A stretch of DNA of 64,000 bases, taken from the NCBI RefSeq assembly GCF_026409565.1, contig NZ_CP112881.1:1535501-1599500 (forward strand), read 5' to 3'. A program made the translations under genes and the position numbers. Below the pieces are notes generated by a model. The model was not told where the DNA came from. It saw nothing but the letters and a program-made list of their open reading frames with translations, and searched no databases. Shown here in pieces: positions 1 through 64,000 of this stretch (position 1 is its first letter; the number at the start of each line of letters is the position of its first letter). The stretch comes from Sneathiella aquimaris (GTDB taxonomy: Bacteria; Pseudomonadota; Alphaproteobacteria; Sneathiellales; Sneathiellaceae).

Positions 1-209
1 CAGGCTTCGGGAATTTGGAATCGCCCACTTTGGTATCGATCATTGCGTCTGCTTTTGTGTAAAATTTGTTCAGTGCTTTTCGGGCCTATGGTTCCGACCC
101 TGCTGGCGCTGGCCTTGATAATCAACGCGAAAGACACTGAAGGTTTTTTTTAAGGATTTTCTATTTTAGAACCCTTCCAAAAAGCGTTGCAAATTTAAAA
201 AGGCAGACT

Positions 210-1280
210 ATGTTCTGGTCCATGATGATACTTTCTTCCATGCCTGTTTCCGAAAATCATCGGAATAATCAGTTGCTTGCCTATTGGTTGATTGGCGTAG
301 CGTTTCTTGTATTTGCGATGGTGGTACTCGGCGGTGTCACACGTCTGACTGAATCCGGTTTATCCATGGTGGACTGGCGACCGGTGACGGGCTGGCTTCC
401 TCCTTTTGGAGAGGCAGCCTGGCTGGCTGAATTTGATAAGTACAAAGCATTTCCTGAATATCAAAAAGTAAATAAAGGGATGTCGCTGGAGGAATTTAAG
501 GGAATTTTTGCGTTTGAATATGCGCACCGTTTATTGGGGCGAATTATTGGACTGGCATTTTTTGTTCCGTTTGTGGTTTTCCTGCTGTTTGGGAAGATAC
601 AATTGAACCAAATTCCGCGCCTTCTATTCTTGTTCGTCCTGGGTGGCCTTCAGGGTGTTATGGGTTGGGTCATGGTAAAAAGTGGCCTTGTCGATCACCC
701 AGATGTCAGTCACTATCGGCTTACGGCCCATCTTGGGCTGGCATCTCTTATTTTTGCGGCCTTGCTTTGGACCATAATGGACGTGTTGCATCCGACGCTT
801 CCTGGTGAAAGCCGTCCTGCAAATGTTCTTAAATGGGCGCGTATATTTTTAGGGCTTGTTTTTTTGCAGATATTGATCGGTGGGTTTGTCGCGGGTTTGA
901 ATGCAGGGTTTATTTATAACGAATGGCCACAGATGGGTGAGGGGTTCTACCCGGATGATTTGTTCGCGCTATCACCGCTTTATTTAAATTTCTTTGAAAA
1001 TGTAGCAACCATACAATTCATGCACCGGTTGGTTGCTTATGTCATCGTGATTGCCTTTCTTGTTTTGCTCGTCGTGGGGAGGAGACCGGGTATCGGGGAT
1101 CGGGCTCGATCATTGATCATGCTGTTGTTCGTTTCCGTTTTCGCACAGGTGGGATTGGGTATCTGGACGTTGTTGGCTGTGGTTCCCGTGACCCTTGGAG
1201 CCCTTCATCAAGCCGGAGGTATGATTGTCCTCGGCTTTGCCGTTTGCTTGGTTCATGAACTGACGGCGCGCCGCATTTAA
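210..1280 (+). CDS. ctaA: Heme A synthase (COX15/CtaA family)
   Basis: Converts heme O to heme A for aa3-type cytochrome oxidase; an inner-membrane enzyme. The 356-residue protein has about eight hydrophobic segments. Family motifs are visible: GGVTRLTESGLSMVDW at about 41-56, EYAHRLLGR at about 103-111 with a heme-ligand-type histidine, DHPDVSHYRLTAHL in the middle, and FMHRL near 270. Its length is normal for the alphaproteobacterial type. The start at 210 has a weak AGGCAG before it; an in-frame ATG at 240 (MPVSEN) would also serve and leaves a more usual N terminus. No other cytochrome oxidase gene is in view. Family call is firm, exact start is not. Confidence 0.95.
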   Translation: MFWSMMILSSMPVSENHRNNQLLAYWLIGVAFLVFAMVVLGGVTRLTESGLSMVDWRPVTGWLPPFGEAAWLAEFDKYKAFPEYQKVNKGMSLEEFKGIFAFEYAHRLLGRIIGLAFFVPFVVFLLFGKIQLNQIPRLLFLFVLGGLQGVMGWVMVKSGLVDHPDVSHYRLTAHLGLASLIFAALLWTIMDVLHPTLPGESRPANVLKWARIFLGLVFLQILIGGFVAGLNAGFIYNEWPQMGEGFYPDDLFALSPLYLNFFENVATIQFMHRLVAYVIVIAFLVLLVVGRRPGIGDRARSLIMLLFVSVFAQVGLGIWTLLAVVPVTLGALHQAGGMIVLGFAVCLVHELTARRI

Positions 1281-1282
1281 TG

Positions 1283-1312
1283 AGAAAGGCCAACTTTTGG
1301 ATTGGCCTTTCT
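1283..1312. terminator. Hairpin between convergent genes
   Basis: An 11-bp perfect inverted repeat (1283-1293 with 1302-1312, 8-nt loop) directly follows the ctaA stop and lies before the end of the converging secreted-protein gene. There is no U-tract on either side, so it is a weak terminator or an mRNA 3' end stabiliser. Confidence 0.5.
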
Positions 1313-1360
1313 ACTAAAAGAAGCATGTGAGATAATATATCTGAGAGCTTCTCGTTTTCC

Positions 1361-1810
1361 TTACCAGAGTTTTGGAATATTGAGTTCAACCGTAGTTGTC
1401 TCAGTTGAATATGAAGGCGTAATGGTAACGGCGTCCATGAAGTCTATAATGGGACCACTGTTGCCATAGGATACACTTGTTAGAGAAAATCCCTTTGGAA
1501 GCTCAGGAACGCCGCCATCCGTATTTTCTTTTTCAGAGTCTGTAAATTCACCCAACGGGATTGAAATATATGCTAATTGACTGATTGAATGACCAAAATT
1601 AATTTGCATGTTGTTAAAGTTATTGCCAATATTTCCTGCGGAATCCATTCTTTCAGTAAGAGTGGATGCCAAGCGTGGATCTTGGATAGGAGACGGGCTG
1701 GTAATGTCGACAGTGTTTATGTTAATTCCTGTCTTAAAAGGACTCTCCTGTGCCGCCGCCGTAGTCGACAATGCAGAGACAACAAAGGCTCCTAGAATAA
1801 GTTTTTTCAT
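1361..1810 (-). CDS. Secreted protein of unknown function, third gene of CsgG-like locus
   Basis: The 149-residue protein starts with a clear Sec signal peptide (MKKLILGAFVVSALSTTAAAQ, cleavage about residue 20). The mature part is about 129 residues, rich in Ser, Thr, Asn and Ile with alternating polar and hydrophobic residues, suggesting beta structure. I do not recognise the family; it does not look like CsgF or CsgE. It lies 42 nt downstream of the CsgG/HfaB-like gene on the same strand, the slot taken by hfaD in Caulobacter, but it is much shorter than HfaD. By context it may be a substrate or partner of that exporter; this is inference. Confidence 0.75.
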   Translation of the reverse strand: MKKLILGAFVVSALSTTAAAQESPFKTGININTVDITSPSPIQDPRLASTLTERMDSAGNIGNNFNNMQINFGHSISQLAYISIPLGEFTDSEKENTDGGVPELPKGFSLTSVSYGNSGPIIDFMDAVTITPSYSTETTTVELNIPKLW

Positions 1811-1852
1811 AAATATACTCCTTAAAAATGTTATATTGACGCCCTGTTAGGA

Positions 1853-2686
1853 TTATAGCTCTGAAGAGCTTGTTTTATTTTCTGTTGTGAACGACTCGTT
1901 GATTTTGCTTTGTTTCAGGTTTTCAACACCCTGTACATTTTCGATGGTGTATTGGCAGGCGGCTTTTATTTCCGGCTGAATGTTGGACACCATTTTGTAA
2001 AGGCCGTATTGCAGCATAGACCGAAGCGACAGCTGCATTGGCTCGCGGTTGCCACCGTTCAAGTCAAAGTCGACAAGTGTTGTGCCAAAGAAACGTCCCA
2101 GACCAAAGCCTGCCTGCTCGGCGAAAATCTGTTTTGAAATATTGACCGCGCTTATGACTTCAGTGGTTTTCGCATCTGTTAAATGCAGATCCAGCCCCAC
2201 AACAGCCCTGTGTTGTCGATAACGTGGGCCAATTCCTGCAATGGACAGTTCAGCCGCAGCGCCGGGTAAAAAGTCGAGAGAGTTGATCGATCCGGTGATA
2301 TAGTAGTCCATCGCCTTGAAGGCGTTAGCTTTGCGTAAACCCCAGTTTACTTCCATGATTATGGGCCGCGGATCTCGCCTGTTTACAGTTTTTTCGGCCC
2401 CGGCGAGTGTTAGCATGGTTTGCATCATGTCGCCTGCACCCTGGCTGATAAATCGGCCGTTTCCGTCCGTGTCGATGGAGCGTTTCCCTGTTTGATCGAG
2501 GATTTCACCGACAGCCCAAGTGCCTTGCATGGATTTTTGTTCTGCAACACAGGACAAAAGATCATCATACGGTGTTGTTATGGATTGAACTGGCGGCCCA
2601 TCTTCCAGAGCGATATTTGTGTTCGCACTGGCAACGCAACCTGAAATCAGAAACAGTGTGCCGATCGAGAATAAGATTTTTTTCAT
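1853..2686 (-). CDS. CsgG/HfaB-family outer-membrane export lipoprotein
   Basis: The 277-residue protein has a lipoprotein signal with lipobox LISGC at about residues 14-18. The body reads as a CsgG domain: a predicted ATP-binding-like fold with VGEILDQTGK, a run of YYITGSINSLDFLPG, GIGPRYRQHRAVVGLDLHLTDAKT and a late QAGFGLGRFFG. CsgG forms the outer-membrane pore that exports curli subunits; the alphaproteobacterial relative HfaB helps anchor the holdfast. The start is ATG at 2686, overlapping the upstream stop as TAATG, so the two are probably translationally coupled; the longer reading frame to 2713 has no support. The C terminus has an extra polar tail. No csgA, csgB, csgE or csgF is visible here. 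Confidence 0.85.
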   Translation of the reverse strand: MKKILFSIGTLFLISGCVASANTNIALEDGPPVQSITTPYDDLLSCVAEQKSMQGTWAVGEILDQTGKRSIDTDGNGRFISQGAGDMMQTMLTLAGAEKTVNRRDPRPIIMEVNWGLRKANAFKAMDYYITGSINSLDFLPGAAAELSIAGIGPRYRQHRAVVGLDLHLTDAKTTEVISAVNISKQIFAEQAGFGLGRFFGTTLVDFDLNGGNREPMQLSLRSMLQYGLYKMVSNIQPEIKAACQYTIENVQGVENLKQSKINESFTTENKTSSSEL

Positions 2687-3075
2687 TACTGCGGGCCTCC
2701 ACTGGAGGTGCATCCATCGCCTGAGACTGAATTGTCATTGCTTTCATAGCCCAGCAGTGAGTTTTGCGCTGTAACGGATCCACAATTGACCTGCCCAATG
2801 GACGTGTTGGTGACGGTGCTTCCTGTGATGGTGACAATATTGCCCGCAGTGACAGAGGAAATATAATAATTGTTGGTATCGAACCCGTCGTAATATCCGC
2901 CTTCTGCTTTTTCAATCATGTCCGCTCTGGCATCCAAGACGGCCTTTTCGTATGCACTTCGCCAGGATGAGGCATTCCCCCACCCTTCGGACGCGCTTGT
3001 TGTCTCTCCTAAGGCACTCATGGACCATGTGTGCGATGCGATCAGGAGAAACGGCATTAAAAGAAGTTTCTTCAT
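2686..3075 (-). CDS. Small secreted protein, HfaA-like by position
   Basis: The 129-residue protein begins with a signal peptide (MKKLLLMPFLLIASHTWS and a following Ala-rich stretch, cleavage about 19-24). The first half has an Ala/Asp/Glu-rich helical part (SAYEKAVLDARADMIEKAEGG); the second half has repeated short Val/Thr/Ile/Asn/Gly stretches such as GNIVTITGSTVTNTSIGQVN, which resemble the Asn/Thr-rich surface-adhesin parts of HfaA-type proteins. It is the first gene of the three-gene minus-strand locus, matching hfaA-hfaB order, and its stop is fused to the next start. The HfaA link is weak and rests on order and composition. The gene itself is well supported by the coupled overlap. Confidence 0.75.
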   Translation of the reverse strand: MKKLLLMPFLLIASHTWSMSALGETTSASEGWGNASSWRSAYEKAVLDARADMIEKAEGGYYDGFDTNNYYISSVTAGNIVTITGSTVTNTSIGQVNCGSVTAQNSLLGYESNDNSVSGDGCTSSGGPQ

Positions 3076-3214
3076 AGATTGCCCTTTTCTGTTTTTGACC
3101 TGAATAAGCAGATGGAGGATAATCAGGAGAGTTCAATAATGAAAAATACACTGATAGGTAGAGGTGTTTGGAAGTCGTCAGGTGCAGTCTTGAGGGCTTG
3201 TAGGAGCTGGGAAT

Positions 3215-3592
3215 ATGATTGATTGTCTGGACCATTTAGTGCTGACAGTAAGGGACGTTAGTAAAACAAAAAAGTTTTATTGTGAATGTCTGGAGATGGG
3301 TTTCGAGACATTTGGCGAAGGTCGAATGGCGCTTACATTTGGTCGATCAAAAATAAATCTTCATGTGGAGGGAAAAGAGTTTGAGCCCAAAGCGCATGTC
3401 GCGAAACCGGGAACTGCTGATCTTTGCTTCATTGTACAAGGCACTTTGGAGAATTTGAGCGAGCGATTGAAGCGGTTTAATATTGCCGTTCTGGAAGGGC
3501 CTGTCCCCCGAACAGGAGCGACAGGCCCGATTACCTCTTTATACGTAAGAGATCCAGATCAGAACCTTGTGGAACTGTCGGTCTATTCATAA
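3215..3592 (+). CDS. VOC (glyoxalase/dioxygenase) superfamily protein
   Basis: A single-domain 125-residue protein of the vicinal oxygen chelate fold, probably a homodimer binding one metal per site. It shows the standard pattern: LDHLVLTVRDVSKTKKFYCECL at the start, GRMALTFGRSKINLH in the first half, PGTADLCFIV starting the second beta-alpha-beta-beta-beta unit, and DPDQNLVELSVY at the end, with H7 and the final Glu as likely metal ligands. It resembles the GLOD5-like group, whose substrate is unknown. It is divergent from the CsgG-like locus and convergent with a small secreted-protein gene. Confidence 0.88.
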   Translation: MIDCLDHLVLTVRDVSKTKKFYCECLEMGFETFGEGRMALTFGRSKINLHVEGKEFEPKAHVAKPGTADLCFIVQGTLENLSERLKRFNIAVLEGPVPRTGATGPITSLYVRDPDQNLVELSVYS

Positions 3593-3599
3593 GAGGTGC

Positions 3600-3842
3600 C
3601 TATTGCGGGTCTTCAGGGCTCTGCCCATCGGATCCGGTTTCGTCGCCGTCATTGGTTTCAGGCTCTGATTGTTCTTCGCCGTAAATACCGTTTCCAGGAT
3701 AGGCATTTTCAGACTCAATTGAATGCAGGGAAGAGCCGTGCCCTGTCCAGTTCACTGTGCTGGTGTGCAACGTTTCACCGGTCATTAGAAACGCCGATAA
3801 AAGGCAAAATGGAAGGGGTAGGGAGCGGGAGAATAACTTCAT
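3600..3842 (-). CDS. Possible small acidic secreted protein
   Basis: The 80-residue reading frame has a plausible signal peptide (MKLFSRSLPLPFCLLSAFLMTGETLH) followed by a short polar tail dominated by Glu, Asp, Gly, Ser and Pro, so the mature peptide would be strongly acidic and disordered. I recognise no family. The Shine-Dalgarno signal is weak, and the gene is supported only by signal-peptide appearance and by fitting the space between neighbours. It stops 8 nt from the end of the converging VOC gene. Confidence 0.45.
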   Translation of the reverse strand: MKLFSRSLPLPFCLLSAFLMTGETLHTSTVNWTGHGSSLHSIESENAYPGNGIYGEEQSEPETNDGDETGSDGQSPEDPQ

Positions 3843-3975
3843 GGCTACAACTTTCTAATTAGCGTCAGCTGCTTGCCCGCCTGCGAAAGCAAGCGGCAGG
3901 GGGCTTGCAGCGCTCGTCAACTGTGCGAGTGCTAGAAAGTCGTGCTGTCAGAGTATTTGTGAGAGAATATAAAAA

Positions 3976-4004
3976 AATGAACGCGGTATTACGCCGCGTT
4001 CATT
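3976..4004 (-). terminator. Rho-independent terminator of the metY operon
   Basis: An 11-bp perfect stem (3976-3986 with 3994-4004, 7-nt loop) is followed on the minus strand by a T-run (complement of the A-run 3971-3977). It lies about 60 nt past the metY stop, ending the minus-strand operon. The 219 nt between 3843 and 4061 otherwise hold nothing recognisable. Confidence 0.85.
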
Positions 4005-4061
4005 CGGATGGGATAATCTATTTGCCTTCGCGTGCCTGTAAACTGACACGCAATTCAATGA

Positions 4062-5342
4062 TCAGCTTGTGGAAAGAGCCTGTTCCAGATCGGCGATAAT
4101 ATCGTCAACATTTTCAATGCCGATTGATAGCCGGATCACATCAGGACCGGCGCCTGCCGCTTCTTGCTGCTCTTCGGACAGTTGGCGATGGGTTGTCGAT
4201 GCTGGATGGATGATCAGACTGCGGGTGTCCCCAATGTTCGCCAGATGTGAAAAGAGATCGACAGTCTCAACCATTTTAATGCCGGACTGATAACCGCCCT
4301 TGATACCAAAGGTCAGCACGGCACCGCCCCAACCATTTTTGAGGTATTTTTTTGCAAGCGCATTGTACGGATCGTCGTCTAGGGCTGCGCAGGAGACCCA
4401 CGAAACTTTCTCATGGGATTTCAGATATTTGGCAACCTTGACGGTGTTTTCGCAATGCTGTCGCATGCGCAAGGGAAGTGTTTCGATGCCTGTTGTGATC
4501 ATGAAGGCATTAAACGGAGATAATGCCGGCCCCAGATCCCTAAGACCCAGCGCGCGACAGGCGATACCAAACGCCAGCTCACCAAAAGTCTCGTGAAATT
4601 TAAGGCCATGATAGGACGGGTTTGGTTCGCTCAGAGTTCTGAACTTGTCGTTGGCACTCCAATTGAATTTACCGGAATCAACAATCATGCCGCCAACAGA
4701 ATTGCCGTGACCGCCCAGGAATTTTGTCGCCGAATGAACAACAATATCTGCGCCCCATTCGAACGGACGGCACAAATAAGGGGTGGCAAGGGTATTGTCG
4801 ACAATCAGCGGGATGCCCGCTTCATGCGCGATTTCAGCAATGGCTTCAATGTCGGTAACAACGCCTCCGGGGTTCGCAAGGCTTTCAATAAAGATGGCTT
4901 TGCATTTTGGAGTAAGGGCGGCTCTGAAATTTTCCGGATCGACAGGGTCTACAAATTTTGCATGCCAGTCAAATTTTTTGAAGGATTGTCCAAATTGTGT
5001 GATGGTCCCACCGTATAAACGGCTGGAGGCAAGAAACTCATCGCCCGGCTCCATCAAGGTGTGAAACACGATCATCTGTGCGGCATGGCCCGACGCAACC
5101 GCCAGACCCGTCGCGCCGCCTTCAAGTGTGGCAACCCGTTCTTCCAACACGGCGTTGGTCGGATTTGTCAGGCGGGAGTAAATATTGCCAAAAGCCTGCA
5201 GATTAAAAAGCTCTGCGGCATGATCGGCATCGTCAAAAACATAAGAAGCGGTTTGATAAATTGGGGTTACCCGCGCACCGGTCGTCGGATCTGGCGAAGC
5301 ACCAGCATGTACGGATAGGGTTTCAAATTTTGGTTCAGTCAT
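4062..5342 (-). CDS. metY: O-acetylhomoserine aminocarboxypropyltransferase (sulfhydrylase)
   Basis: PLP enzyme of the Cys/Met metabolism family that joins O-acetylhomoserine (or the succinyl ester) with sulfide to give homocysteine. The 426 residues carry TPIYQTASYVF and NIYSRLTNPTNAVLEERVA near the N terminus, the PLP-lysine motif VHSATKFLGGHG at about residue 203-214, and the C-terminal TRSLIIHPASTTHRQL. The length and the long insertion around NDKFRTLSEPNPSYHG favour the MetY type over the shorter MetZ type. Its start overlaps the end of the CoA-binding gene by 8 nt, so both are cotranslated. The acyl-donor preference cannot be told by eye. Confidence 0.93.
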   Translation of the reverse strand: MTEPKFETLSVHAGASPDPTTGARVTPIYQTASYVFDDADHAAELFNLQAFGNIYSRLTNPTNAVLEERVATLEGGATGLAVASGHAAQMIVFHTLMEPGDEFLASSRLYGGTITQFGQSFKKFDWHAKFVDPVDPENFRAALTPKCKAIFIESLANPGGVVTDIEAIAEIAHEAGIPLIVDNTLATPYLCRPFEWGADIVVHSATKFLGGHGNSVGGMIVDSGKFNWSANDKFRTLSEPNPSYHGLKFHETFGELAFGIACRALGLRDLGPALSPFNAFMITTGIETLPLRMRQHCENTVKVAKYLKSHEKVSWVSCAALDDDPYNALAKKYLKNGWGGAVLTFGIKGGYQSGIKMVETVDLFSHLANIGDTRSLIIHPASTTHRQLSEEQQEAAGAGPDVIRLSIGIENVDDIIADLEQALSTS

Positions 5343-5832
5343 TCTTTTTTCCTAATAGCTTGTTTCGTTTGGACGAAATTACACGAGACCGGCCTCCCAT
5401 ATAGGCGATTTCGCCAGATAGTCGGCCGAACTCAATTTTTGGACAGCGGTTCATAACAACCCGCATTCCTGCCTCTTCAGCGGTTTGCGCGGCATCCTGA
5501 TGGGTGATGCCCAGTTGCATCCACAGAACGTTTGCGTTGATGGCAATTGCTTCTTCAACAATCCCCGGAATAGCGTCCGCGGTTCGAAAGCAGTCCACCA
5601 TATCAACTGGCTCAGGAATATCGGCGAGGGAGGCGTAAATTGTCTCTCCCAATAAAGTGGAGCCGGCCTTGCCAGGGTTGACAGGGATAATGCGATAGCC
5701 TTTTCGCTGCATGTAGCGCATAACAAAATAGGATGGACGCACTGGATTATCGCTGGCACCGACGACGGCAATCGTCTTCACATCCTGTAGGATGCCTTCA
5801 ATATACTCTTCGGAATAGTCGTCGTGGTCCAT
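5335..5832 (-). CDS. CoA-binding domain protein (YccU type)
   Basis: A 165-residue stand-alone CoA-binding Rossmann protein. Visible features are KTIAVVGASDNPVRPSYFVMRYMQRKGY near the start, IIPVNPG, the VDMVDCFRTAD stretch, VLWMQLGI, and RVVMNRCPKIEFGRL at the end, typical of the YccU group. The chosen start at 5832 lies 1 nt after the stop of the enoyl-CoA hydratase gene (TAATATG); the longer frame into that gene is unsupported. It sits between a fatty-acyl-CoA enzyme and metY, overlapping the latter by 8 nt. The molecular role of this family is not established. Confidence 0.9.
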   Translation of the reverse strand: MDHDDYSEEYIEGILQDVKTIAVVGASDNPVRPSYFVMRYMQRKGYRIIPVNPGKAGSTLLGETIYASLADIPEPVDMVDCFRTADAIPGIVEEAIAINANVLWMQLGITHQDAAQTAEEAGMRVVMNRCPKIEFGRLSGEIAYMGGRSRVISSKRNKLLGKKND

Positions 5833-5833
5833 A

Positions 5834-6640
5834 TTATTTGCCCTGCCAGTTTGGCGACCGTTTTTCAAGGAAAGCGGAAATACCTTCCTGTGCATCATGG
5901 GTTTGCATATTTTCAGCCATTACTTTTGACGTGTAGGCATATGCCTCAGCCAAGGGCATGTTGAGTTGCCGGTAAAAAGCCGTTTTGCCGGTCTTTACCG
6001 TCAATGGGGATTTAGAGGCAATCCGTTCGGCGAACTCCTGAACAACATCATCCAGCTCAGCTTCTGCGACGGCGCGATTAATCAAGCCAATTCGCATTGC
6101 GTGTTCCGCATCCATAAACTCGCCGCCCAGCAACATTTCCATCGCGTGTTTGGGGGACACATTTCGGCTTAAAGCGACCATTGGCGTGGAACAGAACAGA
6201 CCAAGGTTGACGCCGGGTGTTGCAAAGGCTGATTTATCGCTTGCAAAGGCAAGGTCGCAGCTTGCGACTAATTGGCATCCAGCCGCAGTTGCCATACCAT
6301 TTACTTTGGCAATGACAGGCTTTGGCAGGTTGACGACAGTCTGCATCATGCCACTGCATTGGTTAAACAGGGCCAGCATCTTTTCTGCTTTGCTATCTCC
6401 CATAATTTCTTTCAGATTATGGCCAGATGAAAAAACAGGGCCTTTTGCTTCCAAAATTACAACATGAACATCGCTTCGATTACCAAGATCGGTCAGCGCG
6501 GTCTCGATTTCTGCCATCATTTCACTGGAAAGGGCATTGCGACTGGTCGGATCGTTAAGACGAAGGGTCGCAATATTATCGGTTACTGTTGTATAGAGGC
6601 CTGTAAAGGTATTATTTTCTTGTGGAGCGGTGGTTGACAT
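5834..6640 (-). CDS. Enoyl-CoA hydratase/isomerase family protein
   Basis: Crotonase-fold protein of 268 residues acting on an acyl-CoA. Oxyanion-hole pieces are present: SSGHNLKEI for the first and NGMATAAGCQLVASCDLAFA for the second, with GVNLGLFCSTPMVALSR after it. The usual catalytic Glu pair of classical hydratases is not evident at the second site, where the sequence reads NLGLFCST, so hydratase, isomerase or another acyl-CoA reaction are all possible. GGAGG stands 6 nt before the second of two tandem ATGs, which sets the start at 6640. First gene of a three-gene operon with the CoA-binding protein and metY. Confidence 0.88.
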   Translation of the reverse strand: MSTTAPQENNTFTGLYTTVTDNIATLRLNDPTSRNALSSEMMAEIETALTDLGNRSDVHVVILEAKGPVFSSGHNLKEIMGDSKAEKMLALFNQCSGMMQTVVNLPKPVIAKVNGMATAAGCQLVASCDLAFASDKSAFATPGVNLGLFCSTPMVALSRNVSPKHAMEMLLGGEFMDAEHAMRIGLINRAVAEAELDDVVQEFAERIASKSPLTVKTGKTAFYRQLNMPLAEAYAYTSKVMAENMQTHDAQEGISAFLEKRSPNWQGK

Positions 6641-6827
6641 CATTTTCCTCCGGTGGCGCTTGTTCTTATTTGGGGGCACCATAGAACATTTTTCTAAAGG
6701 GGCAAAGAGCTTGGGGCGTCAAAGCCCAATAATCCAGAAAGGGATTATCTTTATTTTTTTGTATCGACGGCTCTGTCCTACGGTATAAGAAAGCAGGAAT
6801 AATTGGATAAAGAGGAGACGAACTCCC

Positions 6828-7259
6828 GTGCTAAAGATGAACGGTCAAGAACTGGAAGCCTTTCTGTATGAAGAGTTTCCCCAAATCCGGTCCATGGATT
6901 GCAAGGTGTTGCATGTTGATGCAGAAAGTATCGAAATCACCATGCAGGCCAAAGAGGAGCATTTGCGACCTGGGGGGACAGTCTCCGGCCCGACGATGAT
7001 GTCTCTGGTGGACCTTGCTATGTATTTATTGGTGCTGGCCCAAATCGGACCTGTTGCATTGGCTGTGACAACGAACCTGAATATTAATTTCCTCAGAAAG
7101 CCAGAACCTGGAGACCTGATTGTGAAAGGACGCCTGTTAAAGCTGGGAAAAACCTTGGCCAGCGGCGATTTTACGTTACATTCCAAAGGTGTAAATGGAC
7201 CTGTGGCACATGCGACCAGTACCTATGCAATACCACCGCTTAAACCTTCAGCGAATTAG
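6828..7259 (+). CDS. PaaI-type hotdog-fold thioesterase
   Basis: A 143-residue hotdog protein that probably hydrolyses acyl-CoA thioesters. Typical motifs are HLRPGGTVSGPTMMSLVDLAMYLLV, where the Asp after SLV fills the usual catalytic acid position, followed by AVTTNLNINFLRKPEPGDLIVKGRLLKLGKTLASGDF. The GTG at 6828 is preferred because AGGAG stands about 10 nt upstream; the ATG at 6837 is too far from it. The gene is divergent from the enoyl-CoA hydratase operon, so thioester metabolism may be a common theme. Confidence 0.88.
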   Translation: MLKMNGQELEAFLYEEFPQIRSMDCKVLHVDAESIEITMQAKEEHLRPGGTVSGPTMMSLVDLAMYLLVLAQIGPVALAVTTNLNINFLRKPEPGDLIVKGRLLKLGKTLASGDFTLHSKGVNGPVAHATSTYAIPPLKPSAN

Positions 7260-7325
7260 GGCATCAAATTTTGCGGTATTATAATACCTCACACCTAATT
7301 AACCGTTTTTATTGCATTTTTTCGT

Positions 7326-7354
7326 TTGACTTCGATAATAACGACAATTATAAC
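7326..7354 (+). promoter_or_regulatory. Sigma-70 promoter of rplM-rpsI
   Basis: TTGACT (7326-7331), a 17-nt spacer and TATAAC (7349-7354) match the housekeeping consensus closely. It lies about 75 nt upstream of rplM, giving a leader of about 68 nt. Confidence 0.75.
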
Positions 7355-7370
7355 CCAGTCCAAGTTTGAC

Positions 7371-7400
7371 GGGGGCGTATTGCGCCCTCTATTTTGTTTT
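7371..7400 (+). promoter_or_regulatory. Leader hairpin of the L13-S9 operon
   Basis: GGGCG (7373-7377) pairs with CGCCC (7383-7387), extendable by two pairs, followed by a U-rich run (7390-7400). It begins about 10 nt after the predicted transcription start. It could be an attenuator or a target for autogenous control by L13, as known in other bacteria; this role is inferred. Confidence 0.5.
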
Positions 7401-7428
7401 GGCACGCTTGAGCGAAGGCTGAATTTTT

Positions 7429-7893
7429 ATGAAGACCTATTCTGCAAAACCGACTGAGGTTGAGGCAAAATGGCTGGTGATCGACGCTGAAGGGCTCGTT
7501 CTTGGTCGTCTCTCTTCAATCATTGCGAACCGTTTACGCGGTAAGCATAAACCAATGTTCACACCTCATATCGATTGTGGTGACAATGTTATCGTTATCA
7601 ATGCTGAAAAAATTGCATTGACCGGTAGAAAACTGACAGACAAGAAATTCTATTGGCATACCGGTTATCCGGGCGGCATCAAAAGCCGGACCATGGAAAA
7701 GCTTCTTGGCGGTGCGCATCCAGAACGCGTTATCGAAAAAGCTGTCCAGCGTATGATTCCAAAGGGACCTTTGGGACGTGAGCAACTTCGCAAGTTGCAC
7801 GTCTATGCCGGTTCCGAGCATCCACATGCGGCACAGAAGCCGGAAGCATTGGATGTTGCAGCCATGAATCCTAAGAATACAAGGAGTGTTTGA
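7429..7893 (+). CDS. rplM: 50S ribosomal protein L13
   Basis: Large-subunit protein of 154 residues, normal length for bacteria. Recognised by [27 protein letters not shown] at the N terminus, [44 protein letters not shown] and the C-terminal [32 protein letters not shown]. First gene of the two-gene L13-S9 operon behind a strong promoter and a leader hairpin. rpsI follows within 3 nt. Confidence 0.99.
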
Positions 7894-7895
7894 GT

Positions 7896-8417
7896 ATGGC
7901 TGATGAAGCAAACTCCCTCGAAGATCTTAAAGACCTGACAAGCGGCACTGAAGCCACGACAGACGGTTCAGAGGTAATCGAAGCTGCTGAAGTTATCGAA
8001 GTAACTTTGGCAGAACCAAAGATTGACAACCTTGGCCGCTCATATGCGACTGGTAAGCGTAAAAATGCGATTGCCCGTGTTTGGATTAAACCAGGTTCTG
8101 GTAAAATCACAGTCAATGGCCGTGATCAGGAAGTTTATTTTGCCCGTCCAGTGCTTCGCATGATCCTTGCACAGGCATTTGAAGTTGCTGAGCGTGTTGA
8201 TCAGTTCGACGTGTTCTGCACAGTAAAAGGCGGTGGCCTTTCTGGTCAGGCCGGTGCTGTTCGTCATGGTATTTCAAAAGCATTGACATACTACGAGCCA
8301 GTATTGCGCGCGCCATTGAAAGCCGCAGGCTTCCTGACACGTGACAGTCGTGTTGTTGAACGTAAGAAATACGGTCGTGCGAAAGCCCGTCGTAGCTTCC
8401 AGTTCTCAAAACGCTGA
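7896..8417 (+). CDS. rpsI: 30S ribosomal protein S9 with acidic N-terminal extension
   Basis: The core S9 domain runs from about residue 45 to the end: [28 protein letters not shown], then [19 protein letters not shown] and the invariant basic C terminus [17 protein letters not shown], which reaches towards the P-site tRNA. The first 44 residues are an acidic, Glu/Ala-rich extension; extensions are common in alphaproteobacteria but this is a fairly long one. The ATG at 7896 follows AAGGAG by 9 nt; the in-frame TTG at 7890 overlaps the rplM stop and is less likely. Confidence 0.98.
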
Positions 8418-8451
8418 GGCTTTTTCAAAGCTTCAATCAGTATCTTATTGG

Positions 8452-8482
8452 AAAAGCGCCACTTTCGAGTGGCGCTTTTTTT
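8452..8482 (+). terminator. Rho-independent terminator after rpsI
   Basis: A 12-bp perfect stem (8452-8463 with 8468-8479), a TTCG loop and a continuing U-run. It ends the L13-S9 operon. Confidence 0.93.
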
Positions 8483-8805
8483 ATTTATTGGCGTTAGGGT
8501 TGAAAAGATAAGGCATGCCTCCAGCGTTTAGTCATTTTAGAAGGAAGAATACCGAAAGCTGGCGTGATGTTCATCTCCCGCAAAAAAACACGGTAGGCTT
8601 ATTGCGGGTCACTTGAACTTTCACCTGTAAGTGCTTTCTTTTGGTGTCGCTGTTATGAGGCGACCGTTTGATTGGTCCGGCAGGACACTGCAAAGTGTTA
8701 AGCCATGCATACCGCAATGCTCTGGCACCGCTGTATGCAATATCTTATAGGCCGTTTTTGAAGAGGGTGGGAGCGGGTCCGAAGGTCCTCTGCTGCTTCC
8801 GCTTT
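8483..8805. other. Intergenic stretch with nothing recognised
   Basis: About 320 nt between the rpsI terminator and the end of the converging VOC gene. I see no convincing reading frame, tRNA or strong inverted repeat in it. Confidence 0.5.
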
Positions 8806-9303
8806 TTAGCTGGCGTAGGCCCCGGCCGAATATGTCAGTTCATAACTGTGGCTGTAGATTTCAAAAACGATGCCGAACGGGTCTTCGACATAAACCATGC
8901 GGTATGGTTTTTCGCCCGGAAAATACTCACGCACGGGCATTCTTTGTTTGCCGCCTGCTGCGACGATCTTTTTTGTCAGACCCTCAACATCCGGGTCTTG
9001 GACGCAAAAATGAAACATTCCGGTTTTGCGGAACTCAAGATTATCGGCTGGCGCTTGATTGTCTGAAAATTCAAACAGTTCTATACCGATGCGGTCTGCT
9101 GTAGACAAATGCGCAATGCGTAATTTTCCCCATCCCCTTCCAAAGACATCCGTGCACATTTGACCGACATCACTGTTATCTTCCGCTAATTCTGTGGGCT
9201 CCATTATGACGTAGAAACCCAATATGTCTGAATAAAACTTTACCGCCTCCTCCAAATCGGGGACGGATAAGCCAATATGCGAAAAACTCTTAGGGTAAGT
9301 CAT
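8806..9303 (-). CDS. VOC superfamily enzyme (glyoxalase/epimerase-like)
   Basis: A 165-residue protein with two paired VOC half-domains: FSHIGLSVPDLEEAVKFYSDILGF at 6-29 and KTGMFHFCVQDPDVEGLTKKIVAAGG at about 93-118, ending YVEDPFGIVFEIYSHSYE, with metal ligands H8, the His in MFHFCV and the final Glu. The start at 9303 has GAGG about 9 nt upstream; an in-frame ATG at 9342 has no such signal. The gene is transcribed away from a LysR regulator 107 nt distant, so it is a likely target of that regulator. The substrate is unknown. Confidence 0.87.
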   Translation of the reverse strand: MTYPKSFSHIGLSVPDLEEAVKFYSDILGFYVIMEPTELAEDNSDVGQMCTDVFGRGWGKLRIAHLSTADRIGIELFEFSDNQAPADNLEFRKTGMFHFCVQDPDVEGLTKKIVAAGGKQRMPVREYFPGEKPYRMVYVEDPFGIVFEIYSHSYELTYSAGAYAS

Positions 9304-9387
9304 GATCAACCTCTTCAATGTGTGAATTGAAGACAGAAACATAAAGATCTAATGGTAATACGAAAAAATTATTATATAAAATGGTTT

Positions 9388-9406
9388 GCATAACGAAAGG
9401 TTATGC
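9388..9406. promoter_or_regulatory. Palindromic LysR-type operator
   Basis: A perfect 7-bp inverted repeat, GCATAAC-N5-GTTATGC, containing the T-N11-A core (9391 to 9403) of LysR-family sites. It covers the ribosome binding site (GAAAGG) of the lysR gene and lies between it and the divergent VOC gene. Regulation is inferred from structure and position. Confidence 0.6.
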
Positions 9407-9409
9407 TGA

Positions 9410-10306
9410 ATGTTGAATTCCCGCTGGTTGGAGACCTTTGTTACGCTTGCTGATGAAGGGAGCTTTACGCGCGCCGCCATCCGGTTGAATATGACGCAGC
9501 CGGGCGTTTCGCAGCACTTAAAGAAGCTCGAACACTCTGTCGGTGTGCCTTTAATACAGCGCATAGGTAAGACGATTATAGTAACCGATGCGGGGGATGC
9601 GATATATGACCCGGGTCGCCAGCGCCTTGCTGACGAAGAGAAGCTACTTGAAATAATCGGCGAGGACTTTCCTGACGTTGGTCCCGTTGGAATAGGCTGT
9701 TCTGGCAGTTTTGCGACATTGCTCTACGCGCAATTAATTCCCCGGATTCTGGCTGCAGCGGAATTGCAGATAGAATTGCGTTCCGCACCGCATTCGGACA
9801 TTGTCGAGTCCGTTACAAACGGGCATCTGGATATTGGCGTGATCAGTCATAACCCTGGGTCCGAAACTCTGGTCGGGCACACAATCGGATATGAAGATCT
9901 GTGCCTTATCACGGCCAAGTCCGTGGCATCAGATGAGCCTGACTTTACGATGCTTGAGGCATTGGGCTTCATTGGTCATCCTGATGGACAGCGCTACGCC
10001 GAAATGCTGATGCCCAAAAATTTTCGAGCCTATAAAGGGTTCTCAAAGATGCGTTTGCGCGGCTTCGTGAACCAAATGACACAAATTCCAGTGCCGGTCG
10101 CCGCAGGTGCTGGCTATACAATTCTGCCTCGGAGCGGGATCGATAGTTTTCCAGATTTTAACGCACTTTCCATCGCCCGGTTAAAGCATCCCATTCGTCA
10201 AGAACTTTGGGTGTTTCAACGGGCAGGCCGGCGGATGCCCGACCGATGCCGTTGGGCAATAACCGAGATTAAAAGACTGGCTGATAGTTTAACGACCTCA
10301 ACCTGA
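9410..10306 (+). CDS. LysR-family transcriptional regulator
   Basis: A 298-residue LysR regulator. The winged helix-turn-helix is at about residues 4-62 (LETFVTLADEGSFTRAAIRLNMTQPGVSQHLKKLEHSVGVPLIQR), followed by a linker helix and an effector-binding periplasmic-binding-protein-like domain from about 90 onward. The recognition helix reads TQPGVSQHLKKLE. It is transcribed divergently from the VOC gene, and a palindrome with the family's T-N11-A core overlaps its own Shine-Dalgarno region, so autorepression plus control of the VOC gene is the simplest reading. The effector is unknown. Confidence 0.93.
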   Translation: MLNSRWLETFVTLADEGSFTRAAIRLNMTQPGVSQHLKKLEHSVGVPLIQRIGKTIIVTDAGDAIYDPGRQRLADEEKLLEIIGEDFPDVGPVGIGCSGSFATLLYAQLIPRILAAAELQIELRSAPHSDIVESVTNGHLDIGVISHNPGSETLVGHTIGYEDLCLITAKSVASDEPDFTMLEALGFIGHPDGQRYAEMLMPKNFRAYKGFSKMRLRGFVNQMTQIPVPVAAGAGYTILPRSGIDSFPDFNALSIARLKHPIRQELWVFQRAGRRMPDRCRWAITEIKRLADSLTTST

Positions 10307-10345
10307 GTAATCCTGTTGTTATGAGATGATCAGGACAGGCTTCGT

Positions 10346-10371
10346 GCGAAACGAAAAAAATTTCGTTCCGC
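10346..10371. terminator. Bidirectional terminator between lysR and gapdh
   Basis: Inverted repeat AACGAAA (10350-10356) with TTTCGTT (10361-10367), extended past one mismatch by three further pairs, with A/T runs giving a U-tract in the loop-proximal stem for both directions. It lies between two convergent genes. Moderate support. Confidence 0.5.
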
Positions 10372-10388
10372 AAATGTCATATTGTATC

Positions 10389-11828
10389 TTACTGGGCAGG
10401 AACCATCGGCATCTTCAGGCCTGAAATTTCCTGCATCATGCGGATCACCTGAGTGCTGTATCCAGACTCGTTGTCATACCAGATATACAGAACCGCACGA
10501 TCGCCTTCCACAATGGTGGCGAGCGAGTCAACAACACCGGCGTGGGTCGATCCCACCATATCTGTTGAAACCAGTTCAGAAGAGGCAGTGTAATCAATCT
10601 GATCCTGCATCGGAGAATAAAGCGCCATATTGCGTAGGTGCGTGTTTAGGGCATCTTTGCTTGTTTCTTTTGCCAAATTCAGATTAAGAATTGCCATGGA
10701 AACATTTGGGGTGGGGACCCGAACCGCATTGCCTGTGAGCTTTCCTTCAAGTTCGGGCAGGCATTTTGCGACGGCACTTGCAGCACCGGTGCTGGTCAGA
10801 ACCATGTTGAGCGCTGCGGCCCGGCCACGGCGATCTCCTTTATGGTAGTTATCGATCAGATTTTGATCATTGGTGTATGAGTGGATCGTTTCGACATGGC
10901 CGTTCTTAACGCCATATTCGTCATTGATCGCCTTCAAAACCGGTGTAATAGCGTTTGTCGTGCAAGAGGCCGCGGAAAGGATTGTGTCGGATGCAGCAAT
11001 GTCGTCGTGGTTTACACCATACACAATGTTCTTGATGTCACCTTTACCAGGTGCAGTTAGCAATACTTTTGCCGCGCCGTTACAATTCAGATGCTGGCCA
11101 AGACCTTCTTCATCCCGCCACATACCAGTATTATCAACGATCAGTGCATTTTTGATGCCGTAATCCGTGTAATCGACTTCGGCAGGAGAGTTCGCGTAGA
11201 TGACTTTGATGTAAACGCCATTTGCGATGATCGCGCTTTCCTCTTCATCCACTTTGATGGACCCATTAAAGGCGCCGTGTACGGAATCCCGGCGGAGCAG
11301 GCTGGCCCGTTTTTTGAGGTCTCCCTCTTTGCCGCCGCGCACAACAATGGCTCTCAGACGCATTTTATTGCCATCCCCGACGCGGTCAATCAACATTCGC
11401 GCCAGCAGGCGTCCAATGCGGCCAAAGCCATAGAGAACCACGTCCTGCGGTTCCACTAGAATACTGCCTTTGCCCGTATTGATGCTGGCCAGTTGCTCCG
11501 TCAGGAAGGCTTTGGGATCGCCGCCTTGCTGCATGAAACGATAGCAGAATTTACCAAGATCAACCCTTGCCGGAGCCAGGTTCATTTCGACCATAATATT
11601 GAGCAATTGAAGGCTTTTGCTAATATCAAGCTCTTCGCCGACCATCTGTAGGGCGTACCGATGGGCCTTGATAATATCAATTGTCGAATTATTCAGAATT
11701 CTGCGGCCGAAAATCCGAATTGTGACACCATGGTCTCGATATAATTTACCAACCAGTGGTATCATTTGTTCAGCAGAGCTTTGTTGGTCTTTCCATTTGT
11801 CGAAGTGCTCAGCACTGGAATTAGTCAT
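10389..11828 (-). CDS. Glyceraldehyde-3-phosphate dehydrogenase with N-terminal extension
   Basis: A 479-residue GAPDH, about 140 longer than the usual 335. Residues 1 to about 125 are a mainly helical extension not found in classical Gap; the Rossmann domain starts at VVLYGFGRIGRLLARML, and the catalytic cysteine lies in SAASCTTNAITP at about residue 290. ETIHSYTNDQNLIDN and the C-terminal YIWYDNESGYSTQVIRM are also present. This long form is known in gammaproteobacteria such as Pseudomonas and is distinct from the glycolytic Gap. The start is ATG at 11828; the upstream in-frame TTG is weaker. No glycolytic neighbour is present, so its pathway direction (glycolysis or gluconeogenesis) is open. 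Confidence 0.92.
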   Translation of the reverse strand: MTNSSAEHFDKWKDQQSSAEQMIPLVGKLYRDHGVTIRIFGRRILNNSTIDIIKAHRYALQMVGEELDISKSLQLLNIMVEMNLAPARVDLGKFCYRFMQQGGDPKAFLTEQLASINTGKGSILVEPQDVVLYGFGRIGRLLARMLIDRVGDGNKMRLRAIVVRGGKEGDLKKRASLLRRDSVHGAFNGSIKVDEEESAIIANGVYIKVIYANSPAEVDYTDYGIKNALIVDNTGMWRDEEGLGQHLNCNGAAKVLLTAPGKGDIKNIVYGVNHDDIAASDTILSAASCTTNAITPVLKAINDEYGVKNGHVETIHSYTNDQNLIDNYHKGDRRGRAAALNMVLTSTGAASAVAKCLPELEGKLTGNAVRVPTPNVSMAILNLNLAKETSKDALNTHLRNMALYSPMQDQIDYTASSELVSTDMVGSTHAGVVDSLATIVEGDRAVLYIWYDNESGYSTQVIRMMQEISGLKMPMVPAQ

Positions 11829-12178
11829 GATCAATTTTCTCTATCGCATATCAGCTAGTGGTGGGTGACCATCCCGAACGCCTGCGCTGGCAAAGAGGAT
11901 TTGCTGGCACAGATCAAAAAATTTTTTCAAGAGGTCCTGAATTTGCGCAGAACATAGCGAAAATGGCCGAAAAGGGAAACCATAAAAAGGCTGATCTGGT
12001 ACACAAAACGCTGAATTATTGCAGGGTAAAGCCTCTTGCTGGGGCCGACGACTATCCAGGCTGTTATATTAGGAATAGTGGATGGTTTTTGTTGGGGAGA
12101 GGGTGGCCTATATCCTGATATTGCAAATAATAATTATTTGCATATATTAATGTTCAGTATTAGAAGGAGCGGTTTGCT
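11829..12178. other. Intergenic stretch with nothing recognised
   Basis: About 350 nt between the divergent GAPDH and DUF2061 genes. An 86-codon open frame here (11858-12118) has neither a ribosome binding site nor protein-like composition. The last 60 nt are AT-rich and probably hold the promoter of the downstream small membrane protein. Confidence 0.5.
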
Positions 12179-12382
12179 ATGCAGTATGGATTGATTAAAA
12201 CAGGGACTTTCGCGGTTTTGCATTTTGGCGTTGCATTTTTGGTGGGGTATCTACTAACCGGCAGCATTCTTGTGGGCGGGGTGATCGCACTTGTAGAGCC
12301 TCTGTGCAATACAGCGGTTTTTTACATGCATGAACGGATCTGGGACCGGTTCGCAAAAGGCAGAACCGCAATGGCAAATTGA
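12179..12382 (+). CDS. DUF2061 small membrane protein
   Basis: A 67-residue protein with two hydrophobic segments (about 9-26 and 31-46) and a C-terminal amphipathic stretch HERIWDRFAKG. The order 'K-T, then FAVLHFGVAFLVGYLLTGSI, then a Glu-containing second helix, then HERIWDRF' matches the DUF2061 family of inner-membrane proteins. Function is unknown. GGAG about 9 nt upstream of the ATG supports the start. It stands alone, 123 nt before the nitroreductase gene. Confidence 0.82.
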   Translation: MQYGLIKTGTFAVLHFGVAFLVGYLLTGSILVGGVIALVEPLCNTAVFYMHERIWDRFAKGRTAMAN

Positions 12383-12505
12383 AGGAAACTGAAAGTCTCT
12401 CACTAAAAATGAAAAAGAAGAGCCGAAATCCCCTTCTTTTTTGTTGGCAATCGTCTCAGGAAGGATACTCTAGCGTATCGACCTTTCAAACGAGGCCTAA
12501 AGAAT

Positions 12506-13201
12506 ATGAGCAGAGTTTTTACGCCGGGAGAGGTGTTTGATCCCATCCCGTTACCCGATCAAAGGCGTTTTCCAGACAATGAAATGATTAGTCGAAGCCA
12601 GACATTCTATGACGACATAAAGAAACGTCATACAACCAGAGAATTTTCATCAGACCCTGTGCCGATGGAGGTTATTGAAAATTGCCTGAAAGCGGCTGGT
12701 ACCGCACCAAGCGGCGCAAATCATCAGCCGTGGCATTTTTGCGTTGTCAGTGATCCGACCATAAAAAAGCAAATCCGTGAAGCAGCTGAAGAAGAAGAGC
12801 GGGCGTTCTATGGGGGAAAAGCCGCAGAGGAATGGCTGGCCGCATTGTCTCCGTTGGGAACAGACACAGAGAAACCTTTTCTGGAACATGCCCCCTGGTT
12901 GATCGTGGTCTTTGCAGAACGATTTGGCCGATTGGATGACGAGCAGACATACAAAAATTATTATGTGAACGAGTCCGTTGGAATTGCGACCGGTTTTCTG
13001 ATCAATGCACTTCACAATTCAGGATTGGCCACGCTAACTCATACCCCTAATCCCATGAAGTTCTTGAATACGGTCTGTAAGCGCCCGGACAATGAAAAGG
13101 CCTTTCTAATTCTTGTCGCCGGTCATCCCGCAGAGGATGCGGTTATTCCTTCTAAATCGCAGATAAAGAAAAGCCTGTCTGAAATGGCGACTTTTTTATA
13201 A
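12506..13201 (+). CDS. Nitroreductase-family flavoprotein, iodotyrosine-dehalogenase-like
   Basis: A 231-residue FMN-binding protein. [41 protein letters not shown] at about 37-77 is the FMN-phosphate and ring-binding region. [35 protein letters not shown] near the end is the pattern seen in iodotyrosine deiodinase, as opposed to classical NfsB-type enzymes. In bacteria such proteins can perform reductive dehalogenation, but the natural substrate here is unknown. The gene is 9 nt upstream of an M81-family peptidase gene, so they form an operon. Confidence 0.88.
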
Positions 13202-13210
13202 GGGGTTGAA

Positions 13211-14677
13211 ATGAAAATAGCCGTGGCGGGTCTCGCTTTGGAATCGGTCTCCTTTTTACCAGTATTTACAGAAAAAAGTGATTTTGATCTTGCCGCTTGC
13301 CGAGCGGGGGCGATGCTGGATGTGCTGCGTTCGACTGAAACTGTCGGAGGCGGGTTTCTGGATGTTCTAGAGACGGAATGTGCACAGATCGTTCCCATTT
13401 TCTATGTTGATTGTTCTGCTGGCGGACCCGCAACAGATGAAGCGTTCGAGGCATACCGTGACGAATTGATTAAGGGGATTGAGGATAATCTGGATGGTTT
13501 AAGCGGGGTCCTGTTATACCTGCATGGCGCAATGACAACACCGGGTTATCTGGATCCGGAATCAGAGATATTGGAGGCCGTGCGTTCCGTCATCGGGCCG
13601 GATATGCCGCTATCGGTCGCTTTTGATCTGCATGGGAATCTTTCCTTGAAGACGGCGCAGTTATGTTCAAGTTTTTGTGGATTTCACTATTCACCGCACA
13701 CGGATATGGCCGAAACGGGACGGCGGGCGGCTCGTTTGTTGGTGGATCAGATTAATGGTGTTGTCGCGCCCAATATTACAATGAAGAAGTTGCCGATTGT
13801 TCTGCCGAGTATTTTTACCGCGACTGGCATCGAACCCTTGGCCGATCTGGTTGAGCATGGCCTTGATCAGGTGCAGCGTGAGGCCGCCGTCCTGGATGTG
13901 TCTTTATTCTGTGGGTTCGCCTATGCGGATGTGCCGGATATTGGTCTATCTGTCGTTGTTGTCACGGATGGTGATGCCGAAACTGGTGAAAGAGTTGCGC
14001 AGGCTTATTGCGATAAAATAAATGCTGCTGCTGAAAACCTTAATCATCAAGAGCAGGTGGTGCCGCATACAGAGGCTTTCAAGATTGCAAAACGTCTGTT
14101 GGGTCAAAGCAATAAGCCTGTTGTATTGTTAGAGCATGCCGATCGGTTCAATGATTCGACCTGGTTATTGAAAAAAGCAATTGAGGCCCAACTGACGGCC
14201 GAAATTATGGTTCCATACCTTTGGGACCCTGAAAGCGTAAAGAAATGTAAGGCCAGTGGCACAGGAAGCAAGGTAACGCTGAAACTGGGTGGTTGGACAT
14301 CAGATAAAGCGGGTGGACCGGTGTCTGTTGAGGCCGAAATATTATGGGCGGGACACAAGACCTATATTGGCAGCGGGCCGATGCGCTTGGGAAGGCCCGT
14401 TGATCTAGGTGATGCTGCCGTGATCAGGGTGGGGAGTGTCACCGTGATCCTGACCAGTATCAGTACAACGGCGATCGATGAGGATTGCTTCTTGCAATTT
14501 GGATATCAGCTGACGGATTTCGATATTGTTATTTTGCGGTCAAAAACACATTTTAGGGCTGTGTACGAACAAAAAACGCGAATAATTGTTGTTGATACAC
14601 CTGATTGGGGTACTGCAGATCTTTCTCTTCTCCCATACGAACATATGCCAGAGGCGGTCAGGTTAAGCAGTTTGTAA
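13211..14677 (+). CDS. M81 family metallopeptidase (MlrC-like)
   Basis: A 488-residue protein like MlrC, the enzyme that cleaves linearised microcystin, though most family members have unknown peptide substrates. Likely zinc-site pieces are GVLLYLHGAMTTPGYLDPE at about 97-115, SVAFDLHGNLS at about 137-147 and the FHYSPHTDMAETGRRAA stretch at about 158-174. A second domain follows DHADRFND-type sequence, here LEHADRFNDSTWLLKKAIE. It starts 9 nt after the nitroreductase gene, suggesting joint expression, perhaps for breakdown of a modified amino acid or peptide. No signal peptide is evident. Confidence 0.88.
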   Translation: MKIAVAGLALESVSFLPVFTEKSDFDLAACRAGAMLDVLRSTETVGGGFLDVLETECAQIVPIFYVDCSAGGPATDEAFEAYRDELIKGIEDNLDGLSGVLLYLHGAMTTPGYLDPESEILEAVRSVIGPDMPLSVAFDLHGNLSLKTAQLCSSFCGFHYSPHTDMAETGRRAARLLVDQINGVVAPNITMKKLPIVLPSIFTATGIEPLADLVEHGLDQVQREAAVLDVSLFCGFAYADVPDIGLSVVVVTDGDAETGERVAQAYCDKINAAAENLNHQEQVVPHTEAFKIAKRLLGQSNKPVVLLEHADRFNDSTWLLKKAIEAQLTAEIMVPYLWDPESVKKCKASGTGSKVTLKLGGWTSDKAGGPVSVEAEILWAGHKTYIGSGPMRLGRPVDLGDAAVIRVGSVTVILTSISTTAIDEDCFLQFGYQLTDFDIVILRSKTHFRAVYEQKTRIIVVDTPDWGTADLSLLPYEHMPEAVRLSSL

Positions 14678-14944
14678 GTTTCATTTTATTAGTCTTATGA
14701 ATTTTATAATAAAATTTTACTGAAAATGCGTGCTGTTGCCATTGTTGATTGCTTGTTTAGGGAGACATAATAAGTATTACAAATACCCTTAAAAGTAGAG
14801 TATGGAAAATTGGTTTTCGTAAATTCCTAAAAAAATGGAGTTTTTAAAGGAGTTTCGTATAAAATTTTTAAATTCGTATTCTCTTTATTGTTGATATTTT
14901 AAGACTATTGGATTAATTCGAATGCGCCGGTAATAGGGGTGTTC

Positions 14945-15475
14945 ATGGTGTTTGATAGTTTTGATGGGGTTAAATGGGGAAGTCTGGAAGCGCGCGAGTT
15001 CGCGACTTATTGGAGAAGCCTTCCCAGTGACGACAAAGTACCGTTTCAATCGGATTTTAATCCTGCAGATGTTCGCTCGTTACTTCCGAATATTGCCATT
15101 TACGAGATGCAGGATGAGGCGACGGTTATTTGCCGTCTGGTTGGAACAGGGTTGGTCGACTATTTCGGTTGGGATATAACGGACGAGAATATTCTGGATC
15201 TTTGGGAACCAGAAGATCGGCCGGGCGCATCCAAAGTTTTTGGGTCCATTTTGCGCGCGCCCTGTGGTTTCGCTGGCAAGACCATTGGTGAAACAGAAAG
15301 CGGCAAAAAAATAGAAAGTTTGTCTGTTGGTTTTCCCGCCAAGAATTCTCAAGGGGAATGCAATCGCATTCTTTTCCAGACATCGAATATGCTGGACCGC
15401 AATCACAGGATTTCCCGCGAAGACAAACTTGTATTATTGAAAGTCGTCGAGCGGCAGTTTATTGCGCTGGACTAG
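14945..15475 (+). CDS. PAS-domain protein (PAS_5 type)
   Basis: A soluble 176-residue protein made of one PAS-like sensor domain and no output domain. The pattern 'TYWRSLPSDDKVPFQSDFNPADVRSLLPNIAIYEMQDEATVICRLVGTGLVDYFGWDITDENILDLW' is typical of the PAS_5 family common in alphaproteobacteria. These proteins probably sense small ligands; partners are unknown. The ATG at 14945 is 5 nt after AGGGG, better than the in-frame GTG at 14939. It converges with the CAT-like gene and overlaps its end by 4 nt. The 267 nt upstream (14678-14944) are AT-rich with no gene. Confidence 0.8.
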   Translation: MVFDSFDGVKWGSLEAREFATYWRSLPSDDKVPFQSDFNPADVRSLLPNIAIYEMQDEATVICRLVGTGLVDYFGWDITDENILDLWEPEDRPGASKVFGSILRAPCGFAGKTIGETESGKKIESLSVGFPAKNSQGECNRILFQTSNMLDRNHRISREDKLVLLKVVERQFIALD

Positions 15476-16119
15476 CGGGTAAAGACCCGGCTGTTAAGAT
15501 GATCTTCTGTTCCCTGTATGAACTGGCCCGCATGATAGCCATCCATCAACGCGTGGTGAGCTTGCAGGTTAAGGGGCATTTTCCAGCGGCCATTGGTCTT
15601 CGAAAATTTGCCCCAGGCTATTCTGGGGATGCAGTCTTCGGGTCCGTTATGCGGATGCGTTAAAGCAGTAAAATGGACCCACGGCGCGCAGGTAAGATAT
15701 GTCCAGTGATCGGAGGTTGCATTTTCTTTAAGCTCGGTTTGTTTTTTTGCTTCGGCGATGGCGATGATGCAATGTTCGTTAAATGTCGCCCAGTCGTCTG
15801 AAAATGCAACTTCACAAAACGCAAAATCCCTGTCGTTAATTGGCGTTGTAAAGCTGGGATCACTTACTGAATATTCGTATATGTCCTGTCCAGAAAAGCG
15901 TGTTCTCATTTCAGGAATATCATTTACGGCAGTCATTGCCGAATGGAGCACAGCGTTGAAAACAGATATCCCTGCAGGTTTCACCTCGTCAATCAAACGG
16001 GTCACATCAATATCGGCAGTGATGTTGAAGTGGGGCGCTTGAACCTGACTGAAAATCTCAAACGGTTTTTGGCGCTCCCAGTCGTGAAGGGCTATTTTTT
16101 TGTGTGGGCGCTGGGTCAT
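15472..16119 (-). CDS. Chloramphenicol-acetyltransferase-like acyltransferase
   Basis: A 215-residue homotrimer-type acyltransferase of the CAT fold. The catalytic histidine motif is LQAHHALMDGYHAGQFIQ near residue 185, and the start HKKIALHDWERQKPFEIF with HFNITADIDVT is also typical. True CAT enzymes inactivate chloramphenicol, but chromosomal relatives may transfer acyl groups to other hydroxyl compounds, so resistance should not be assumed. Its ATG overlaps the LysE stop as ATGA, so it is cotranslated with the exporter. Confidence 0.85.
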   Translation of the reverse strand: MTQRPHKKIALHDWERQKPFEIFSQVQAPHFNITADIDVTRLIDEVKPAGISVFNAVLHSAMTAVNDIPEMRTRFSGQDIYEYSVSDPSFTTPINDRDFAFCEVAFSDDWATFNEHCIIAIAEAKKQTELKENATSDHWTYLTCAPWVHFTALTHPHNGPEDCIPRIAWGKFSKTNGRWKMPLNLQAHHALMDGYHAGQFIQGTEDHLNSRVFTR

Positions 16120-16763
16120 GTTTCCGAAAACCAGTTCCAGAGTTCCTGAGCCGGGATGAACGCGCCGATCGCCATAACACCGGCACCGGCGAATTTTACA
16201 AATCCCGCACTGGTTCCAGCAGAACCGGTGAGTTTACTCGCTAGTATGCCAGAAAATAGTCCGACCGATCCCATGACAAGCAGGGCGTTCAGTTGAAACA
16301 GTATGCCGAAAATCAGAAATTGTACGGTCACATTTTCTGCTGAACTGTCAACAAATTGAGGAAGGAACGCAAGAAAGAAAAGGGCGACTTTAGGATTTAG
16401 AATGTTCATCAAAATGGTTTGTCTGAATATTCGGGATAAAGGAGGATGCGCATTGTCTCCCTTCACTGATACCGGTCCCGACCGGGCAATTTGCCAGCCA
16501 ATATAGATGATGTAGGCCGCCCCCAGATATTTTATGATTGCAAACAGGACAGGTGAGGAGGCAAGAATCGCCGAGAGCCCAAAGGCGGCCAAGGCAATAT
16601 GAACAAATATTCCGGTCACAAGGCCGAGGGCGGCAACAAAGCCGGCTTTCCAACCCTGAGCCAATCCACGCATGGCGACATAAACAATATCCGGACCCGG
16701 CGCTATTGTCAGAAGAAAAGCTGTCGTGAGAAATAGCAAAACTGTTGAAAACTCTGGGATCAT
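16116..16763 (-). CDS. LysE/RhtB family exporter
   Basis: A 215-residue inner-membrane protein with about six hydrophobic segments. The family signature FLLTIAPGPDIVYVAMRGLAQGWKAGFVAALGLVTGIFVH is at about 17-56, followed by GAAYIIYIGWQIARSG and NPKVALFFLAFLPQFV. The family exports amino acids and related small molecules. It is translationally coupled to the downstream CAT-like acyltransferase (ATGA overlap), which suggests that the acyltransferase and the exporter act on the same compound; this is inferred. Confidence 0.92.
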   Translation of the reverse strand: MIPEFSTVLLFLTTAFLLTIAPGPDIVYVAMRGLAQGWKAGFVAALGLVTGIFVHIALAAFGLSAILASSPVLFAIIKYLGAAYIIYIGWQIARSGPVSVKGDNAHPPLSRIFRQTILMNILNPKVALFFLAFLPQFVDSSAENVTVQFLIFGILFQLNALLVMGSVGLFSGILASKLTGSAGTSAGFVKFAGAGVMAIGAFIPAQELWNWFSET

Positions 16764-16925
16764 ATGTGCGCTCCATTCAATGGGCCGAAGCTAATGTCTA
16801 AGGATATTGGGCGCAAGAAACATATGACAAAAGACACACTTTCCGAAAAATCATTCGTTTACGCATGTAAAAGAAAGCAGGAAATCTTTGCAATATTCCA
16901 GAAACATTGATATGCCATAAATAAG

Positions 16926-16976
16926 TCGATTCGAGAACTTATTGATATTGGATACCTCGACTACCCTACGAATCGA
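16926..16976 (+). promoter_or_regulatory. Inverted repeat in cold-shock gene leader
   Basis: TCGATTCG (16926-16933) pairs perfectly with CGAATCGA (16969-16976), 26 nt before the csp start. If transcribed, it closes a loop of 35 nt and could form the sort of leader structure used to control cold-shock mRNAs. Confidence 0.4.
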
Positions 16977-17002
16977 TTCCGAGTGTATCCGGGAGACTAA
17001 AG

Positions 17003-17209
17003 ATGGCGACAGGCACGGTAAAATGGTTCAACGCAACAAAAGGTTATGGTTTTATTGAGCCTGACGCTGGTGGCGCGGACGCATTTGTGCATATTTCAGC
17101 TGTAGAGAGAGCTGGTTTGACTTCTCTGCAGGAAAACCAAAAAGTATCATACGAACTGGTTGAAGGCCGTAACGGCAAATCTTCTGCAGAAGATCTCAAA
17201 GTTCTCTGA
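17003..17209 (+). CDS. Cold-shock protein, CspA family
   Basis: A 68-residue single OB-fold RNA/DNA-binding protein. The nucleic-acid-binding motifs RNP1 (GYGFIEP at about 14-20) and RNP2 (AFVHISAV at about 28-35) are intact, after the family start [10 protein letters not shown]. It acts as an RNA chaperone. GGGAG about 9 nt before the ATG and a strong terminator directly behind show a monocistronic unit with a leader of about 100 nt or more. Confidence 0.97.
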
Positions 17210-17226
17210 TAAGAAGAATTTTCGTT

Positions 17227-17253
17227 AAAAGGCGGCTTTGGCCGCCTTTTTTT
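17227..17253 (+). terminator. Rho-independent terminator of the cold-shock gene
   Basis: A 10-bp stem (17227-17236 with 17241-17250), TTTG loop and a continuing U-run. The following 280 nt up to the substrate-binding protein gene hold no gene that I can support; they probably carry its promoter. Confidence 0.93.
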
Positions 17254-17532
17254 GTGTCTAAATGAAACTCATCTATTCGTTTTTGTCTTCTTAAATCGAT
17301 GGACTCCCCTGCAGAAAATTTTTGGGTTGAGAGTGGATGTATATTGTGAGTAGTATTTCAACTGCCTGACAAATGGTTTTAAGAAAGCATCTAAAAAAGA
17401 TGGTCAAAGCCTGTTGTCTCAACTCAGTGTCCGCGGGAGGGCGGAGTATTCCTGAGAGGTGCAAGGTGTCTATATCAATCGGCATGGCAATATGCGGATG
17501 GAGTATGTTGCCAACAACAGGGAGCTGACAAG

Positions 17533-18696
17533 ATGACCAAAAAGACGAAATCTCAAATTTCTGCTGAAGAAACAATGAAGGCTGCAAAAGCGCATTCTCG
17601 CCGTGGTGTTTTAAAAAGCGCGGTACTCTTGGGAAGTGCGGCGGCTCTGGGACCATGGGTGGTTCAGGATGCTTTCTCCTCTTCAGGAGATCTCAATATA
17701 ATGATGTGGTCAGATTATCTGCCAAAACCGTTCCGCGAGAAGTTTAAAGCAGAAACCGGCATCAATATTAAACACACGCCTTATGGCTCCAACGAAGAAT
17801 TGCTGAATAAGCTGAAAGCGACCAAGGGACGCGGGTTTGACTTGATCAGCCCAACAAATGACCGTGGCAGCCAATGGCAGGATCTGGGCCTTCTCGGCAG
17901 CTTTGACATGAACAAAGTCGATACGTCAGCCATTTTGCCATCCATGTTGGGAATTTCTGCGAAATTCTCTTGGGATGGAAAACCACGTCACTTGCCTTTC
18001 CTCTGGGGAACTGAGGCGATGGCTTATCGCACGGACAAATATACGACGGAATATGGTCAACTGTCCTATGGCGATCTTTGGCTCCCTGAAATGAAGGGGA
18101 AAGTCATGGGCCGCCCACATTCCATGATGGCAGGGATCGGTCGGTATCTTGAAGGTACTGGAGAACTTCCTCCGTTCACTGAAGCCTATGAAACTGAAGA
18201 AAAAATGCGCATGATCTGGGATAAGATCACCAAATTTGCGGTTGAGCACAAACCGTGGATCAAGCAGTTCTGGAATGACGCTGACGGTCAGATCAATGGC
18301 TTTATGCAAAATGGTGTTGTTATTGGCCAAACGTGGGATGGTCCGCCTCTTCGTTTGTTCAAGGAAGGAAAACCGGTTCGCTTCATGGCACCAAAAGAGG
18401 GCGCCTTTACATGGGTCGACGGCCTTGCCGTCCCCGCTGGAGCCCGCAATGTTGATGCAATTTACGAATTTATCAAGTTTGCCAATAAACCCGAAATGGG
18501 CGGATTGCTTGCGAATGAGACCGGGTATAATTCGGTCAGTACAGGGGCCGCCGATCATCTGACGGAAGAAAGTAAAAAAGCCTTCGCCTCTGCTTATCCA
18601 GGGGATGCGCTTGATAAACTATGGCCATGGCCAGCGACACCGTCCTGGTACGCTGAAATCAGAAATCAGTATCGCGATAAGTTTGTCGCCGCCTGA
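17533..18696 (+). CDS. Polyamine-type ABC transporter substrate-binding protein
   Basis: A 387-residue periplasmic binding protein of the PotD/PotF type. The N terminus carries a twin-arginine signal (SRRGVLKSAVLLGSAAALG, about 22-40), so it is exported by Tat; the mature part begins near GDLNIMMWSDYLPKPFREKFKAETGINI. Downstream motifs GFDLISPTNDR and LAVPAGARNVDAIYEFIKFANKPE are typical of the spermidine/putrescine family. GGGAG about 9 nt upstream supports the ATG. It heads a four-gene importer operon. The exact substrate (spermidine, putrescine or another cation) is unknown. Confidence 0.9.
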   Translation: MTKKTKSQISAEETMKAAKAHSRRGVLKSAVLLGSAAALGPWVVQDAFSSSGDLNIMMWSDYLPKPFREKFKAETGINIKHTPYGSNEELLNKLKATKGRGFDLISPTNDRGSQWQDLGLLGSFDMNKVDTSAILPSMLGISAKFSWDGKPRHLPFLWGTEAMAYRTDKYTTEYGQLSYGDLWLPEMKGKVMGRPHSMMAGIGRYLEGTGELPPFTEAYETEEKMRMIWDKITKFAVEHKPWIKQFWNDADGQINGFMQNGVVIGQTWDGPPLRLFKEGKPVRFMAPKEGAFTWVDGLAVPAGARNVDAIYEFIKFANKPEMGGLLANETGYNSVSTGAADHLTEESKKAFASAYPGDALDKLWPWPATPSWYAEIRNQYRDKFVAA

Positions 18697-18713
18697 TTTT
18701 AAACATACAGGAG

Positions 18714-18744
18714 AAAATGGGCAGGGTTCTGCCCATTTTCTTTT
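18714..18744 (+). terminator. Intra-operon terminator after the binding-protein gene
   Basis: An 11-bp perfect stem (18714-18724 with 18729-18739), GGTT loop, then CTTTT. It sits in the 123-nt gap between the binding protein and the ATPase and probably terminates part of the transcripts. Confidence 0.75.
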
Positions 18745-18819
18745 GATATCTGAAGCGTAGCCGGAATAGCCTGACAGTTTCGGGATTTCCTGTTCCGGTC
18801 GATACCGGAGTTAAAAAGT

Positions 18820-19929
18820 ATGAGTGCAGATGTAGAACTGGACCATCTGACCATTCGCTTTGGCGAATTCACGGCTGTCCAAGACGCCCATTTAAAAATT
18901 GAAGGCGGGGAGTTTTTTAGCTTCCTTGGGCCATCAGGGTGCGGAAAAACTACAATATTGAGGGCGGTTTCAGGCTTTAACGATCCAACCGAAGGCGCCG
19001 TTCGGATTGGCGGAAAAGATATGTTGGGTATTGGCCCAAACAAGCGGCAGACAGCATTGATTTTTCAGAACCTGGCTTTGTTTCCGCTCATGACGGTGGC
19101 AGAAAACATTGCCTTTGGTCTTGAGGTTCGGGGCGTTAACAAGTTGAACCGGCGGGACAAGGCAAACCAGTTACTGGACCTGATTGCTTTGAACGGTCAA
19201 GGCGATAAGCTGGTTTCGGAATTGTCAGGGGGACAACGACAACGGGTCGCAATCGCACGGGCGCTTGCCGTAGAACCCGAGGTTTTGTTGCTGGATGAGC
19301 CGTTATCTGCACTGGATTTGAAATTGCGGCAGCATATGCGCTCGGAGCTTCGGGAAATTCAGCAGCGGGTCGGGATTACCTTTATCTACATTACCCACGA
19401 TCAGGGCGAGGCGCTTACCATGTCTGACCGCATTGCGGTGATGAGTGCTGGTAGAATTCAGCAGGTTGGAAATGGGAATTCCGTTTATGACAATCCGGAA
19501 ACTGCCTTTGTGGCGTCATTCGTCGGCGAAAATAACCCTCTTATTGGAAAGGTTATTCAATCGGATAAGGATTTTGCCGTACTGGATTGTGGTATAGCGC
19601 GCGTGCGGGCCCGCAATCTTGGAAAGGTGAAAATCGGAGACGAAGCCTACGCGTTTATTCGGCCCGAAAATTTGGCGCTGTCACCGTTTGAGGCGGAGGA
19701 GCCCGGCGGGGAAGCTTTGGAAAATATGTTTGCCGCCCCGGTAATTTCTGAGTCTTTCGAGGGGGCGGTTCGCCTGATTTCGTTGAAGGGCCCGGCCAAG
19801 AAACCGCTACTGGCGACCCTACCCAATACGGGTGGGAGCAAAAAATTTACGCCAGGCGTGCAGGTTCGTGCCAGCTTCCGCGCTGAGCAGGCTGTTGCCT
19901 TGCCCATTGGGGATCTGGCGGATGAATGA
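18820..19929 (+). CDS. Polyamine-type ABC transporter ATP-binding protein
   Basis: A 369-residue ATPase of the PotA/PotG type. Walker A GPSGCGKTT is at about 38-46, the signature LSGGQRQRVAIARAL at about 135-149, Walker B LLLDEPLSALD at about 155-165, and the switch histidine in YITHDQGEA. A C-terminal TOBE-like domain follows from about residue 230 (FIRPENLALSP). It powers import by the two permeases that follow, and its last 8 nt overlap the first permease. Confidence 0.95.
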   Translation: MSADVELDHLTIRFGEFTAVQDAHLKIEGGEFFSFLGPSGCGKTTILRAVSGFNDPTEGAVRIGGKDMLGIGPNKRQTALIFQNLALFPLMTVAENIAFGLEVRGVNKLNRRDKANQLLDLIALNGQGDKLVSELSGGQRQRVAIARALAVEPEVLLLDEPLSALDLKLRQHMRSELREIQQRVGITFIYITHDQGEALTMSDRIAVMSAGRIQQVGNGNSVYDNPETAFVASFVGENNPLIGKVIQSDKDFAVLDCGIARVRARNLGKVKIGDEAYAFIRPENLALSPFEAEEPGGEALENMFAAPVISESFEGAVRLISLKGPAKKPLLATLPNTGGSKKFTPGVQVRASFRAEQAVALPIGDLADE

Positions 19930-20932
19930 TTTCCTTGTCATCTTTATGGCGGTGCTTCTGGCATTGCTGTTACAGCCTCTTATACAAAAGAAAGCTGGCG
20001 GGCTTTGGTCATCTGTCTCTGCCATCAATTTTGTGCGCAGAAACGGTCCTTTTATCTCGCTTTACTTGATCATTGCGGTCGTTGCCTGGATTGTCTTCAT
20101 GATCGTTCTGCCGCAGCTCTATATGGTGGATTTTTCGTTTCGCCATAACCTGCCTCTTGCAGAAATTGGCGGACCGAATGACGTTCATACCGTAAAGAAT
20201 TATGAATATCTGATTTTTGGCCGTCAGACAGACGAAGAATGGCTGAACTGGCTTCATCTGACAGTATTTTTGAAAACCATGCTTGCCAGCATCTTTGTCA
20301 CCTTACTGGATTTGGCGATTTGTTACCCGATGGCTTACTATATGGCTCAGGTGGCAAAAGGGGGGCAAGCCCGGCTGTTAATTCTGGCTTTAGTCGTTCC
20401 GTTCTGGGTCAATGAAATCTTGCGGGCTTTCGCATTCCGAATTTTGTTCGGTACTGGCGGTGTGATTAACAATTTCCTGATTTACCTTGGTGTTTGGGAT
20501 GAGCCCTTTGATTTCCTGCGGGCTGACATCGGCCTGTATGCCGGGTTAAGTTACGCGTATATCCTGTTGATGATCTTTCCAATTTTTAATGCCATTGAAA
20601 GTCTTGATCATAATCAGGTGGAGGCTGCCCGCGATCTGGGGTCTCCATGGTGGCGCATTCACTGGCGGGTGGTTATTCCGCACGCAAAACCCGGAATTGC
20701 TTCGGCCTGTACGATGGTTTTCATGTTGTCCGCCGGGGCATTGGCAGCCCCGCAGATATTGGGCGGGCCGAGTAGTCTGTGGTTCACGCAAGTGATCTAT
20801 CAGTGGTTTAACACAGGTGGCAACTGGCCGCAGGGATCAGCCTATGCGTTTGTTCTTTTGATTGCCTGTATCGCGTTTGTCATGACAGTGATGAAGATCT
20901 TTAAAGTATCGCTTGGGGAGATTACAAAATGA
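19922..20932 (+). CDS. Polyamine-type ABC transporter permease 1
   Basis: A 336-residue inner-membrane permease of the PotB/PotH type. It has a first hydrophobic stretch at about 1-17, then a segment near 47-65, and the binding-protein-dependent permease core at about 105-325. The cytoplasmic EAA loop reads EAARDLGSPWWRIHWRVVIPHAKPG. The ATG at 19922 lies 8 nt inside the ATPase gene; a longer reading frame from 19832 would be wholly within that gene and is not supported. It ends in an ATGA overlap with permease 2. Confidence 0.92.
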   Translation: MNDFLVIFMAVLLALLLQPLIQKKAGGLWSSVSAINFVRRNGPFISLYLIIAVVAWIVFMIVLPQLYMVDFSFRHNLPLAEIGGPNDVHTVKNYEYLIFGRQTDEEWLNWLHLTVFLKTMLASIFVTLLDLAICYPMAYYMAQVAKGGQARLLILALVVPFWVNEILRAFAFRILFGTGGVINNFLIYLGVWDEPFDFLRADIGLYAGLSYAYILLMIFPIFNAIESLDHNQVEAARDLGSPWWRIHWRVVIPHAKPGIASACTMVFMLSAGALAAPQILGGPSSLWFTQVIYQWFNTGGNWPQGSAYAFVLLIACIAFVMTVMKIFKVSLGEITK

Positions 20933-21813
20933 CCTCCCGAACAGTGATGCGTTTAATGGTTCTCTTCTATATCATTCTGTTTTTCGGCTACCTTTTTGGT
21001 CCGCTGATCATGATGGGGGTGACCGCCTTCAATGCCACATCCTTTCCGCAAGTAACACCTTGGGAGGGGTTTACAACAGAGTGGTTCGTGCAACTGCTGA
21101 ATGATGATCAAATGATGGATGGTTTGGTCAACAGCCTTTGGATTGGTTTCGGGGTGGTCTGTTTATCCGTCCCCATTGGGCTGGCTGCGGCACTTATGAT
21201 GACACAGATATACGAACGGGTTCGCCCCTATTATTACATGGTGGTTGTGTCGCCTGTTCTGACACCTGGTGTTATTTTGGGAATATCGACGCTGGTTTTC
21301 TGGGATCGAATGGGCACCGCGGTCAATGCGGAATATGAAAGCCTGTTTTATAACGGAATGTGGTTGACGATTGTTGGTCAATCGACCTTTATTTCGGCGT
21401 ATTGCATGCTGGTGTTTCTTGCCCGCTTGGCCCGTTTTGATAAAACACAGGAAGAAGCGGCGCTTGATCTGGGGGCAACCCATGTTCAGGTTTTTTGGAA
21501 AATTATGGTGCCGTTTTTGCGGCCTGCTATTTTTTCAGCGGCGGTGCTGGCGTTTCTGACATCATTTGAAAACTACAATACGACCGTTTTCACCATTCAG
21601 GCGGAAAGCACCCTGACAACCGTCTTGGCCGGTAAAGTTCGGATGGGTACCCAGCCTGATCTGAGTGCCCTTGCGGTGATCATCATCTGTGTCACGCTAA
21701 CCGGGGCTTTGATCCATGAATTCCTGAAGCAAAAAGAAAGACTGGCTCAGGTTCGGCAGGAAAAAGCGGCCAAGGCGGCTGATCGGGAGCTTGCTGATAC
21801 GATGGGACTTTAA
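20929..21813 (+). CDS. Polyamine-type ABC transporter permease 2
   Basis: A 294-residue inner-membrane permease of the PotC/PotI type with six hydrophobic segments. The EAA loop reads EEAALDLGATHVQVFWKIMVPFLRPAI at about 180-206. The C terminus is a charged Gln/Lys/Arg tail (KQKERLAQVRQEKAAKAADRE), longer than usual and probably helical. It is coupled to permease 1 by an ATGA overlap and closes the importer operon. Confidence 0.92.
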   Translation: MTSRTVMRLMVLFYIILFFGYLFGPLIMMGVTAFNATSFPQVTPWEGFTTEWFVQLLNDDQMMDGLVNSLWIGFGVVCLSVPIGLAAALMMTQIYERVRPYYYMVVVSPVLTPGVILGISTLVFWDRMGTAVNAEYESLFYNGMWLTIVGQSTFISAYCMLVFLARLARFDKTQEEAALDLGATHVQVFWKIMVPFLRPAIFSAAVLAFLTSFENYNTTVFTIQAESTLTTVLAGKVRMGTQPDLSALAVIIICVTLTGALIHEFLKQKERLAQVRQEKAAKAADRELADTMGL

Positions 21814-21817
21814 ATTT

Positions 21818-21846
21818 GAAAGGGCGTGCGTATAGTACGCCCTTTC
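21818..21846 (+). terminator. Hairpin at the end of the polyamine transporter operon
   Basis: A 10-bp perfect stem (21818-21827 with 21837-21846) with a 9-nt loop, just after the permease stop. The following sequence is only moderately U-rich, so termination may be partial and the GNAT gene downstream may receive some read-through. Confidence 0.6.
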
Positions 21847-21870
21847 TGATTATTTAGTGAGTATGGTCCC

Positions 21871-22356
21871 ATGACGCAGATTACGTATCGATTTGCAAAA
21901 GATTCTGATGCAGAAGGCTTAATTGCTTTGGTCGCGCAATGTTATGCAGAATATGAAGGGTGTATTTTGGATGTTGACGGTGAAGAGCCGCAATATCGAT
22001 CCATTGCGTCGTTTTTTGCCGATAATGGCGGACTTTTCTGGGTTGCCGAACAGGGCGGCAAAATCGTTGGTTCTGTGGGATTTGCGCCAAAAAAAGAAAC
22101 TGCGGAACTCAAGCATTTGTATGTGGACAGTAATGTCCGCCGTCAGGGGCTGGCCAGTTCTCTTTGTCAATTGGTGGAAGATGCCGTTCAGGAACGCGGT
22201 TTGCCGACGCTATATCTGTGGACAGATACACGTTTCGAGAACGCACACCGTTTATATGAAAAACGAGGATTTATCGGGGGCGCAGTAACCCGAACTCTGT
22301 CAGATTTAAGTCAATCCGTTGAATATTATTATGAGAAGGCTTTGCGACCTTCATAA
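21871..22356 (+). CDS. GNAT family N-acetyltransferase
   Basis: A 161-residue GCN5-type acetyltransferase. The acetyl-CoA-binding motif A is LKHLYVDSNVRRQGLASSLCQLVEDA at about 79-104 (R/Q-x-x-G-x-A form RRQGLA), and motif B is TDTRFENAHRLYEKRGFI. The central WVAEQGGKIVGSVGFAP is the beta4 region. The substrate is unknown. It is separate from the transporter operon by a hairpin and precedes an unknown gene. Confidence 0.88.
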   Translation: MTQITYRFAKDSDAEGLIALVAQCYAEYEGCILDVDGEEPQYRSIASFFADNGGLFWVAEQGGKIVGSVGFAPKKETAELKHLYVDSNVRRQGLASSLCQLVEDAVQERGLPTLYLWTDTRFENAHRLYEKRGFIGGAVTRTLSDLSQSVEYYYEKALRPS

Positions 22357-22410
22357 ATTGGTGTATGACAACTTTCCCGATTTTGGGATGATGACTATTG
22401 GAAATGGGAC

Positions 22411-22746
22411 ATGGACTACCCGATTAAAAATGTGGACGATCTGTCGATAGACGCGCTGGGCATTACATTGGATGACCAAGGGCGATTTGACATTTTGATC
22501 AAAGATTATTCGCATAGTTTAACCGGCGGCGAGCTGCTTGAAGAGATGAAAGACCAGCTTGACGTGCGTGGCTCAGTTCGAAATGCATTGCTTAGAAAAG
22601 CCCAGAAGGAAATTCTGTCAGGGATCAAGCGAGGCCGCTACCGAATGGATGAAGAGCAGCTTGAGACGTTCGACCTTAATATTTTGATCTGGTTCGCAGA
22701 CAAAAGCTTAAAAGGCGAACATATTCCTTATTTGGTACAGAAGTAA
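22411..22746 (+). CDS. Hypothetical protein, 111 residues
   Basis: I do not recognise the family. The protein is soluble, acidic and looks alpha-helical in its second half (GGELLEEMKDQLDVRGSVRNALLRKAQKEILSGIKRGRYRMDEEQLETFD). It has no signal peptide. It lies 54 nt after the GNAT gene and 37 nt before argC on the same strand, so it may be cotranscribed with either. Codon use and spacing look like a real gene. Confidence 0.7.
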   Translation: MDYPIKNVDDLSIDALGITLDDQGRFDILIKDYSHSLTGGELLEEMKDQLDVRGSVRNALLRKAQKEILSGIKRGRYRMDEEQLETFDLNILIWFADKSLKGEHIPYLVQK

Positions 22747-22783
22747 TTCTAGAGGGCAGGAAAAATAAACCTGCAAACCCGTC

Positions 22784-23845
22784 ATGACGAATGTAAACAA
22801 AAAAATCAAAGCCGGTATTCTTGGTGCAAGCGGATATACAGGTGCAGAAGCAATGCGGTTGCTTCTTCGGCATCCGGGTGTTGACGTTATTCTGCTGACA
22901 GCCGATCGAAAAGCGGGTCAGTCTGTTGAGGAAGTCTACCCTCATTTGGGGGGCTACGGTCTTCCGGATATGATCTCTGTGTCAGAGGCTGACTGGACAA
23001 CTGTTGATGTTGTCTTCTGTGGATTGCCCCACGGAACGACACAGGAAATCATTGCGACCTTGCCCGCCTCTGTAAAAGTTGTCGATCTGTCGGCTGACTT
23101 CCGGTTGCGTGATCCGGATACCTATGCTGAATGGTATGGGCATACGCATCAGGCGATGGATTTGCAAAAAGAGGCCGTTTACGGGCTGACTGAGTTTAAT
23201 CGGGATGACGTTAAAAACGCACGTCTTGTTGCATGTCCTGGTTGTTATCCGACCGCTGTGTTGCTGGCGATGGTGCCTTTGGTGGCGGCAGGTCTCATTG
23301 ATCCCAAAGATCTGGTGATTGACGCCAAGTCAGGAGTGACGGGTGCAGGCCGGGGATTAAAGCAGAATACACTCTTCAGTGAAGCAGGTGAGGGCCTTAG
23401 CCCCTACAGCGTTGCGAAACATCGTCATGCTCCAGAAATCGAGCAGGAAATTGCCAAAGCGGTTGGTGTGCCGGCGAACGATATTCGGGTGAATTTTGTC
23501 CCCCATCTGGTGCCAATGAGCCGGGGTGAATTGGTGACATGCCACGTTAAATTGAGCGAAGGGAAAACCGCAGCAGATTTGAAGAAACATTTCCAATCTG
23601 TTTTTGAAAACGAGCCGTTTGTTCGGGTGTTGTCAGAAAATGCTGTCCCGCAAACCCAAATGGTGCGTGGATCGAACCTGTGTGTGATCAATGTTTTTGA
23701 AGATCGCATTCCCGGTCGGGCCACGGTTATTGCATCGATTGATAATCTGGTAAAAGGATCCAGCGGGCAAGCCGTTCAAAATATGAACTTGATGTTCGGT
23801 TTTGACGAAACGCTAGGCTTGGAACAGGCGCCACTTTTCCCATAA
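22784..23845 (+). CDS. argC: N-acetyl-gamma-glutamyl-phosphate reductase
   Basis: Third step of arginine synthesis: NADPH-dependent reduction of N-acetylglutamyl phosphate to the semialdehyde. The 353-residue protein has the NADP-binding GILGASGYTGAEAMRLLLRHPGV at about 10-32 and the catalytic-cysteine motif VACPGCYPTAV at about 149-159. PHLVPMSRGELVTCHV and the late GSSGQAVQNMNLMFGF are also characteristic. It is the long type 1 enzyme. The nearby gamma-carbonic-anhydrase-like gene follows 15 nt downstream. Confidence 0.97.
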   Translation: MTNVNKKIKAGILGASGYTGAEAMRLLLRHPGVDVILLTADRKAGQSVEEVYPHLGGYGLPDMISVSEADWTTVDVVFCGLPHGTTQEIIATLPASVKVVDLSADFRLRDPDTYAEWYGHTHQAMDLQKEAVYGLTEFNRDDVKNARLVACPGCYPTAVLLAMVPLVAAGLIDPKDLVIDAKSGVTGAGRGLKQNTLFSEAGEGLSPYSVAKHRHAPEIEQEIAKAVGVPANDIRVNFVPHLVPMSRGELVTCHVKLSEGKTAADLKKHFQSVFENEPFVRVLSENAVPQTQMVRGSNLCVINVFEDRIPGRATVIASIDNLVKGSSGQAVQNMNLMFGFDETLGLEQAPLFP

Positions 23846-23860
23846 AAGGAGATCCCGGCA

Positions 23861-24388
23861 ATGACAACCAATATTCTTTCTTTTAAGGGGATTACCCCTG
23901 ACATTGATGGCAGTGTGTATATCGCACCGTCCGCCGACGTAATCGGCGATGTTGTGATCGGTGAGAAATCAAGCGTCTGGTTTAATTGTGTTATTCGCGG
24001 TGATGTGAATTACATTCGCATCGGTAAGCGAAGCAATATTCAGGACGGTACAGTTATCCATGTGTCAAACGGAACCCATCCGACCATTATTGGGGATGAT
24101 GTTCTGGTGGGTCACAACTGCATTATTCATGGTTGTACGCTTGAAAATGGCAGCTTTGTCGGGATGGGGGCAACCGTTCTGGATGGCGCCGTTGTCGAAA
24201 CAGGGGCGATGGTTGCAGCCGGGGCCTTGCTGACTCCGAATAAGCGGGTGCCAACAGGGCAGCTTTGGGGCGGAACACCCGCCAAGTTTATCCGAGATTT
24301 AACGGAAGATCAGCAAGCGAACCTAACCAGTGGCGCCCATCATTATGCGGAATTGGCGCAGGTCTATAAATCAGAAGCTGAAGATTAA
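23861..24388 (+). CDS. Gamma-carbonic-anhydrase-like hexapeptide-repeat protein
   Basis: A 175-residue left-handed beta-helix protein, forming trimers with metal at the interfaces. Hexapeptide turns are visible from about residue 20 onward (VIGDVVIGEKSSVWFNCVIRGD and IGDDVLVGHNCIIHGCTLENGSFVGMGATVLDG). The three metal-site histidines are present in the VIHVSN, VGHN and IHGC stretches. AAGGAG about 9 nt upstream sets the start. The family includes gamma-carbonic anhydrases and paralogues of unknown activity. It follows argC by 15 nt and overlaps the converging phaC by 4 nt. Confidence 0.9.
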   Translation: MTTNILSFKGITPDIDGSVYIAPSADVIGDVVIGEKSSVWFNCVIRGDVNYIRIGKRSNIQDGTVIHVSNGTHPTIIGDDVLVGHNCIIHGCTLENGSFVGMGATVLDGAVVETGAMVAAGALLTPNKRVPTGQLWGGTPAKFIRDLTEDQQANLTSGAHHYAELAQVYKSEAED

Positions 24389-26211
24389 TCCGCTTCTGAT
24401 TTGCCAGATTTGGCAATCATCTTCACATAGGATCCTGGCGCATCTTCAATCGGCTTGAGCTTTCCTTTTGCCGGATCCCGGGCTGCCACTTTTGGCCCTG
24501 ATTTTTTGGACAACCATTTGTCCCAGTGTGGCCACCATGATCCAGGGACTTCCTGGGCATCTTCCATCCAATCCTTTGCTGTATCGTATTTCTTTTTATT
24601 GTTACCGATCCAGTGTTGATACTTGTTTGCATCAGGATGATTGATGACACCTGCAATATGGCCTGATCCTGCCAGCATAAATTCAGACGGGCCGCTCATT
24701 AGCTTGGTCGCCTTGAAGACCGATTCAAACGGGGAAATATGGTCTTCTTTACTGGCTTGAACGAAAATCGGAATTTTTACTTTTGAAAGATCAATTTTCT
24801 GGCCGCCCAGTGTCAGACCGCCAGGCTCTTTCAACAGATTACGCTGATACATGTTCCGAAGATAGAAACTATGCATTTTCGGCGGCATGTTGGTCGTGTC
24901 GCAATTCCAGAACAATAGATCAAACGGGAAGGGATCTTTACCCATCAAATAGTTGTTGATGACGAAGGACCAAATAAGGTCGTTGGAACGCAGCATGTTG
25001 AAGGTTGTTGCCATGTTCCGGCCTTCAAGAAAACCGGCCGCTTCCATTTTACGCTCAATCATCAGGATTTGTTCTTCATCCGTGAAGAGCAGTAACTCGC
25101 CCGCATCTTCAAAATCCATTTGTGCGGCAAAGAAGGTGCAGGCTGTAATTCGGTTCTCCCCGATCGCCGCCAGATAGGCCAGCGTCGCAGACATCAAGGT
25201 GCCGCCAATGCAATACCCAATTGCGGACACTTCTTTCTCGCCTGTTGTTTCTTCGATCGCATCCAGTGCCGCAAGGATGCCTTCGGACATGTAGTCTTCA
25301 AAATTCCGATCAATGTGGCGTTCATCCGGATTAACCCATGAGATGATGAAGACCGTATACCCCTTATCTACGCACCATTTGATAAAGGAATTTTCTTCCT
25401 TCAGATCCAGAATATAAAATTTGTTAATCCACGGAGGTGTGATGAGCAACGGCTTTTTATATACTTTCTCGGTTGTTGGAGAATATTGCAGAAGCTGCAT
25501 CATTTCATTTTGGTAAACCACTTTACCAGGCGTCACCGCAATATTTTTACCTACTTCAAAAACGCCGTCCGGGACCATTCTGGGATTAAGCTGACCTTTT
25601 CCTTTTTTCAGGTCTTCAAGAAGGTTTTCCAACCCCTTGACCAAATTCTCTCCTTTGCTCTCCACCGTTTTTTTCAACACGTCCGGATTGGACCAGAAAA
25701 AATTGCTGGGTGAAAGAGCGTCGGTGAATTGTTTTGTATAGAAGTCAACTTTCTGGCGGGACTGATCATCCATGCCGTCCACATCGGCGACCGTGTCATT
25801 AATCCACTTCGAGGTCAGCAGATAGGTTTGCTTGATATAATCGAAAAGCTGGTTCTTGCTCCATTCCTCAGACCGGAAGCGTTTATCCCCTTTTTCCGGC
25901 TCGATGACCGGCTCCACAGTATCCCCGGTCGCTGCCGTTGCCATATTTTGCCATATATTCATGTAGCCCTGCCAAAGTTCGGTCTGGGCCTGCATCAATT
26001 TGGTTGGATCTTCAGTCATCTTCCGGGACAGATCCAAAAAGGCGCCGCCGATATTAAAAGGGTCAGGGTCGAATTCCGCATTTTTCTGGCTGTTGTAAAA
26101 CTCAGTCATCAAATCCTGACTTTTCTGGCTGATCCGCATCAGGTTCTCAGAAAACTCCTTGGATGTTTCGAGCAACTCACCTGTTTGGAGTGTTTCGTTT
26201 TTTTCTGGCAT
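24385..26211 (-). CDS. phaC: Class I polyhydroxyalkanoate synthase
   Basis: Polymerises hydroxyacyl-CoA into polyhydroxyalkanoate at the storage-granule surface. The 608-residue protein has the N-terminal PhaC domain, the WINKFYILDLKEENSFIKWCVDKGYTVF run, the lipase-like box GYCIGGTLM with the catalytic cysteine at about residue 330, and the SGHIAGVIN motif with the catalytic histidine near 520. The catalytic Asp probably lies in KEDHISPFESV. AGGAG about 7 nt upstream supports ATG 26211 over the in-frame GTG at 26220. No phaA, phaB, phaR or phasin gene is next to it. Confidence 0.95.
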   Translation of the reverse strand: MPEKNETLQTGELLETSKEFSENLMRISQKSQDLMTEFYNSQKNAEFDPDPFNIGGAFLDLSRKMTEDPTKLMQAQTELWQGYMNIWQNMATAATGDTVEPVIEPEKGDKRFRSEEWSKNQLFDYIKQTYLLTSKWINDTVADVDGMDDQSRQKVDFYTKQFTDALSPSNFFWSNPDVLKKTVESKGENLVKGLENLLEDLKKGKGQLNPRMVPDGVFEVGKNIAVTPGKVVYQNEMMQLLQYSPTTEKVYKKPLLITPPWINKFYILDLKEENSFIKWCVDKGYTVFIISWVNPDERHIDRNFEDYMSEGILAALDAIEETTGEKEVSAIGYCIGGTLMSATLAYLAAIGENRITACTFFAAQMDFEDAGELLLFTDEEQILMIERKMEAAGFLEGRNMATTFNMLRSNDLIWSFVINNYLMGKDPFPFDLLFWNCDTTNMPPKMHSFYLRNMYQRNLLKEPGGLTLGGQKIDLSKVKIPIFVQASKEDHISPFESVFKATKLMSGPSEFMLAGSGHIAGVINHPDANKYQHWIGNNKKKYDTAKDWMEDAQEVPGSWWPHWDKWLSKKSGPKVAARDPAKGKLKPIEDAPGSYVKMIAKSGKSEAD

Positions 26212-26458
26212 GGTGCGCACTCCTGTTTATTGTGTTCGTTATCGACTAATATAGGGCTAGTGTAACAAATGGTCTTTTTTTAACATCCAAAAAAAGAAAT
26301 TTAGGGAGTAATTTTTTTCTAGTGTGTCGAAATGATTGCGGAAATCTCCCCTATATGCTTTAAGTTATTCAGAATTTAATGAAAATAGCGCGCAGGACGT
26401 GATTCCCGGTGTGCATGGGTCCAACCCGAATAATTGATGCAGGTACAGGCTATAAGAA
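26212..26458. promoter_or_regulatory. Divergent phaC/OmpA-lipoprotein promoter region
   Basis: A 247-nt AT-rich intergenic stretch between two divergent genes. It must hold promoters for both, but no consensus pair is strong enough to name. Confidence 0.4.
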
Positions 26459-27637
26459 ATGGTGATAAAGCAAATCTCCCCTTCATTGGACGGAAATGCA
26501 ATTAAGAAACATGTTTCAAAACTGACAGTCGCAACATCAATGTTGGTTTTGGCTGGTTGTTCGACACCTGATTGGGTCAATCCGGGAACTTGGTTTGATG
26601 GCGGGGATGGTGACGCGAAACGCCCTGAGCAAATTGCTCAACCGGAAAGCGAATATCCGAAACTCGGTGATGTGCCGGACGAAGCAGGAAAAACTGTTTC
26701 CGTTCAGGAAGCCCGAGACATCGAAGAAGGATTGAAAGCGGACCGCGAAAACGCACAATATACAGACGAGCAGTTGCGGGCGGATACCTCGCAGCAGCCG
26801 GTTCCTCGGCCGCCTGCGCCTGTCGCACCGGTAGCGCCCGCAGCACCGGCCTCTGGTCCTGCAGCTACTGCGGCACCGAGCCCCTCTGTAAATGCGACTC
26901 CTATTCCGCAGCCTGGACAGGTTCCAGTTTCATCTGCACCAGGCCAGCCGGGTGTTAAATTGATGCCAAATGGTGCCCCGGTGACAACACAAAATCAGGC
27001 GTATGCCCAGATTGCTCCCGGAACAGGAACAACGGTTATCAGTGGAGCGGGTGTCAATAATGTTTTCCAGCGTCAGTTGGCTGCCTCCGCCGCAACGACA
27101 ACGACATTGCCGGCAAACACACAGTTTCAAAGCTACCCTGTCCAGCCAATTGGAAATTCTGCTGTTGCAGTCTCTCCGATCGTTCGGGATACCTATAATA
27201 CACCGGTTGCCTTGGGATATGGCAATGCTGTGAACGGCAATCATGGTGTGGCTGTCGCAGGGCGCACCGGATCTGCGGCCGGTGTAAAACCGGATGCCGT
27301 CATTTACTTTGAAACCGGCTCTTCGCGTATTGGCGCAGGGGACAGAAGTAAGTTGGCGCAGATTGCGTCGCTTCAAAAACAAACGGGCGCTATGCTTCGC
27401 GTCGTCGGACATGCGTCCGGCCGAACCCGCGAGCTTCCTCTTGAGCGCCATTTGATGGTCAACTTGCGGATGTCGCAGGAGCGGTCCAGTGCGGTTGTCA
27501 CAAGCCTGATTAACCTCGGTGTCGATTCTTCAAAAATTATTGTTGAATCCGTCAGTGATCAGGCCCCGGTAACACGAGAAACAATGCCAAGTACGGAAGC
27601 ACAAAACAGGCGGACGGAAATCTTCCTCGTAAAATAA
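26459..27637 (+). CDS. OmpA-family outer-membrane lipoprotein
   Basis: A 392-residue protein with a lipoprotein signal, lipobox LVLAGC ending at about residue 34. Residues about 35-280 are low-complexity, rich in Pro, Ala, Gln and Thr (for example PVPRPPAPVAPVAPAAPASG), a likely extended spacer. The C-terminal 110 residues are an OmpA/MotB-like peptidoglycan-binding domain: VIYFETGSSRIGAGDRSKLAQIASLQKQ, LRVVGHASGRTRE, SQERSSAVVTSLINLGVDSSKI and AQNRRTEIFL. The linker could span the periplasm from outer membrane to cell wall. It differs from Pal in length and linker. It is monocistronic and divergent from phaC. Confidence 0.88.
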   Translation: MVIKQISPSLDGNAIKKHVSKLTVATSMLVLAGCSTPDWVNPGTWFDGGDGDAKRPEQIAQPESEYPKLGDVPDEAGKTVSVQEARDIEEGLKADRENAQYTDEQLRADTSQQPVPRPPAPVAPVAPAAPASGPAATAAPSPSVNATPIPQPGQVPVSSAPGQPGVKLMPNGAPVTTQNQAYAQIAPGTGTTVISGAGVNNVFQRQLAASAATTTTLPANTQFQSYPVQPIGNSAVAVSPIVRDTYNTPVALGYGNAVNGNHGVAVAGRTGSAAGVKPDAVIYFETGSSRIGAGDRSKLAQIASLQKQTGAMLRVVGHASGRTRELPLERHLMVNLRMSQERSSAVVTSLINLGVDSSKIIVESVSDQAPVTRETMPSTEAQNRRTEIFLVK

Positions 27638-27746
27638 CGCGGCATCGTATAAATAAATCTTTATCCAACTGCCTGGCGTGCTCAGAAGAGGTTTTCATCC
27701 TTCTGACGCGGCGGGCAGAAATTTATCATAACAAGAGAAAAGGCCA

Positions 27747-28955
27747 ATGAATCCGGAATTCCACCGCATTAAAAGACTGCCCCCTTATGTGTTTGAAGAA
27801 GTCAATCGTATGAAAGCAGCAGCCCGAGCGGCCGGAGAAGATATTATTGACCTTGGTATGGGAAACCCTGATACGCCAACCCCACAGCACATCGTTGACA
27901 AGCTTGTGGAGACTGTACAGGACGGGCGGACCCACAGATATTCTACCAGCCGCGGAATACCGGGGCTTAGAAAAGCCAACGCAGCATACTACAAGCGACG
28001 TTTCGGCGTTGATATTGATCCGGAAACGGAAACAATTGCGACTTTGGGCTCCAAGGAAGGGCTTGCCAATCTGGCAATGGCTATTACGACCCCCGGGGAT
28101 GTGATCCTTTCGCCAAATCCAAGTTATCCTATTCATCCATATGGCTTCATAATTGCCGGAGCCGTTGTCCGACACTTTGAAGTCGGTCCGGACATCGATT
28201 TCTTTGAAGCCTTGGAACGTGGAATGCAGCATTGCATCCCCACACCCACCTGTTTGATTTTGAACTTTCCATCTAATCCGACAGCGATGACCGTGGATCT
28301 GGCATTTTATGCAAAAGTTGTCGAGTATGCGAAGAAGCACGGCATGTATATTTTGTCAGATCTGGCATATGCAGAAATCTATTTCGGTGACGAAAAGCCG
28401 CCATCCATCCTGCAGGTAGAAGGCGCCCGTGACATTGCCGTTGAATTTACGTCCTTGTCCAAGACCTATTCCATGCCCGGATGGCGAATGGGATTTGCAA
28501 CCGGGAACAAGAAACTGATCGCGGCACTGACCCGCATCAAATCATATCTTGATTATGGCGCATTTACGCCCATTCAGGTTGCGGCAACTGCGGCGTTGAA
28601 CGGTCCGCAGGATTGCGTTCAGGAAGCCCGTGACATGTACCGCGTTCGGCGTGATGTTATGATTAGTGGCATGGCGGCGGCGGGATGGTCAATTCCTTCT
28701 CCCGAGGCAACGATGTTTGCCTGGGCACCAATTCCAGAACCGTTTAAAGAAATGAAAAGCCTCGAATTCTCCAAGCTGTTGCTGCAGGAAGCGAAAGTGG
28801 CGGTTGCGCCCGGGCTGGGGTTTGGCGAGCATGGGGATGGCTTTGTCCGGATCGCTATTGTAGAAAACGAACAGCGTATCCGTCAGGCATGCCGGAATGT
28901 TAAGAAATTCATGGCTGATGCGGATAAGCATCTAGCTGCCTTCAAATCCAGATAA
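27747..28955 (+). CDS. Class I/II aminotransferase, AlaC/LL-DAP-aminotransferase-like
   Basis: A 402-residue PLP aminotransferase of fold type I. The N-terminal IIDLGMGNPDTPTPQHIVDKL and SRGIPGLRKANAAYYKRRFG, the middle SLSKTYSMPGWRMGFATGN with the PLP-binding lysine at about residue 236, and FVRIAIVENEQRIRQA at the end are typical of the AlaC and LL-diaminopimelate-aminotransferase group. Alphaproteobacteria often have this gene just before homoserine dehydrogenase, as here: hom starts 1 nt after its stop. Alanine versus aspartate-family substrate cannot be told by eye. Confidence 0.88.
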   Translation: MNPEFHRIKRLPPYVFEEVNRMKAAARAAGEDIIDLGMGNPDTPTPQHIVDKLVETVQDGRTHRYSTSRGIPGLRKANAAYYKRRFGVDIDPETETIATLGSKEGLANLAMAITTPGDVILSPNPSYPIHPYGFIIAGAVVRHFEVGPDIDFFEALERGMQHCIPTPTCLILNFPSNPTAMTVDLAFYAKVVEYAKKHGMYILSDLAYAEIYFGDEKPPSILQVEGARDIAVEFTSLSKTYSMPGWRMGFATGNKKLIAALTRIKSYLDYGAFTPIQVAATAALNGPQDCVQEARDMYRVRRDVMISGMAAAGWSIPSPEATMFAWAPIPEPFKEMKSLEFSKLLLQEAKVAVAPGLGFGEHGDGFVRIAIVENEQRIRQACRNVKKFMADADKHLAAFKSR

Positions 28956-28956
28956 T

Positions 28957-30249
28957 ATGGCAAGAATTATGAAAGTTGGTATTGCAGGTCTTGGAACAGT
29001 TGGTGTCGGCGTCATAAAGGTGCTTCGTCAACATCGTCAGCTCCTCAGTGATCGTAGCGGCAGTGATTTTGAAATCGTAGCCGTCTCCGGGCGTGACCGA
29101 TCGAAAGATCGTGGCGTGTCGCTTGAAGGGCTTACCTGGTATGACAATGCTGTTGACATCGCATCAGATCCGAATGTTGACCTTGTTGTTGAATTGATCG
29201 GCGGTAGTGAAGGGGTTGCTAAAGATTTGTGCGAAGCGGCCCTTAACCTCGGAAAGCCCGTTGTAACGGCCAATAAGGCGTTGCTTGCAGTGCATGGGCA
29301 GCAATTGGCGAAACTTGCCGAAGGCAAAAAAACAACCTTGGCGTATGAAGCGGCCGTTGCTGGCGGCATTCCTATCGTCAAAGCCATGCGCGAAGGGTTG
29401 GCAGGCAATGCCATCAGCCGCGTTTATGGCATCTTGAACGGAACCTGCAATTATATCCTCACCGAAATGGAAGAAACTGGCGGCGACTTTAGCGCTATCC
29501 TGTCAGAAGCTCAGGCTTTGGGATATGCCGAAGCAGATCCGAGTTTCGACGTGGATGGTGTCGATGCCGCGCATAAACTGGCGATCTTGACCAGTCTGGC
29601 TTTTGGAACTCCGGTCGATTTTGACAGTGTTTATATTGAAGGTATCCGGGAAGTTTCAGCGTTGGATATTTCCCTTGCAAAAGAATTCGGGTATCGCATT
29701 CGATTGCTGGGTGTTGCAAGAAAAACGGATAAGGGAATTGAGCAGCGCGTTCATCCTTGCATGGTGCGCCAGGATACGCCAATTGCCAATGTCTCGGGCG
29801 TTTTTAATGCGGTTGTCGCGGAAGGTGATTTTGTCGACACGACCGTTTATGAAGGACGCGGTGCGGGCGAGGGACCGACAGCGTCTGCTGTGGTTGCGGA
29901 CATTGTTGATATTGGCGCGGCGCGCACATCGCCTACATTTGGTATTCCAGTCGATAAAATGGTATCTATCCCGGCAGTGCCTGTCGAACAGCATGTCGGT
30001 TGCTATTATGTGCGATTAAACGTATTTGATCGACCGGGTGTGATCGCGGATATTTCTGCTGTTTTCCGCGACGAAAAAGTGTCTATTGAAAGCTTATTAC
30101 AAAGGGGGAGAGCGCCTGAAGAGGCCGTCTCAGTCGTTTTGACAACCCACGAGGTTCAGGAAGCCGCGCTGTGCCGTGCGCTGGACCAAATTAATGAATT
30201 TGATCATAGTGTGGATCGGCCACGAATGATTAGAATTGCAAAACTTTAA
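28957..30249 (+). CDS. hom: Homoserine dehydrogenase
   Basis: NAD(P)H-dependent reduction of aspartate semialdehyde to homoserine, branch point to threonine and methionine. The 430-residue protein has GIAGLGTVGVGVIKVLRQ at about 7-24, ANKALLAVHG, and AYEAAVAGGIPIVKAMREGLAGNAISRVYGILNGTCNYILTEM, with a C-terminal ACT domain (NVFDRPGVIADISAVFRDEKVSIESLLQRG from about 351) that usually mediates feedback by threonine. Its start follows the aminotransferase stop by 1 nt, so the pair is cotranslated. A second ATG at 28969 is also possible. Confidence 0.97.
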   Translation: MARIMKVGIAGLGTVGVGVIKVLRQHRQLLSDRSGSDFEIVAVSGRDRSKDRGVSLEGLTWYDNAVDIASDPNVDLVVELIGGSEGVAKDLCEAALNLGKPVVTANKALLAVHGQQLAKLAEGKKTTLAYEAAVAGGIPIVKAMREGLAGNAISRVYGILNGTCNYILTEMEETGGDFSAILSEAQALGYAEADPSFDVDGVDAAHKLAILTSLAFGTPVDFDSVYIEGIREVSALDISLAKEFGYRIRLLGVARKTDKGIEQRVHPCMVRQDTPIANVSGVFNAVVAEGDFVDTTVYEGRGAGEGPTASAVVADIVDIGAARTSPTFGIPVDKMVSIPAVPVEQHVGCYYVRLNVFDRPGVIADISAVFRDEKVSIESLLQRGRAPEEAVSVVLTTHEVQEAALCRALDQINEFDHSVDRPRMIRIAKL

Positions 30250-30300
30250 TATGATGATGCCGAAGTGTCGTCGGCGTCTACTTTGCTGGAAGATGTAAAA

Positions 30301-31257
30301 ATGTCAGAAATTTCGAAACTGGATAGAAAACTTACACTCGAAATTGTTCGTGTGACTGAGGCTGCGGCTCGCGCTGCCTGTAATCTGGTTGGTCTTGGCG
30401 ACGAAAAAGCTGCGGATCAGGCTGCTGTTGACGCAATGCGGACAGCGTTGAACGATCTGGATATCGACGGAACGATTGTAATTGGTGAAGGCGAGCGGGA
30501 TGAGGCGCCTATGCTGTATATCGGCGAAAAAGTCGGTACAGGTAACGGACCAAAGATCGATATCGCACTTGATCCGCTAGAGGGAACGACCCTGACGGCA
30601 AAGGGCGGACCGAACGCACTTGCTGTTATTGCCTTTGCGGAATCAGGTAATTTTCTGAATGCTCCTGACACTTATATGGAAAAGATCGCCGTTGGCGGCG
30701 GGTATCCTGAAGGGGTTATTGATATTGACCGGTCTGCGGGCGAAAATATGAAAGCCATCGCAGATGCCAAGGGTGTTCCCGTCAGTCAGACAATGGCCTG
30801 CGTTCTGGATCGTCCACGTCACGCCAATATTATTGCAAGCATCCGCGAAACCGGCGCACGCATCAAGCTGATCTCTGACGGTGATGTTGCAGGCGTTATG
30901 GCCACCGCAGATAAAGATACTGGTATTGATATGTATGTCGGTACAGGTGGTGCTCCTGAAGGGGTTCTGGCAGCGGCAGCCCTGCGTTGTATCGGTGGTC
31001 AGATGCAAGGACGTTTGGTTTTCCGGAATGATGATGAAAAAGCCCGTGCTGCCAAATGGGGCATTACCGATCTCGGTAGAACATATAATCTCGAAGAATT
31101 GGCTGCTGGCAACGTGATCTTTGCCGCTAGTGGGGTGACGGATGGATCCATGTTGCGTGGGGTTCGCCGTGTAGGGGATCGCGTTCATACTGACTCAATT
31201 GTCATGCGCTCCCACACAGGAACTATTCGCTATGTGCGCGGGGATCACAGCGCCTAA
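30301..31257 (+). CDS. glpX: Fructose-1,6-bisphosphatase, class II
   Basis: Dephosphorylates fructose-1,6-bisphosphate in gluconeogenesis. The 318-residue protein carries IVIGEGERDEAPMLYIGEKVG and IALDPLEGTTLTAKG, the metal- and substrate-binding loops, then GTGGAPEGVLAAAALRCIGGQMQGRLVFR. The ATG at 30301 is preferred over an in-frame GTG at 30265 because GGAAG lies a few nt before it. Downstream of hom and 14 nt before recJ, so hom-glpX-recJ is probably one operon. Confidence 0.96.
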   Translation: MSEISKLDRKLTLEIVRVTEAAARAACNLVGLGDEKAADQAAVDAMRTALNDLDIDGTIVIGEGERDEAPMLYIGEKVGTGNGPKIDIALDPLEGTTLTAKGGPNALAVIAFAESGNFLNAPDTYMEKIAVGGGYPEGVIDIDRSAGENMKAIADAKGVPVSQTMACVLDRPRHANIIASIRETGARIKLISDGDVAGVMATADKDTGIDMYVGTGGAPEGVLAAAALRCIGGQMQGRLVFRNDDEKARAAKWGITDLGRTYNLEELAAGNVIFAASGVTDGSMLRGVRRVGDRVHTDSIVMRSHTGTIRYVRGDHSA

Positions 31258-31271
31258 GCCGGAGAGATAAA

Positions 31272-33056
31272 ATGAGTGAGCATGAGATACCGGCTTTTCT
31301 GGGTGTTGAATGCTCCCTTCAGGAAAAGCGCTGGCGCCTTCGTTCGCAGGATGAACGTCTGGGCCTTGCGCTTTCCCAGCGTCTGGACCTGCCGGAAATT
31401 GTTGGGCGGGTTCTTGCCGGACGGGGAGTCTCGCTGGACGAGGCCGAACAGTATTTAAGTCCCACTATGCGGGACATGATGCCCAATCCATCCAGTTTCA
31501 AAGATATGGATAAGGCGTCTACACGCATTATCAAAGCAGTTCAGAATAACGAAAAAATTGCCGTTTTCGGTGATTATGATGTCGATGGCGCCACGTCTTC
31601 GGGGCTGCTGAAACGATATTTCGACCTGCTTGGTATTCCTTTGCTGGTTTATATTCCTGATCGGATGAAAGAAGGGTACGGGCCCAACAAGCCGGCCTTT
31701 GACCATCTCAAGGAGCAAGGCATCAATCTTGTGATCACTGTCGATTGCGGCATTGTTTCTTTTGACGTCATGGATCATGCGAAAGAAATTGGTCTGGACG
31801 TTGTCATTGTTGACCACCATCAGGCAGAAACCCGTCTTCCACAGGCGGAGGCTGTCATCAATCCGAAACGGCACGATGAAAGTCAGGAATATACCTATCT
31901 TGCTGCTGTCGGGGTTGCGTTCCTGCTTTGCGTTGCCATCAACAGGGATTTAAGAAATGCCGGTTGGTTTGGGGATAGACCGCCGCCAAATCTGATGACC
32001 TTGTTGGACCTCGTTGCGTTGGGAACAGTGTGCGATGTCGTGCCGTTGAAAGGGCTTAATAGGGCCTTTGTTACGCAAGGTTTGAAGGTGATGGCCCGCC
32101 GGACTAATCCGGGGCTTGTGGCCCTGAGTGATGTCGCTGGCCTGGATGAAATGCCGGGAACGTATCATTTGGGTTATCTTCTGGGCCCTCGGGTCAATGC
32201 GGGGGGGCGTGTTGGCCGCCCGGAATATGGGCCGCAGCTTCTATCAAGCAACAATCCGGAAGAGTGCCAGAAACTTGCGGGTTTCCTTGATGACTATAAT
32301 AAGGAACGCAAAGAGATCGAGGCGCTGGTTACTGATGAGGCCTTAGAGAAGGCCGAAAAGGCGAGCAAGGCAGGAGATTCTGTTTTAGTGATCGACGGAG
32401 AGGGTTGGCATCCGGGGGTTATTGGTATCGTTGCAAGCCGCGTTAAAGATGCTTTCAAACGACCAACAGTTATTATCGGTTTGGACGGTGAACTGGGCAA
32501 AGGGTCCGGTCGCTCTGTTCCGGGGGTCGATCTGGGGGCCGCTGTAGGGGCAGCCCGTCATCTAGGACATATCGTGGCAGGGGGCGGCCATGCCATGGCA
32601 GCGGGCCTGACCATTGAAAAAGGCCAGATTGATGCCTTCCGGCGTTTTTTAAGCGAGCGCCTTTCCAAGGACGTGGATACGGCCATACAATCGGCCAGTC
32701 TGGGCGTCGACGGGGCATTGGGGGTTGAGGGGGCGACTGTCGAGTTAATCAATCACCTGGAGATGGGCGGCCCTTACGGAGCCGGAAATCCAGAGCCCAG
32801 ATTTGTTTTATCGAATGTACGCATCGTTACTGCCAGTATTGTGGGTGAAAGCCACGTGAGGTGCATCATGACCGGTTCTGGTAATCGGGGGCGCTTGGCT
32901 GGCATCAGTTTTCGCAGTCTTGAAACGCCACTTGGTGATGCCCTCATTTCACACAAGGGAGCCAGCTTTCACATTGCCGGTCATCTGAGAAAGAACACTT
33001 GGCGGGGGGAGACTTCGGCTCAATTGCTTATTGAGGATGCTATAAGACTTTCCTGA
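31272..33056 (+). CDS. recJ: Single-stranded-DNA-specific exonuclease RecJ
   Basis: 5'-3' exonuclease of recombination and mismatch repair. The 594-residue protein has the DHH-family metal motifs: VFGDYDVDGATSSGLLKRYF at about 95-114, VITVDCG, IVDHHQAET, and the C-terminal DHHA1 motif HIVAGGGHAMAAG. A final OB-like domain starts about 490 (GNPEPRFVLSNVRI). It follows glpX by 14 nt. The tRNA-Glu gene lies 117 nt past the stop. Confidence 0.97.
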   Translation: MSEHEIPAFLGVECSLQEKRWRLRSQDERLGLALSQRLDLPEIVGRVLAGRGVSLDEAEQYLSPTMRDMMPNPSSFKDMDKASTRIIKAVQNNEKIAVFGDYDVDGATSSGLLKRYFDLLGIPLLVYIPDRMKEGYGPNKPAFDHLKEQGINLVITVDCGIVSFDVMDHAKEIGLDVVIVDHHQAETRLPQAEAVINPKRHDESQEYTYLAAVGVAFLLCVAINRDLRNAGWFGDRPPPNLMTLLDLVALGTVCDVVPLKGLNRAFVTQGLKVMARRTNPGLVALSDVAGLDEMPGTYHLGYLLGPRVNAGGRVGRPEYGPQLLSSNNPEECQKLAGFLDDYNKERKEIEALVTDEALEKAEKASKAGDSVLVIDGEGWHPGVIGIVASRVKDAFKRPTVIIGLDGELGKGSGRSVPGVDLGAAVGAARHLGHIVAGGGHAMAAGLTIEKGQIDAFRRFLSERLSKDVDTAIQSASLGVDGALGVEGATVELINHLEMGGPYGAGNPEPRFVLSNVRIVTASIVGESHVRCIMTGSGNRGRLAGISFRSLETPLGDALISHKGASFHIAGHLRKNTWRGETSAQLLIEDAIRLS

Positions 33057-33123
33057 TAAGAAAGGTGTTCTGCGCCCTTTGAGGGAAAAAGCAAAAAAAA
33101 ATGAAAAAGAACGAATTTTTTAC

Positions 33124-33151
33124 TTGCTATGTCGGCAGAAGACCTTTAAAT
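33124..33151 (+). promoter_or_regulatory. Possible tRNA-Glu promoter
   Basis: TTGCTA (33124-33129), 16-nt spacer, TTAAAT (33146-33151), about 22 nt before the tRNA. It is only a fair match to the housekeeping consensus. Confidence 0.35.
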
Positions 33152-33173
33152 CCTGCCTCCAGCGACACACTGT

Positions 33174-33248
33174 GTCCCCTTCGTCTAGTGGTTAGGACGC
33201 CAGATTTTCATTCTGGAAACAGGGGTTCGACTCCCCTAGGGGATGCCA
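33174..33248 (+). tRNA. tRNA-Glu (anticodon UUC)
   Basis: A 75-nt gene with the CCA end encoded. The acceptor stem is 33174-33180 with 33238-33244 (first pair G-U). The anticodon loop 33205-33211 carries TTC at 33207-33209, and the T-loop reads TTCGACT inside a 5-bp stem. The region after it (33249-33530) is AT-rich with no gene. Confidence 0.97.
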
Positions 33249-33530
33249 TTTCTAAGGTATGCTCCTTCTGACGCGGGTGTCGCTCTTTTCCTTTTTGTAA
33301 GAACGAATAGCTAAGCAACTATTTCATATCAGAATAGTAATATCTAAACTAATGCCATAGTTTTACCGTTTTCAGCTATGATTAATGGCATATTCCGTAC
33401 TATTCACTTAGTCTAAGTTACTGATATTGCGTGACGAATTGCCGAAAATTTACTAAATTTTAATTTTGATTGTAGTAGGTTTACCGTGAATGACTGACAG
33501 CCGGGTCCTCTATGGGGAGCGGGTTGCGCA

Positions 33531-35462
33531 TTGGATTGCTTGGCAAATGGGTACGGTTTGGACTCAGTGAAACTGAAAAAAGAGCGCGCGTTAAATGACT
33601 TTGCCGAACTGGTCTCAGACTGGTTGTGGGAAATCGACGAAAATAATGTGCTCGTCTATTCCAACGGTCGCCTCGAAGAGGCAGTGGAGGCGCCGCACAA
33701 AATTTTTGTCGGTAAAAACCTCATCAGCATTCTGAGCCAATTTTATTTTCTCGAAAATTCCAGCGCCGAAGACGAGCTGCGTCAACTGGATACTTTGTTA
33801 AAAGCGAAAAAGTCTTTTTCCCTTCAAATGCTGACAATTAAAACAGAGGGGAATTCTCTTTTGTTGCTAGGGTTGAGGGCAATTCCTGTTCTTAACAAGG
33901 CTGGCGAAACAATCGGGTTTAGGGGATCCGGCCGTATCACCGAAGATGACAGACCCAACCGGCGTGCCGGAAATCAATTAAAAGTCCTGATGATGGCCGT
34001 GAACAAAACGCCGAACGGTGTGATGATTACGGATAAGGATGGCGCGATCAAATATATCAACCCGGGGTTTACAGAAATTACGGGCTATGGCTGGTCAGAA
34101 ACAATCGGGAAGACCCCGAATATTTTGAACTCCGGAAAAACTGAAGCGGGGACCTATGAAGATCTTTGGCAGACGATCCAATCCGGCGAAAGCTGGCAGG
34201 GAAACGTTTACAATCGCCGGAAGAACGGTGAATTGTTCTGGTGCCAGGAAACCATCACGCCCGTTATAGATAGAAAAGGTGTTATTTCAAATTACATTGC
34301 GATCCAGAAGGATGTAACGCACGAGGTAATGGCTCAACAGAAATTGCGCGAAAGCCAGGAAAGGTTCAAGGGGTTTACCGAAGCTGCCTCTGATTGGTAT
34401 TGGGAAACTGATTCAGATCTCCGCTTTTCATATATATCGGAATCGGCCTGCGATTATGCGGGAATGGATATCAGTGAAATGTTGGGTATGACGCGTCAGC
34501 AGCTTGTTACTCAATCCGAAGATATGGATTTCTGGCGGGGACATCTGGAAGATCTGGCGAACAGGCGGCCCTTCAAGGACTTTAGCTATACCTTTATCCG
34601 GCAAGACGGACAACGCCGGCGCTGGCAGATCTCTGGAAAGCCATATTATTCCGACGATGGGCGCTTTCTGGGTTATCGGGGTGTCGGTCAGGATATAACG
34701 GTCAGCACCGAGTTGGAAGCGCAGTTGCAGCAGTCTCAGAAGATGGAGGTTGTGGGCCATCTGACAGGCGGTGTCGCCCACGACTTTAACAACCTTCTTG
34801 GGATTATCATGGGGAATGCAGAGTTGCTGGCGGAACAGCTGGAGCAAGAAAAAGATTTTCGTAGCGAAAAACTAGAAAATATTGTCTATGCCGCGCAACG
34901 CGGTTCCAAGCTTATCAAGCAATTACTGGTTTTTGCCAGAAAAGACACGTTACACCCCACTATTCTTGATCTGGGATCTGAAATTGAACAGATGCTGGAC
35001 ATCTTGAAAACCAGTCTGGGCAGCACCATCGAGCTACGGTACACGTCGGATTCAGATCTGTGGCAGAGTTATGCGGACAGGGACCAGTTTGTAAATGCCC
35101 TGCTTAATCTGTGTATCAATGCCCGTGATGCCATGCAGGAAAAGGAACAGGGCCGGCTAACCCTGTCGCTTGAGAATGTTGCGCTTTCTGAAGGACAGAT
35201 GTCTCTGGGACTTCCGGCGGGCCATTATGTTTTGTTGGTGGTTAAAGATAATGGCTGCGGCATTAAAGAGGAAGACAAAGAAAAGGTCCTAACTCCGTTC
35301 TTTTCGACAAAGGAGACAGGTAAGGGAACAGGTCTGGGTCTGAGTATGGTTTATGGGTTTGCAAAAAAGTCGGACGGGGCCATATGGTTAGAGAGTACGG
35401 TCGGGGAAGGCACAGAAGTGTATATGTATTTACCCCGGCACACCATTAAGGTAGCGTCGTAA
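33531..35462 (+). CDS. Triple-PAS sensor histidine kinase
   Basis: A soluble 643-residue kinase without membrane segments. PAS domains lie at about 20-137, 150-270 ([21 protein letters not shown], then a PAC motif) and 280-395 ([16 protein letters not shown]). HisKA follows with the phosphorylated H417 in [14 protein letters not shown], then HATPase with N-box [20 protein letters not shown] and [18 protein letters not shown]. There is no receiver domain. The start is unusual: no ATG lies near the first PAS domain; TTG at 33531 has GGGGAG about 10 nt upstream, with GTG at 33567 as an alternative. No response regulator is adjacent. Input signal and target are unknown. Confidence 0.93.
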
Positions 35463-35506
35463 AGAAGTTCATAAAAAATCGTCACGTAACCTCTGTTGCA
35501 AGAGAA

Positions 35507-35821
35507 ATGGATACACTCATGGATTTGCGTTTATGTTTTGAAAATAAAGCCGGTATCCGAATAGATGAGGCTTCAGTTTTTCGGCATTATGCTGAAAATT
35601 ACCTGAACGGCTTTAATGTGGAGTGGGGGGGCTCGATCAGCATCCCGCACAAGGATACGAAAACCAGCCCGATGGAGCCTTTGTGGCAGTATTTTATCCG
35701 CAATGCCAGTCAGGCCTGCAAAGACTATTTGCGGGAATATTTGGACCGGAACCCGATGGCCGGATATTTTGTACATGTTTATGAAGTTGATAAAGGCGTG
35801 CGGGATAACAAAATTCACTAA
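35507..35821 (+). CDS. Hypothetical protein, 104 residues
   Basis: I recognise no family. The soluble protein starts MDTLMDLRLCFENKAGIRIDEASVFRHYAENYLNGF and ends VHVYEVDKGVRDNKIH. It lies 44 nt behind the histidine kinase gene on the same strand, so the two could be cotranscribed, but nothing shows a functional link. The ATG at 35507 or at 35519 may be the start. It converges with the pentapeptide gene, 45 nt away. Confidence 0.65.
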   Translation: MDTLMDLRLCFENKAGIRIDEASVFRHYAENYLNGFNVEWGGSISIPHKDTKTSPMEPLWQYFIRNASQACKDYLREYLDRNPMAGYFVHVYEVDKGVRDNKIH

Positions 35822-35866
35822 AATGGCCGAATGGCCGGATCTGGAGTGCTTAGAGGCCAGATGTTA

Positions 35867-37132
35867 TTATTTGGCGTCGAATTTGGCGCCCTCGATATCA
35901 GCGCCTGTTAAAATCGCCCCGGAAAGATCAGCCCCAATAAAATTGGCATCGATCAGGTTTGCCTCTGTTAAATCGGCGTTCTTTAGGTTCGCCCCTTTAA
36001 AAATCGCGGCTGTCAGATTTGCAGGCCATTTTTTGCCCAGCGGGACCCCTTTGTGATCTTTGAGATCAACTGCAGTGATCAGGGCGCCTGTCAGATTGGC
36101 TTTTGTAAGGTCCGAACGAGAAAGATTGACGCCTTCCATTACTGTCTGGGATAAATTGATACCTTCCAGTTTGCAGCTGGACATATCCGTCATGACCATT
36201 TGTGAGCCTTTCAGGTTCGCTTTCCGAAGATCTGCCCCTTTCATATTGGCACCACTCAGCGCGCATTCGCTGAGGTCCATATTGGACAGGTCCATGTTCA
36301 TCAAGTTCGCCCGTTCTCCTTGACTGCCATTTGATGCAACCCAGACAAAATGTTTCTCCAGAATGGTTTGCAGGCTGGGAGGCAACGGGGCAGAGGCCTG
36401 TTCTTCTTCTTGCCCTGCTGAAATAGATTTGGCCTTGGAGAGGTCTACGCCGTCCAGATTAACACCTTTGAGAGTTGCATTGGAAAAATCTACACCGTCA
36501 ATATTGGCACCGGCCAGGTTGGCATTGGTCAGGTCGGCGCCATTCAGATTAGAATTTTCCAAATTGCAGCCAGACATATCAGAGCCGATCAATCCTGCAT
36601 TTTCCAGAACCGAGTTTGACAAGTTTGCTCCAGAGAGCTGTGAATAGGATAAATTTGCGTTTGCCAAAGAGGCCCCCGCCAGATTTGCACCAGTCAGATT
36701 TGCTTTTTCGGCAATAACGTCTTCCATATCAGAATCGCTTAGGTCCGAAGACCCAAAAGTGACAGTACGACCACCCGCCAAAATCATGGACCCACCGCGA
36801 AAGTCAGCTTCCTGCAAATTGGCACCATTTAGTCTGGCGCCTTTCAGTTCAGCGCCTCTTAAGTCAGCACGGATAAGAAGAGCATTCGTCAGATCGGCTT
36901 TTGTCAGATCAACAGCGAAGAGATCGGCGGAAATGAGATTGGCGCCCCGCAAGATTGCGCGAGAGAGGCGACAGCCAGAGAGAATTGACTTCTGTAACTT
37001 GGCGTTTTCGAAATTAGCCCCTGAAAAATCCTGCTGATTAAATGATGCCTGCTTTCCATCCTTCGAATTTCGAAGCCACTTCGCATGCAGTTCCAGCATT
37101 GTCATAATTTCATTCGGCGTCAAAGACGTCAT
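35867..37132 (-). CDS. Pentapeptide-repeat protein with duplicated module
   Basis: A 421-residue protein built almost wholly of A(D/N)LXX repeats, which fold into a right-handed quadrilateral beta-helix. Two repeat blocks, about 35-235 and 270-415, are separated by a Ser/Gln/Glu-rich linker. Each block is preceded by a related non-repeat segment of the form L-x-x-H-x-x-W-(L/V) then G-x-x-x-x-A-(S/N)-(F/L), so the gene arose by internal duplication. GAGGG about 6 nt upstream supports the ATG at 37132 over the one at 37147. There is no signal peptide. Some pentapeptide proteins protect gyrase, but most have unknown roles; I assign none. Confidence 0.93.
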   Translation of the reverse strand: MTSLTPNEIMTMLELHAKWLRNSKDGKQASFNQQDFSGANFENAKLQKSILSGCRLSRAILRGANLISADLFAVDLTKADLTNALLIRADLRGAELKGARLNGANLQEADFRGGSMILAGGRTVTFGSSDLSDSDMEDVIAEKANLTGANLAGASLANANLSYSQLSGANLSNSVLENAGLIGSDMSGCNLENSNLNGADLTNANLAGANIDGVDFSNATLKGVNLDGVDLSKAKSISAGQEEEQASAPLPPSLQTILEKHFVWVASNGSQGERANLMNMDLSNMDLSECALSGANMKGADLRKANLKGSQMVMTDMSSCKLEGINLSQTVMEGVNLSRSDLTKANLTGALITAVDLKDHKGVPLGKKWPANLTAAIFKGANLKNADLTEANLIDANFIGADLSGAILTGADIEGAKFDAK

Positions 37133-37296
37133 TGTACCCTCTAACATTTTTATCCAATTTTAGGACAATAGAGACATATTCCTAAACTGAATAGGAAACA
37201 TTTCTCTACAATTTTAGTATTAAGGAAGCAAAGTTAATAGTTCGTTTCCTATCAGGGGGTAAAAACCTTTATCACTGTATTTTTTTGGAGCTACAA

Positions 37297-37551
37297 ATGG
37301 AAATTACACAAAATCAAGTAGACTCTCTTCAGGAGTGGATTGAAGATCGAAAAGCGGCCTATTTGAAAAAGGGATTTTACCTGGCCGCAAATATCGGTGT
37401 TGAGAGCTTGCAGGAATTTAAAGACGGCGGCGGTTTGTCCGATGAAGACAAAGCAAAAAGCCTCGCAGAAATAAAGGCAGAACTCGATCTTGCAGAGGAT
37501 TTTTTCAAGGAAGCCAGACAGATTCTATTTGCCGGACGTCAAGGTGGGTAG
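37297..37551 (+). CDS. Hypothetical protein, 84 residues, helical
   Basis: A small, acidic, soluble, mostly helical protein (VDSLQEWIEDRKAAYLKKGFYLAANIG, then a Lys/Glu-rich second helix). I recognise no family. The start is the ATG at 37297, 6 nt after GGAG; the upstream in-frame TTG is not needed. It is divergent from the pentapeptide gene, and 8 nt separate its end from the converging membrane-protein gene. Confidence 0.72.
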   Translation: MEITQNQVDSLQEWIEDRKAAYLKKGFYLAANIGVESLQEFKDGGGLSDEDKAKSLAEIKAELDLAEDFFKEARQILFAGRQGG

Positions 37552-37559
37552 TCCCTTTA

Positions 37560-38414
37560 TTATGGTGTTTCGCGTCTGATCCGTTTGAACAGCGAATACA
37601 TATACAAAAAGAAGAAAAGCCCGAAATAATACTCTTGAGGCTCGCTAAATCGAATGTCAAATGGGGCGGGTAGGGCCAAATCAAATGCCTGCCTGACACG
37701 CTCTGTATTTTTAATGAGCAGGCCAATAACAGCGGTTGGCAGACATATGTAGGTCGGCCAGATCCAGTACCAGATGGTTCTGTCCTGAATGGTCCGTTTT
37801 CGCCCTTTATACAGGACAGTCAATGGAATGATTATTCCGCCAATAATCGTCCAGGCTTCCACCAGAATTTTTGGCTTTTGATCAAACCAGTGGTTTGTGT
37901 TGTGGATGTTGGTTTCTCCGCGGGGATGATCCTCAAAAATACCATCGGCGGCCCAGCCAAACCAATGCTGACCCCAGCTTGCTTCTTCCCCCATAAAATA
38001 AAAGCAGCCTAACGTATTCAAGAGGATCCAGCCGGTTAGGAACGGGTTGTTGAGAGATTTGGCTTTCACCAAGGAGGCAACGCCGAACAAAACGGCGGGA
38101 AACAATAGAAGGACGGTTCCGTTCTCCACAAGGCCAAGTTCCCCCTCGACATAGGCAAAGTAGAAATCGGGATGCGTAATCCGGGTAAGCAGGCTGATTG
38201 CAATCATAACAGGCGGAAAAACAGCCATAACAACCATGATGGCTCGCCCACGGTTTTTTGGTGCGCCAGAGAAAGGTTGTTTTTTGATGAAGTAAACGTG
38301 CTCACGGTTTATCCCTGTACGCTTTTGAAGGTATTCGTTTTTCAAAAACCTACAGTTTAATAAACAAGCTGTCACATAAATTTCAGGACTTGGAGAAACG
38401 GCAAGGGGATGCAC
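37560..38414 (-). CDS. Integral membrane protein with GEE-SWGQ and N-HN motifs
   Basis: An uncharacterised 284-residue protein with about six hydrophobic segments from residue 57 on. Two conserved-looking motifs are GEEASWGQHWFGW (about 142-154) and ETNIHNTNHWF (about 167-177); I have seen the general pattern in unnamed bacterial and archaeal membrane proteins, so this is a family of unknown function. Position of charged Glu and His residues at a membrane edge hints at metal binding, which is speculation. The GTG at 38414 overlaps the PilZ stop by 1 nt (TAGTG), suggesting coupling; a shorter form starting at a downstream TTG or at the ATG near residue 60 cannot be excluded. Confidence 0.75.
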   Translation of the reverse strand: MHPLAVSPSPEIYVTACLLNCRFLKNEYLQKRTGINREHVYFIKKQPFSGAPKNRGRAIMVVMAVFPPVMIAISLLTRITHPDFYFAYVEGELGLVENGTVLLLFPAVLFGVASLVKAKSLNNPFLTGWILLNTLGCFYFMGEEASWGQHWFGWAADGIFEDHPRGETNIHNTNHWFDQKPKILVEAWTIIGGIIIPLTVLYKGRKRTIQDRTIWYWIWPTYICLPTAVIGLLIKNTERVRQAFDLALPAPFDIRFSEPQEYYFGLFFFLYMYSLFKRIRRETP

Positions 38415-38752
38415 TACGCCGTTTCAGCGTCGTTTTCCAGACGCTTTTGAGCGACGATTTGAGTGATCTGCTCAATAAACCTTTTTTCCTTTTCTTCAGA
38501 CAATTCAAATTTTACGCCGACGCCGTCTTTCATCTGCCGAACGACTTTTGCCGGAACAATACCCAGATTTTCAATATTCACGGTGATGCGGGTATTATCC
38601 ATCAAGCTTACATCCATCCGAATACCGGCTCCCCCAGCCGAGATATTCAGAATACGACCCGGAAATTCATTTTCACCCGTTTCCACCGTCGCAGCGTTAG
38701 AGATCAAAACACGCCGATGTTCTCTTCGGTTGTCTGTTTTTTCTAGTGACAT
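38414..38752 (-). CDS. PilZ domain protein
   Basis: A 112-residue single PilZ domain, a cyclic-di-GMP receptor. The two binding motifs are present: RREHRR at about residues 9-14 (RxxxR) and NISAGGAGI (the D/NxSxxG motif) at about 34-42. Residues near the end form a helical tail (EKEKRFIEQITQIVAQKR). AGGGGAAAG about 6-9 nt upstream sets the ATG at 38752; the upstream frame to 38791 is not needed. It is coupled to the following membrane-protein gene, which suggests the latter is its partner. Confidence 0.9.
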   Translation of the reverse strand: MSLEKTDNRREHRRVLISNAATVETGENEFPGRILNISAGGAGIRMDVSLMDNTRITVNIENLGIVPAKVVRQMKDGVGVKFELSEEKEKRFIEQITQIVAQKRLENDAETA

Positions 38753-38985
38753 TAACTTTCCCCTCGTAAAGTTAAAAAGGATCGACAGCAATATCGATCA
38801 ATGAACGTCAGAAGAATTTTGACTAAAATAGTTAAAAACAAGTTTGCATTCGCGTAAAAAGCGGCGAATTGCAGAAATACTTTGCCAGCTTGTTAAGAGT
38901 TTGTTTAGAATGAAGCGATATTTTTCCTAATATGCCCGGTTTTGGGTTCGGTTGCGCGGCGAAAGCCGCCAAAGAGGAAAAAACA

Positions 38986-39246
38986 ATGCAGCAGGCTGAA
39001 CTAAGATCTCTCGTCGATGGCTTGAAAGCGGATATTTCCAAGCCCGCTAAACTCGACAGAAAAACTGTCGCAGATCGTGCAAATATGGCTAATTTGGCCG
39101 CACTTGAAATGCTGACAGAAACGGTTGCCGAAAAAAATACGATGCCTTTCAAGGATAAGGCCAGCGATTTACATTCTCTGTCAAAAGAACTTGGCGAAAT
39201 TACAGGCTTCATTGAAGAGCTGGGCGAACGATCAAAAAACGCCTGA
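38986..39246 (+). CDS. Hypothetical protein, 86 residues
   Basis: A small soluble protein, Lys/Glu-rich and probably fully alpha-helical (MQQAELRSLVDGLKADISKPAKLDRKTVADR, then LAALEMLTETVAEK and a final helix). I recognise no family. The start is ATG 38986 with GAGG about 9 nt upstream; the ATG at 38932 gives an odd Gly/Phe/Cys N terminus and no such site. A strong terminator directly follows. It stands alone between convergent and divergent neighbours. Confidence 0.78.
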   Translation: MQQAELRSLVDGLKADISKPAKLDRKTVADRANMANLAALEMLTETVAEKNTMPFKDKASDLHSLSKELGEITGFIEELGERSKNA

Positions 39247-39270
39247 CTGTATAATCGTCTGTCCCACAGT

Positions 39271-39294
39271 AACGGCCCTTCGGGCCGTTTTTTT
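39271..39294 (+). terminator. Rho-independent terminator
   Basis: An 8-bp stem AACGGCCC (39271-39278) with GGGCCGTT (39282-39289), 3-nt loop, then a U-run. It ends the small helical protein gene. Confidence 0.92.
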
Positions 39295-39371
39295 GTGCCC
39301 AATTGGGTATAAACAGATGGGGACCTGTAACACAGGAATGGCTAAAGAATATCGATTAATACAGAAGAGAG

Positions 39372-39445
39372 TGGCTGGGGAACCTGGACTCGAACCAGGA
39401 TTGACGGAGTCAGAGTCCGTTGTCCTACCATTAGACGATTCCCCA
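39372..39445 (-). tRNA. tRNA-Gln (anticodon CUG)
   Basis: A 74-nt gene on the minus strand with encoded CCA (39374-39372). The acceptor stem is 39445-39439 with 39382-39376; the anticodon stem ACGGA/TCCGT flanks a loop with CTG at 39413-39411; and the T-arm contains TTCGAGT. The 5' U start and anticodon identify glutamine. Confidence 0.97.
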
Positions 39446-39626
39446 CCAGAAATGTTGTTCGACTGGCGTCGGTAGGCCGGTCTGATACCAAGTCGGGCAA
39501 ACCTTGTCAACAAACTATGAAAAAGTTTTTGAAATAAAATATTTCTGAAAATTTGATTGGAAACTGTTACTCTACGGAAAATTGGCCTGTAGGCCCGGAA
39601 ATCATGCTCGTGGAGGGCAAATTTGA

Positions 39627-40736
39627 GTGACAGTGAACGATAGTCCAAGGAGTGGGCGCGATAACCGTAGGAGATTCCGGAAGAAACCAAGATTCCAAGC
39701 AGCAAAATCAAAAGGCAGATGGTCCCATACTTATGGGGCCGTGGATCTTGGGACCAATAATTGCCGGTTACTGGTGGCAAAGCCAGAGGCGGGAAGTTTT
39801 CGTGTCGTTGACAGTTTTTCACGGATCGTAAGACTGGGGGAGGGCGTTAGCCGGACCGGTCTATTGTCCTCAGGCGCTATGGATAGAACTGTTGAGGCCT
39901 TGCAGATCTGTGCTGACAAAATGCAACGTCAGGGCGTTTCCCGTATGCGATGTGTTGCGACGGAAGTATGCCGGCAGGCGGAAAACAGTACCGAATTTCT
40001 CGACCGCGTGAAAACTGAAGTTGGTATAGAGCTCGACATTATCACCACCGAGGAAGAGGCGGGGCTTGCCGTTGACGGCTGTTCTCCTCTTTTGGATCAC
40101 CGCAACAAAAATGCGTTGGTTTTTGATATTGGCGGAGGAAGTACTGAACTGGTTTGGCTGCGCCTTCGGAACCGGCAGAGAACAGAAGTCCTTGGCTGGA
40201 CCTCTATTCCCTATGGCGTGGTTTCGCTGACGGAACGACATGGCGGGGTCACCCTGTCAGGGGATGCCTATCAGAATATGATCGCGGATGTGACAGAACA
40301 TATTGCTCGGTTTGAAGAACAGCATGGGATTGCAGACTTTATTCGTCAAGGGCAAGTCCAGATGCTGGGAACCTCTGGGACGGTCACGACACTTGCCGGG
40401 GTGCATTTTGGTCTGAAGCGATATAATCGTCGCCGGGTGGATGGGGCTTGGCTGCATACGTCCAAGATGATTGAAATATGCGAACGGCTGGCAAACAGCA
40501 ATTATGATGACAGGGTCCAGGAGCCTTGCATCGGTGAAGAACGGGCAGATCTGGTGGTGTCGGGATGTGCGATTGTACAAGCGATGCATAACCAGTGGCC
40601 CATCCGAAAATTACGGGTTGCGGACCGGGGTGTTAGAGAAGGCCTTTTGGTTGGTTTGATGAAAGAAGCCGATCGGGAGCAGGACACCGCCGACAAAGTA
40701 GCACAAAAGACGAATTTGAGTAAGGTAGAGACATGA
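39627..40736 (+). CDS. Ppx/GppA family phosphatase
   Basis: Exopolyphosphatase or pppGpp phosphatase of the actin-like ASKHA fold, 369 residues. The first 30 residues are a basic tail (RRRFRKKPRFQAAKSKGR). The phosphate-binding motifs are AVDLGTNNCRLLVAK at about 38-52 and VFDIGGGSTELVWL at about 165-178; the catalytic Glu lies in TTEEEAGLAV near 142. GTSGTVTTLAGV follows. It is the short type without a C-terminal HD domain. GGAGGG about 9 nt upstream supports GTG 39627. It overlaps rlmE by 4 nt. Confidence 0.92.
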   Translation: MTVNDSPRSGRDNRRRFRKKPRFQAAKSKGRWSHTYGAVDLGTNNCRLLVAKPEAGSFRVVDSFSRIVRLGEGVSRTGLLSSGAMDRTVEALQICADKMQRQGVSRMRCVATEVCRQAENSTEFLDRVKTEVGIELDIITTEEEAGLAVDGCSPLLDHRNKNALVFDIGGGSTELVWLRLRNRQRTEVLGWTSIPYGVVSLTERHGGVTLSGDAYQNMIADVTEHIARFEEQHGIADFIRQGQVQMLGTSGTVTTLAGVHFGLKRYNRRRVDGAWLHTSKMIEICERLANSNYDDRVQEPCIGEERADLVVSGCAIVQAMHNQWPIRKLRVADRGVREGLLVGLMKEADREQDTADKVAQKTNLSKVET

Positions 40737-41455
40737 GTGGATCAGGCGGAAAAAAGAAGAAGGGGCCGGGTAGTACCGAAACGACCGGGCGCTTGCTTCA
40801 TACAAAGGTAAAGTCCGCACGCGGCCGAAAATATTCGTCCAAACTTTGGTTGGAGCGGCAACTTAACGATCCTTATGTGATCGAAGCCCGTACCCGGGGC
40901 TTGCGGTCTCGTGCAGCGTTTAAATTTATGCAGCTCGATGATCGGTATAAATTGCTGAAGTCAGGAGACACCGTCGTCGATCTTGGTGCAGCGCCCGGCG
41001 GCTGGACGCAAATCGCGATCGACCGGGTTGGCTCGGATAAAGGAAAAGGGCAGGTGTTGGCTGTTGATATCCTTGAGATGGAGCCCATTCAGGGTGCGCA
41101 GGTCATGCAGCTCGATTTCACAGAAGACGACGCTGATGTGAAGGTGAAGAATGCTCTGGGCGGGCCGGTAAATGCAGTGATCTCTGACATGGCGGCGCCG
41201 ACAACAGGCCACCGTCAAACGGATCATCTGCGCATCGTGTATATGGTTGAGCTGGCCCTTGCTTTTGCAGAAGACGTTCTTGCCCCTGGCGGGATCTTCG
41301 TTGCGAAGGTTTTAAAAGGCGGGACGGAAAACGCGTTGCTGGAACAATTGAAACGAAATTTCTCGACTGTACGTCATGCAAAACCAGATGCCAGCAGACC
41401 GGATTCGGCAGAAGCCTATGTGGTTGCTACCGGCTTCCGAGGTGAAAAGTCCTGA
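40733..41455 (+). CDS. rlmE: 23S rRNA 2'-O-ribose U2552 methyltransferase
   Basis: Methylates U2552 in the A-loop of 23S rRNA (FtsJ/RrmJ). The 240-residue protein has the K of SRAAFKFMQLDDRY at about 63, SAM-binding VDLGAAPGGWTQIAIDRVG at about 82-100, ISDMAAPTTGHRQTDH with the catalytic Asp, and VAKVLKGGTENALL with the second catalytic Lys. The N terminus is a Lys/Gly-rich extension of about 30 residues. It overlaps the Ppx/GppA gene by ATGA, so both are cotranslated, a common alphaproteobacterial pair. Confidence 0.96.
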   Translation: MSGSGGKKKKGPGSTETTGRLLHTKVKSARGRKYSSKLWLERQLNDPYVIEARTRGLRSRAAFKFMQLDDRYKLLKSGDTVVDLGAAPGGWTQIAIDRVGSDKGKGQVLAVDILEMEPIQGAQVMQLDFTEDDADVKVKNALGGPVNAVISDMAAPTTGHRQTDHLRIVYMVELALAFAEDVLAPGGIFVAKVLKGGTENALLEQLKRNFSTVRHAKPDASRPDSAEAYVVATGFRGEKS

Positions 41456-41534
41456 CTGTATTATGGCGCACCTTATTTAATTACGTGGTGCGGCCTGTAT
41501 GGATCGTGATTGTTTCGCGTTTTCCTCTTGTTTT

Positions 41535-41570
41535 AGGGGGCTGCAAAAAAAATGCGGCTCCCCTTTTTTT
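41535..41570 (+). terminator. Rho-independent terminator after rlmE
   Basis: AGGGGGCTGCA pairs with TGCGGCTCCCCT (one bulge, one G-U) around an A-rich loop, followed by seven T. It ends the ppx-rlmE unit before guaB. Confidence 0.75.
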
Positions 41571-41601
41571 AGACTAGGAATTTAAAAAACTGCCGTTATG
41601 A

Positions 41602-43089
<1,488 letters not shown>

Positions 43090-43100
43090 GAACAAATAGT

Positions 43101-44408
43101 ATGAAATCATCTGCCCGGCTGTCAGCCGTCATCGAAATTCTGGATCAGTGGCATGCTGAACCCGGGCCGGTGGAACATAGAATTCGAAATTATTTTCGGA
43201 CCCGTCGGTATGCGGGATCGAAAGACCGGCGCTGGGTAACTGAATTTATCTTCAGTTATTTTCGGCGTCAGGGTGAAATCCGCTGGTTGTCGGCGCAGTC
43301 TGGCTTGAGCAATGACAGTCGCCTGCAATGTTGTTTAGCGCAGCTTTTGTTCAGTGGTGCGGATATTGCTGATTTCGAGGCAGAGTTTCTGGATGGCCCA
43401 CATGTTCAGGAGCCGCTCTCGGACGACGAAAGAGAGGGCCTTCTGTCTGCCTGTTCGCGAAACGCTGACGAGATGCCTGATTGGGCCGTTGGCAATATGC
43501 CGGAATGGATTTTGGAATTGCTGACGGATCAGTATGGTGAGGACGCTGCTGATCTTGTTTTACGTTTTCAAGAGCGGTCACCCCTCACAGTGCGGGTCAA
43601 TAGCCTGCAAACAGATGTGGATCGGGTTATCGAACTTTTGGCGGCGGACGATATCGAGGCGGCACGCACAGAATACTCCCCGGTGGCTCTAACAGTCCCA
43701 ACAAATGTTCGGCTTCAGCAAACAGCCGTTTTTGAAAAAGGCTTGATTGAAATACAGGATGAAGCCGCGCAGGTTGCATCACTGCTGACAGATGCCAAGG
43801 CGGGTCAGACCGTTGTTGATTATTGTGCGGGGGCTGGCGGAAAATCGCTGGCGATTGCGGCGCAAATGACCAATCAGGGGCAGATTTTTGCGTTTGATAT
43901 CAGCGAACGCAGAATGAAGGATATAGCGCTTCGAAAGCGGCGCGCCCAAGTCGATATCATCGAAGCCTCGTGCCTGCAGCAATCCGAAAAGGACGAGGAA
44001 ATTTTTGACCGCTTAGGCTTGTCGGCAGATCGGGTATTTGTCGATGCACCCTGCAGTGGTTCGGGAACCTGGCGACGGCAGCCGGACCAAAAATGGTCCT
44101 TTAGCCAGGAAGCACTGGATGATTTGATAAGTGTACAACGGGATGTCCTGTCACAGGCAAGACGGCTTGTCGCTGTTGGGGGACGGCTGATTTATGCCAC
44201 ATGTTCTGTTTTTCAGTCTGAAAATGAGGCCCAGGTGAGCGCATTTCTGGAACGAAATCCTGATTTTGTGCGTGTGCCGGTTGCTGATATTTGGAAAGAG
44301 TGTGGTTTAAGCGGCGACTATTCAGGAGATTTCCTGGCCTTTCGTCCAACTGACGGCGGTCCTGACGGTTTCTTCGCTGCGGTGCTGGAGCGGCAATCAG
44401 CGTCTTAG
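43101..44408 (+). CDS. RsmB-family 16S rRNA m5C methyltransferase
   Basis: A 435-residue SAM-dependent RNA cytosine-5 methyltransferase. Residues about 1-150 form an N-terminal helical NusB-like region; the methylase core is from about 170: VVDYCAGAGGKSLAIAAQM, FAFDISERRMKDI, then the catalytic-pair motifs DAPCSGSGTWRRQPD (motif IV) and YATCSVFQSENEAQV (motif VI), both cysteines present. RsmB acts at C967; with NusB fusion and family alone, the exact target position is inferred. It follows guaB by 11 nt and has AGGAAC in front. Confidence 0.9.
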   Translation: MKSSARLSAVIEILDQWHAEPGPVEHRIRNYFRTRRYAGSKDRRWVTEFIFSYFRRQGEIRWLSAQSGLSNDSRLQCCLAQLLFSGADIADFEAEFLDGPHVQEPLSDDEREGLLSACSRNADEMPDWAVGNMPEWILELLTDQYGEDAADLVLRFQERSPLTVRVNSLQTDVDRVIELLAADDIEAARTEYSPVALTVPTNVRLQQTAVFEKGLIEIQDEAAQVASLLTDAKAGQTVVDYCAGAGGKSLAIAAQMTNQGQIFAFDISERRMKDIALRKRRAQVDIIEASCLQQSEKDEEIFDRLGLSADRVFVDAPCSGSGTWRRQPDQKWSFSQEALDDLISVQRDVLSQARRLVAVGGRLIYATCSVFQSENEAQVSAFLERNPDFVRVPVADIWKECGLSGDYSGDFLAFRPTDGGPDGFFAAVLERQSAS

Positions 44409-44522
44409 ATACCAAAAGACGCTGCGTAAACATGTGACTGGACGCACAACTGTTCATAATCAGCTGGTCATCTATTTTAGAAGTCTTTTATACTCGTTCC
44501 GAAAAACATGATGGGGTGTGCT

Positions 44523-45005
44523 ATGAGATTACGTCCTTTTTTTACAGTGATATGTACGATCGCGGCCACGCAACTTCTTATGTCTCAAGTGGTGTTTGGG
44601 ATGGGGGGAAGCTCTGATTCAACTGAAGTAACAGTCACTGAACCCGCGGAATACGCACTTGGGAAAAAGCAAATTGAAAGTCAGGATTGGACAGGCGCAA
44701 TTCAGTCTTTTTCCATGGTTGTGAAGAAAAACCCGAAGAATGCGGATGCGTTCAACTATATGGGCTATGCAAGCCGGAAGATGGGAGCCTTTGACAAGGC
44801 GTTCGGTTACTACGAGCAAGCATTGTCCATTAACCCAAACCACCGCGGAGCCAATGAATATATTGGTGAAGCTTATTTGATGACGGGGAATTTAAAGAAA
44901 GCAGAAGAGCATTTGTCCAGACTGGATGAAATTTGCACCTTCGGTTGCCCTGAATATACCATGTTGAAACGGGCCGTTTCTGATTATAAAGAAAAAAACA
45001 GCTAA
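44523..45005 (+). CDS. Periplasmic TPR-repeat protein
   Basis: A 160-residue protein with a signal peptide (MRLRPFFTVICTIAATQLLMSQVVFG, cleavage about 26). Three tetratricopeptide-like repeats follow: ALGKKQIESQDWTGAIQSFSMVVKKNP, ADAFNYMGYASRKMGAFDKAFGYYEQALSINP and GANEYIGEAYLMTGNLKKAEEHLSRL. A Cys pair near the end (EICTFGCPEY) may form a disulfide. GGGG lies about 7 nt before ATG 44523, which starts later than another in-frame ATG at 44508. It converges with the histidine kinase gene, 3 nt away. Its partner is unknown. Confidence 0.85.
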   Translation: MRLRPFFTVICTIAATQLLMSQVVFGMGGSSDSTEVTVTEPAEYALGKKQIESQDWTGAIQSFSMVVKKNPKNADAFNYMGYASRKMGAFDKAFGYYEQALSINPNHRGANEYIGEAYLMTGNLKKAEEHLSRLDEICTFGCPEYTMLKRAVSDYKEKNS

Positions 45006-45008
45006 CAG

Positions 45009-46856
45009 TTACTCGGCCGCAACAGCGTGGGCCTGTGTCGCTTTTGGAAGGAACAGCGTAAATACTGTTCCTTTCTTTCCGTCACTTTGAACACTGATAT
45101 GACCATTGGATTGTTTTATAAATCCAAAAACCATACTCAGGCCCAGACCGGTTCCTTTTCCAATCTCCTTGGTGGTAAAGAAGGGCTCAAATATTTTCTC
45201 CTGATGTTCTGCCGGTATTCCCGCACCGGTATCGGTGACGCTGATGGCAACATAGTCACCGGCCGGAAAGTCATTTGCGCGGTTCCTGAATTTTTCAGCC
45301 TGTATGTGGTTTCGCGTTGAAATAACAATTTCTCCGCCGGACGGCATGGAATCCCGCGCGTTATTAACCAGATTTAAAAGAGCATTTTCCAGTTGGCCCA
45401 AATCTGTATGGGCCGGCCATAGGTCTTTTGGATGTTCGACTTTAATTTGAATTTGTTTTCCGGTTCCTCGGGAGAGGAGAGAAAAAAAGCCTGACAGCTC
45501 TGTTTTTATATCAGTAGCACGCGGGTTCAAATGTTGTTTTCTTGAAAAAGACAGCAGTTGCTGGGTTAAATCTGCCCCACGCAATGTGGCCTTTTCAATG
45601 TTTTTCAGCATTCGATGCTGTTCGGTTTCATCGAGATTAATCAGTTCGCGCAACCGTTCGGCATTTCCCAGAAGGATTGCCAGCAGATTATTGAAGTCAT
45701 GGGCAATGCCTCCCGTAAGGCGGCCAATGGCTTCCATTTTCTGGGATTGCCTGAGTTGTTCCTGAACGAGAACACTGGATGTGACGTCGCGCCCGATGCC
45801 ACGGTATCCCGCAAACTCGCCACTTGCGTTAAAAATTGGTTTTCCGGAAATAGCGAGATAGCGTTTTGTTCCGTCGGGGTGGCAGTAAACAGTTTCAAAG
45901 TCTTTAAACGGGGCGGGGGTCGATCGTTGAAGGATCAGCGCGTTCCAATTGTCCTGATCTTCAAACATATCAAGAAGCTCTCTCATGTCTCTTCCCAGAA
46001 CCAGACGTAATTTCCGGCCGAGTGTTTTTTGCCCGAGTTTAGACAGATAGGTCAGTACAAAATCTTGATCGATTTCCCACATCCAGTCAGACGCTGACAT
46101 GCTGAAATCCCGAAATTTTTCTTCGCTTTTCTTCAGCTTTAATTCGGCAATAGCTTGTTTGGTTATGTCCACATAGACTGAAAGCAATCCAAGTTCCTGT
46201 ATTTTCCTGTTTTCAATATCCAGTATCGTGCCATCGGGCCGCTTGCGTTGGTAATGGATGTGATCATTTTGTGCGATGAAATCGACCCAATCGTTAAACA
46301 GGGTTTCAGTGTCTTGCTTTTCAAATTCGTTTTTGTCAGCTAGATGCGCGATGACATTTTTAAATGGCGTGCCCGGGCGGCAGAGGCTTGCCGGGATACT
46401 TAAAAGCTCTTGAAGGCTTTTGTTCGCAAACAGTATTCGATAATCCATGTCCAGAAGTAAGTATCCATTTTGGGATGCCTCCAGAATTTGTGCGATCAGT
46501 TTGTTGTTTTGAGAGAGTTCATGTTCGGCAATCTGGCGCTTGATACTTTCTGTTTCAGTGTCTTTGATTTCGCTGTATCGGTGTTTTAGGCCGACGATCA
46601 GAGGAAAGACTGCCAAGCCATAAAATGCCATGGCAACGTAACATAAATCGAATCCGATCAACGAAATGCCGTCCAGTTTAATGGGTGGGTTGGTCAGATA
46701 GCTAATCAAAAAGCCGATCCAAAGTAGAAAACCTGATCCCAGTATCAGTTTCAGGCTTTTGTTCTTTGCATCTACTTCCACTGTAAAAATACAGAGGCTG
46801 ACAAAGACAATGCCGACAACAAACAGTTCAAACAGATCAATCGTCAGGTAATCCAC
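45009..46856 (-). CDS. Membrane-bound PAS sensor histidine kinase
   Basis: A 615-residue kinase with three N-terminal membrane segments (about 6-24, 34-50, 66-90), then a helical linker, a first PAS at about 125-240 (GYLLLDMDYRILFANKSLQELL) and a second PAS at about 250-365 (DWMWEIDQDFVLTYLS), whose start resembles the third PAS of the soluble kinase at 33.5 kb. HisKA has H386 in [14 protein letters not shown]; HATPase has LLNLVNNARDSMPSGG, VTDTGAGIP and [18 protein letters not shown]. No receiver domain is present and no response regulator is near. The two kinases are related in their kinase halves. Confidence 0.93.
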   Translation of the reverse strand: MDYLTIDLFELFVVGIVFVSLCIFTVEVDAKNKSLKLILGSGFLLWIGFLISYLTNPPIKLDGISLIGFDLCYVAMAFYGLAVFPLIVGLKHRYSEIKDTETESIKRQIAEHELSQNNKLIAQILEASQNGYLLLDMDYRILFANKSLQELLSIPASLCRPGTPFKNVIAHLADKNEFEKQDTETLFNDWVDFIAQNDHIHYQRKRPDGTILDIENRKIQELGLLSVYVDITKQAIAELKLKKSEEKFRDFSMSASDWMWEIDQDFVLTYLSKLGQKTLGRKLRLVLGRDMRELLDMFEDQDNWNALILQRSTPAPFKDFETVYCHPDGTKRYLAISGKPIFNASGEFAGYRGIGRDVTSSVLVQEQLRQSQKMEAIGRLTGGIAHDFNNLLAILLGNAERLRELINLDETEQHRMLKNIEKATLRGADLTQQLLSFSRKQHLNPRATDIKTELSGFFSLLSRGTGKQIQIKVEHPKDLWPAHTDLGQLENALLNLVNNARDSMPSGGEIVISTRNHIQAEKFRNRANDFPAGDYVAISVTDTGAGIPAEHQEKIFEPFFTTKEIGKGTGLGLSMVFGFIKQSNGHISVQSDGKKGTVFTLFLPKATQAHAVAAE

Positions 46857-47057
46857 TCTGGGCCACTTTCATCGCTATTGCGCAAATCAATAATAGAACA
46901 TTTCTTTATTTTAATTAATTTCATATCGACACATTGCTAAAGAGTAAAGACTTTGGAAGAAGTGCAAAAATGATGTACTAAATTCTTTTGCGTTCAAGTG
47001 GTCAAAAAACACGTAAATCCGCTGGACTTCTCTCATTAGTGAGGCTAAACACCGTCT

Positions 47058-48605
47058 ATGAAAAACAGTATTTTGATCATCGACTTTGGAAGTCAGGTCA
47101 CTCAGCTTATCGCGCGCCGTGTCCGTGAGGCTGGGGTTTATAGCGAGATTGTTCCATTTAATATTGCAGAAGAGAAACTTGATAGTTTTTCTCCCAGTGG
47201 CATCATTCTCTCCGGTGGGCCCGCCTCCGTTATTGGAGACGAAACCCCTCGTGCACCTAAGCGGGTTTTTGAGATGGGAATTCCCGTTTTGGGGATCTGT
47301 TATGGTCAGCAGACCATGTGCGCGCAATTGGGTGGACGCGTTGAGGCGCCAGACCATCGTGAATTTGGCCGGGCGATGCTTGAAGTCAAAAAGGAATGCC
47401 CTCTGTTTGACGGCGTTTGGGACGTTGGATCCAGCAACCAAGTTTGGATGAGCCATGGCGATACAGTGACGCAAATCCCAGAAGGATTTGATACCGTCGC
47501 AACGTCAAAAGGTGCCCCCTTTGCCGCGATTGCGGATATTAAGCGCAATTTTTATGCTGTTCAGTTCCACCCTGAAGTGGTTCACACCTTGAAGGGTGAC
47601 AAATTGCTTTCAAATTTTGTTCATAAAATTTGCGGGCTTGCAGGTGATTGGACCATGGCTGCGTTTAAAGAGCAGGCAATTGAAGCGATCCGCCTCCAGG
47701 TGGGGGATGCAAAAGTTATTTGTGGCCTGTCTGGCGGTGTTGATAGTTCCGTCGCTGCGGTCTTGATTCATGAAGCAATCGGTGATCAACTGACATGTGT
47801 GTATGTGGATAACGGCCTTATGCGGACAGGCGAATCCGAACAGGTTGTATCACTGTTCCGGGATAAATATAATATCCCGCTTATCCACAGAGATGCATCC
47901 GACCTGTTTTTAAACGAACTGGAAGGTCAGGATGATCCGGAAACCAAGCGCAAAATCATCGGACGGATCTTTATTGACGTTTTTGATGAAGAGGCGAGTA
48001 AAATCGGCGGCGCAGAATTCCTTGCCCAAGGCACACTATATCCAGACGTTATTGAATCCGTGTCTTTTTCCGGAGGACCCAGCGTAACGATCAAGTCGCA
48101 TCATAATGTGGGTGGCTTGCCCGAACGTATGAACATGAAACTGCTGGAGCCGTTTCGGGAACTCTTTAAAGACGAAGTGCGGGCACTGGGCCGTGAGTTG
48201 GGAATGGCGCCTGAACTCGTTGATCGCCATCCTTTCCCGGGGCCGGGCCTCGCCATTCGGGTACCAGGGGCTCTGAGCCGCGAGAGACTGGACATCCTGC
48301 GCAAAGCAGACGTTATTTACCTCGAAGAAATTCGAAATGCAGGTCTCTATGACGAAATATGGCAAGCATTTGCCGTGTTGCTTCCCGTTCGGACTGTTGG
48401 GGTCATGGGCGATAATCGTACTTACGATTATGTTTGTGCTCTGCGGGCTGTCACCTCTACGGATGGTATGACAGCAGATTATTATCCTTTTGAACACGAC
48501 TTTTTGGGGCGTGTATCGACTCGAATTATCAATGAAGTTCAAGGGATTAACAGAGTTGTCTATGACACAACCTCAAAACCTCCCGGGACGATTGAGTGGG
48601 AATAA
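47058..48605 (+). CDS. guaA: GMP synthase (glutamine-hydrolysing)
   Basis: Makes GMP from XMP with glutamine. The 515-residue protein has an N-terminal class I amidotransferase (catalytic GICYGQQ at about 80-86, His and Glu in [10 protein letters not shown] at about 170-179), the ATP pyrophosphatase domain with PP-loop [11 protein letters not shown] at about 224-234, and the C-terminal dimerisation domain ending KPPGTIEWE. The Shine-Dalgarno is weak. Together with guaB, 4 kb upstream, it completes guanine nucleotide synthesis. The stop lies inside the start of the next gene. Confidence 0.97.
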
Positions 48606-48961
48606 TCTGGTTACATTTGGTGTTAATGCTTGGAGCCGCCCTTTTGGGCGGCTTTAATCTGTTCAGCGAGAAAGGAACCGGACGCCACCGTCTTGTTGGC
48701 CGCATTTGGATGTTGTTCATGGGCATCGCAGCCATGATTTCTTTTGAAATTCGCGAATTAAGCCCAGGATCTTATAGCTGGATACATTTATTATCCGTTT
48801 GGACTCTTCTTTGTCTGGTAATTGGCCTTTGGGCCGCCAGAACCGGGCGTATTCGTGTTCATAAAGGCTTTATGATCGGCACATATGCAGGAGCCTTGGT
48901 CGCGGGCTTTTTTGCCATGCTTCCGGGACGCTTCATCAGTCAGCTTTTATCTGGTGCGTAA
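48596..48961 (+). CDS. DUF2306-like small membrane protein
   Basis: A 121-residue inner-membrane protein with four hydrophobic segments. The patterns [41 protein letters not shown] and [28 protein letters not shown], with conserved His residues inside helices, match DUF2306. Some relatives are suspected to bind heme, but function is unknown. The GTG start at 48596 overlaps guaA's end by 10 nt, so it is cotranslated with guaA. Confidence 0.85.
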
Positions 48962-49034
48962 AGTATGGTTCGGATTGAACATTGTGCATGTGGATTATTG
49001 ACCGTTTGATTAAGAGATCGCCAGAGTGACGCCA

Positions 49035-49928
49035 TTAGGGGATCGTGGACGTGTTGGAGAAAGCGGTTACGATATAGTCAATTGCTTTTCGGACACGCAC
49101 TGGCATATGCCGGCGTTCAGGATAAACGATCCACTGGGATCGGCTTCTGTCTTCATAGCCTTCAAGAATTGGGATCAATGTTCCGGATCTGAGTTCCTCT
49201 TCCAAGTTTGTTTTTGGCGTGTAAATGATCCCCAGACTGTTGATCGCGGCGGCTTTTGTGGCCAACATGCTGTTGGCCTTCCAGGAGCCGGAAACCCGGA
49301 CATCTATTGGGTCCCCTGATTGCCGATCCATGAAGTGCCAAAGATCACTGTTGATAAGAAGGCATGGATAGTTCTTTAACTCATTGGGATGGTTCGGCTG
49401 GCCATATTGCGACAGGAAGTCGGGGGTGGCCGCGCACACCATTTCTCGGCTCGAGAGCTTTCTGGCAATCATTCCATTTTCAGGTAATGTGCCGTAGCGA
49501 ATGGCAAAATCAAATCCATTATCGATCAAATTGACAAATTGTGTATCAAAAATCATTTCGATGAAAACGCCCGGATTTTCTTTTGCAAATGCGACGAGAA
49601 GGGGGGATATTTTTTCTTCAGCGAAAGGTCCGGCTGCTGCAACTTTTATCTTGCCTGCCAATTCAGTGTTACGCGCCGACGCGCTGTGATTGGCTTCTTC
49701 CAAACCGTCCAGAACATCGGAGATCTTTCGGTAATACGCCGTACCGATATCGGTTAGCCGAACGACACGGGTCGAACGACTGAAGAGTTTTACGCCCAGA
49801 CGATCTTCCAATGCACTGATTTGTTTTGAAATATGGGATGTTGATACGGAGAGGCGCTGAGCTGCCTTGGTGAAGCTTTCGGTTTCAGCCACCATCGCAA
49901 ATTCCTGAATTCCGTCAATCTGTAACAT
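49035..49928 (-). CDS. LysR-family transcriptional regulator
   Basis: A 297-residue LysR regulator. The winged helix-turn-helix is at about 5-63 (IQEFAMVAETESFTKAAQRLSVSTSHISKQISALEDRLGVKLFSR), followed by the effector domain with EMVCAATPDFLSQYGQP and LRSGTLIPILEGYEDRS, close to the DhcR/YafC-like group. It is divergent from the DJ-1/PfpI gene across 122 nt that contain an inverted repeat of LysR-site form, so that gene is its likely target. Confidence 0.93.
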   Translation of the reverse strand: MLQIDGIQEFAMVAETESFTKAAQRLSVSTSHISKQISALEDRLGVKLFSRSTRVVRLTDIGTAYYRKISDVLDGLEEANHSASARNTELAGKIKVAAAGPFAEEKISPLLVAFAKENPGVFIEMIFDTQFVNLIDNGFDFAIRYGTLPENGMIARKLSSREMVCAATPDFLSQYGQPNHPNELKNYPCLLINSDLWHFMDRQSGDPIDVRVSGSWKANSMLATKAAAINSLGIIYTPKTNLEEELRSGTLIPILEGYEDRSRSQWIVYPERRHMPVRVRKAIDYIVTAFSNTSTIP

Positions 49929-49936
49929 AGGGGGCT

Positions 49937-49958
49937 ATTGTTTCTATATGGAAATAAT
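49937..49958. promoter_or_regulatory. Inverted repeat between lysR and DJ-1 genes
   Basis: ATTGTTTC (49937-49944) faces GAAATAAT (49951-49958), 7 of 8 pairs matching, with a T-N11-A core (49942 to 49954). It lies 9 nt upstream of the lysR start, a usual place for a LysR site. Confidence 0.5.
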
Positions 49959-50050
49959 GTTTTTCAATTTGCGCCTATAGTAAACCATCAGCAACAATAA
50001 TAGATAGCACTAAGCGTACTTGCATGTAATTGATCGGAGTTGATGAAAAT

Positions 50051-50734
50051 ATGTCAAAGAAAATTCTTGTTGTTTTGACGTCCCATGACCGTCTTGGCGA
50101 TACTGGGGAGAAGACGGGATTCTGGTTGGAAGAATTAGCCGCGCCTTATTACGTGTTTCGGGATGCAGGTTTTGAGCTGACACTGGCATCCCCTGAAGGT
50201 GGACAGCCACCGCTTGATCCGAAAAGCGATGATCCGGCGTCACAAACGGAGGATACTCGCCGTTTTCAGGGGGATCACGAAGCCAACGAAGCCTTGGCAA
50301 ATACGAAGAAAATATCAGAGGTAACATCTGGCGATTTTGATGCCGTCTTTTACCCTGGTGGTCATGGCCCAATGTTTGATCTGGTTTCAGATGCAAATTC
50401 CATTCGGCTAATTGAAGAATTTTGGGCCACGGACAAAATCGTTTCAGCCGTTTGTCATGCGCCCATCGCGCTTGCGAATGCTAAAGAAAAAAGTGGGGAC
50501 TATCTTGTAAAGAACCGTAAAGTCACTGGTTTTACCAATTCTGAGGAGGCCGCTGTCGGTCTGACGGGTGTCGTACCACAATTGCTGGAAGATACGCTCA
50601 AAGACCGAGGGGGTGATTTCCACAAGTCAGATGACTGGGCGCCCTTTGTTGTTCAGGACGGAAACCTGATTACAGGACAAAATCCGGCGTCTTCTGCCGA
50701 AGTCGCGACACTGGTGGTGAAATCGCTTAGATAA
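50051..50734 (+). CDS. DJ-1/PfpI family protein (Hsp31-like)
   Basis: A 227-residue class-I-amidotransferase-like protein close to the Hsp31/HchA-type single-domain group. Catalytic elements are E of LEELAAPYYVFRDAGFE, the nucleophile-elbow Cys in VSAVCHAPIALANA at about residue 138, and YPGGHGPMFDL and ASPEGGQPPLDP motifs. Members act as glyoxalase III, deglycase or chaperone; activity here is untested. The ATG at 50051 (MSKKILVV) is more likely than an in-frame TTG at 50030. Divergent from a LysR gene. Confidence 0.9.
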   Translation: MSKKILVVLTSHDRLGDTGEKTGFWLEELAAPYYVFRDAGFELTLASPEGGQPPLDPKSDDPASQTEDTRRFQGDHEANEALANTKKISEVTSGDFDAVFYPGGHGPMFDLVSDANSIRLIEEFWATDKIVSAVCHAPIALANAKEKSGDYLVKNRKVTGFTNSEEAAVGLTGVVPQLLEDTLKDRGGDFHKSDDWAPFVVQDGNLITGQNPASSAEVATLVVKSLR

Positions 50735-50861
50735 TGGCCGCCGTCAAACTGGCTTTAGAACTAGCCGGAGGACACATATCGCAAAGCCTGTCTTGCAAAA
50801 CCGCGTCTCGCGGAAAAACACGGCCGGCTTTGCAATCCTCTCAGGTGTCTGGCTACGACGC

Positions 50862-51032
50862 TCAGTGAGTTGTTTCGATTGCCGATTGTCGGTCAATTTT
50901 ATAAGCAATCTCTGATGCGATATCGTGCCAGCCAAATTGGCGTGCGGCATGAAGGGCCCGGTGTAACCCACATGTATCAATTAGATTTTGTGCGATTGCT
51001 CGTTTGTCAGTCTCTAGGTATGTGCTGGCCAT
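50862..51032 (-). CDS. Small hypothetical protein, 56 residues
   Basis: Starts MASTYLETDKRAIAQNLIDT, with a helical body RALHAARQFGWHDIASEIAYK. The ATG at 51032 has GGGAG 8 nt upstream, which sets it apart from chance frames. It is soluble and mildly basic. I do not recognise the family. It stands alone between the DJ-1 gene and the candidate RNA region. Confidence 0.55.
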   Translation of the reverse strand: MASTYLETDKRAIAQNLIDTCGLHRALHAARQFGWHDIASEIAYKIDRQSAIETTH

Positions 51033-51156
51033 ACTGTTTACTCCCAGCGTAAATCTGAACATAAAAGGACTTTAGCGTTAATCCATGAATTTTAGGTAAA
51101 GATAAAATACGTTTTTTGTTGGTCGAAATCAGGGTCAATTTTTGATATTAGAAAAC

Positions 51157-51185
51157 TTGAATTTACAGATTAAATGTGCCATACT
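51157..51185 (+). promoter_or_regulatory. Predicted sigma-70 promoter of candidate RNA
   Basis: TTGAAT (51157-51162), 17-nt spacer, CATACT (51180-51185). The -10 has two mismatches to consensus. No protein-coding gene with a ribosome binding site follows. Confidence 0.45.
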
Positions 51186-51191
51186 TCTTTT

Positions 51192-51303
51192 ATTGATTTG
51201 CTGCTATTTCCGAAGGGCAACCTGCCTTAAGGACACAGAAACATAGAAACGAGCGACTGGCAGCAGTCAATAGATAACGATGTCAAGGACGTCTGAATTT
51301 TTT
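51192..51303 (+). ncRNA. Candidate structured small RNA
   Basis: The region after the predicted promoter folds by eye. ATTGA (51192-51196) pairs with TCAAT (51267-51271), and GCTGC (51200-51204) with GCAGC (51260-51264), closing a large domain. An inner hairpin pairs AAGG-CA with TGCCTT (51213-51228). A weak terminator follows: GATGTC (51279-51284) with GACGTC (51288-51293), then TGAA and six T (51298-51303). No known family is recognised. The next 400 nt (51304-51707) contain a 95-codon open frame at 51387 that lacks a ribosome binding site and is not supported. Confidence 0.4.
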
Positions 51304-51707
51304 GGGCGCCGACCGGATATATGGATGAACTTTTGGGACGCTTTTTTATGGCGCCGTGCTTGAAATAGAGATTTCCCATCCGGATTATGAGCATTGACAC
51401 CGCGAGGATTGAAAACAGTTCTGGTGCTTTACGGAGGCCGGGACTTTATGAAAATCTTTTGCACGCCCCGAGAAATCTCTCTGGACGAAATTTATTGCGT
51501 CCGCTGGTCGTCTATTTTTGCCCCTCCCATCAACTTGATCTTTTCAAGAATCAGTGCTCCTTATTGATAAAGAGTGCCTCTTATGGCGGACAGGATGGAC
51601 TGTTCCAACCTTTTGCATTGCAAACAGCGTGCTCCATCAGTGGGTATCAGGGCGTTCTTTTCATTTCATCCTAACAAATCAGGCGAATGCTCTTTCAATC
51701 ACCCTGT

Positions 51708-51893
51708 TCATGAAACGGAGGCGCCGAAATACTGATAGAGAAGGGCAATAACAACCGCAATTCCGAGCCAAAGAGCCACATTTTTCAATAATCCGTTCAT
51801 GCCGGTTCGGCGCACATGATAGACAAAGCCGGGCAAAACTAAAAAAAATGCCATAAACAGGCCAATAAGCTGCAATACACTAAATTCGTCCAT
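51708..51893 (-). CDS. Small membrane protein, 61 residues
   Basis: Begins MDEFSVLQLIGLFMAFFLVLPGFVYHVRR and ends WLGIAVVIALLYQYFGASVS, giving two membrane-spanning segments (about 6-24 and 37-55) with a short basic loop between. I recognise no family. AGGG lies about 11 nt upstream of ATG 51893, which is only fair, and the in-frame ATG at 51932 lacks a signal sequence advantage. It is divergent from the YfgM-like gene, 139 nt away. Confidence 0.65.
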   Translation of the reverse strand: MDEFSVLQLIGLFMAFFLVLPGFVYHVRRTGMNGLLKNVALWLGIAVVIALLYQYFGASVS

Positions 51894-52032
51894 GATCTTT
51901 ATTCCCTGACATTCATTTCTATGTATTATCACGGAGCGATATGAAAAGAGCTAAATTTGTGTAACAACAATTGCCTTCCGACTGCAGGCGGTTTATTTTA
52001 TCCGTCAAATTTTAGAGATACTGGAGCATTTT

Positions 52033-52680
52033 GTGTCTGATATTTTCAGTGAAGTGGATGAAGAAGTCCGCAAAGACAAGTCAATGGAACTTTGGAACAG
52101 GTATGGCAAATTTGTCATCGCCGGTTCGATCTTGGTCGTTGCGGCGACGGCAGCCACAGTTGGATGGAAAAATTACCAACAGTCTGAATCCCGGGCGCAG
52201 GGAAAACAGTTCGAAGATGCTTTGGCATTGATCGGCGAAAAGAAATTTGATGAGGCCTCTTCTGCGTTTGCTGCTTTGGCGGAAACGGGCAGTGAAGGAT
52301 ATCAGGCGTTGGCACTGTTGCGGCAGGCTGACGCTTTGCTGAAGGCGGGAAAAGGCGATGAAGCCGTTGCTGTCTTTGATGCAATCGCAGCCAATGACGC
52401 ACTTGCTGAAGAATTCCGGGGACTGGCTTCCATCAAAGCTGGTTTTTACCTGTTGGATAATGGAACTGCTGATGATGTTCGCCAGCGTGTTACAGATGCG
52501 AGTGCACCGGGGGGGATCTGGTCTGCATTGGCAAAGGAAATTCTGGCGCTGAATGACTTGAAAGCAGGGAAAATCGATGAAGCGCGCCAACAATTTTCTG
52601 CGCTAAAAGAAGACGCGTCTGCTCCATCGGGGGTAAAGCAGCGGGCCGCAGAGTTACTGCTGGCCATAGAAAACAAATAA
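52033..52680 (+). CDS. YfgM-like TPR-type inner-membrane protein
   Basis: A 215-residue protein with a cytoplasmic start (MSDIFSEVDEEVRKDKSMELWNRYG), one membrane helix at about 26-44 and a periplasmic TPR-like domain (ALALIGEKKFDEASSAFAALAETGSEGYQALALLRQADAL and later repeats). This is the YfgM arrangement; YfgM in gammaproteobacteria works with PpiD as a periplasmic chaperone next to SecYEG. The gene order with bamB and der downstream is the same. GGAG about 7 nt before the GTG at 52033 supports the start. Confidence 0.88.
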   Translation: MSDIFSEVDEEVRKDKSMELWNRYGKFVIAGSILVVAATAATVGWKNYQQSESRAQGKQFEDALALIGEKKFDEASSAFAALAETGSEGYQALALLRQADALLKAGKGDEAVAVFDAIAANDALAEEFRGLASIKAGFYLLDNGTADDVRQRVTDASAPGGIWSALAKEILALNDLKAGKIDEARQQFSALKEDASAPSGVKQRAAELLLAIENK

Positions 52681-52705
52681 CCTGACTGCATTGAGGGGTT
52701 CTGGC

Positions 52706-54049
52706 GTGAAGTTACATGTCCGTTATATGGGAAAAATTGCGCTGTTCGCCTGTTCGGCGGCATTGTTAACCGGTTGTTCGCTGTTGCCCGATTGGCTGGG
52801 AGAGGCCGAGGCCCCCCCGCTTCCGGGTGAAAGAATTTCCATTTTGGCGTTGGAGCAGTCACTGGAGCCTGATGAAGGGGTTGCTGATGTAACAGTGCGT
52901 CTACCCGCACCATATGTAAATGCAAACTGGCCGCAAAATGGTGGTACGGCCAGCAACGTCATGCATCACTTGACGCTGGGGGATGATTTAAAAGAGGTCT
53001 GGCGCGCTAATATCGGCGAAGGCTCTGACGATGAAAGTCGGCTGCCGTCCACTCCGATTGTCGCTGAAGGCACTGTTTATGTGATGGATAGTGAAAGTCG
53101 CGTCCGTGCTTTTTCCCAGGAAACCGGTGAAAAACTCTGGGCTGTGAACTTGACCCCTCCTGAAGAAGAGGACGGTGTTGTCGGCGGCGGTCTTGCCGCT
53201 GAATATGGCCGTCTATTTGCCACCACGTCCTATGGCGAGGTGTTTTCTCTGGATCCTAAATCGGGTGGAATGTATTGGAAAGCATCGATTGGTGCCCCTT
53301 TGCGCGCCGCACCCACAGCCGCTGAGGATTTGCTTTTTGTAACAACCTACGACAATCGTATTTTCGCCCTTAACGTTCTGACCGGTGAAACTGAGTGGAG
53401 TTATGAAGGCGGTGTTGAAACAACTGGACTTTTAGGCGCGGCCAGCCCTGCTGTTGAAAAAGGAACAGTCGTTGTGCCGTTCTCATCGGGTGAGTTGTTC
53501 GCCTTGCGTGCCAACAATGGTGCACAAGCCTGGAGTGACCAACTCAAACGTAAGCGTCGTTTGAGTTCCCTGACGTCATTGGCGGATATTAACGCTTTTC
53601 CGGTGATTGATCGGGGAATGATTTTTGCCGCCAGTTATTCCGGCCAGATGGTCGGGATTGATCTTCGAACCGGTAATCGGAAATGGAGCCAGGAAATCTC
53701 TACATTGCAGACCCCATGGGTTGCCGGAGATTTTGTCTATGTGATCTCGACAGACGGTGAACTGGTCTGCCTGTCGCGCAAAAATGGATTGATCCGCTGG
53801 GTACGATCTTTGGGTAAATTTGAAGATCCTGAAGAGAAAACAGGTCTAATTGTGTGGTCAGGACCCGTTTTAGCAAGTGATCGTTTGATTTTGGTCTCCA
53901 ATTACGGTATTGCGGTGTCTGTTTCCCCCTATGACGGCAAAATTCTGGGGAAAGTTGAATTATCAGACACGGCTTCCTTGGCACCCGTCGTTGCGGGAGG
54001 CATGTTGTTTGTTCTAACGGATGATGCCCAATTAGTGGCATATCGCTAA
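52706..54049 (+). CDS. bamB: Outer-membrane assembly lipoprotein BamB
   Basis: Scaffold lipoprotein of the BAM complex that inserts beta-barrel proteins. The 447-residue protein has a lipobox LLTGC at about 22-26 and then an eight-bladed beta-propeller of PQQ-type repeats, for example VYVMDSESRVRAFSQETGEKLW, EVFSLDPKSGGMYW and MVGIDLRTGNRKWS. The GTG at 52706 is about 8 nt after GAGGGG; ATG 52727 (MGKIALFACSA) would also produce a lipoprotein. It lies between the YfgM-like gene and der, as in many proteobacteria. Confidence 0.93.
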   Translation: MKLHVRYMGKIALFACSAALLTGCSLLPDWLGEAEAPPLPGERISILALEQSLEPDEGVADVTVRLPAPYVNANWPQNGGTASNVMHHLTLGDDLKEVWRANIGEGSDDESRLPSTPIVAEGTVYVMDSESRVRAFSQETGEKLWAVNLTPPEEEDGVVGGGLAAEYGRLFATTSYGEVFSLDPKSGGMYWKASIGAPLRAAPTAAEDLLFVTTYDNRIFALNVLTGETEWSYEGGVETTGLLGAASPAVEKGTVVVPFSSGELFALRANNGAQAWSDQLKRKRRLSSLTSLADINAFPVIDRGMIFAASYSGQMVGIDLRTGNRKWSQEISTLQTPWVAGDFVYVISTDGELVCLSRKNGLIRWVRSLGKFEDPEEKTGLIVWSGPVLASDRLILVSNYGIAVSVSPYDGKILGKVELSDTASLAPVVAGGMLFVLTDDAQLVAYR

Positions 54050-54057
54050 GATAATCG

Positions 54058-55389
54058 ATGTCATTTACAGTAGCTATTATTGGACGTCCCAATGTGGGCA
54101 AGTCCACTCTATTCAATCGTCTGGTCGGGAAACGCCTCGCCCTTGTTGATGATACGCCGGGCGTGACCCGCGATCGTCGCGAAGGGGAAGCCCGTATCGG
54201 TTCGCTTAAATTCAAAGTCATTGACACTGCCGGGCTGGAAGAAGCCTTCGACGATAGCCTGGAAGGGCGCATGCGTCGGCAAACCGAAATGGCCTTGGAA
54301 GAAGCAGACGTCGCATTAATGATATTTGATGCACGCGCTGGTGTTACGCCAATGGACAAGCATTTTGCAGGTTGGCTGCGGAAAACAGAAAAACCAGTCA
54401 TTTTGTGTGCTAATAAATGCGAAGGCCGTATTGCTGAAACGGAAATGATGGAAGCTTATTCGCTGGGCTTGGGTGATCCCATTGCATTGTCGGCAGAGCA
54501 CGGGGAAGGCATCGGTGAATTATTTGATGCGTTGCTTCCATTTGAAGTTGAACAGGTTCCTGATGTTGCCGCAAAGGACCGTCCTTTGGCTTTGGCCATT
54601 GTTGGTCGGCCTAACGCGGGCAAATCGACGTTGGTCAATCATTTGATCGGCGAAGAACGGTTGCTGACCGGGCCGGAAGCAGGGGTTACACGGGATTCGA
54701 TTTCTGTTGAATGGGAATTTGAAGGTCAAAAAATAAAGCTGGTGGATACCGCCGGTATTCGCCGCCGATCCCGGGTTCAAAAGAAGCTGGAAAAACTGTC
54801 CGTTGCGGACAGTCTGCGGGTTATAAAATTGGCAGAAGTTGTCGTTCTGGTGATTGACGCGGATGTATCCTTTGAAAAGCAGGACCTGACCATCGCCGCC
54901 CATGTGATTGAAGAGGGGCGCGGTCTGGTTGTTGCTGTTAATAAGTGGGATACCGTTCGGGATCGTAACGCCATGCTGCAACATATTCGCGACAAGTTGC
55001 AGATTTCATTGCCTCAGGTGAGAGGGGTTCCCGTTGTTACCCTGTCAGCCTTGACCGGACGCGGACTTGAAAAGCTTTTGCCGCAGGTCATCCGGGTGTA
55101 TGAACTTTGGAATAAGCGGATTCCAACGTCTCAGCTAAACCGTTGGCTGGAACATATGCTTGAGAAGCATCCACCGCCGATGGCAAAGGGTCGTCGCCTC
55201 AAGGTCCGGTATATTACTCAGGTAAAATCGCGGCCACCGACCTTCTCATTATTTATGTCGTCTCGCGGTGAGCTGCCGGAAAGCTATCTCAGATATCTGA
55301 TTAACGGATTGCGCGAAGATTTTGACATGCCAGCGGTTCCCATTCGGATTGCGACACGAACGGGCAAAAATCCGTATGTGAAAGAATAG
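54058..55389 (+). CDS. der: Ribosome biogenesis GTPase Der
   Basis: A 443-residue protein with two tandem GTPase domains, needed for 50S subunit assembly. Domain 1 has [12 protein letters not shown] at about 9-20 and DTAGLEE; domain 2 has [12 protein letters not shown] near 183-194 and [15 protein letters not shown]-type and NKCE-type recognition motifs are visible. The C-terminal KH-like domain ends GKNPYVKE. It begins 8 nt after bamB and ends at a strong terminator. Confidence 0.97.
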
Positions 55390-55390
55390 A

Positions 55391-55422
55391 AAAACAGGGC
55401 CTGATTAGGGCCCTGTTTTTTT
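55391..55422 (+). terminator. Rho-independent terminator after der
   Basis: An 11-bp perfect stem (55391-55401 with 55409-55419), 7-nt loop, then a U-run to 55422. It ends the YfgM-bamB-der operon and sits just before the end of the converging unknown gene. Confidence 0.95.
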
Positions 55423-55437
55423 GTCTAATCAGATGTT

Positions 55438-56490
55438 TCAGCGGTCCCGGATGTTTGTCACGGTCCAAACAAGCTTTTCTTCATTTACCTGCTCGCATTC
55501 CAGTCCCAGCATTTCACGGTGGGAACGGATGGCACCGATCCAGAGTTCTTTCCAGCAGGACAAGACAAGGCTGCGTTCGTCCCCGCTCAGGCCTTTTACA
55601 ATCCGAAGTCCTGTCTGTTCGAAACTGGTCGTTTCCTCTGTTTTGTGATTGGATATCGGCGTGATACCGTCACCCATACCGTTCATCATCTGCATAAGAT
55701 AGTGTGTTGCGTCTGCCGCATTCCCGTCCACGGTTTTCAGTGCTGCGGCAGTTTGCGCGTAATATTGCAAACCAATCAACCGGGCTGTGATACTCGCATG
55801 TTCTTTTGTTTCGTCATATCCAATAACCTTTACAAGTTCGCTCAGTCCGTTGCGGATATACTCCATCGCATAATTTCTATTAGCTTTTTCAAGCCGCTCT
55901 TCGCTCCAGTCGGAAGCGGGTGGTTTAGGCTGGTCCTCGGCCTTGAACGGAGGGGGCAGCTCGCCTTTCGCAAACTGCAAGCGTTCATCTTCGGATAAAT
56001 CGTGATCATATTCCTTGAAATACCCGCAAAACCCGAATTCGCCGGTCATATCTTCGGAAACACAGACATATCCCAACCGCGGGTTTTTAAGGCTTACGCC
56101 GTTATGGGCATACCAGCCGCGCAGGAACCCTCGGCTGACGCCAATTGGAACTCCACAGAGGGTCGGACCGTCATACATCCATCGGGGGTAACGGAATCGC
56201 ACCCACGCCTTTGTTTTACTTTCGGCCATATATTCAACGGGGACGCCACCGATGGAATTGGACAGGACATGGTATTTTGCACAGGCAATCGCGTCTGGTT
56301 CATGGGACAGGCCCAGTTTTTCAAAGCTGCTCAGGAATTTGGATAGATGTTGTCGCCGAAACAGCTTGAACATCCACTCTTCCATGACCTCCGGCCCCTT
56401 GTGAGTGGATATTCTAAGCTGTAGGCCTAGTAGATAGGCGTGGTGTATGGCAGCCTGAGCCCTAATCGGCTCAACAGTGGCTTGTGTCAT
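55438..56490 (-). CDS. Uncharacterised 350-residue soluble protein
   Basis: I do not recognise the family. The protein has no signal peptide or membrane segment. The first 80 residues look helical. A middle Trp/Tyr/Arg-rich part (AWVRFRYPRWMYDGPTLCGVP, FLRGWYAHNGVSL) may form a binding pocket, followed by an Asp/Glu/Pro-rich linker and a helical C terminus. Two stretches, FEKLGLSHEPDAIACAKYHVLSNS and the end, suggest an alpha/beta enzyme-like fold. AAGGA is 6 nt before the ATG at 56490. It lies alone, downstream of der in convergent orientation and 65 nt before the SDR gene start on the same strand. Confidence 0.8.
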   Translation of the reverse strand: MTQATVEPIRAQAAIHHAYLLGLQLRISTHKGPEVMEEWMFKLFRRQHLSKFLSSFEKLGLSHEPDAIACAKYHVLSNSIGGVPVEYMAESKTKAWVRFRYPRWMYDGPTLCGVPIGVSRGFLRGWYAHNGVSLKNPRLGYVCVSEDMTGEFGFCGYFKEYDHDLSEDERLQFAKGELPPPFKAEDQPKPPASDWSEERLEKANRNYAMEYIRNGLSELVKVIGYDETKEHASITARLIGLQYYAQTAAALKTVDGNAADATHYLMQMMNGMGDGITPISNHKTEETTSFEQTGLRIVKGLSGDERSLVLSCWKELWIGAIRSHREMLGLECEQVNEEKLVWTVTNIRDR

Positions 56491-56555
56491 CCTGTGTCCT
56501 TCCATTCCGTGGAACGTTATTTTTGAACACAGTTTAAGACGCTATCGCCGGGAAG

Positions 56556-57257
56556 TCACGTGATCAACGTTCCGTTCTGATTGAACTCTGATGATAATGC
56601 ATCGAGGAACAGATCTGTTTTCTGCTCTGGCGTTGGCAGCGTTGACTGGTCTTCCCCGGGGAAAGCAGACAGACGGAGTTTTGTGGCCGTTGGTCCCGGA
56701 TCAATCAGGTTGACCTTCAAATTGGTTTTGGCGACTTCGCCTGCATATGTCAGGACCAGGCTTTCAAGCGCGGCCTTGGAGGCTGCATAGCCGCTCCAGT
56801 ATAATTTATGCTCTCTTGCTGCACTGGCTGTCACAAAAACGGCCCGGCCAGCGTCACTGGCCCGCAGCAGTGGATCCAACGCGCGGAGCAGGCGCCAGTT
56901 GGCATGCACGTTTAGTTTAAAAACATCTTCCCAAAGTTTAGGGGAATATTGTGGTGCCGGGGTCAATTTACCAAGGGTGCCGGCAGCAGCTACAAGCATA
57001 TCCAGCTTCTTAAAACGCTCCAGTAACGGGGCCGCCAGACCATCGATGGCGTCGGTTTCCAGAAGATCAAGCGGTACAAGCGTTGCACTTCCACCGGCGG
57101 ACTGGATGGCGTCATCGACTTCTTCCAAGCCACCAACAGAGCGGGCAATCAGGATGACATGCGCCCCTTCAGCAGCAAGCGCTTTGGCAACGGCTGCGCC
57201 GATCCCGCGAGAGGCGCCCGTTACGAGGGCGGTCTTGTTCTCAAATCGTTTTGACAT
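56556..57257 (-). CDS. Short-chain dehydrogenase/reductase
   Basis: A 233-residue Rossmann-fold NAD(P)-dependent oxidoreductase. TGASRGIG at about 13-20 is the cofactor-binding motif, NVHANW replaces the usual NNAG-helix4 Asn region, and YWSGYAASKAALE near residue 152 carries the catalytic Tyr and Lys (YxxxK); Ser is in FVTASAA. DPGPTATKL is the usual PG motif. It follows purF by 8 nt on the same strand, an arrangement common in alphaproteobacteria. The substrate is unknown. Confidence 0.92.
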   Translation of the reverse strand: MSKRFENKTALVTGASRGIGAAVAKALAAEGAHVILIARSVGGLEEVDDAIQSAGGSATLVPLDLLETDAIDGLAAPLLERFKKLDMLVAAAGTLGKLTPAPQYSPKLWEDVFKLNVHANWRLLRALDPLLRASDAGRAVFVTASAAREHKLYWSGYAASKAALESLVLTYAGEVAKTNLKVNLIDPGPTATKLRLSAFPGEDQSTLPTPEQKTDLFLDALSSEFNQNGTLIT

Positions 57258-57265
57258 GGAGTTTC

Positions 57266-58738
57266 CTAGGATCTTTCGGCCAACCGTGTGAGTTCTTTGT
57301 CCGCGCCTGTGTCATGGTCTGTCAGGCTAATGGGGTAATCGCCAGAGAAGCAGGCGTCGCAATATTGAGGTTGCTCATTATTCCGGTGGGTTTCTCCCAT
57401 TGCGACATAAAGACCATCCAAAGAGATAAAGCTGAGACTATCCGCACCGATAAAGTCGCACATTCCTTTGACATCATACTGCGCGGCCAGAAGTTTCTGG
57501 CGTGTGGGTGTATCGACACCATAGAAGCAGGAATTTGTCGTTGGGGGGCTGGCAATGCGCATATGAACTTCTGTTGCGCCCGCATCGCGCACCATCTGCA
57601 CGATTTTCGTCGATGTCGTTCCGCGAACGATACTGTCATCCACCAGGATAACCCGCTTCCCCTTGATCAGGGCACGGTTGGCGTTGTGTTTAAGTTTCAC
57701 ACCCAAGTGGCGGATCTGGTCTGTTGGTTCAATGAAGGTCCGGCCCACATAATGGTTCCGAATGATCCCCAGTTCAAAAGGGATACCTGATTGTTCGGCA
57801 TATCCAATCGCGGCGGGGGTTCCGCTATCGGGGACTGGGATCACCAGATCGGCTTCAACCATATTCTCGGTTGCCAACTGACGGCCAATATCTTTGCGGA
57901 CATCATAGACTGACCGGTTTTCAACAACACTGTCCGGGCGCGCAAAGTAGATATGCTCAAAAATGCAAAAGCGGCGAGGGGGGGTGGTGAAGGGGGATAG
58001 ACTGGTAAGTCCGTTTTCATCAACAACAATCACTTCGCCCGGTTCAACGTCCCGAATGAAATCAGCACCAATGATATCAAGCGCACAGGTTTCTGAGGTC
58101 AGGATATAGGCATCGTCGATTTTACCAAGGACGAGGGGGCGAACACCAAATGGATCGCGCATTCCTACCATTTTTTTACTGGTCTGCGCGACCAGCGAAT
58201 ATGCACCCACAATCTTGTGCATGGCATCTACCATGCGATCCACAACTTTGATTTTCTTACTGTTGGCGATCAAATGAATGATGACTTCAGTGTCCATCGT
58301 GGACTGGAAAATACTACCCTCTGCAACCAATTGTTTGCGCAGGGTCGAGGCATTGGTCAGATTTCCATTATGCGCGACTGCGATACCACCGTTGGCCAGG
58401 TCTGCAAAAATAGGCTGTACATTGCGTAAAACTGTACCGCCTGTTGTTGCGTATCGGTTATGGCCGAGGGCGGCTGAACCGCTGAGGCTGTTGATAACAT
58501 CTTCTGTTGAAAAGTTATCCCCCACTTTTCCCATAGCTTTGTGGCTATGAAAATGGGTTCCGTCATGCGAAACAATACCTGCGGCTTCCTGTCCGCGATG
58601 TTGAAGGGCGTGAAGGCCCAGCGCTGTTAAGGCACTGGCTTCTTCATGCCCGTAAATTCCAAACACACCACATTCTTCATGTAGTTTGTCGTCATCAAAA
58701 GGATTGCAAATGTTGCGAGGGGCGCTTTGCTGGGTCAT
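57266..58738 (-). CDS. purF: Amidophosphoribosyltransferase
   Basis: First committed step of purine synthesis: PRPP and glutamine to phosphoribosylamine. The 490-residue protein has an Ntn-type amidotransferase domain whose nucleophile Cys lies at about residue 23 in EECGVFGIYGHEEA, after a short propeptide. LHALQHRGQEAAG and GHNRYATTGG follow. The phosphoribosyltransferase domain has VILVDDSIVRGTTSTKIV near 345-363. It overlaps the cvpA gene by ATGA and precedes an SDR gene. Confidence 0.97.
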   Translation of the reverse strand: MTQQSAPRNICNPFDDDKLHEECGVFGIYGHEEASALTALGLHALQHRGQEAAGIVSHDGTHFHSHKAMGKVGDNFSTEDVINSLSGSAALGHNRYATTGGTVLRNVQPIFADLANGGIAVAHNGNLTNASTLRKQLVAEGSIFQSTMDTEVIIHLIANSKKIKVVDRMVDAMHKIVGAYSLVAQTSKKMVGMRDPFGVRPLVLGKIDDAYILTSETCALDIIGADFIRDVEPGEVIVVDENGLTSLSPFTTPPRRFCIFEHIYFARPDSVVENRSVYDVRKDIGRQLATENMVEADLVIPVPDSGTPAAIGYAEQSGIPFELGIIRNHYVGRTFIEPTDQIRHLGVKLKHNANRALIKGKRVILVDDSIVRGTTSTKIVQMVRDAGATEVHMRIASPPTTNSCFYGVDTPTRQKLLAAQYDVKGMCDFIGADSLSFISLDGLYVAMGETHRNNEQPQYCDACFSGDYPISLTDHDTGADKELTRLAERS

Positions 58739-59427
58739 TGCTTTACCTGAGTACCTTTAGTGAGATTTTCCATTTGTTGGCGGGATTTTGCATCATATCC
58801 CTTTTCCAGATTTTCAGCGGCATCCTTTAGTTTGTTTTCCACATCTTCGCGGATCACTTTTGGGATGCTCTCATATTCTTTTTTAAGGCTTTTGCCGGTT
58901 TCTGTACCGGTTTCCATGGCGATGCGAAGGTTCTTGCGCATATCAGCAGGCGTCAGTTCAGCAACAAACTCGCCACTGGCCTGAACAATAGGCAGCATCT
59001 TCGCATTGAGAATTTCTTTCGGTCTTCCGTCCGGGGGGATAAACTGAACAAAAAACAGCCATGCAATGCCAACGAGGATAATAGCCCGGCCAATTCCGAA
59101 AAAGATACCCAAGGATCGATCCAGTGCGCCCAAAGAAGAGGCTTTCACCCGATCAGAAATCGTGTGGGTCAAATAGGAAAGCGTGACAAGGCTGATAATA
59201 AAGATCAGGGATCCGGTCAGTATGTCAGCAATCAACTGAATGGTAATATATTGATGCGCGAAAGGTTTCAGTATGGGGAAAAGATAAAGGGTCACAAAAA
59301 CCGCACCGATCCATCCGGTGATGGATAGAATTTCTTTAACAAATCCCCGGGCAAAACCAAAAATGGCGGAGACAAGCAGAACAACAAGAATGCCTGCATC
59401 GGCTATGTTGATCGGCAATTCTTCCAT
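58735..59427 (-). CDS. cvpA: CvpA family membrane protein
   Basis: A 230-residue inner-membrane protein of the colicin V production family. Four hydrophobic segments occur at about 10-28, 31-52, 66-86 and 100-126, with the family pattern SAIFGFARGFVKEILSITGWIGAV near the start. A long charged, helical tail (about 150-230) is a feature of the alphaproteobacterial type. It is coupled to purF by an ATGA overlap, as in many proteobacteria; the function in this context is not established. Confidence 0.9.
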   Translation of the reverse strand: MEELPINIADAGILVVLLVSAIFGFARGFVKEILSITGWIGAVFVTLYLFPILKPFAHQYITIQLIADILTGSLIFIISLVTLSYLTHTISDRVKASSLGALDRSLGIFFGIGRAIILVGIAWLFFVQFIPPDGRPKEILNAKMLPIVQASGEFVAELTPADMRKNLRIAMETGTETGKSLKKEYESIPKVIREDVENKLKDAAENLEKGYDAKSRQQMENLTKGTQVKQ

Positions 59428-59445
59428 TACTTAACGCTACCTTTC

Positions 59446-60822
59446 TTACGCATTTACCGCTTCTTTTTCGCGGGTAAACAAGGACACAATCTCAGAAAGA
59501 TGTTCGACCTCAATTATCTTGATGGTCGGATCCTTGATCTTGCTTCCAAGTGGTATAATGGCTGCTTCAAACCCGAGTTTTGCGGCTTCTTTTAACCGCG
59601 CATCCGTTTGACCAACAGCTCGAATTTCTCCAGATAAGCCAATCTCACCAAAAATGATACTCTTTTCCGGTACCGGAATGTCAGAAATTGATGAAACCAG
59701 GGCTGCAGCCACCGCTAAATCAGCCGCAGGCTCATTGACCCGAAGACCACCAGCAACATTCAGATACACTTCATTTCCGGCCAAGGATAGACCACACCGG
59801 GCATCCAGCACCGCGAGAATCATCGCGAGGCGGCTTGAATCCCAGCCAACAACGGCCCGCCGTGGCGTTGCCTGTTGAGAGGGGGCAACAAGGCCCTGAA
59901 TTTCAACAAGAAGGGGGCGTGTGCCTTCCATACCGGCAAATACCGAGGCACCACTGATATCTTTTTCCTGATTACTGATAAACAGGGCAGAAGGATTTGC
60001 AACTTCCTGCAGGCCCATATCTGTCATTTCAAAGACACCGATTTCATCCGTTGCCCCGAACCGGTTCTTTACGGCCCGAAGAATGCGGAACTGGTGCCCG
60101 CGATCCCCCTCAAAATACAAGACCGTATCGACCATATGTTCAAGAACACGGGGACCGGCAATCTGCCCGTCTTTCGTCACATGGCCAACCAGCATAAGCG
60201 CACAGTTCAGTTTTTTGGCAAGCCGTATCAGTTCCTGAGAACAGGCTCGAACCTGAGAGACCGTGCCGGGTGCACTGTCCAGATTATCTGCATACATGGT
60301 TTGGATAGAATCAATGATAAGCAGATCAGGCGGTGCTGATTTTTCCAAGCTGGTGACAATGTCCCTTAGCGAGTTCGCGGCTGCCAGTTGCACCGGACTG
60401 TCTGTCAGGCCTAATCGTTTGGCCCGCATGGAAATTTGTTGGGTGGCTTCCTCGCCGGAAATATATGTGCAGGTATAGCCTCGTTTGGCCATAAGGCCGA
60501 CAGCCTGCAATAGGATGGTCGATTTACCGATTCCGGGGTCACCGCCAATCAAAATGGAGGAGCCGGGTACAAAGCCCCCACCCAGAACCCGATCCAGTTC
60601 GTTTACACCGCAGAAATGACGCTTGTAGTCAGATTTTTCAGCATCAAGGGTGGTAAATTCGAGTTGTCGTCCTTTTCCGGAAGACAGGCCTTTTGGTACG
60701 ATCTGCTTTCCACCATCTTCAACGATGGAGTTCCATTCACTGCAGGAATCACATTTCCCTTGCCATTTACGGTAACTGGCGCCGCAGGATTGGCATGAAA
60801 AATGTTCGGTTGATTTGGCCAT
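59446..60822 (-). CDS. radA: DNA repair protein RadA
   Basis: RecA-like ATPase that promotes branch migration in recombinational repair. The 458-residue protein starts with a Cys4 zinc finger (CQSCGASYRKWQGKCDSC), then Walker A GGDPGIGKST at about 93-102, Walker B LLIIDSIQT, and the RadA-specific motif KNRFGATDEIGVF near 255, followed by a Lon-protease-like C-terminal domain. Together with cvpA-purF it forms a minus-strand cluster with mlaF-mlaE upstream. Confidence 0.97.
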   Translation of the reverse strand: MAKSTEHFSCQSCGASYRKWQGKCDSCSEWNSIVEDGGKQIVPKGLSSGKGRQLEFTTLDAEKSDYKRHFCGVNELDRVLGGGFVPGSSILIGGDPGIGKSTILLQAVGLMAKRGYTCTYISGEEATQQISMRAKRLGLTDSPVQLAAANSLRDIVTSLEKSAPPDLLIIDSIQTMYADNLDSAPGTVSQVRACSQELIRLAKKLNCALMLVGHVTKDGQIAGPRVLEHMVDTVLYFEGDRGHQFRILRAVKNRFGATDEIGVFEMTDMGLQEVANPSALFISNQEKDISGASVFAGMEGTRPLLVEIQGLVAPSQQATPRRAVVGWDSSRLAMILAVLDARCGLSLAGNEVYLNVAGGLRVNEPAADLAVAAALVSSISDIPVPEKSIIFGEIGLSGEIRAVGQTDARLKEAAKLGFEAAIIPLGSKIKDPTIKIIEVEHLSEIVSLFTREKEAVNA

Positions 60823-60835
60823 TTTTACCTGTCTG

Positions 60836-61612
60836 TCAGGGTTTCAGGATATCGAGTTCGATGGGGCCGTTTATATCCCCTTTGACGAATTGTTCAACAA
60901 ATGGGTTTCCACAGGTTTCGATTTCGTTTGCAGGTCCGACCCAGACAACGTTTCCTTTATAAAGAAGAGCGATCCGATCGGCAATTTTTTGTGCACTCTC
61001 CATGTCATGAGAGATGGTCAGGGTAGAGGCTCCTAATTCGCGGGTACAATCGCGGATCAGGTTGTCGATCACATCGCCCATGATCGGGTCGAGGCCGGTT
61101 GTTGGCTCATCAAAGAATATGATTTCCGGATTGGTTGCAATGGCTCTTGCCAGTCCAACACGCTTTTGCATGCCAATGGATAAACTGGCGGGGTTTTGAG
61201 AGGCAATGTCAGGGCCAAGACCAACGAGTGCCAGTTTCTCAAAAGCAATCTTTTTCGCTTTTTTTCTGTCCATGCCTTGCGCTTGAATAAGGCCGAAAGC
61301 AACATTTTCCCAAACGGGAAGGCTGTCAAACAGGGCGGCATATTGAAAAAGCATTCCTGTTTTTCGAAGCGTTTTTTCGCGTTCCGCCACCGACAGGCCC
61401 ACCACTTGCTGACCGTCAATCAGGATTTCCCCGCTATCGGGTTCCAGCAGGCCCAGAATGCATTTCAGCATGACTGATTTTCCGGTTCCCGATCCGCCAA
61501 TAACAACAAGGGATTCTCCCTCGTGGATATCAATAGACAAATTTTTCAGAACAACTTTTTTGCCAAAAGATTTGCAGACATTTTTAAGACTGATCTTGGG
61601 GGTTTTTGTCAT
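60836..61612 (-). CDS. mlaF: MlaF-type phospholipid-transport ATP-binding protein
   Basis: A 258-residue ABC ATPase that powers lipid transport between the membranes. Walker A GGSGTGKSVMLK is at about 39-50, Walker B IIFFDEPTTGLDPIMG at about 160-175, and the switch His in TISHDMESA. The signature is LSIGMQKRVGLARA, Mla-like as opposed to the usual LSGGQ. It starts 6 nt after mlaE. Mla components with an MCE domain (mlaD) are not in the window. Confidence 0.88.
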   Translation of the reverse strand: MTKTPKISLKNVCKSFGKKVVLKNLSIDIHEGESLVVIGGSGTGKSVMLKCILGLLEPDSGEILIDGQQVVGLSVAEREKTLRKTGMLFQYAALFDSLPVWENVAFGLIQAQGMDRKKAKKIAFEKLALVGLGPDIASQNPASLSIGMQKRVGLARAIATNPEIIFFDEPTTGLDPIMGDVIDNLIRDCTRELGASTLTISHDMESAQKIADRIALLYKGNVVWVGPANEIETCGNPFVEQFVKGDINGPIELDILKP

Positions 61613-61618
61613 GGATCA

Positions 61619-62395
61619 TTAGTCCAGTAACAGGACAGTTAGGAAATAGTCACTGATGAGGATCAGAATAAAGGACGAGACAACCGCGTTTGTTGTTGCG
61701 CGACCCACACCCTGTGCGCCTCCTGTGGAGTTAAATCCGTGATAGCAGCCCATTATGGTAACGATGAAGCCAAAGACTGATGCCTTGATCAACCCGGAGA
61801 TCACATCCCGGGCTTCCAGAAAATCAAAGGTGTTCTTGATGTAGGAGCTTGGATTGAAACCGAGGGATTCTGTGGCGACAAGATACCCGCCTGAAACTCC
61901 AATGATATCACCAATTAAAACCAGTATTGGCAGCGTGATAACGCCCGCCAGTACCCGAGGTGCTACCAGATATCGGTAGGGGTTGGTCGACAGCGTCACC
62001 AGGGCATCAATCTGTTCAGTTACCCGCATTGTTCCGATCTCAGCGGCAATCGCGGCACCTACACGGCCGGCAACCATAAGGCCACTTAAGACGGGTGCCA
62101 ACTCACGGGTGAGGCCAATAACCACGATGGTCGCAACAGCACTTTCTGCATTAAACCGGGACGAGCCCACATAGATCTGCAAGGCGAGAACCATCCCGGT
62201 AAATAAGGCGGTCATTCCAACAACGGGCAATGAATAGTAGCCGATATTCATGAGCTGTCTAAGAAACAACCGCATGTAAAATGGGGGGAGAAAGATGTTT
62301 TTTACGCTTTGAAATGTAAAGAGGGTAAGATGTCCAACCGCAGCCATAAAGCCCAAACTAACGCGGCCAATGGCGGCCAGAAAATTCCATTCCAT
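61619..62395 (-). CDS. mlaE: MlaE-type phospholipid-transport permease
   Basis: A 258-residue inner-membrane permease with five to six hydrophobic segments. The family motifs VVGMTALFTGMVLALQIYVG, IGLTRELAPVLSGLMVAGRVGAAIAAEIGTMRVTEQIDAL and GVGRATTNAVVSSFILILISDYFLT are clear. It partners with the ATPase gene that follows (6 nt apart). It lies between alr and mlaF; the pair transports phospholipids to keep outer-membrane asymmetry in other bacteria, and this role is presumed here. Confidence 0.9.
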   Translation of the reverse strand: MEWNFLAAIGRVSLGFMAAVGHLTLFTFQSVKNIFLPPFYMRLFLRQLMNIGYYSLPVVGMTALFTGMVLALQIYVGSSRFNAESAVATIVVIGLTRELAPVLSGLMVAGRVGAAIAAEIGTMRVTEQIDALVTLSTNPYRYLVAPRVLAGVITLPILVLIGDIIGVSGGYLVATESLGFNPSSYIKNTFDFLEARDVISGLIKASVFGFIVTIMGCYHGFNSTGGAQGVGRATTNAVVSSFILILISDYFLTVLLLD

Positions 62396-62406
62396 TTAGT
62401 CAAACC

Positions 62407-63519
62407 TTATTGGACAGCATTTATATACCGTCGATGACTTCGATGTCCCAGTGCTGTCAGGAGTTCGTATGAAATCGTGCCTGCCTGTGTCGCAAGTTCA
62501 TCCAGATCAATCGCCCCACCGATCAAGCTGACTAACGTACCACGCTGACATTTATCTTCACTCAAACCTGTCACATCAATGGAGATCATATCCATTGAAA
62601 CACGACCGATAACCGAAACTTTGTTATTTTCAATTGCGCACTCTCCGACGTCGCCCAAAGCCCGAAAATAGCCATCCGCATATCCAACGGAAACGGTTGC
62701 TACCCTCGCATTCTCCTTGCAACGCCAAGTGGCACCATAGCCAACGGCATTTTTACTGTCAACGTCATGAACCTGCAGCACTTTCCCCTGAAGGTGAATT
62801 ACCTGCTTCATCGGGTTTTTCTGGCCGGGAACCGGGTTGCCACCATAAAGGGCAATGCCGGGCCGCAGAAGATCAAACTGAAAGTCAGGGCCCAGAAAAA
62901 TTCCACAGGAATTTGTAAAGGATACCGGGACGTCGTGCAAAGCCGGAGGCAGGAGCGCCCGCAACCGGTGAAGCTCTGACAGCTGAAAGTCGTTATGTGG
63001 GTGCTCCGGTGTATCGGCGCAGGCGAGGTGGGAGATTATGTACCGTATCTCCAAACCGTCTAACCAATGAGGGTTTCTATTAAGTTCTTCTATATCGCTT
63101 TGCAGTAACCCCAAGCGGGTGATGCCCGTGTCCAGATGGATCATTGCGGAAAGGGGGCCATGCTCTTTGGTTGCTTTGGACCATCTGTTTATTTCATCAA
63201 GGCAATTCAGGACGGGGGTTATCCGCTCATCAATATAGATATTCTCTGCGCCGTCAAATAAGCCGCCAAGGACAAAAATCTCGGCTGCCGGCAGATATTT
63301 TCTAAGGCGAACCGCTTCTGACGGAAGCGCCACAAAGAATTTTCGGCACCCGGCAGCGTCCAGTGCCAAACCGACTTCTTTTAATCCCAGCCCGTAGGCG
63401 TCGGCCTTAACCACAGCCGCACATTCTGCCATTTCTGATTGGCTGGAAAGAAAACGATAATTTTCTTGTAGGGCGCCAAGATCTACCGTCAGGTAAGACC
63501 CTGCAAGAAAGGGGTCCAT
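62407..63519 (-). CDS. alr: Alanine racemase
   Basis: Interconverts L- and D-alanine for peptidoglycan, using PLP. The 370-residue protein has the PLP-lysine motif AVVKADAYGLGLKEV near 38-50, HLDTGITRLGL, and the second-domain catalytic Tyr in NAVGYGATWRCKE near 260, followed by GRVSMDMISIDVTG and the C-terminal ALGHRSHRRYI. Its ATG overlaps the dnaB stop as TAATG. Its own stop is 11 nt before mlaE. Confidence 0.96.
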   Translation of the reverse strand: MDPFLAGSYLTVDLGALQENYRFLSSQSEMAECAAVVKADAYGLGLKEVGLALDAAGCRKFFVALPSEAVRLRKYLPAAEIFVLGGLFDGAENIYIDERITPVLNCLDEINRWSKATKEHGPLSAMIHLDTGITRLGLLQSDIEELNRNPHWLDGLEIRYIISHLACADTPEHPHNDFQLSELHRLRALLPPALHDVPVSFTNSCGIFLGPDFQFDLLRPGIALYGGNPVPGQKNPMKQVIHLQGKVLQVHDVDSKNAVGYGATWRCKENARVATVSVGYADGYFRALGDVGECAIENNKVSVIGRVSMDMISIDVTGLSEDKCQRGTLVSLIGGAIDLDELATQAGTISYELLTALGHRSHRRYINAVQ

Positions 63520-64000
63520 TAGTGATGCTCCGGTAAATATTGATCCACAGCCAAATCGCCAAACCGCGTGAATTCGGGCTGGAACTGCAATTTGACGATC
63601 CCGATAGGGCCATGACGTTGCTTACCAATGATCACTTCCGCCATGTTGTGGACGCGTTGCATTCGTTCCTGCCATTCCAGATGTTCAGGGGTGCCTTCAC
63701 TCGGTTCTTTTCGGCCTTCGTAATATTCTTCACGATACACAAACATAACAACGTCCGCGTCCTGCTCAATTGAACCTGACTCGCGCAAGTCGGAAAGCTG
63801 GGGGCGTTTGTCTTCCCGGTTTTCAACCTGACGACTAAGCTGGGACAGGGCAATGACTGGAATGTCCAGTTCCTTCGCGACCGCCTTCAGTCCTTGTGTG
63901 ACCTCTGAAATCTCTTGAACACGGCTGTCGGATCGGCCAGAGCCCTTCATCAATTGCAGGTAATCCACAACAATCAAGCCAAGTCCATGACTTCTTTTCA
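63519..64000 (-). CDS. dnaB: Replicative DNA helicase DnaB, C-terminal part (cut by window edge)
   Basis: The last 160 residues of a DnaB helicase, the 5' end running off the window at 64000. The Walker-B-like [50 protein letters not shown] and [17 protein letters not shown] motifs are all present, as in the RecA-like C-terminal ATPase domain. The stop overlaps the alr start by 1 nt, so alr is coupled to dnaB. The upstream part and regulation are not visible. Confidence 0.96.

Follow-up and report, generated by a model that had tools for sequence, protein, structure and literature searches.

In the stretch of Sneathiella aquimaris DNA that we analysed (64,000 nucleotides, hereafter the window), the ORF map leaves a 645-base gap at 51063-51707 between two short minus-strand ORFs, one at 50862-51062 on its left and one at 51708-51932 on its right, and the question raised by this locus is whether the gap is empty DNA or houses the gene of a functional RNA. 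The original prediction placed a new structured small RNA, with a promoter and a terminator of its own, at 51157-51303. Our comparison with relatives indicates that the gap does house an RNA gene; on sequence evidence we regard it as nearly certain that this is a real and independent gene for a structured non-coding RNA, and what lies here is probably an undescribed functional RNA rather than empty DNA. A new structured RNA with its own promoter is borne out by the conservation of that promoter, by covariation, by a syntenic place ahead of yfgM and by the lack of any Rfam match, whereas the terminator, the size and the boundaries first proposed have to be given up. The span 51157-51303 holds the promoter and the start of the RNA but just about its 5' third, because conservation continues for about 200 nt past the supposed terminator. 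By comparison among relatives the RNA would extend from about 51192 (+1) to about 51505 on the plus strand, which is about 310-315 nt. Downstream on the same strand, at 52033-52680, is a gene with a TPR_21 domain match, followed by bamB, which has a BamB domain match in the domain search, and then by der; we take the first of these to be yfgM, and both this name and the assignment of der are judged from the sequence.

A DNA search with 51100-51420 against 60 relatives matched eight genomes, one of them the source of the window and another a match by chance, and the matching part was mostly downstream of the end first proposed. The yfgM gene was located in 29 of 30 relatives and then in seven of seven others, and the stretches upstream of it were compared. 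A pattern search with the 3' motif of the RNA through bacterial and archaeal genomes matched 22 stretches, labelled Sneathiella (14), Sneathiellales (one), Alphaproteobacteria (five), Proteobacteria (one) and Bathyarchaeota (one). The resulting set consists of 25 distinct copies, one from each of 24 Sneathiella genomes and one (L081) from a metagenome-assembled genome (MAG) labelled Sneathiellales. A covariance model, R1, was trained on 11 copies of one sequence type (B-type), with the window's copy, which is of the other type (A-type), outside the training set. This model scores the window copy at 67.5 bits (E 5.5e-17), recovers all 25 RNA loci given to it (the weakest at 15.0 bits, E 0.012) and gives a 26-position match (E 0.83) in one of 18 other sources, all of these E-values being rough. 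Two matches were rejected as chance: R1 finds nothing in the Bathyarchaeota stretch, nor at the locus of a 29-base match in a genome of another family (G029), which lies, by eye, within an apparent protein-coding frame.

Across the order, R1 finds the RNA in 23 of 25 genomes, with one copy apiece; the two misses are G014, which has a divergent copy, and G024, the sole genome of another genus. By eye, an ORF just ahead of yfgM in G024 resembles a thioredoxin-family protein. A second model, R2, had all 25 copies in its training set, which makes its scores for Sneathiella genomes, G014 included, circular, so that only its misses elsewhere count; in a sample of 385 genomes of the class it matched five, all of them Sneathiella, and none of the other 380, under stricter filters that can lose weak matches. 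No match to the RNA was found in plasmid and phage collections. In 23 of the 24 Sneathiella genomes the RNA copy and yfgM share a contig and a strand, with the RNA upstream, and in the remaining one (G010) the RNA and yfgM are on different contigs. The RNA has so far been seen only in Sneathiella and in the one MAG labelled Sneathiellales, and within Sneathiella it is a single-copy gene whose place is conserved among the genomes compared. Two copies, L032 (from G014) and L050 (from G023), are shortened and divergent, and still have the hairpin of P4c, P6 and the tail described below; L032 is about 250 nt long and, by eye, also keeps P3 and P4 stems in rewritten form.

The sigma-70-like promoter with a 17-nt spacer is where the original prediction had put it, at 51157-51185 on the plus strand (-35 TTGAAT at 51157-51162, -10 CATACT at 51180-51185), and the spacer is kept in relatives, among which the consensus TTG(C/A)AT-17-(T/C)ATA(A/C)T recurs. 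When the 25 copies were scored for TTGCAT/TATAAT-like sites at a constant 17-nt spacing, the highest TTGCAT-17-TATAAT score was at least 11 in 18 of 25 loci, against 3 of 400 shuffled stretches, and in 23 copies the top-scoring site coincided with the promoter as we read it. For L004 the promoter site is visible in a separate sequence comparison, and for L050 it is weaker and was read by eye. The window promoter itself scores 10, as high as 35 of 400 shuffled stretches get, and a standard promoter scan missed it (it listed one site elsewhere, against a chance expectation of 1.6); it is credible because it is conserved, despite this miss. Ahead of the -35 is a conserved upstream box, ATATTAGA, at 51145-51152 on the plus strand, where ATTAG is present by eye in 19 of 25 loci, and this box is a putative UP element or regulator site.

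The architecture that we propose would consist of a 5' domain (P1), a junction that is closed by P2 and encloses the P3 hairpin and the P4 arm, and a 3' domain enclosing P5 and P6, all on the plus strand. A conserved linker, ATAAC (51274-51278), precedes the 5' strand of P2, GATGTCAA (51279-51286), whose partner is TTGACACC at 51394-51401. Seven of the eight P2 pairs in the window are standard, 51280/51400 being A-C. The P3 hairpin (51287-51310) is formed by GG-A-CGTCT/GGGCGCC with a bulged A at 51289, and the P4 arm (51313-51383) by P4a (CCGGAT/ATCCGG), P4b (GGATG/TTTCC, weak in the window) and P4c, which is GG-A-CGC/GCG-CC at 51336-51341/51351-51355 with a bulged A at 51338. Among the relatives P2 is rewritten in several forms, for example GATGTCAA/TTGACACC, GATGCCAA/TTGGCACC, GATACCAA/TTGGTATC, GATGTTGA/TCAACATC and GGTGTCGA/TCGACATC.

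The original prediction had suggested an alignment with relatives as a check on its paired blocks, and this revealed compensatory changes in several helices, beyond the level of the controls. Alignment A1 is an unfitted MAFFT alignment of 21 of the 25 distinct loci, the divergent L029, L032, L036 and L050 being omitted, and a scan of it for all possible helices ranks P2 first. In these 21 sequences 92.5% of P2 cells are paired, compared to 20-44% in slid controls; two-sided changes number 21 against 7.0 in shuffles, six of seven pairs have changed on both sides, and the covariation of 0.489 (0.286 shuffled) was reached by none of 500 shuffles. The number of further pair types is unexceptional, being matched by 131 of 500 shuffles for P2 in A1, and by 235 and 46 of 500 for all the pairs counted in its two parts, A2 and A3, respectively. 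The outermost counted P2 pair is A-C in nine of the ten A-type copies, that of the window included. Within A2, the ten copies of the window's A-type, the 47 pairs counted show 87.8% pairing and 29 two-sided changes against 9.7 shuffled; P3 is 94.3% and P4a 90.0% paired, and five of the ten rows are one column off at P4c and were scored as unpaired there. In A3, the 11 B-type copies, pairing reaches 96.2% over 36 pairs, and there are 23 two-sided changes against 9.0 shuffled.

Alignment A5, of all 25 copies and fitted to a covariance model, gives 24 of 36 pairs with a two-sided change and 104 cells with such changes against 35.8 shuffled, counts that lean towards structure because the alignment was model-fitted. 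RNAalifold on A5 recovers P2, P3, P4 and P6, and a helix scan of 23 of its rows, with L032 and L050 omitted for poor alignment at P2-P4, ranks P3 first and P2 second. P4c is invariant in all 23 rows of A5 that have letters there, and since its pairs, the outer pairs of P6 and the bulged A do not vary, covariation cannot prove them. Their constancy is also partly a product of selection, because the pattern used to collect the 25 loci demanded the P4c and P6 strings, although the search with R1, too, gave none but copies having these strings. The core fold of P2, P3 and P4, the promoter and the synteny are shown by comparison, at the level of sequence, as is the distinctness of the RNA from the catalogued RNAs against which it was tested.

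The terminator did not survive this comparison. A terminator scan does flag 51279-51293 followed by T (three such sites found, 0.8 expected), and this is the hairpin of the original prediction; however, on its 5' side this hairpin consists of the P2 strand GATGTCAA, which pairs with TTGACACC at 51394-51401 in the best-covarying helix, its 3' arm is part of P3, and conservation runs on for about 200 nt. Of the 25 aligned copies, four have at least five consecutive T in the P3 loop, and one is without letters at this place. Because the terminator reading fails, the size and boundaries that had been drawn from it are unsupported. A hairpin with a T-run can thus be misread as a terminator when the real partner strand is about 108 nt away.

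What follows P2 is the 3' domain (51401-51499), made up of P5, a variable apical hairpin, P6 and a tentative P7. P5 (AGGATT/AATCTT, 51405-51410/51453-51458) is 100% paired without a two-sided change in A2, and the tentative closing helix P7 (CGCG/TGCG, 51401-51404/51496-51499), which shares 51401 with P2, is 95% paired, also without a two-sided change, so that both are unproven. The P6 hairpin, CGCC...GG-A-CG at 51464-51487 with a bulged A at 51485, has its outer four pairs and its bulged A in 25 of 25 rows. It is followed by a conserved tail, AAATTT..TGCG (51488-51505), where sequence conservation stops. Past the tail, a run of at least four T occurs within 40 nt in 11 of the 25 copies, at differing positions, and the 3' end of the RNA may arise from an unconserved terminator, from processing or from Rho.

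At the other end of the RNA, every element of the stem first described is present: the two parts ATTGA/TCAAT (51192-51196/51267-51271) and GCTGC/GCAGC (51200-51204/51260-51264) and the inner hairpin make up P1 (51191-51272), whose closing stem is 51191-51206/51258-51272. The segment 51190-51305 folds at -31.3 kcal/mol (z -2.89; two of 200 shuffles equally good), and the full 320 nt is unremarkable by folding alone (z -1.07; 11 of 100 shuffles equally good). Copy-by-copy folding of P1 in 21 of the 25 copies, excluding L029, L032, L036 and L050, gives a mean z of -2.17 with 17 of 21 under -1; in four B-type copies P1 has z from -0.5 to +0.6, hardly or no stabler than shuffles. The sequence of P1 is replaced between species and the closed stem is retained, usually running from just past the RNA start to just ahead of the linker.

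The statement that no coding frame fits was largely right. Within the RNA the longest closed ATG frame in the window has 27 aa, and a 95-aa ORF in the ORF map (51387-51674) starts within the RNA and leaves it at the 3' side. We rejected a coding sequence because the longest closed ATG frames within the RNA range from 12 to 69 aa and differ widely among the 25 loci. The left-flanking ORF contains a 56-aa protein (50862-51032, minus strand) ahead of the RNA, with no Pfam or NCBIfam family match and with a core that reads, by eye, NLI(D/E)TCGLxRAxHAAxQ(F/Y)GWxDIA. This protein is found in 22 of the 24 Sneathiella genomes and in two of 115 genomes of the class, both Sneathiella, and in 18 of 25 distinct loci it neighbours the RNA, no more than about 0.9 kb ahead of the core match. 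It was not found in G011, which is 99% complete and has the RNA, nor in G012, which is 70% complete; in G024, of the other genus, there is a weak homologue (E 2.0e-7) and no RNA match. Since it was not found in the RNA-bearing G011, the 56-aa protein is probably no obligatory partner of the RNA. On the right, a membrane-type protein of about 60 aa without a Pfam family (51708-51893, minus strand) is ahead of yfgM in relatives too.

The original prediction recognised no RNA family here and set aside tmRNA, SRP RNA and RNase P RNA, and the Rfam searches agree, with no family at threshold. With 4227 families of Rfam 15 at gathering scores the RNA is unmatched, the only matches in the window being two tRNAs; a gathering-score scan of 13 of the 25 loci gave no match, and ARAGORN found no tmRNA within the window. 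We searched the literature for small or noncoding RNA in Sneathiella and found no publication on this RNA. The size, own promoter, single copy and conserved place would all fit a diverged housekeeping RNA beyond the reach of the Rfam models (6S, RNase P RNA, tmRNA or SRP RNA). Against this, permissive Rfam scans of three copies gave nothing below E 1, and all four housekeeping RNAs are found elsewhere in this genome above the Rfam cut-off, which makes such an identity highly improbable. RNase P RNA (RF00010; G000:C1:2915799-2916181, minus strand, 332.3 bits), alpha tmRNA (RF01849; G000:C1:3042581-3042910, plus strand, 270.3 bits) and bacterial small SRP RNA (RF00169; G000:C1:3509586-3509681, minus strand, 61.3 bits) are each the sole match in the genome, and 6S RNA (RF00013) is at G000:C1:3109102-3109260 on the minus strand (159 nt, 59 bits). 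The RNA resembles 6S RNA in being stand-alone and single-copy with its own promoter, but is about twice as long, has a long-range helix enclosing P3 and P4 and has no Rfam match. Four Sneathiella 6S genes (L062, L060, L063 and L064) have a -35-like TTGCA(C/G) box, related to the -35 of the RNA, that by eye overlaps with the last part of an upstream reading frame, and a weak -10, with 8-9 of 12 matches.

Four further explanations have to be weighed. Since the RNA is on the same strand as yfgM and upstream of it in the 23 loci where both are on one contig, it could be a 5' leader, a riboswitch or an attenuator, of yfgM-bamB-der. The gene map disfavours this, as it does any reading as a protein-coding leader: the RNA stops about 530 nt short of yfgM (52033), the minus-strand ORF 51708-51932 is in between, the distance between the 3' motif of the RNA and yfgM varies among relatives, at about 320 to 850 nt, and by eye there is a conserved promoter-like stretch directly upstream of yfgM, so that we consider a leader very improbable. 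That stretch, TTGC...TTTATTTT, is at 51970-52010 in the window and was read by eye just ahead of yfgM in Sneathiella. Many bacterial regulatory RNAs act by base-pairing with mRNAs, and the main rival is a regulatory RNA of this sort (Hfq- or ProQ-type) in which the ATAAC linker and the AAATTT..GCG tail pair with target mRNAs. An independent promoter, an intergenic position and a conserved A/U-rich tail past P6 speak for it; however, the most constant parts, P4c and P6, are paired and offer no free seed, and the T-runs past the tail, found in fewer than half of the copies and in differing places, give no common one. We regard base-pairing as unlikely, though as an explanation that deserves serious weight.

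Both remaining alternatives draw on the repeated GG-A-CG strands. Here, GGA triplets exceed the expectation from composition in 22 of 24 copies (10 against 5.4 in the window), and GGACG/GGATG has what we take to be a resemblance to the CsrA motif, as would suit an RNA that sequesters CsrA. RNAs of the CsrB/RsmZ type carry repeated GGA-containing modules in one RNA, and the Sneathiella RNA is alike in this; it differs in that the conserved GGA triplets are, on the predicted fold, in the stems of P3, P4a, P4b, P4c, P5 and P6 and not in loops, and that CsrA (PF02599) was found in none of 25 genomes of the order, some of them incomplete, by a search that was positive in the controls E. coli, B. 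subtilis and T. maritima. We rejected a CsrA sponge on the latter ground and give it next to no credence. A shape-changing RNA, in which a ligand or protein shifts the pairing between domains, is suggested by the GG-A-CG strands of P3, P4c and P6, each of which could pair with any of three CGCC strands. Against it, B-type copies lack the common sequence in P3; the covariation scans are uninformative on this point because the GG-A-CG/CGCC strands hardly vary. On balance such a switch is improbable.

Taken as a whole, the reading that we favour by a modest degree, from comparative evidence, is a stand-alone, sigma-70-transcribed, multi-domain RNA of about 315 nt that would act in trans by binding protein. 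On its own, the mechanism, action in trans through the binding of one or more proteins, is a tentative proposal. It rests on the helices with a bulged A, which share 5'-GG-A-C(G)/(C)G-CC; the module occurs in P4c and P6 of both sequence types and in P3 of one, where it is present in nine of 25 copies. Protein binding fits best because identical modules repeat among stems that change fast while preserving their fold. The near-invariant bulged-A helices and the AAATTT..GCG tail would form the protein-binding surface, and the fast-changing stems of P1, P3 and P5 would act as spacers, their fold being required and their sequence free. The outcome could be a sequestering RNA or the scaffold of an RNP.

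The Sneathiella RNA forms a new family among the stand-alone structured RNAs of bacteria, a broad kind already known. Bacteria have few large RNAs of this kind, and GOLLD, ROOL and OLE are larger than the Sneathiella RNA. These orphan ornate RNAs are similar in that they are multi-domain non-coding RNAs, according to PMC12286853, and different in that no Rfam model matches the Sneathiella RNA. The raiA-motif RNA (ModT) is likewise a conserved structured bacterial non-coding RNA, which according to PMC11706538 occurs in over 2,500 species, all from other phyla, whereas the Sneathiella RNA was seen only in Sneathiellales among the genomes searched and is without an Rfam match.

A conserved promoter of its own, a single copy, a fixed place and a fold that is kept while its stems are rewritten are the marks of an important gene. 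It is conceivable, if rather doubtful, that the RNA is the core of a lineage-restricted, core-genome RNP, in which an abundant RNA would use the bulged-A helices of P3, P4c and P6 to bind a protein that has not so far been linked to RNA, genus-wide and not found in G024, the genome of the sister genus. The comparative model supplies boundaries, helices and compensatory changes that can be tested in cultured strains.
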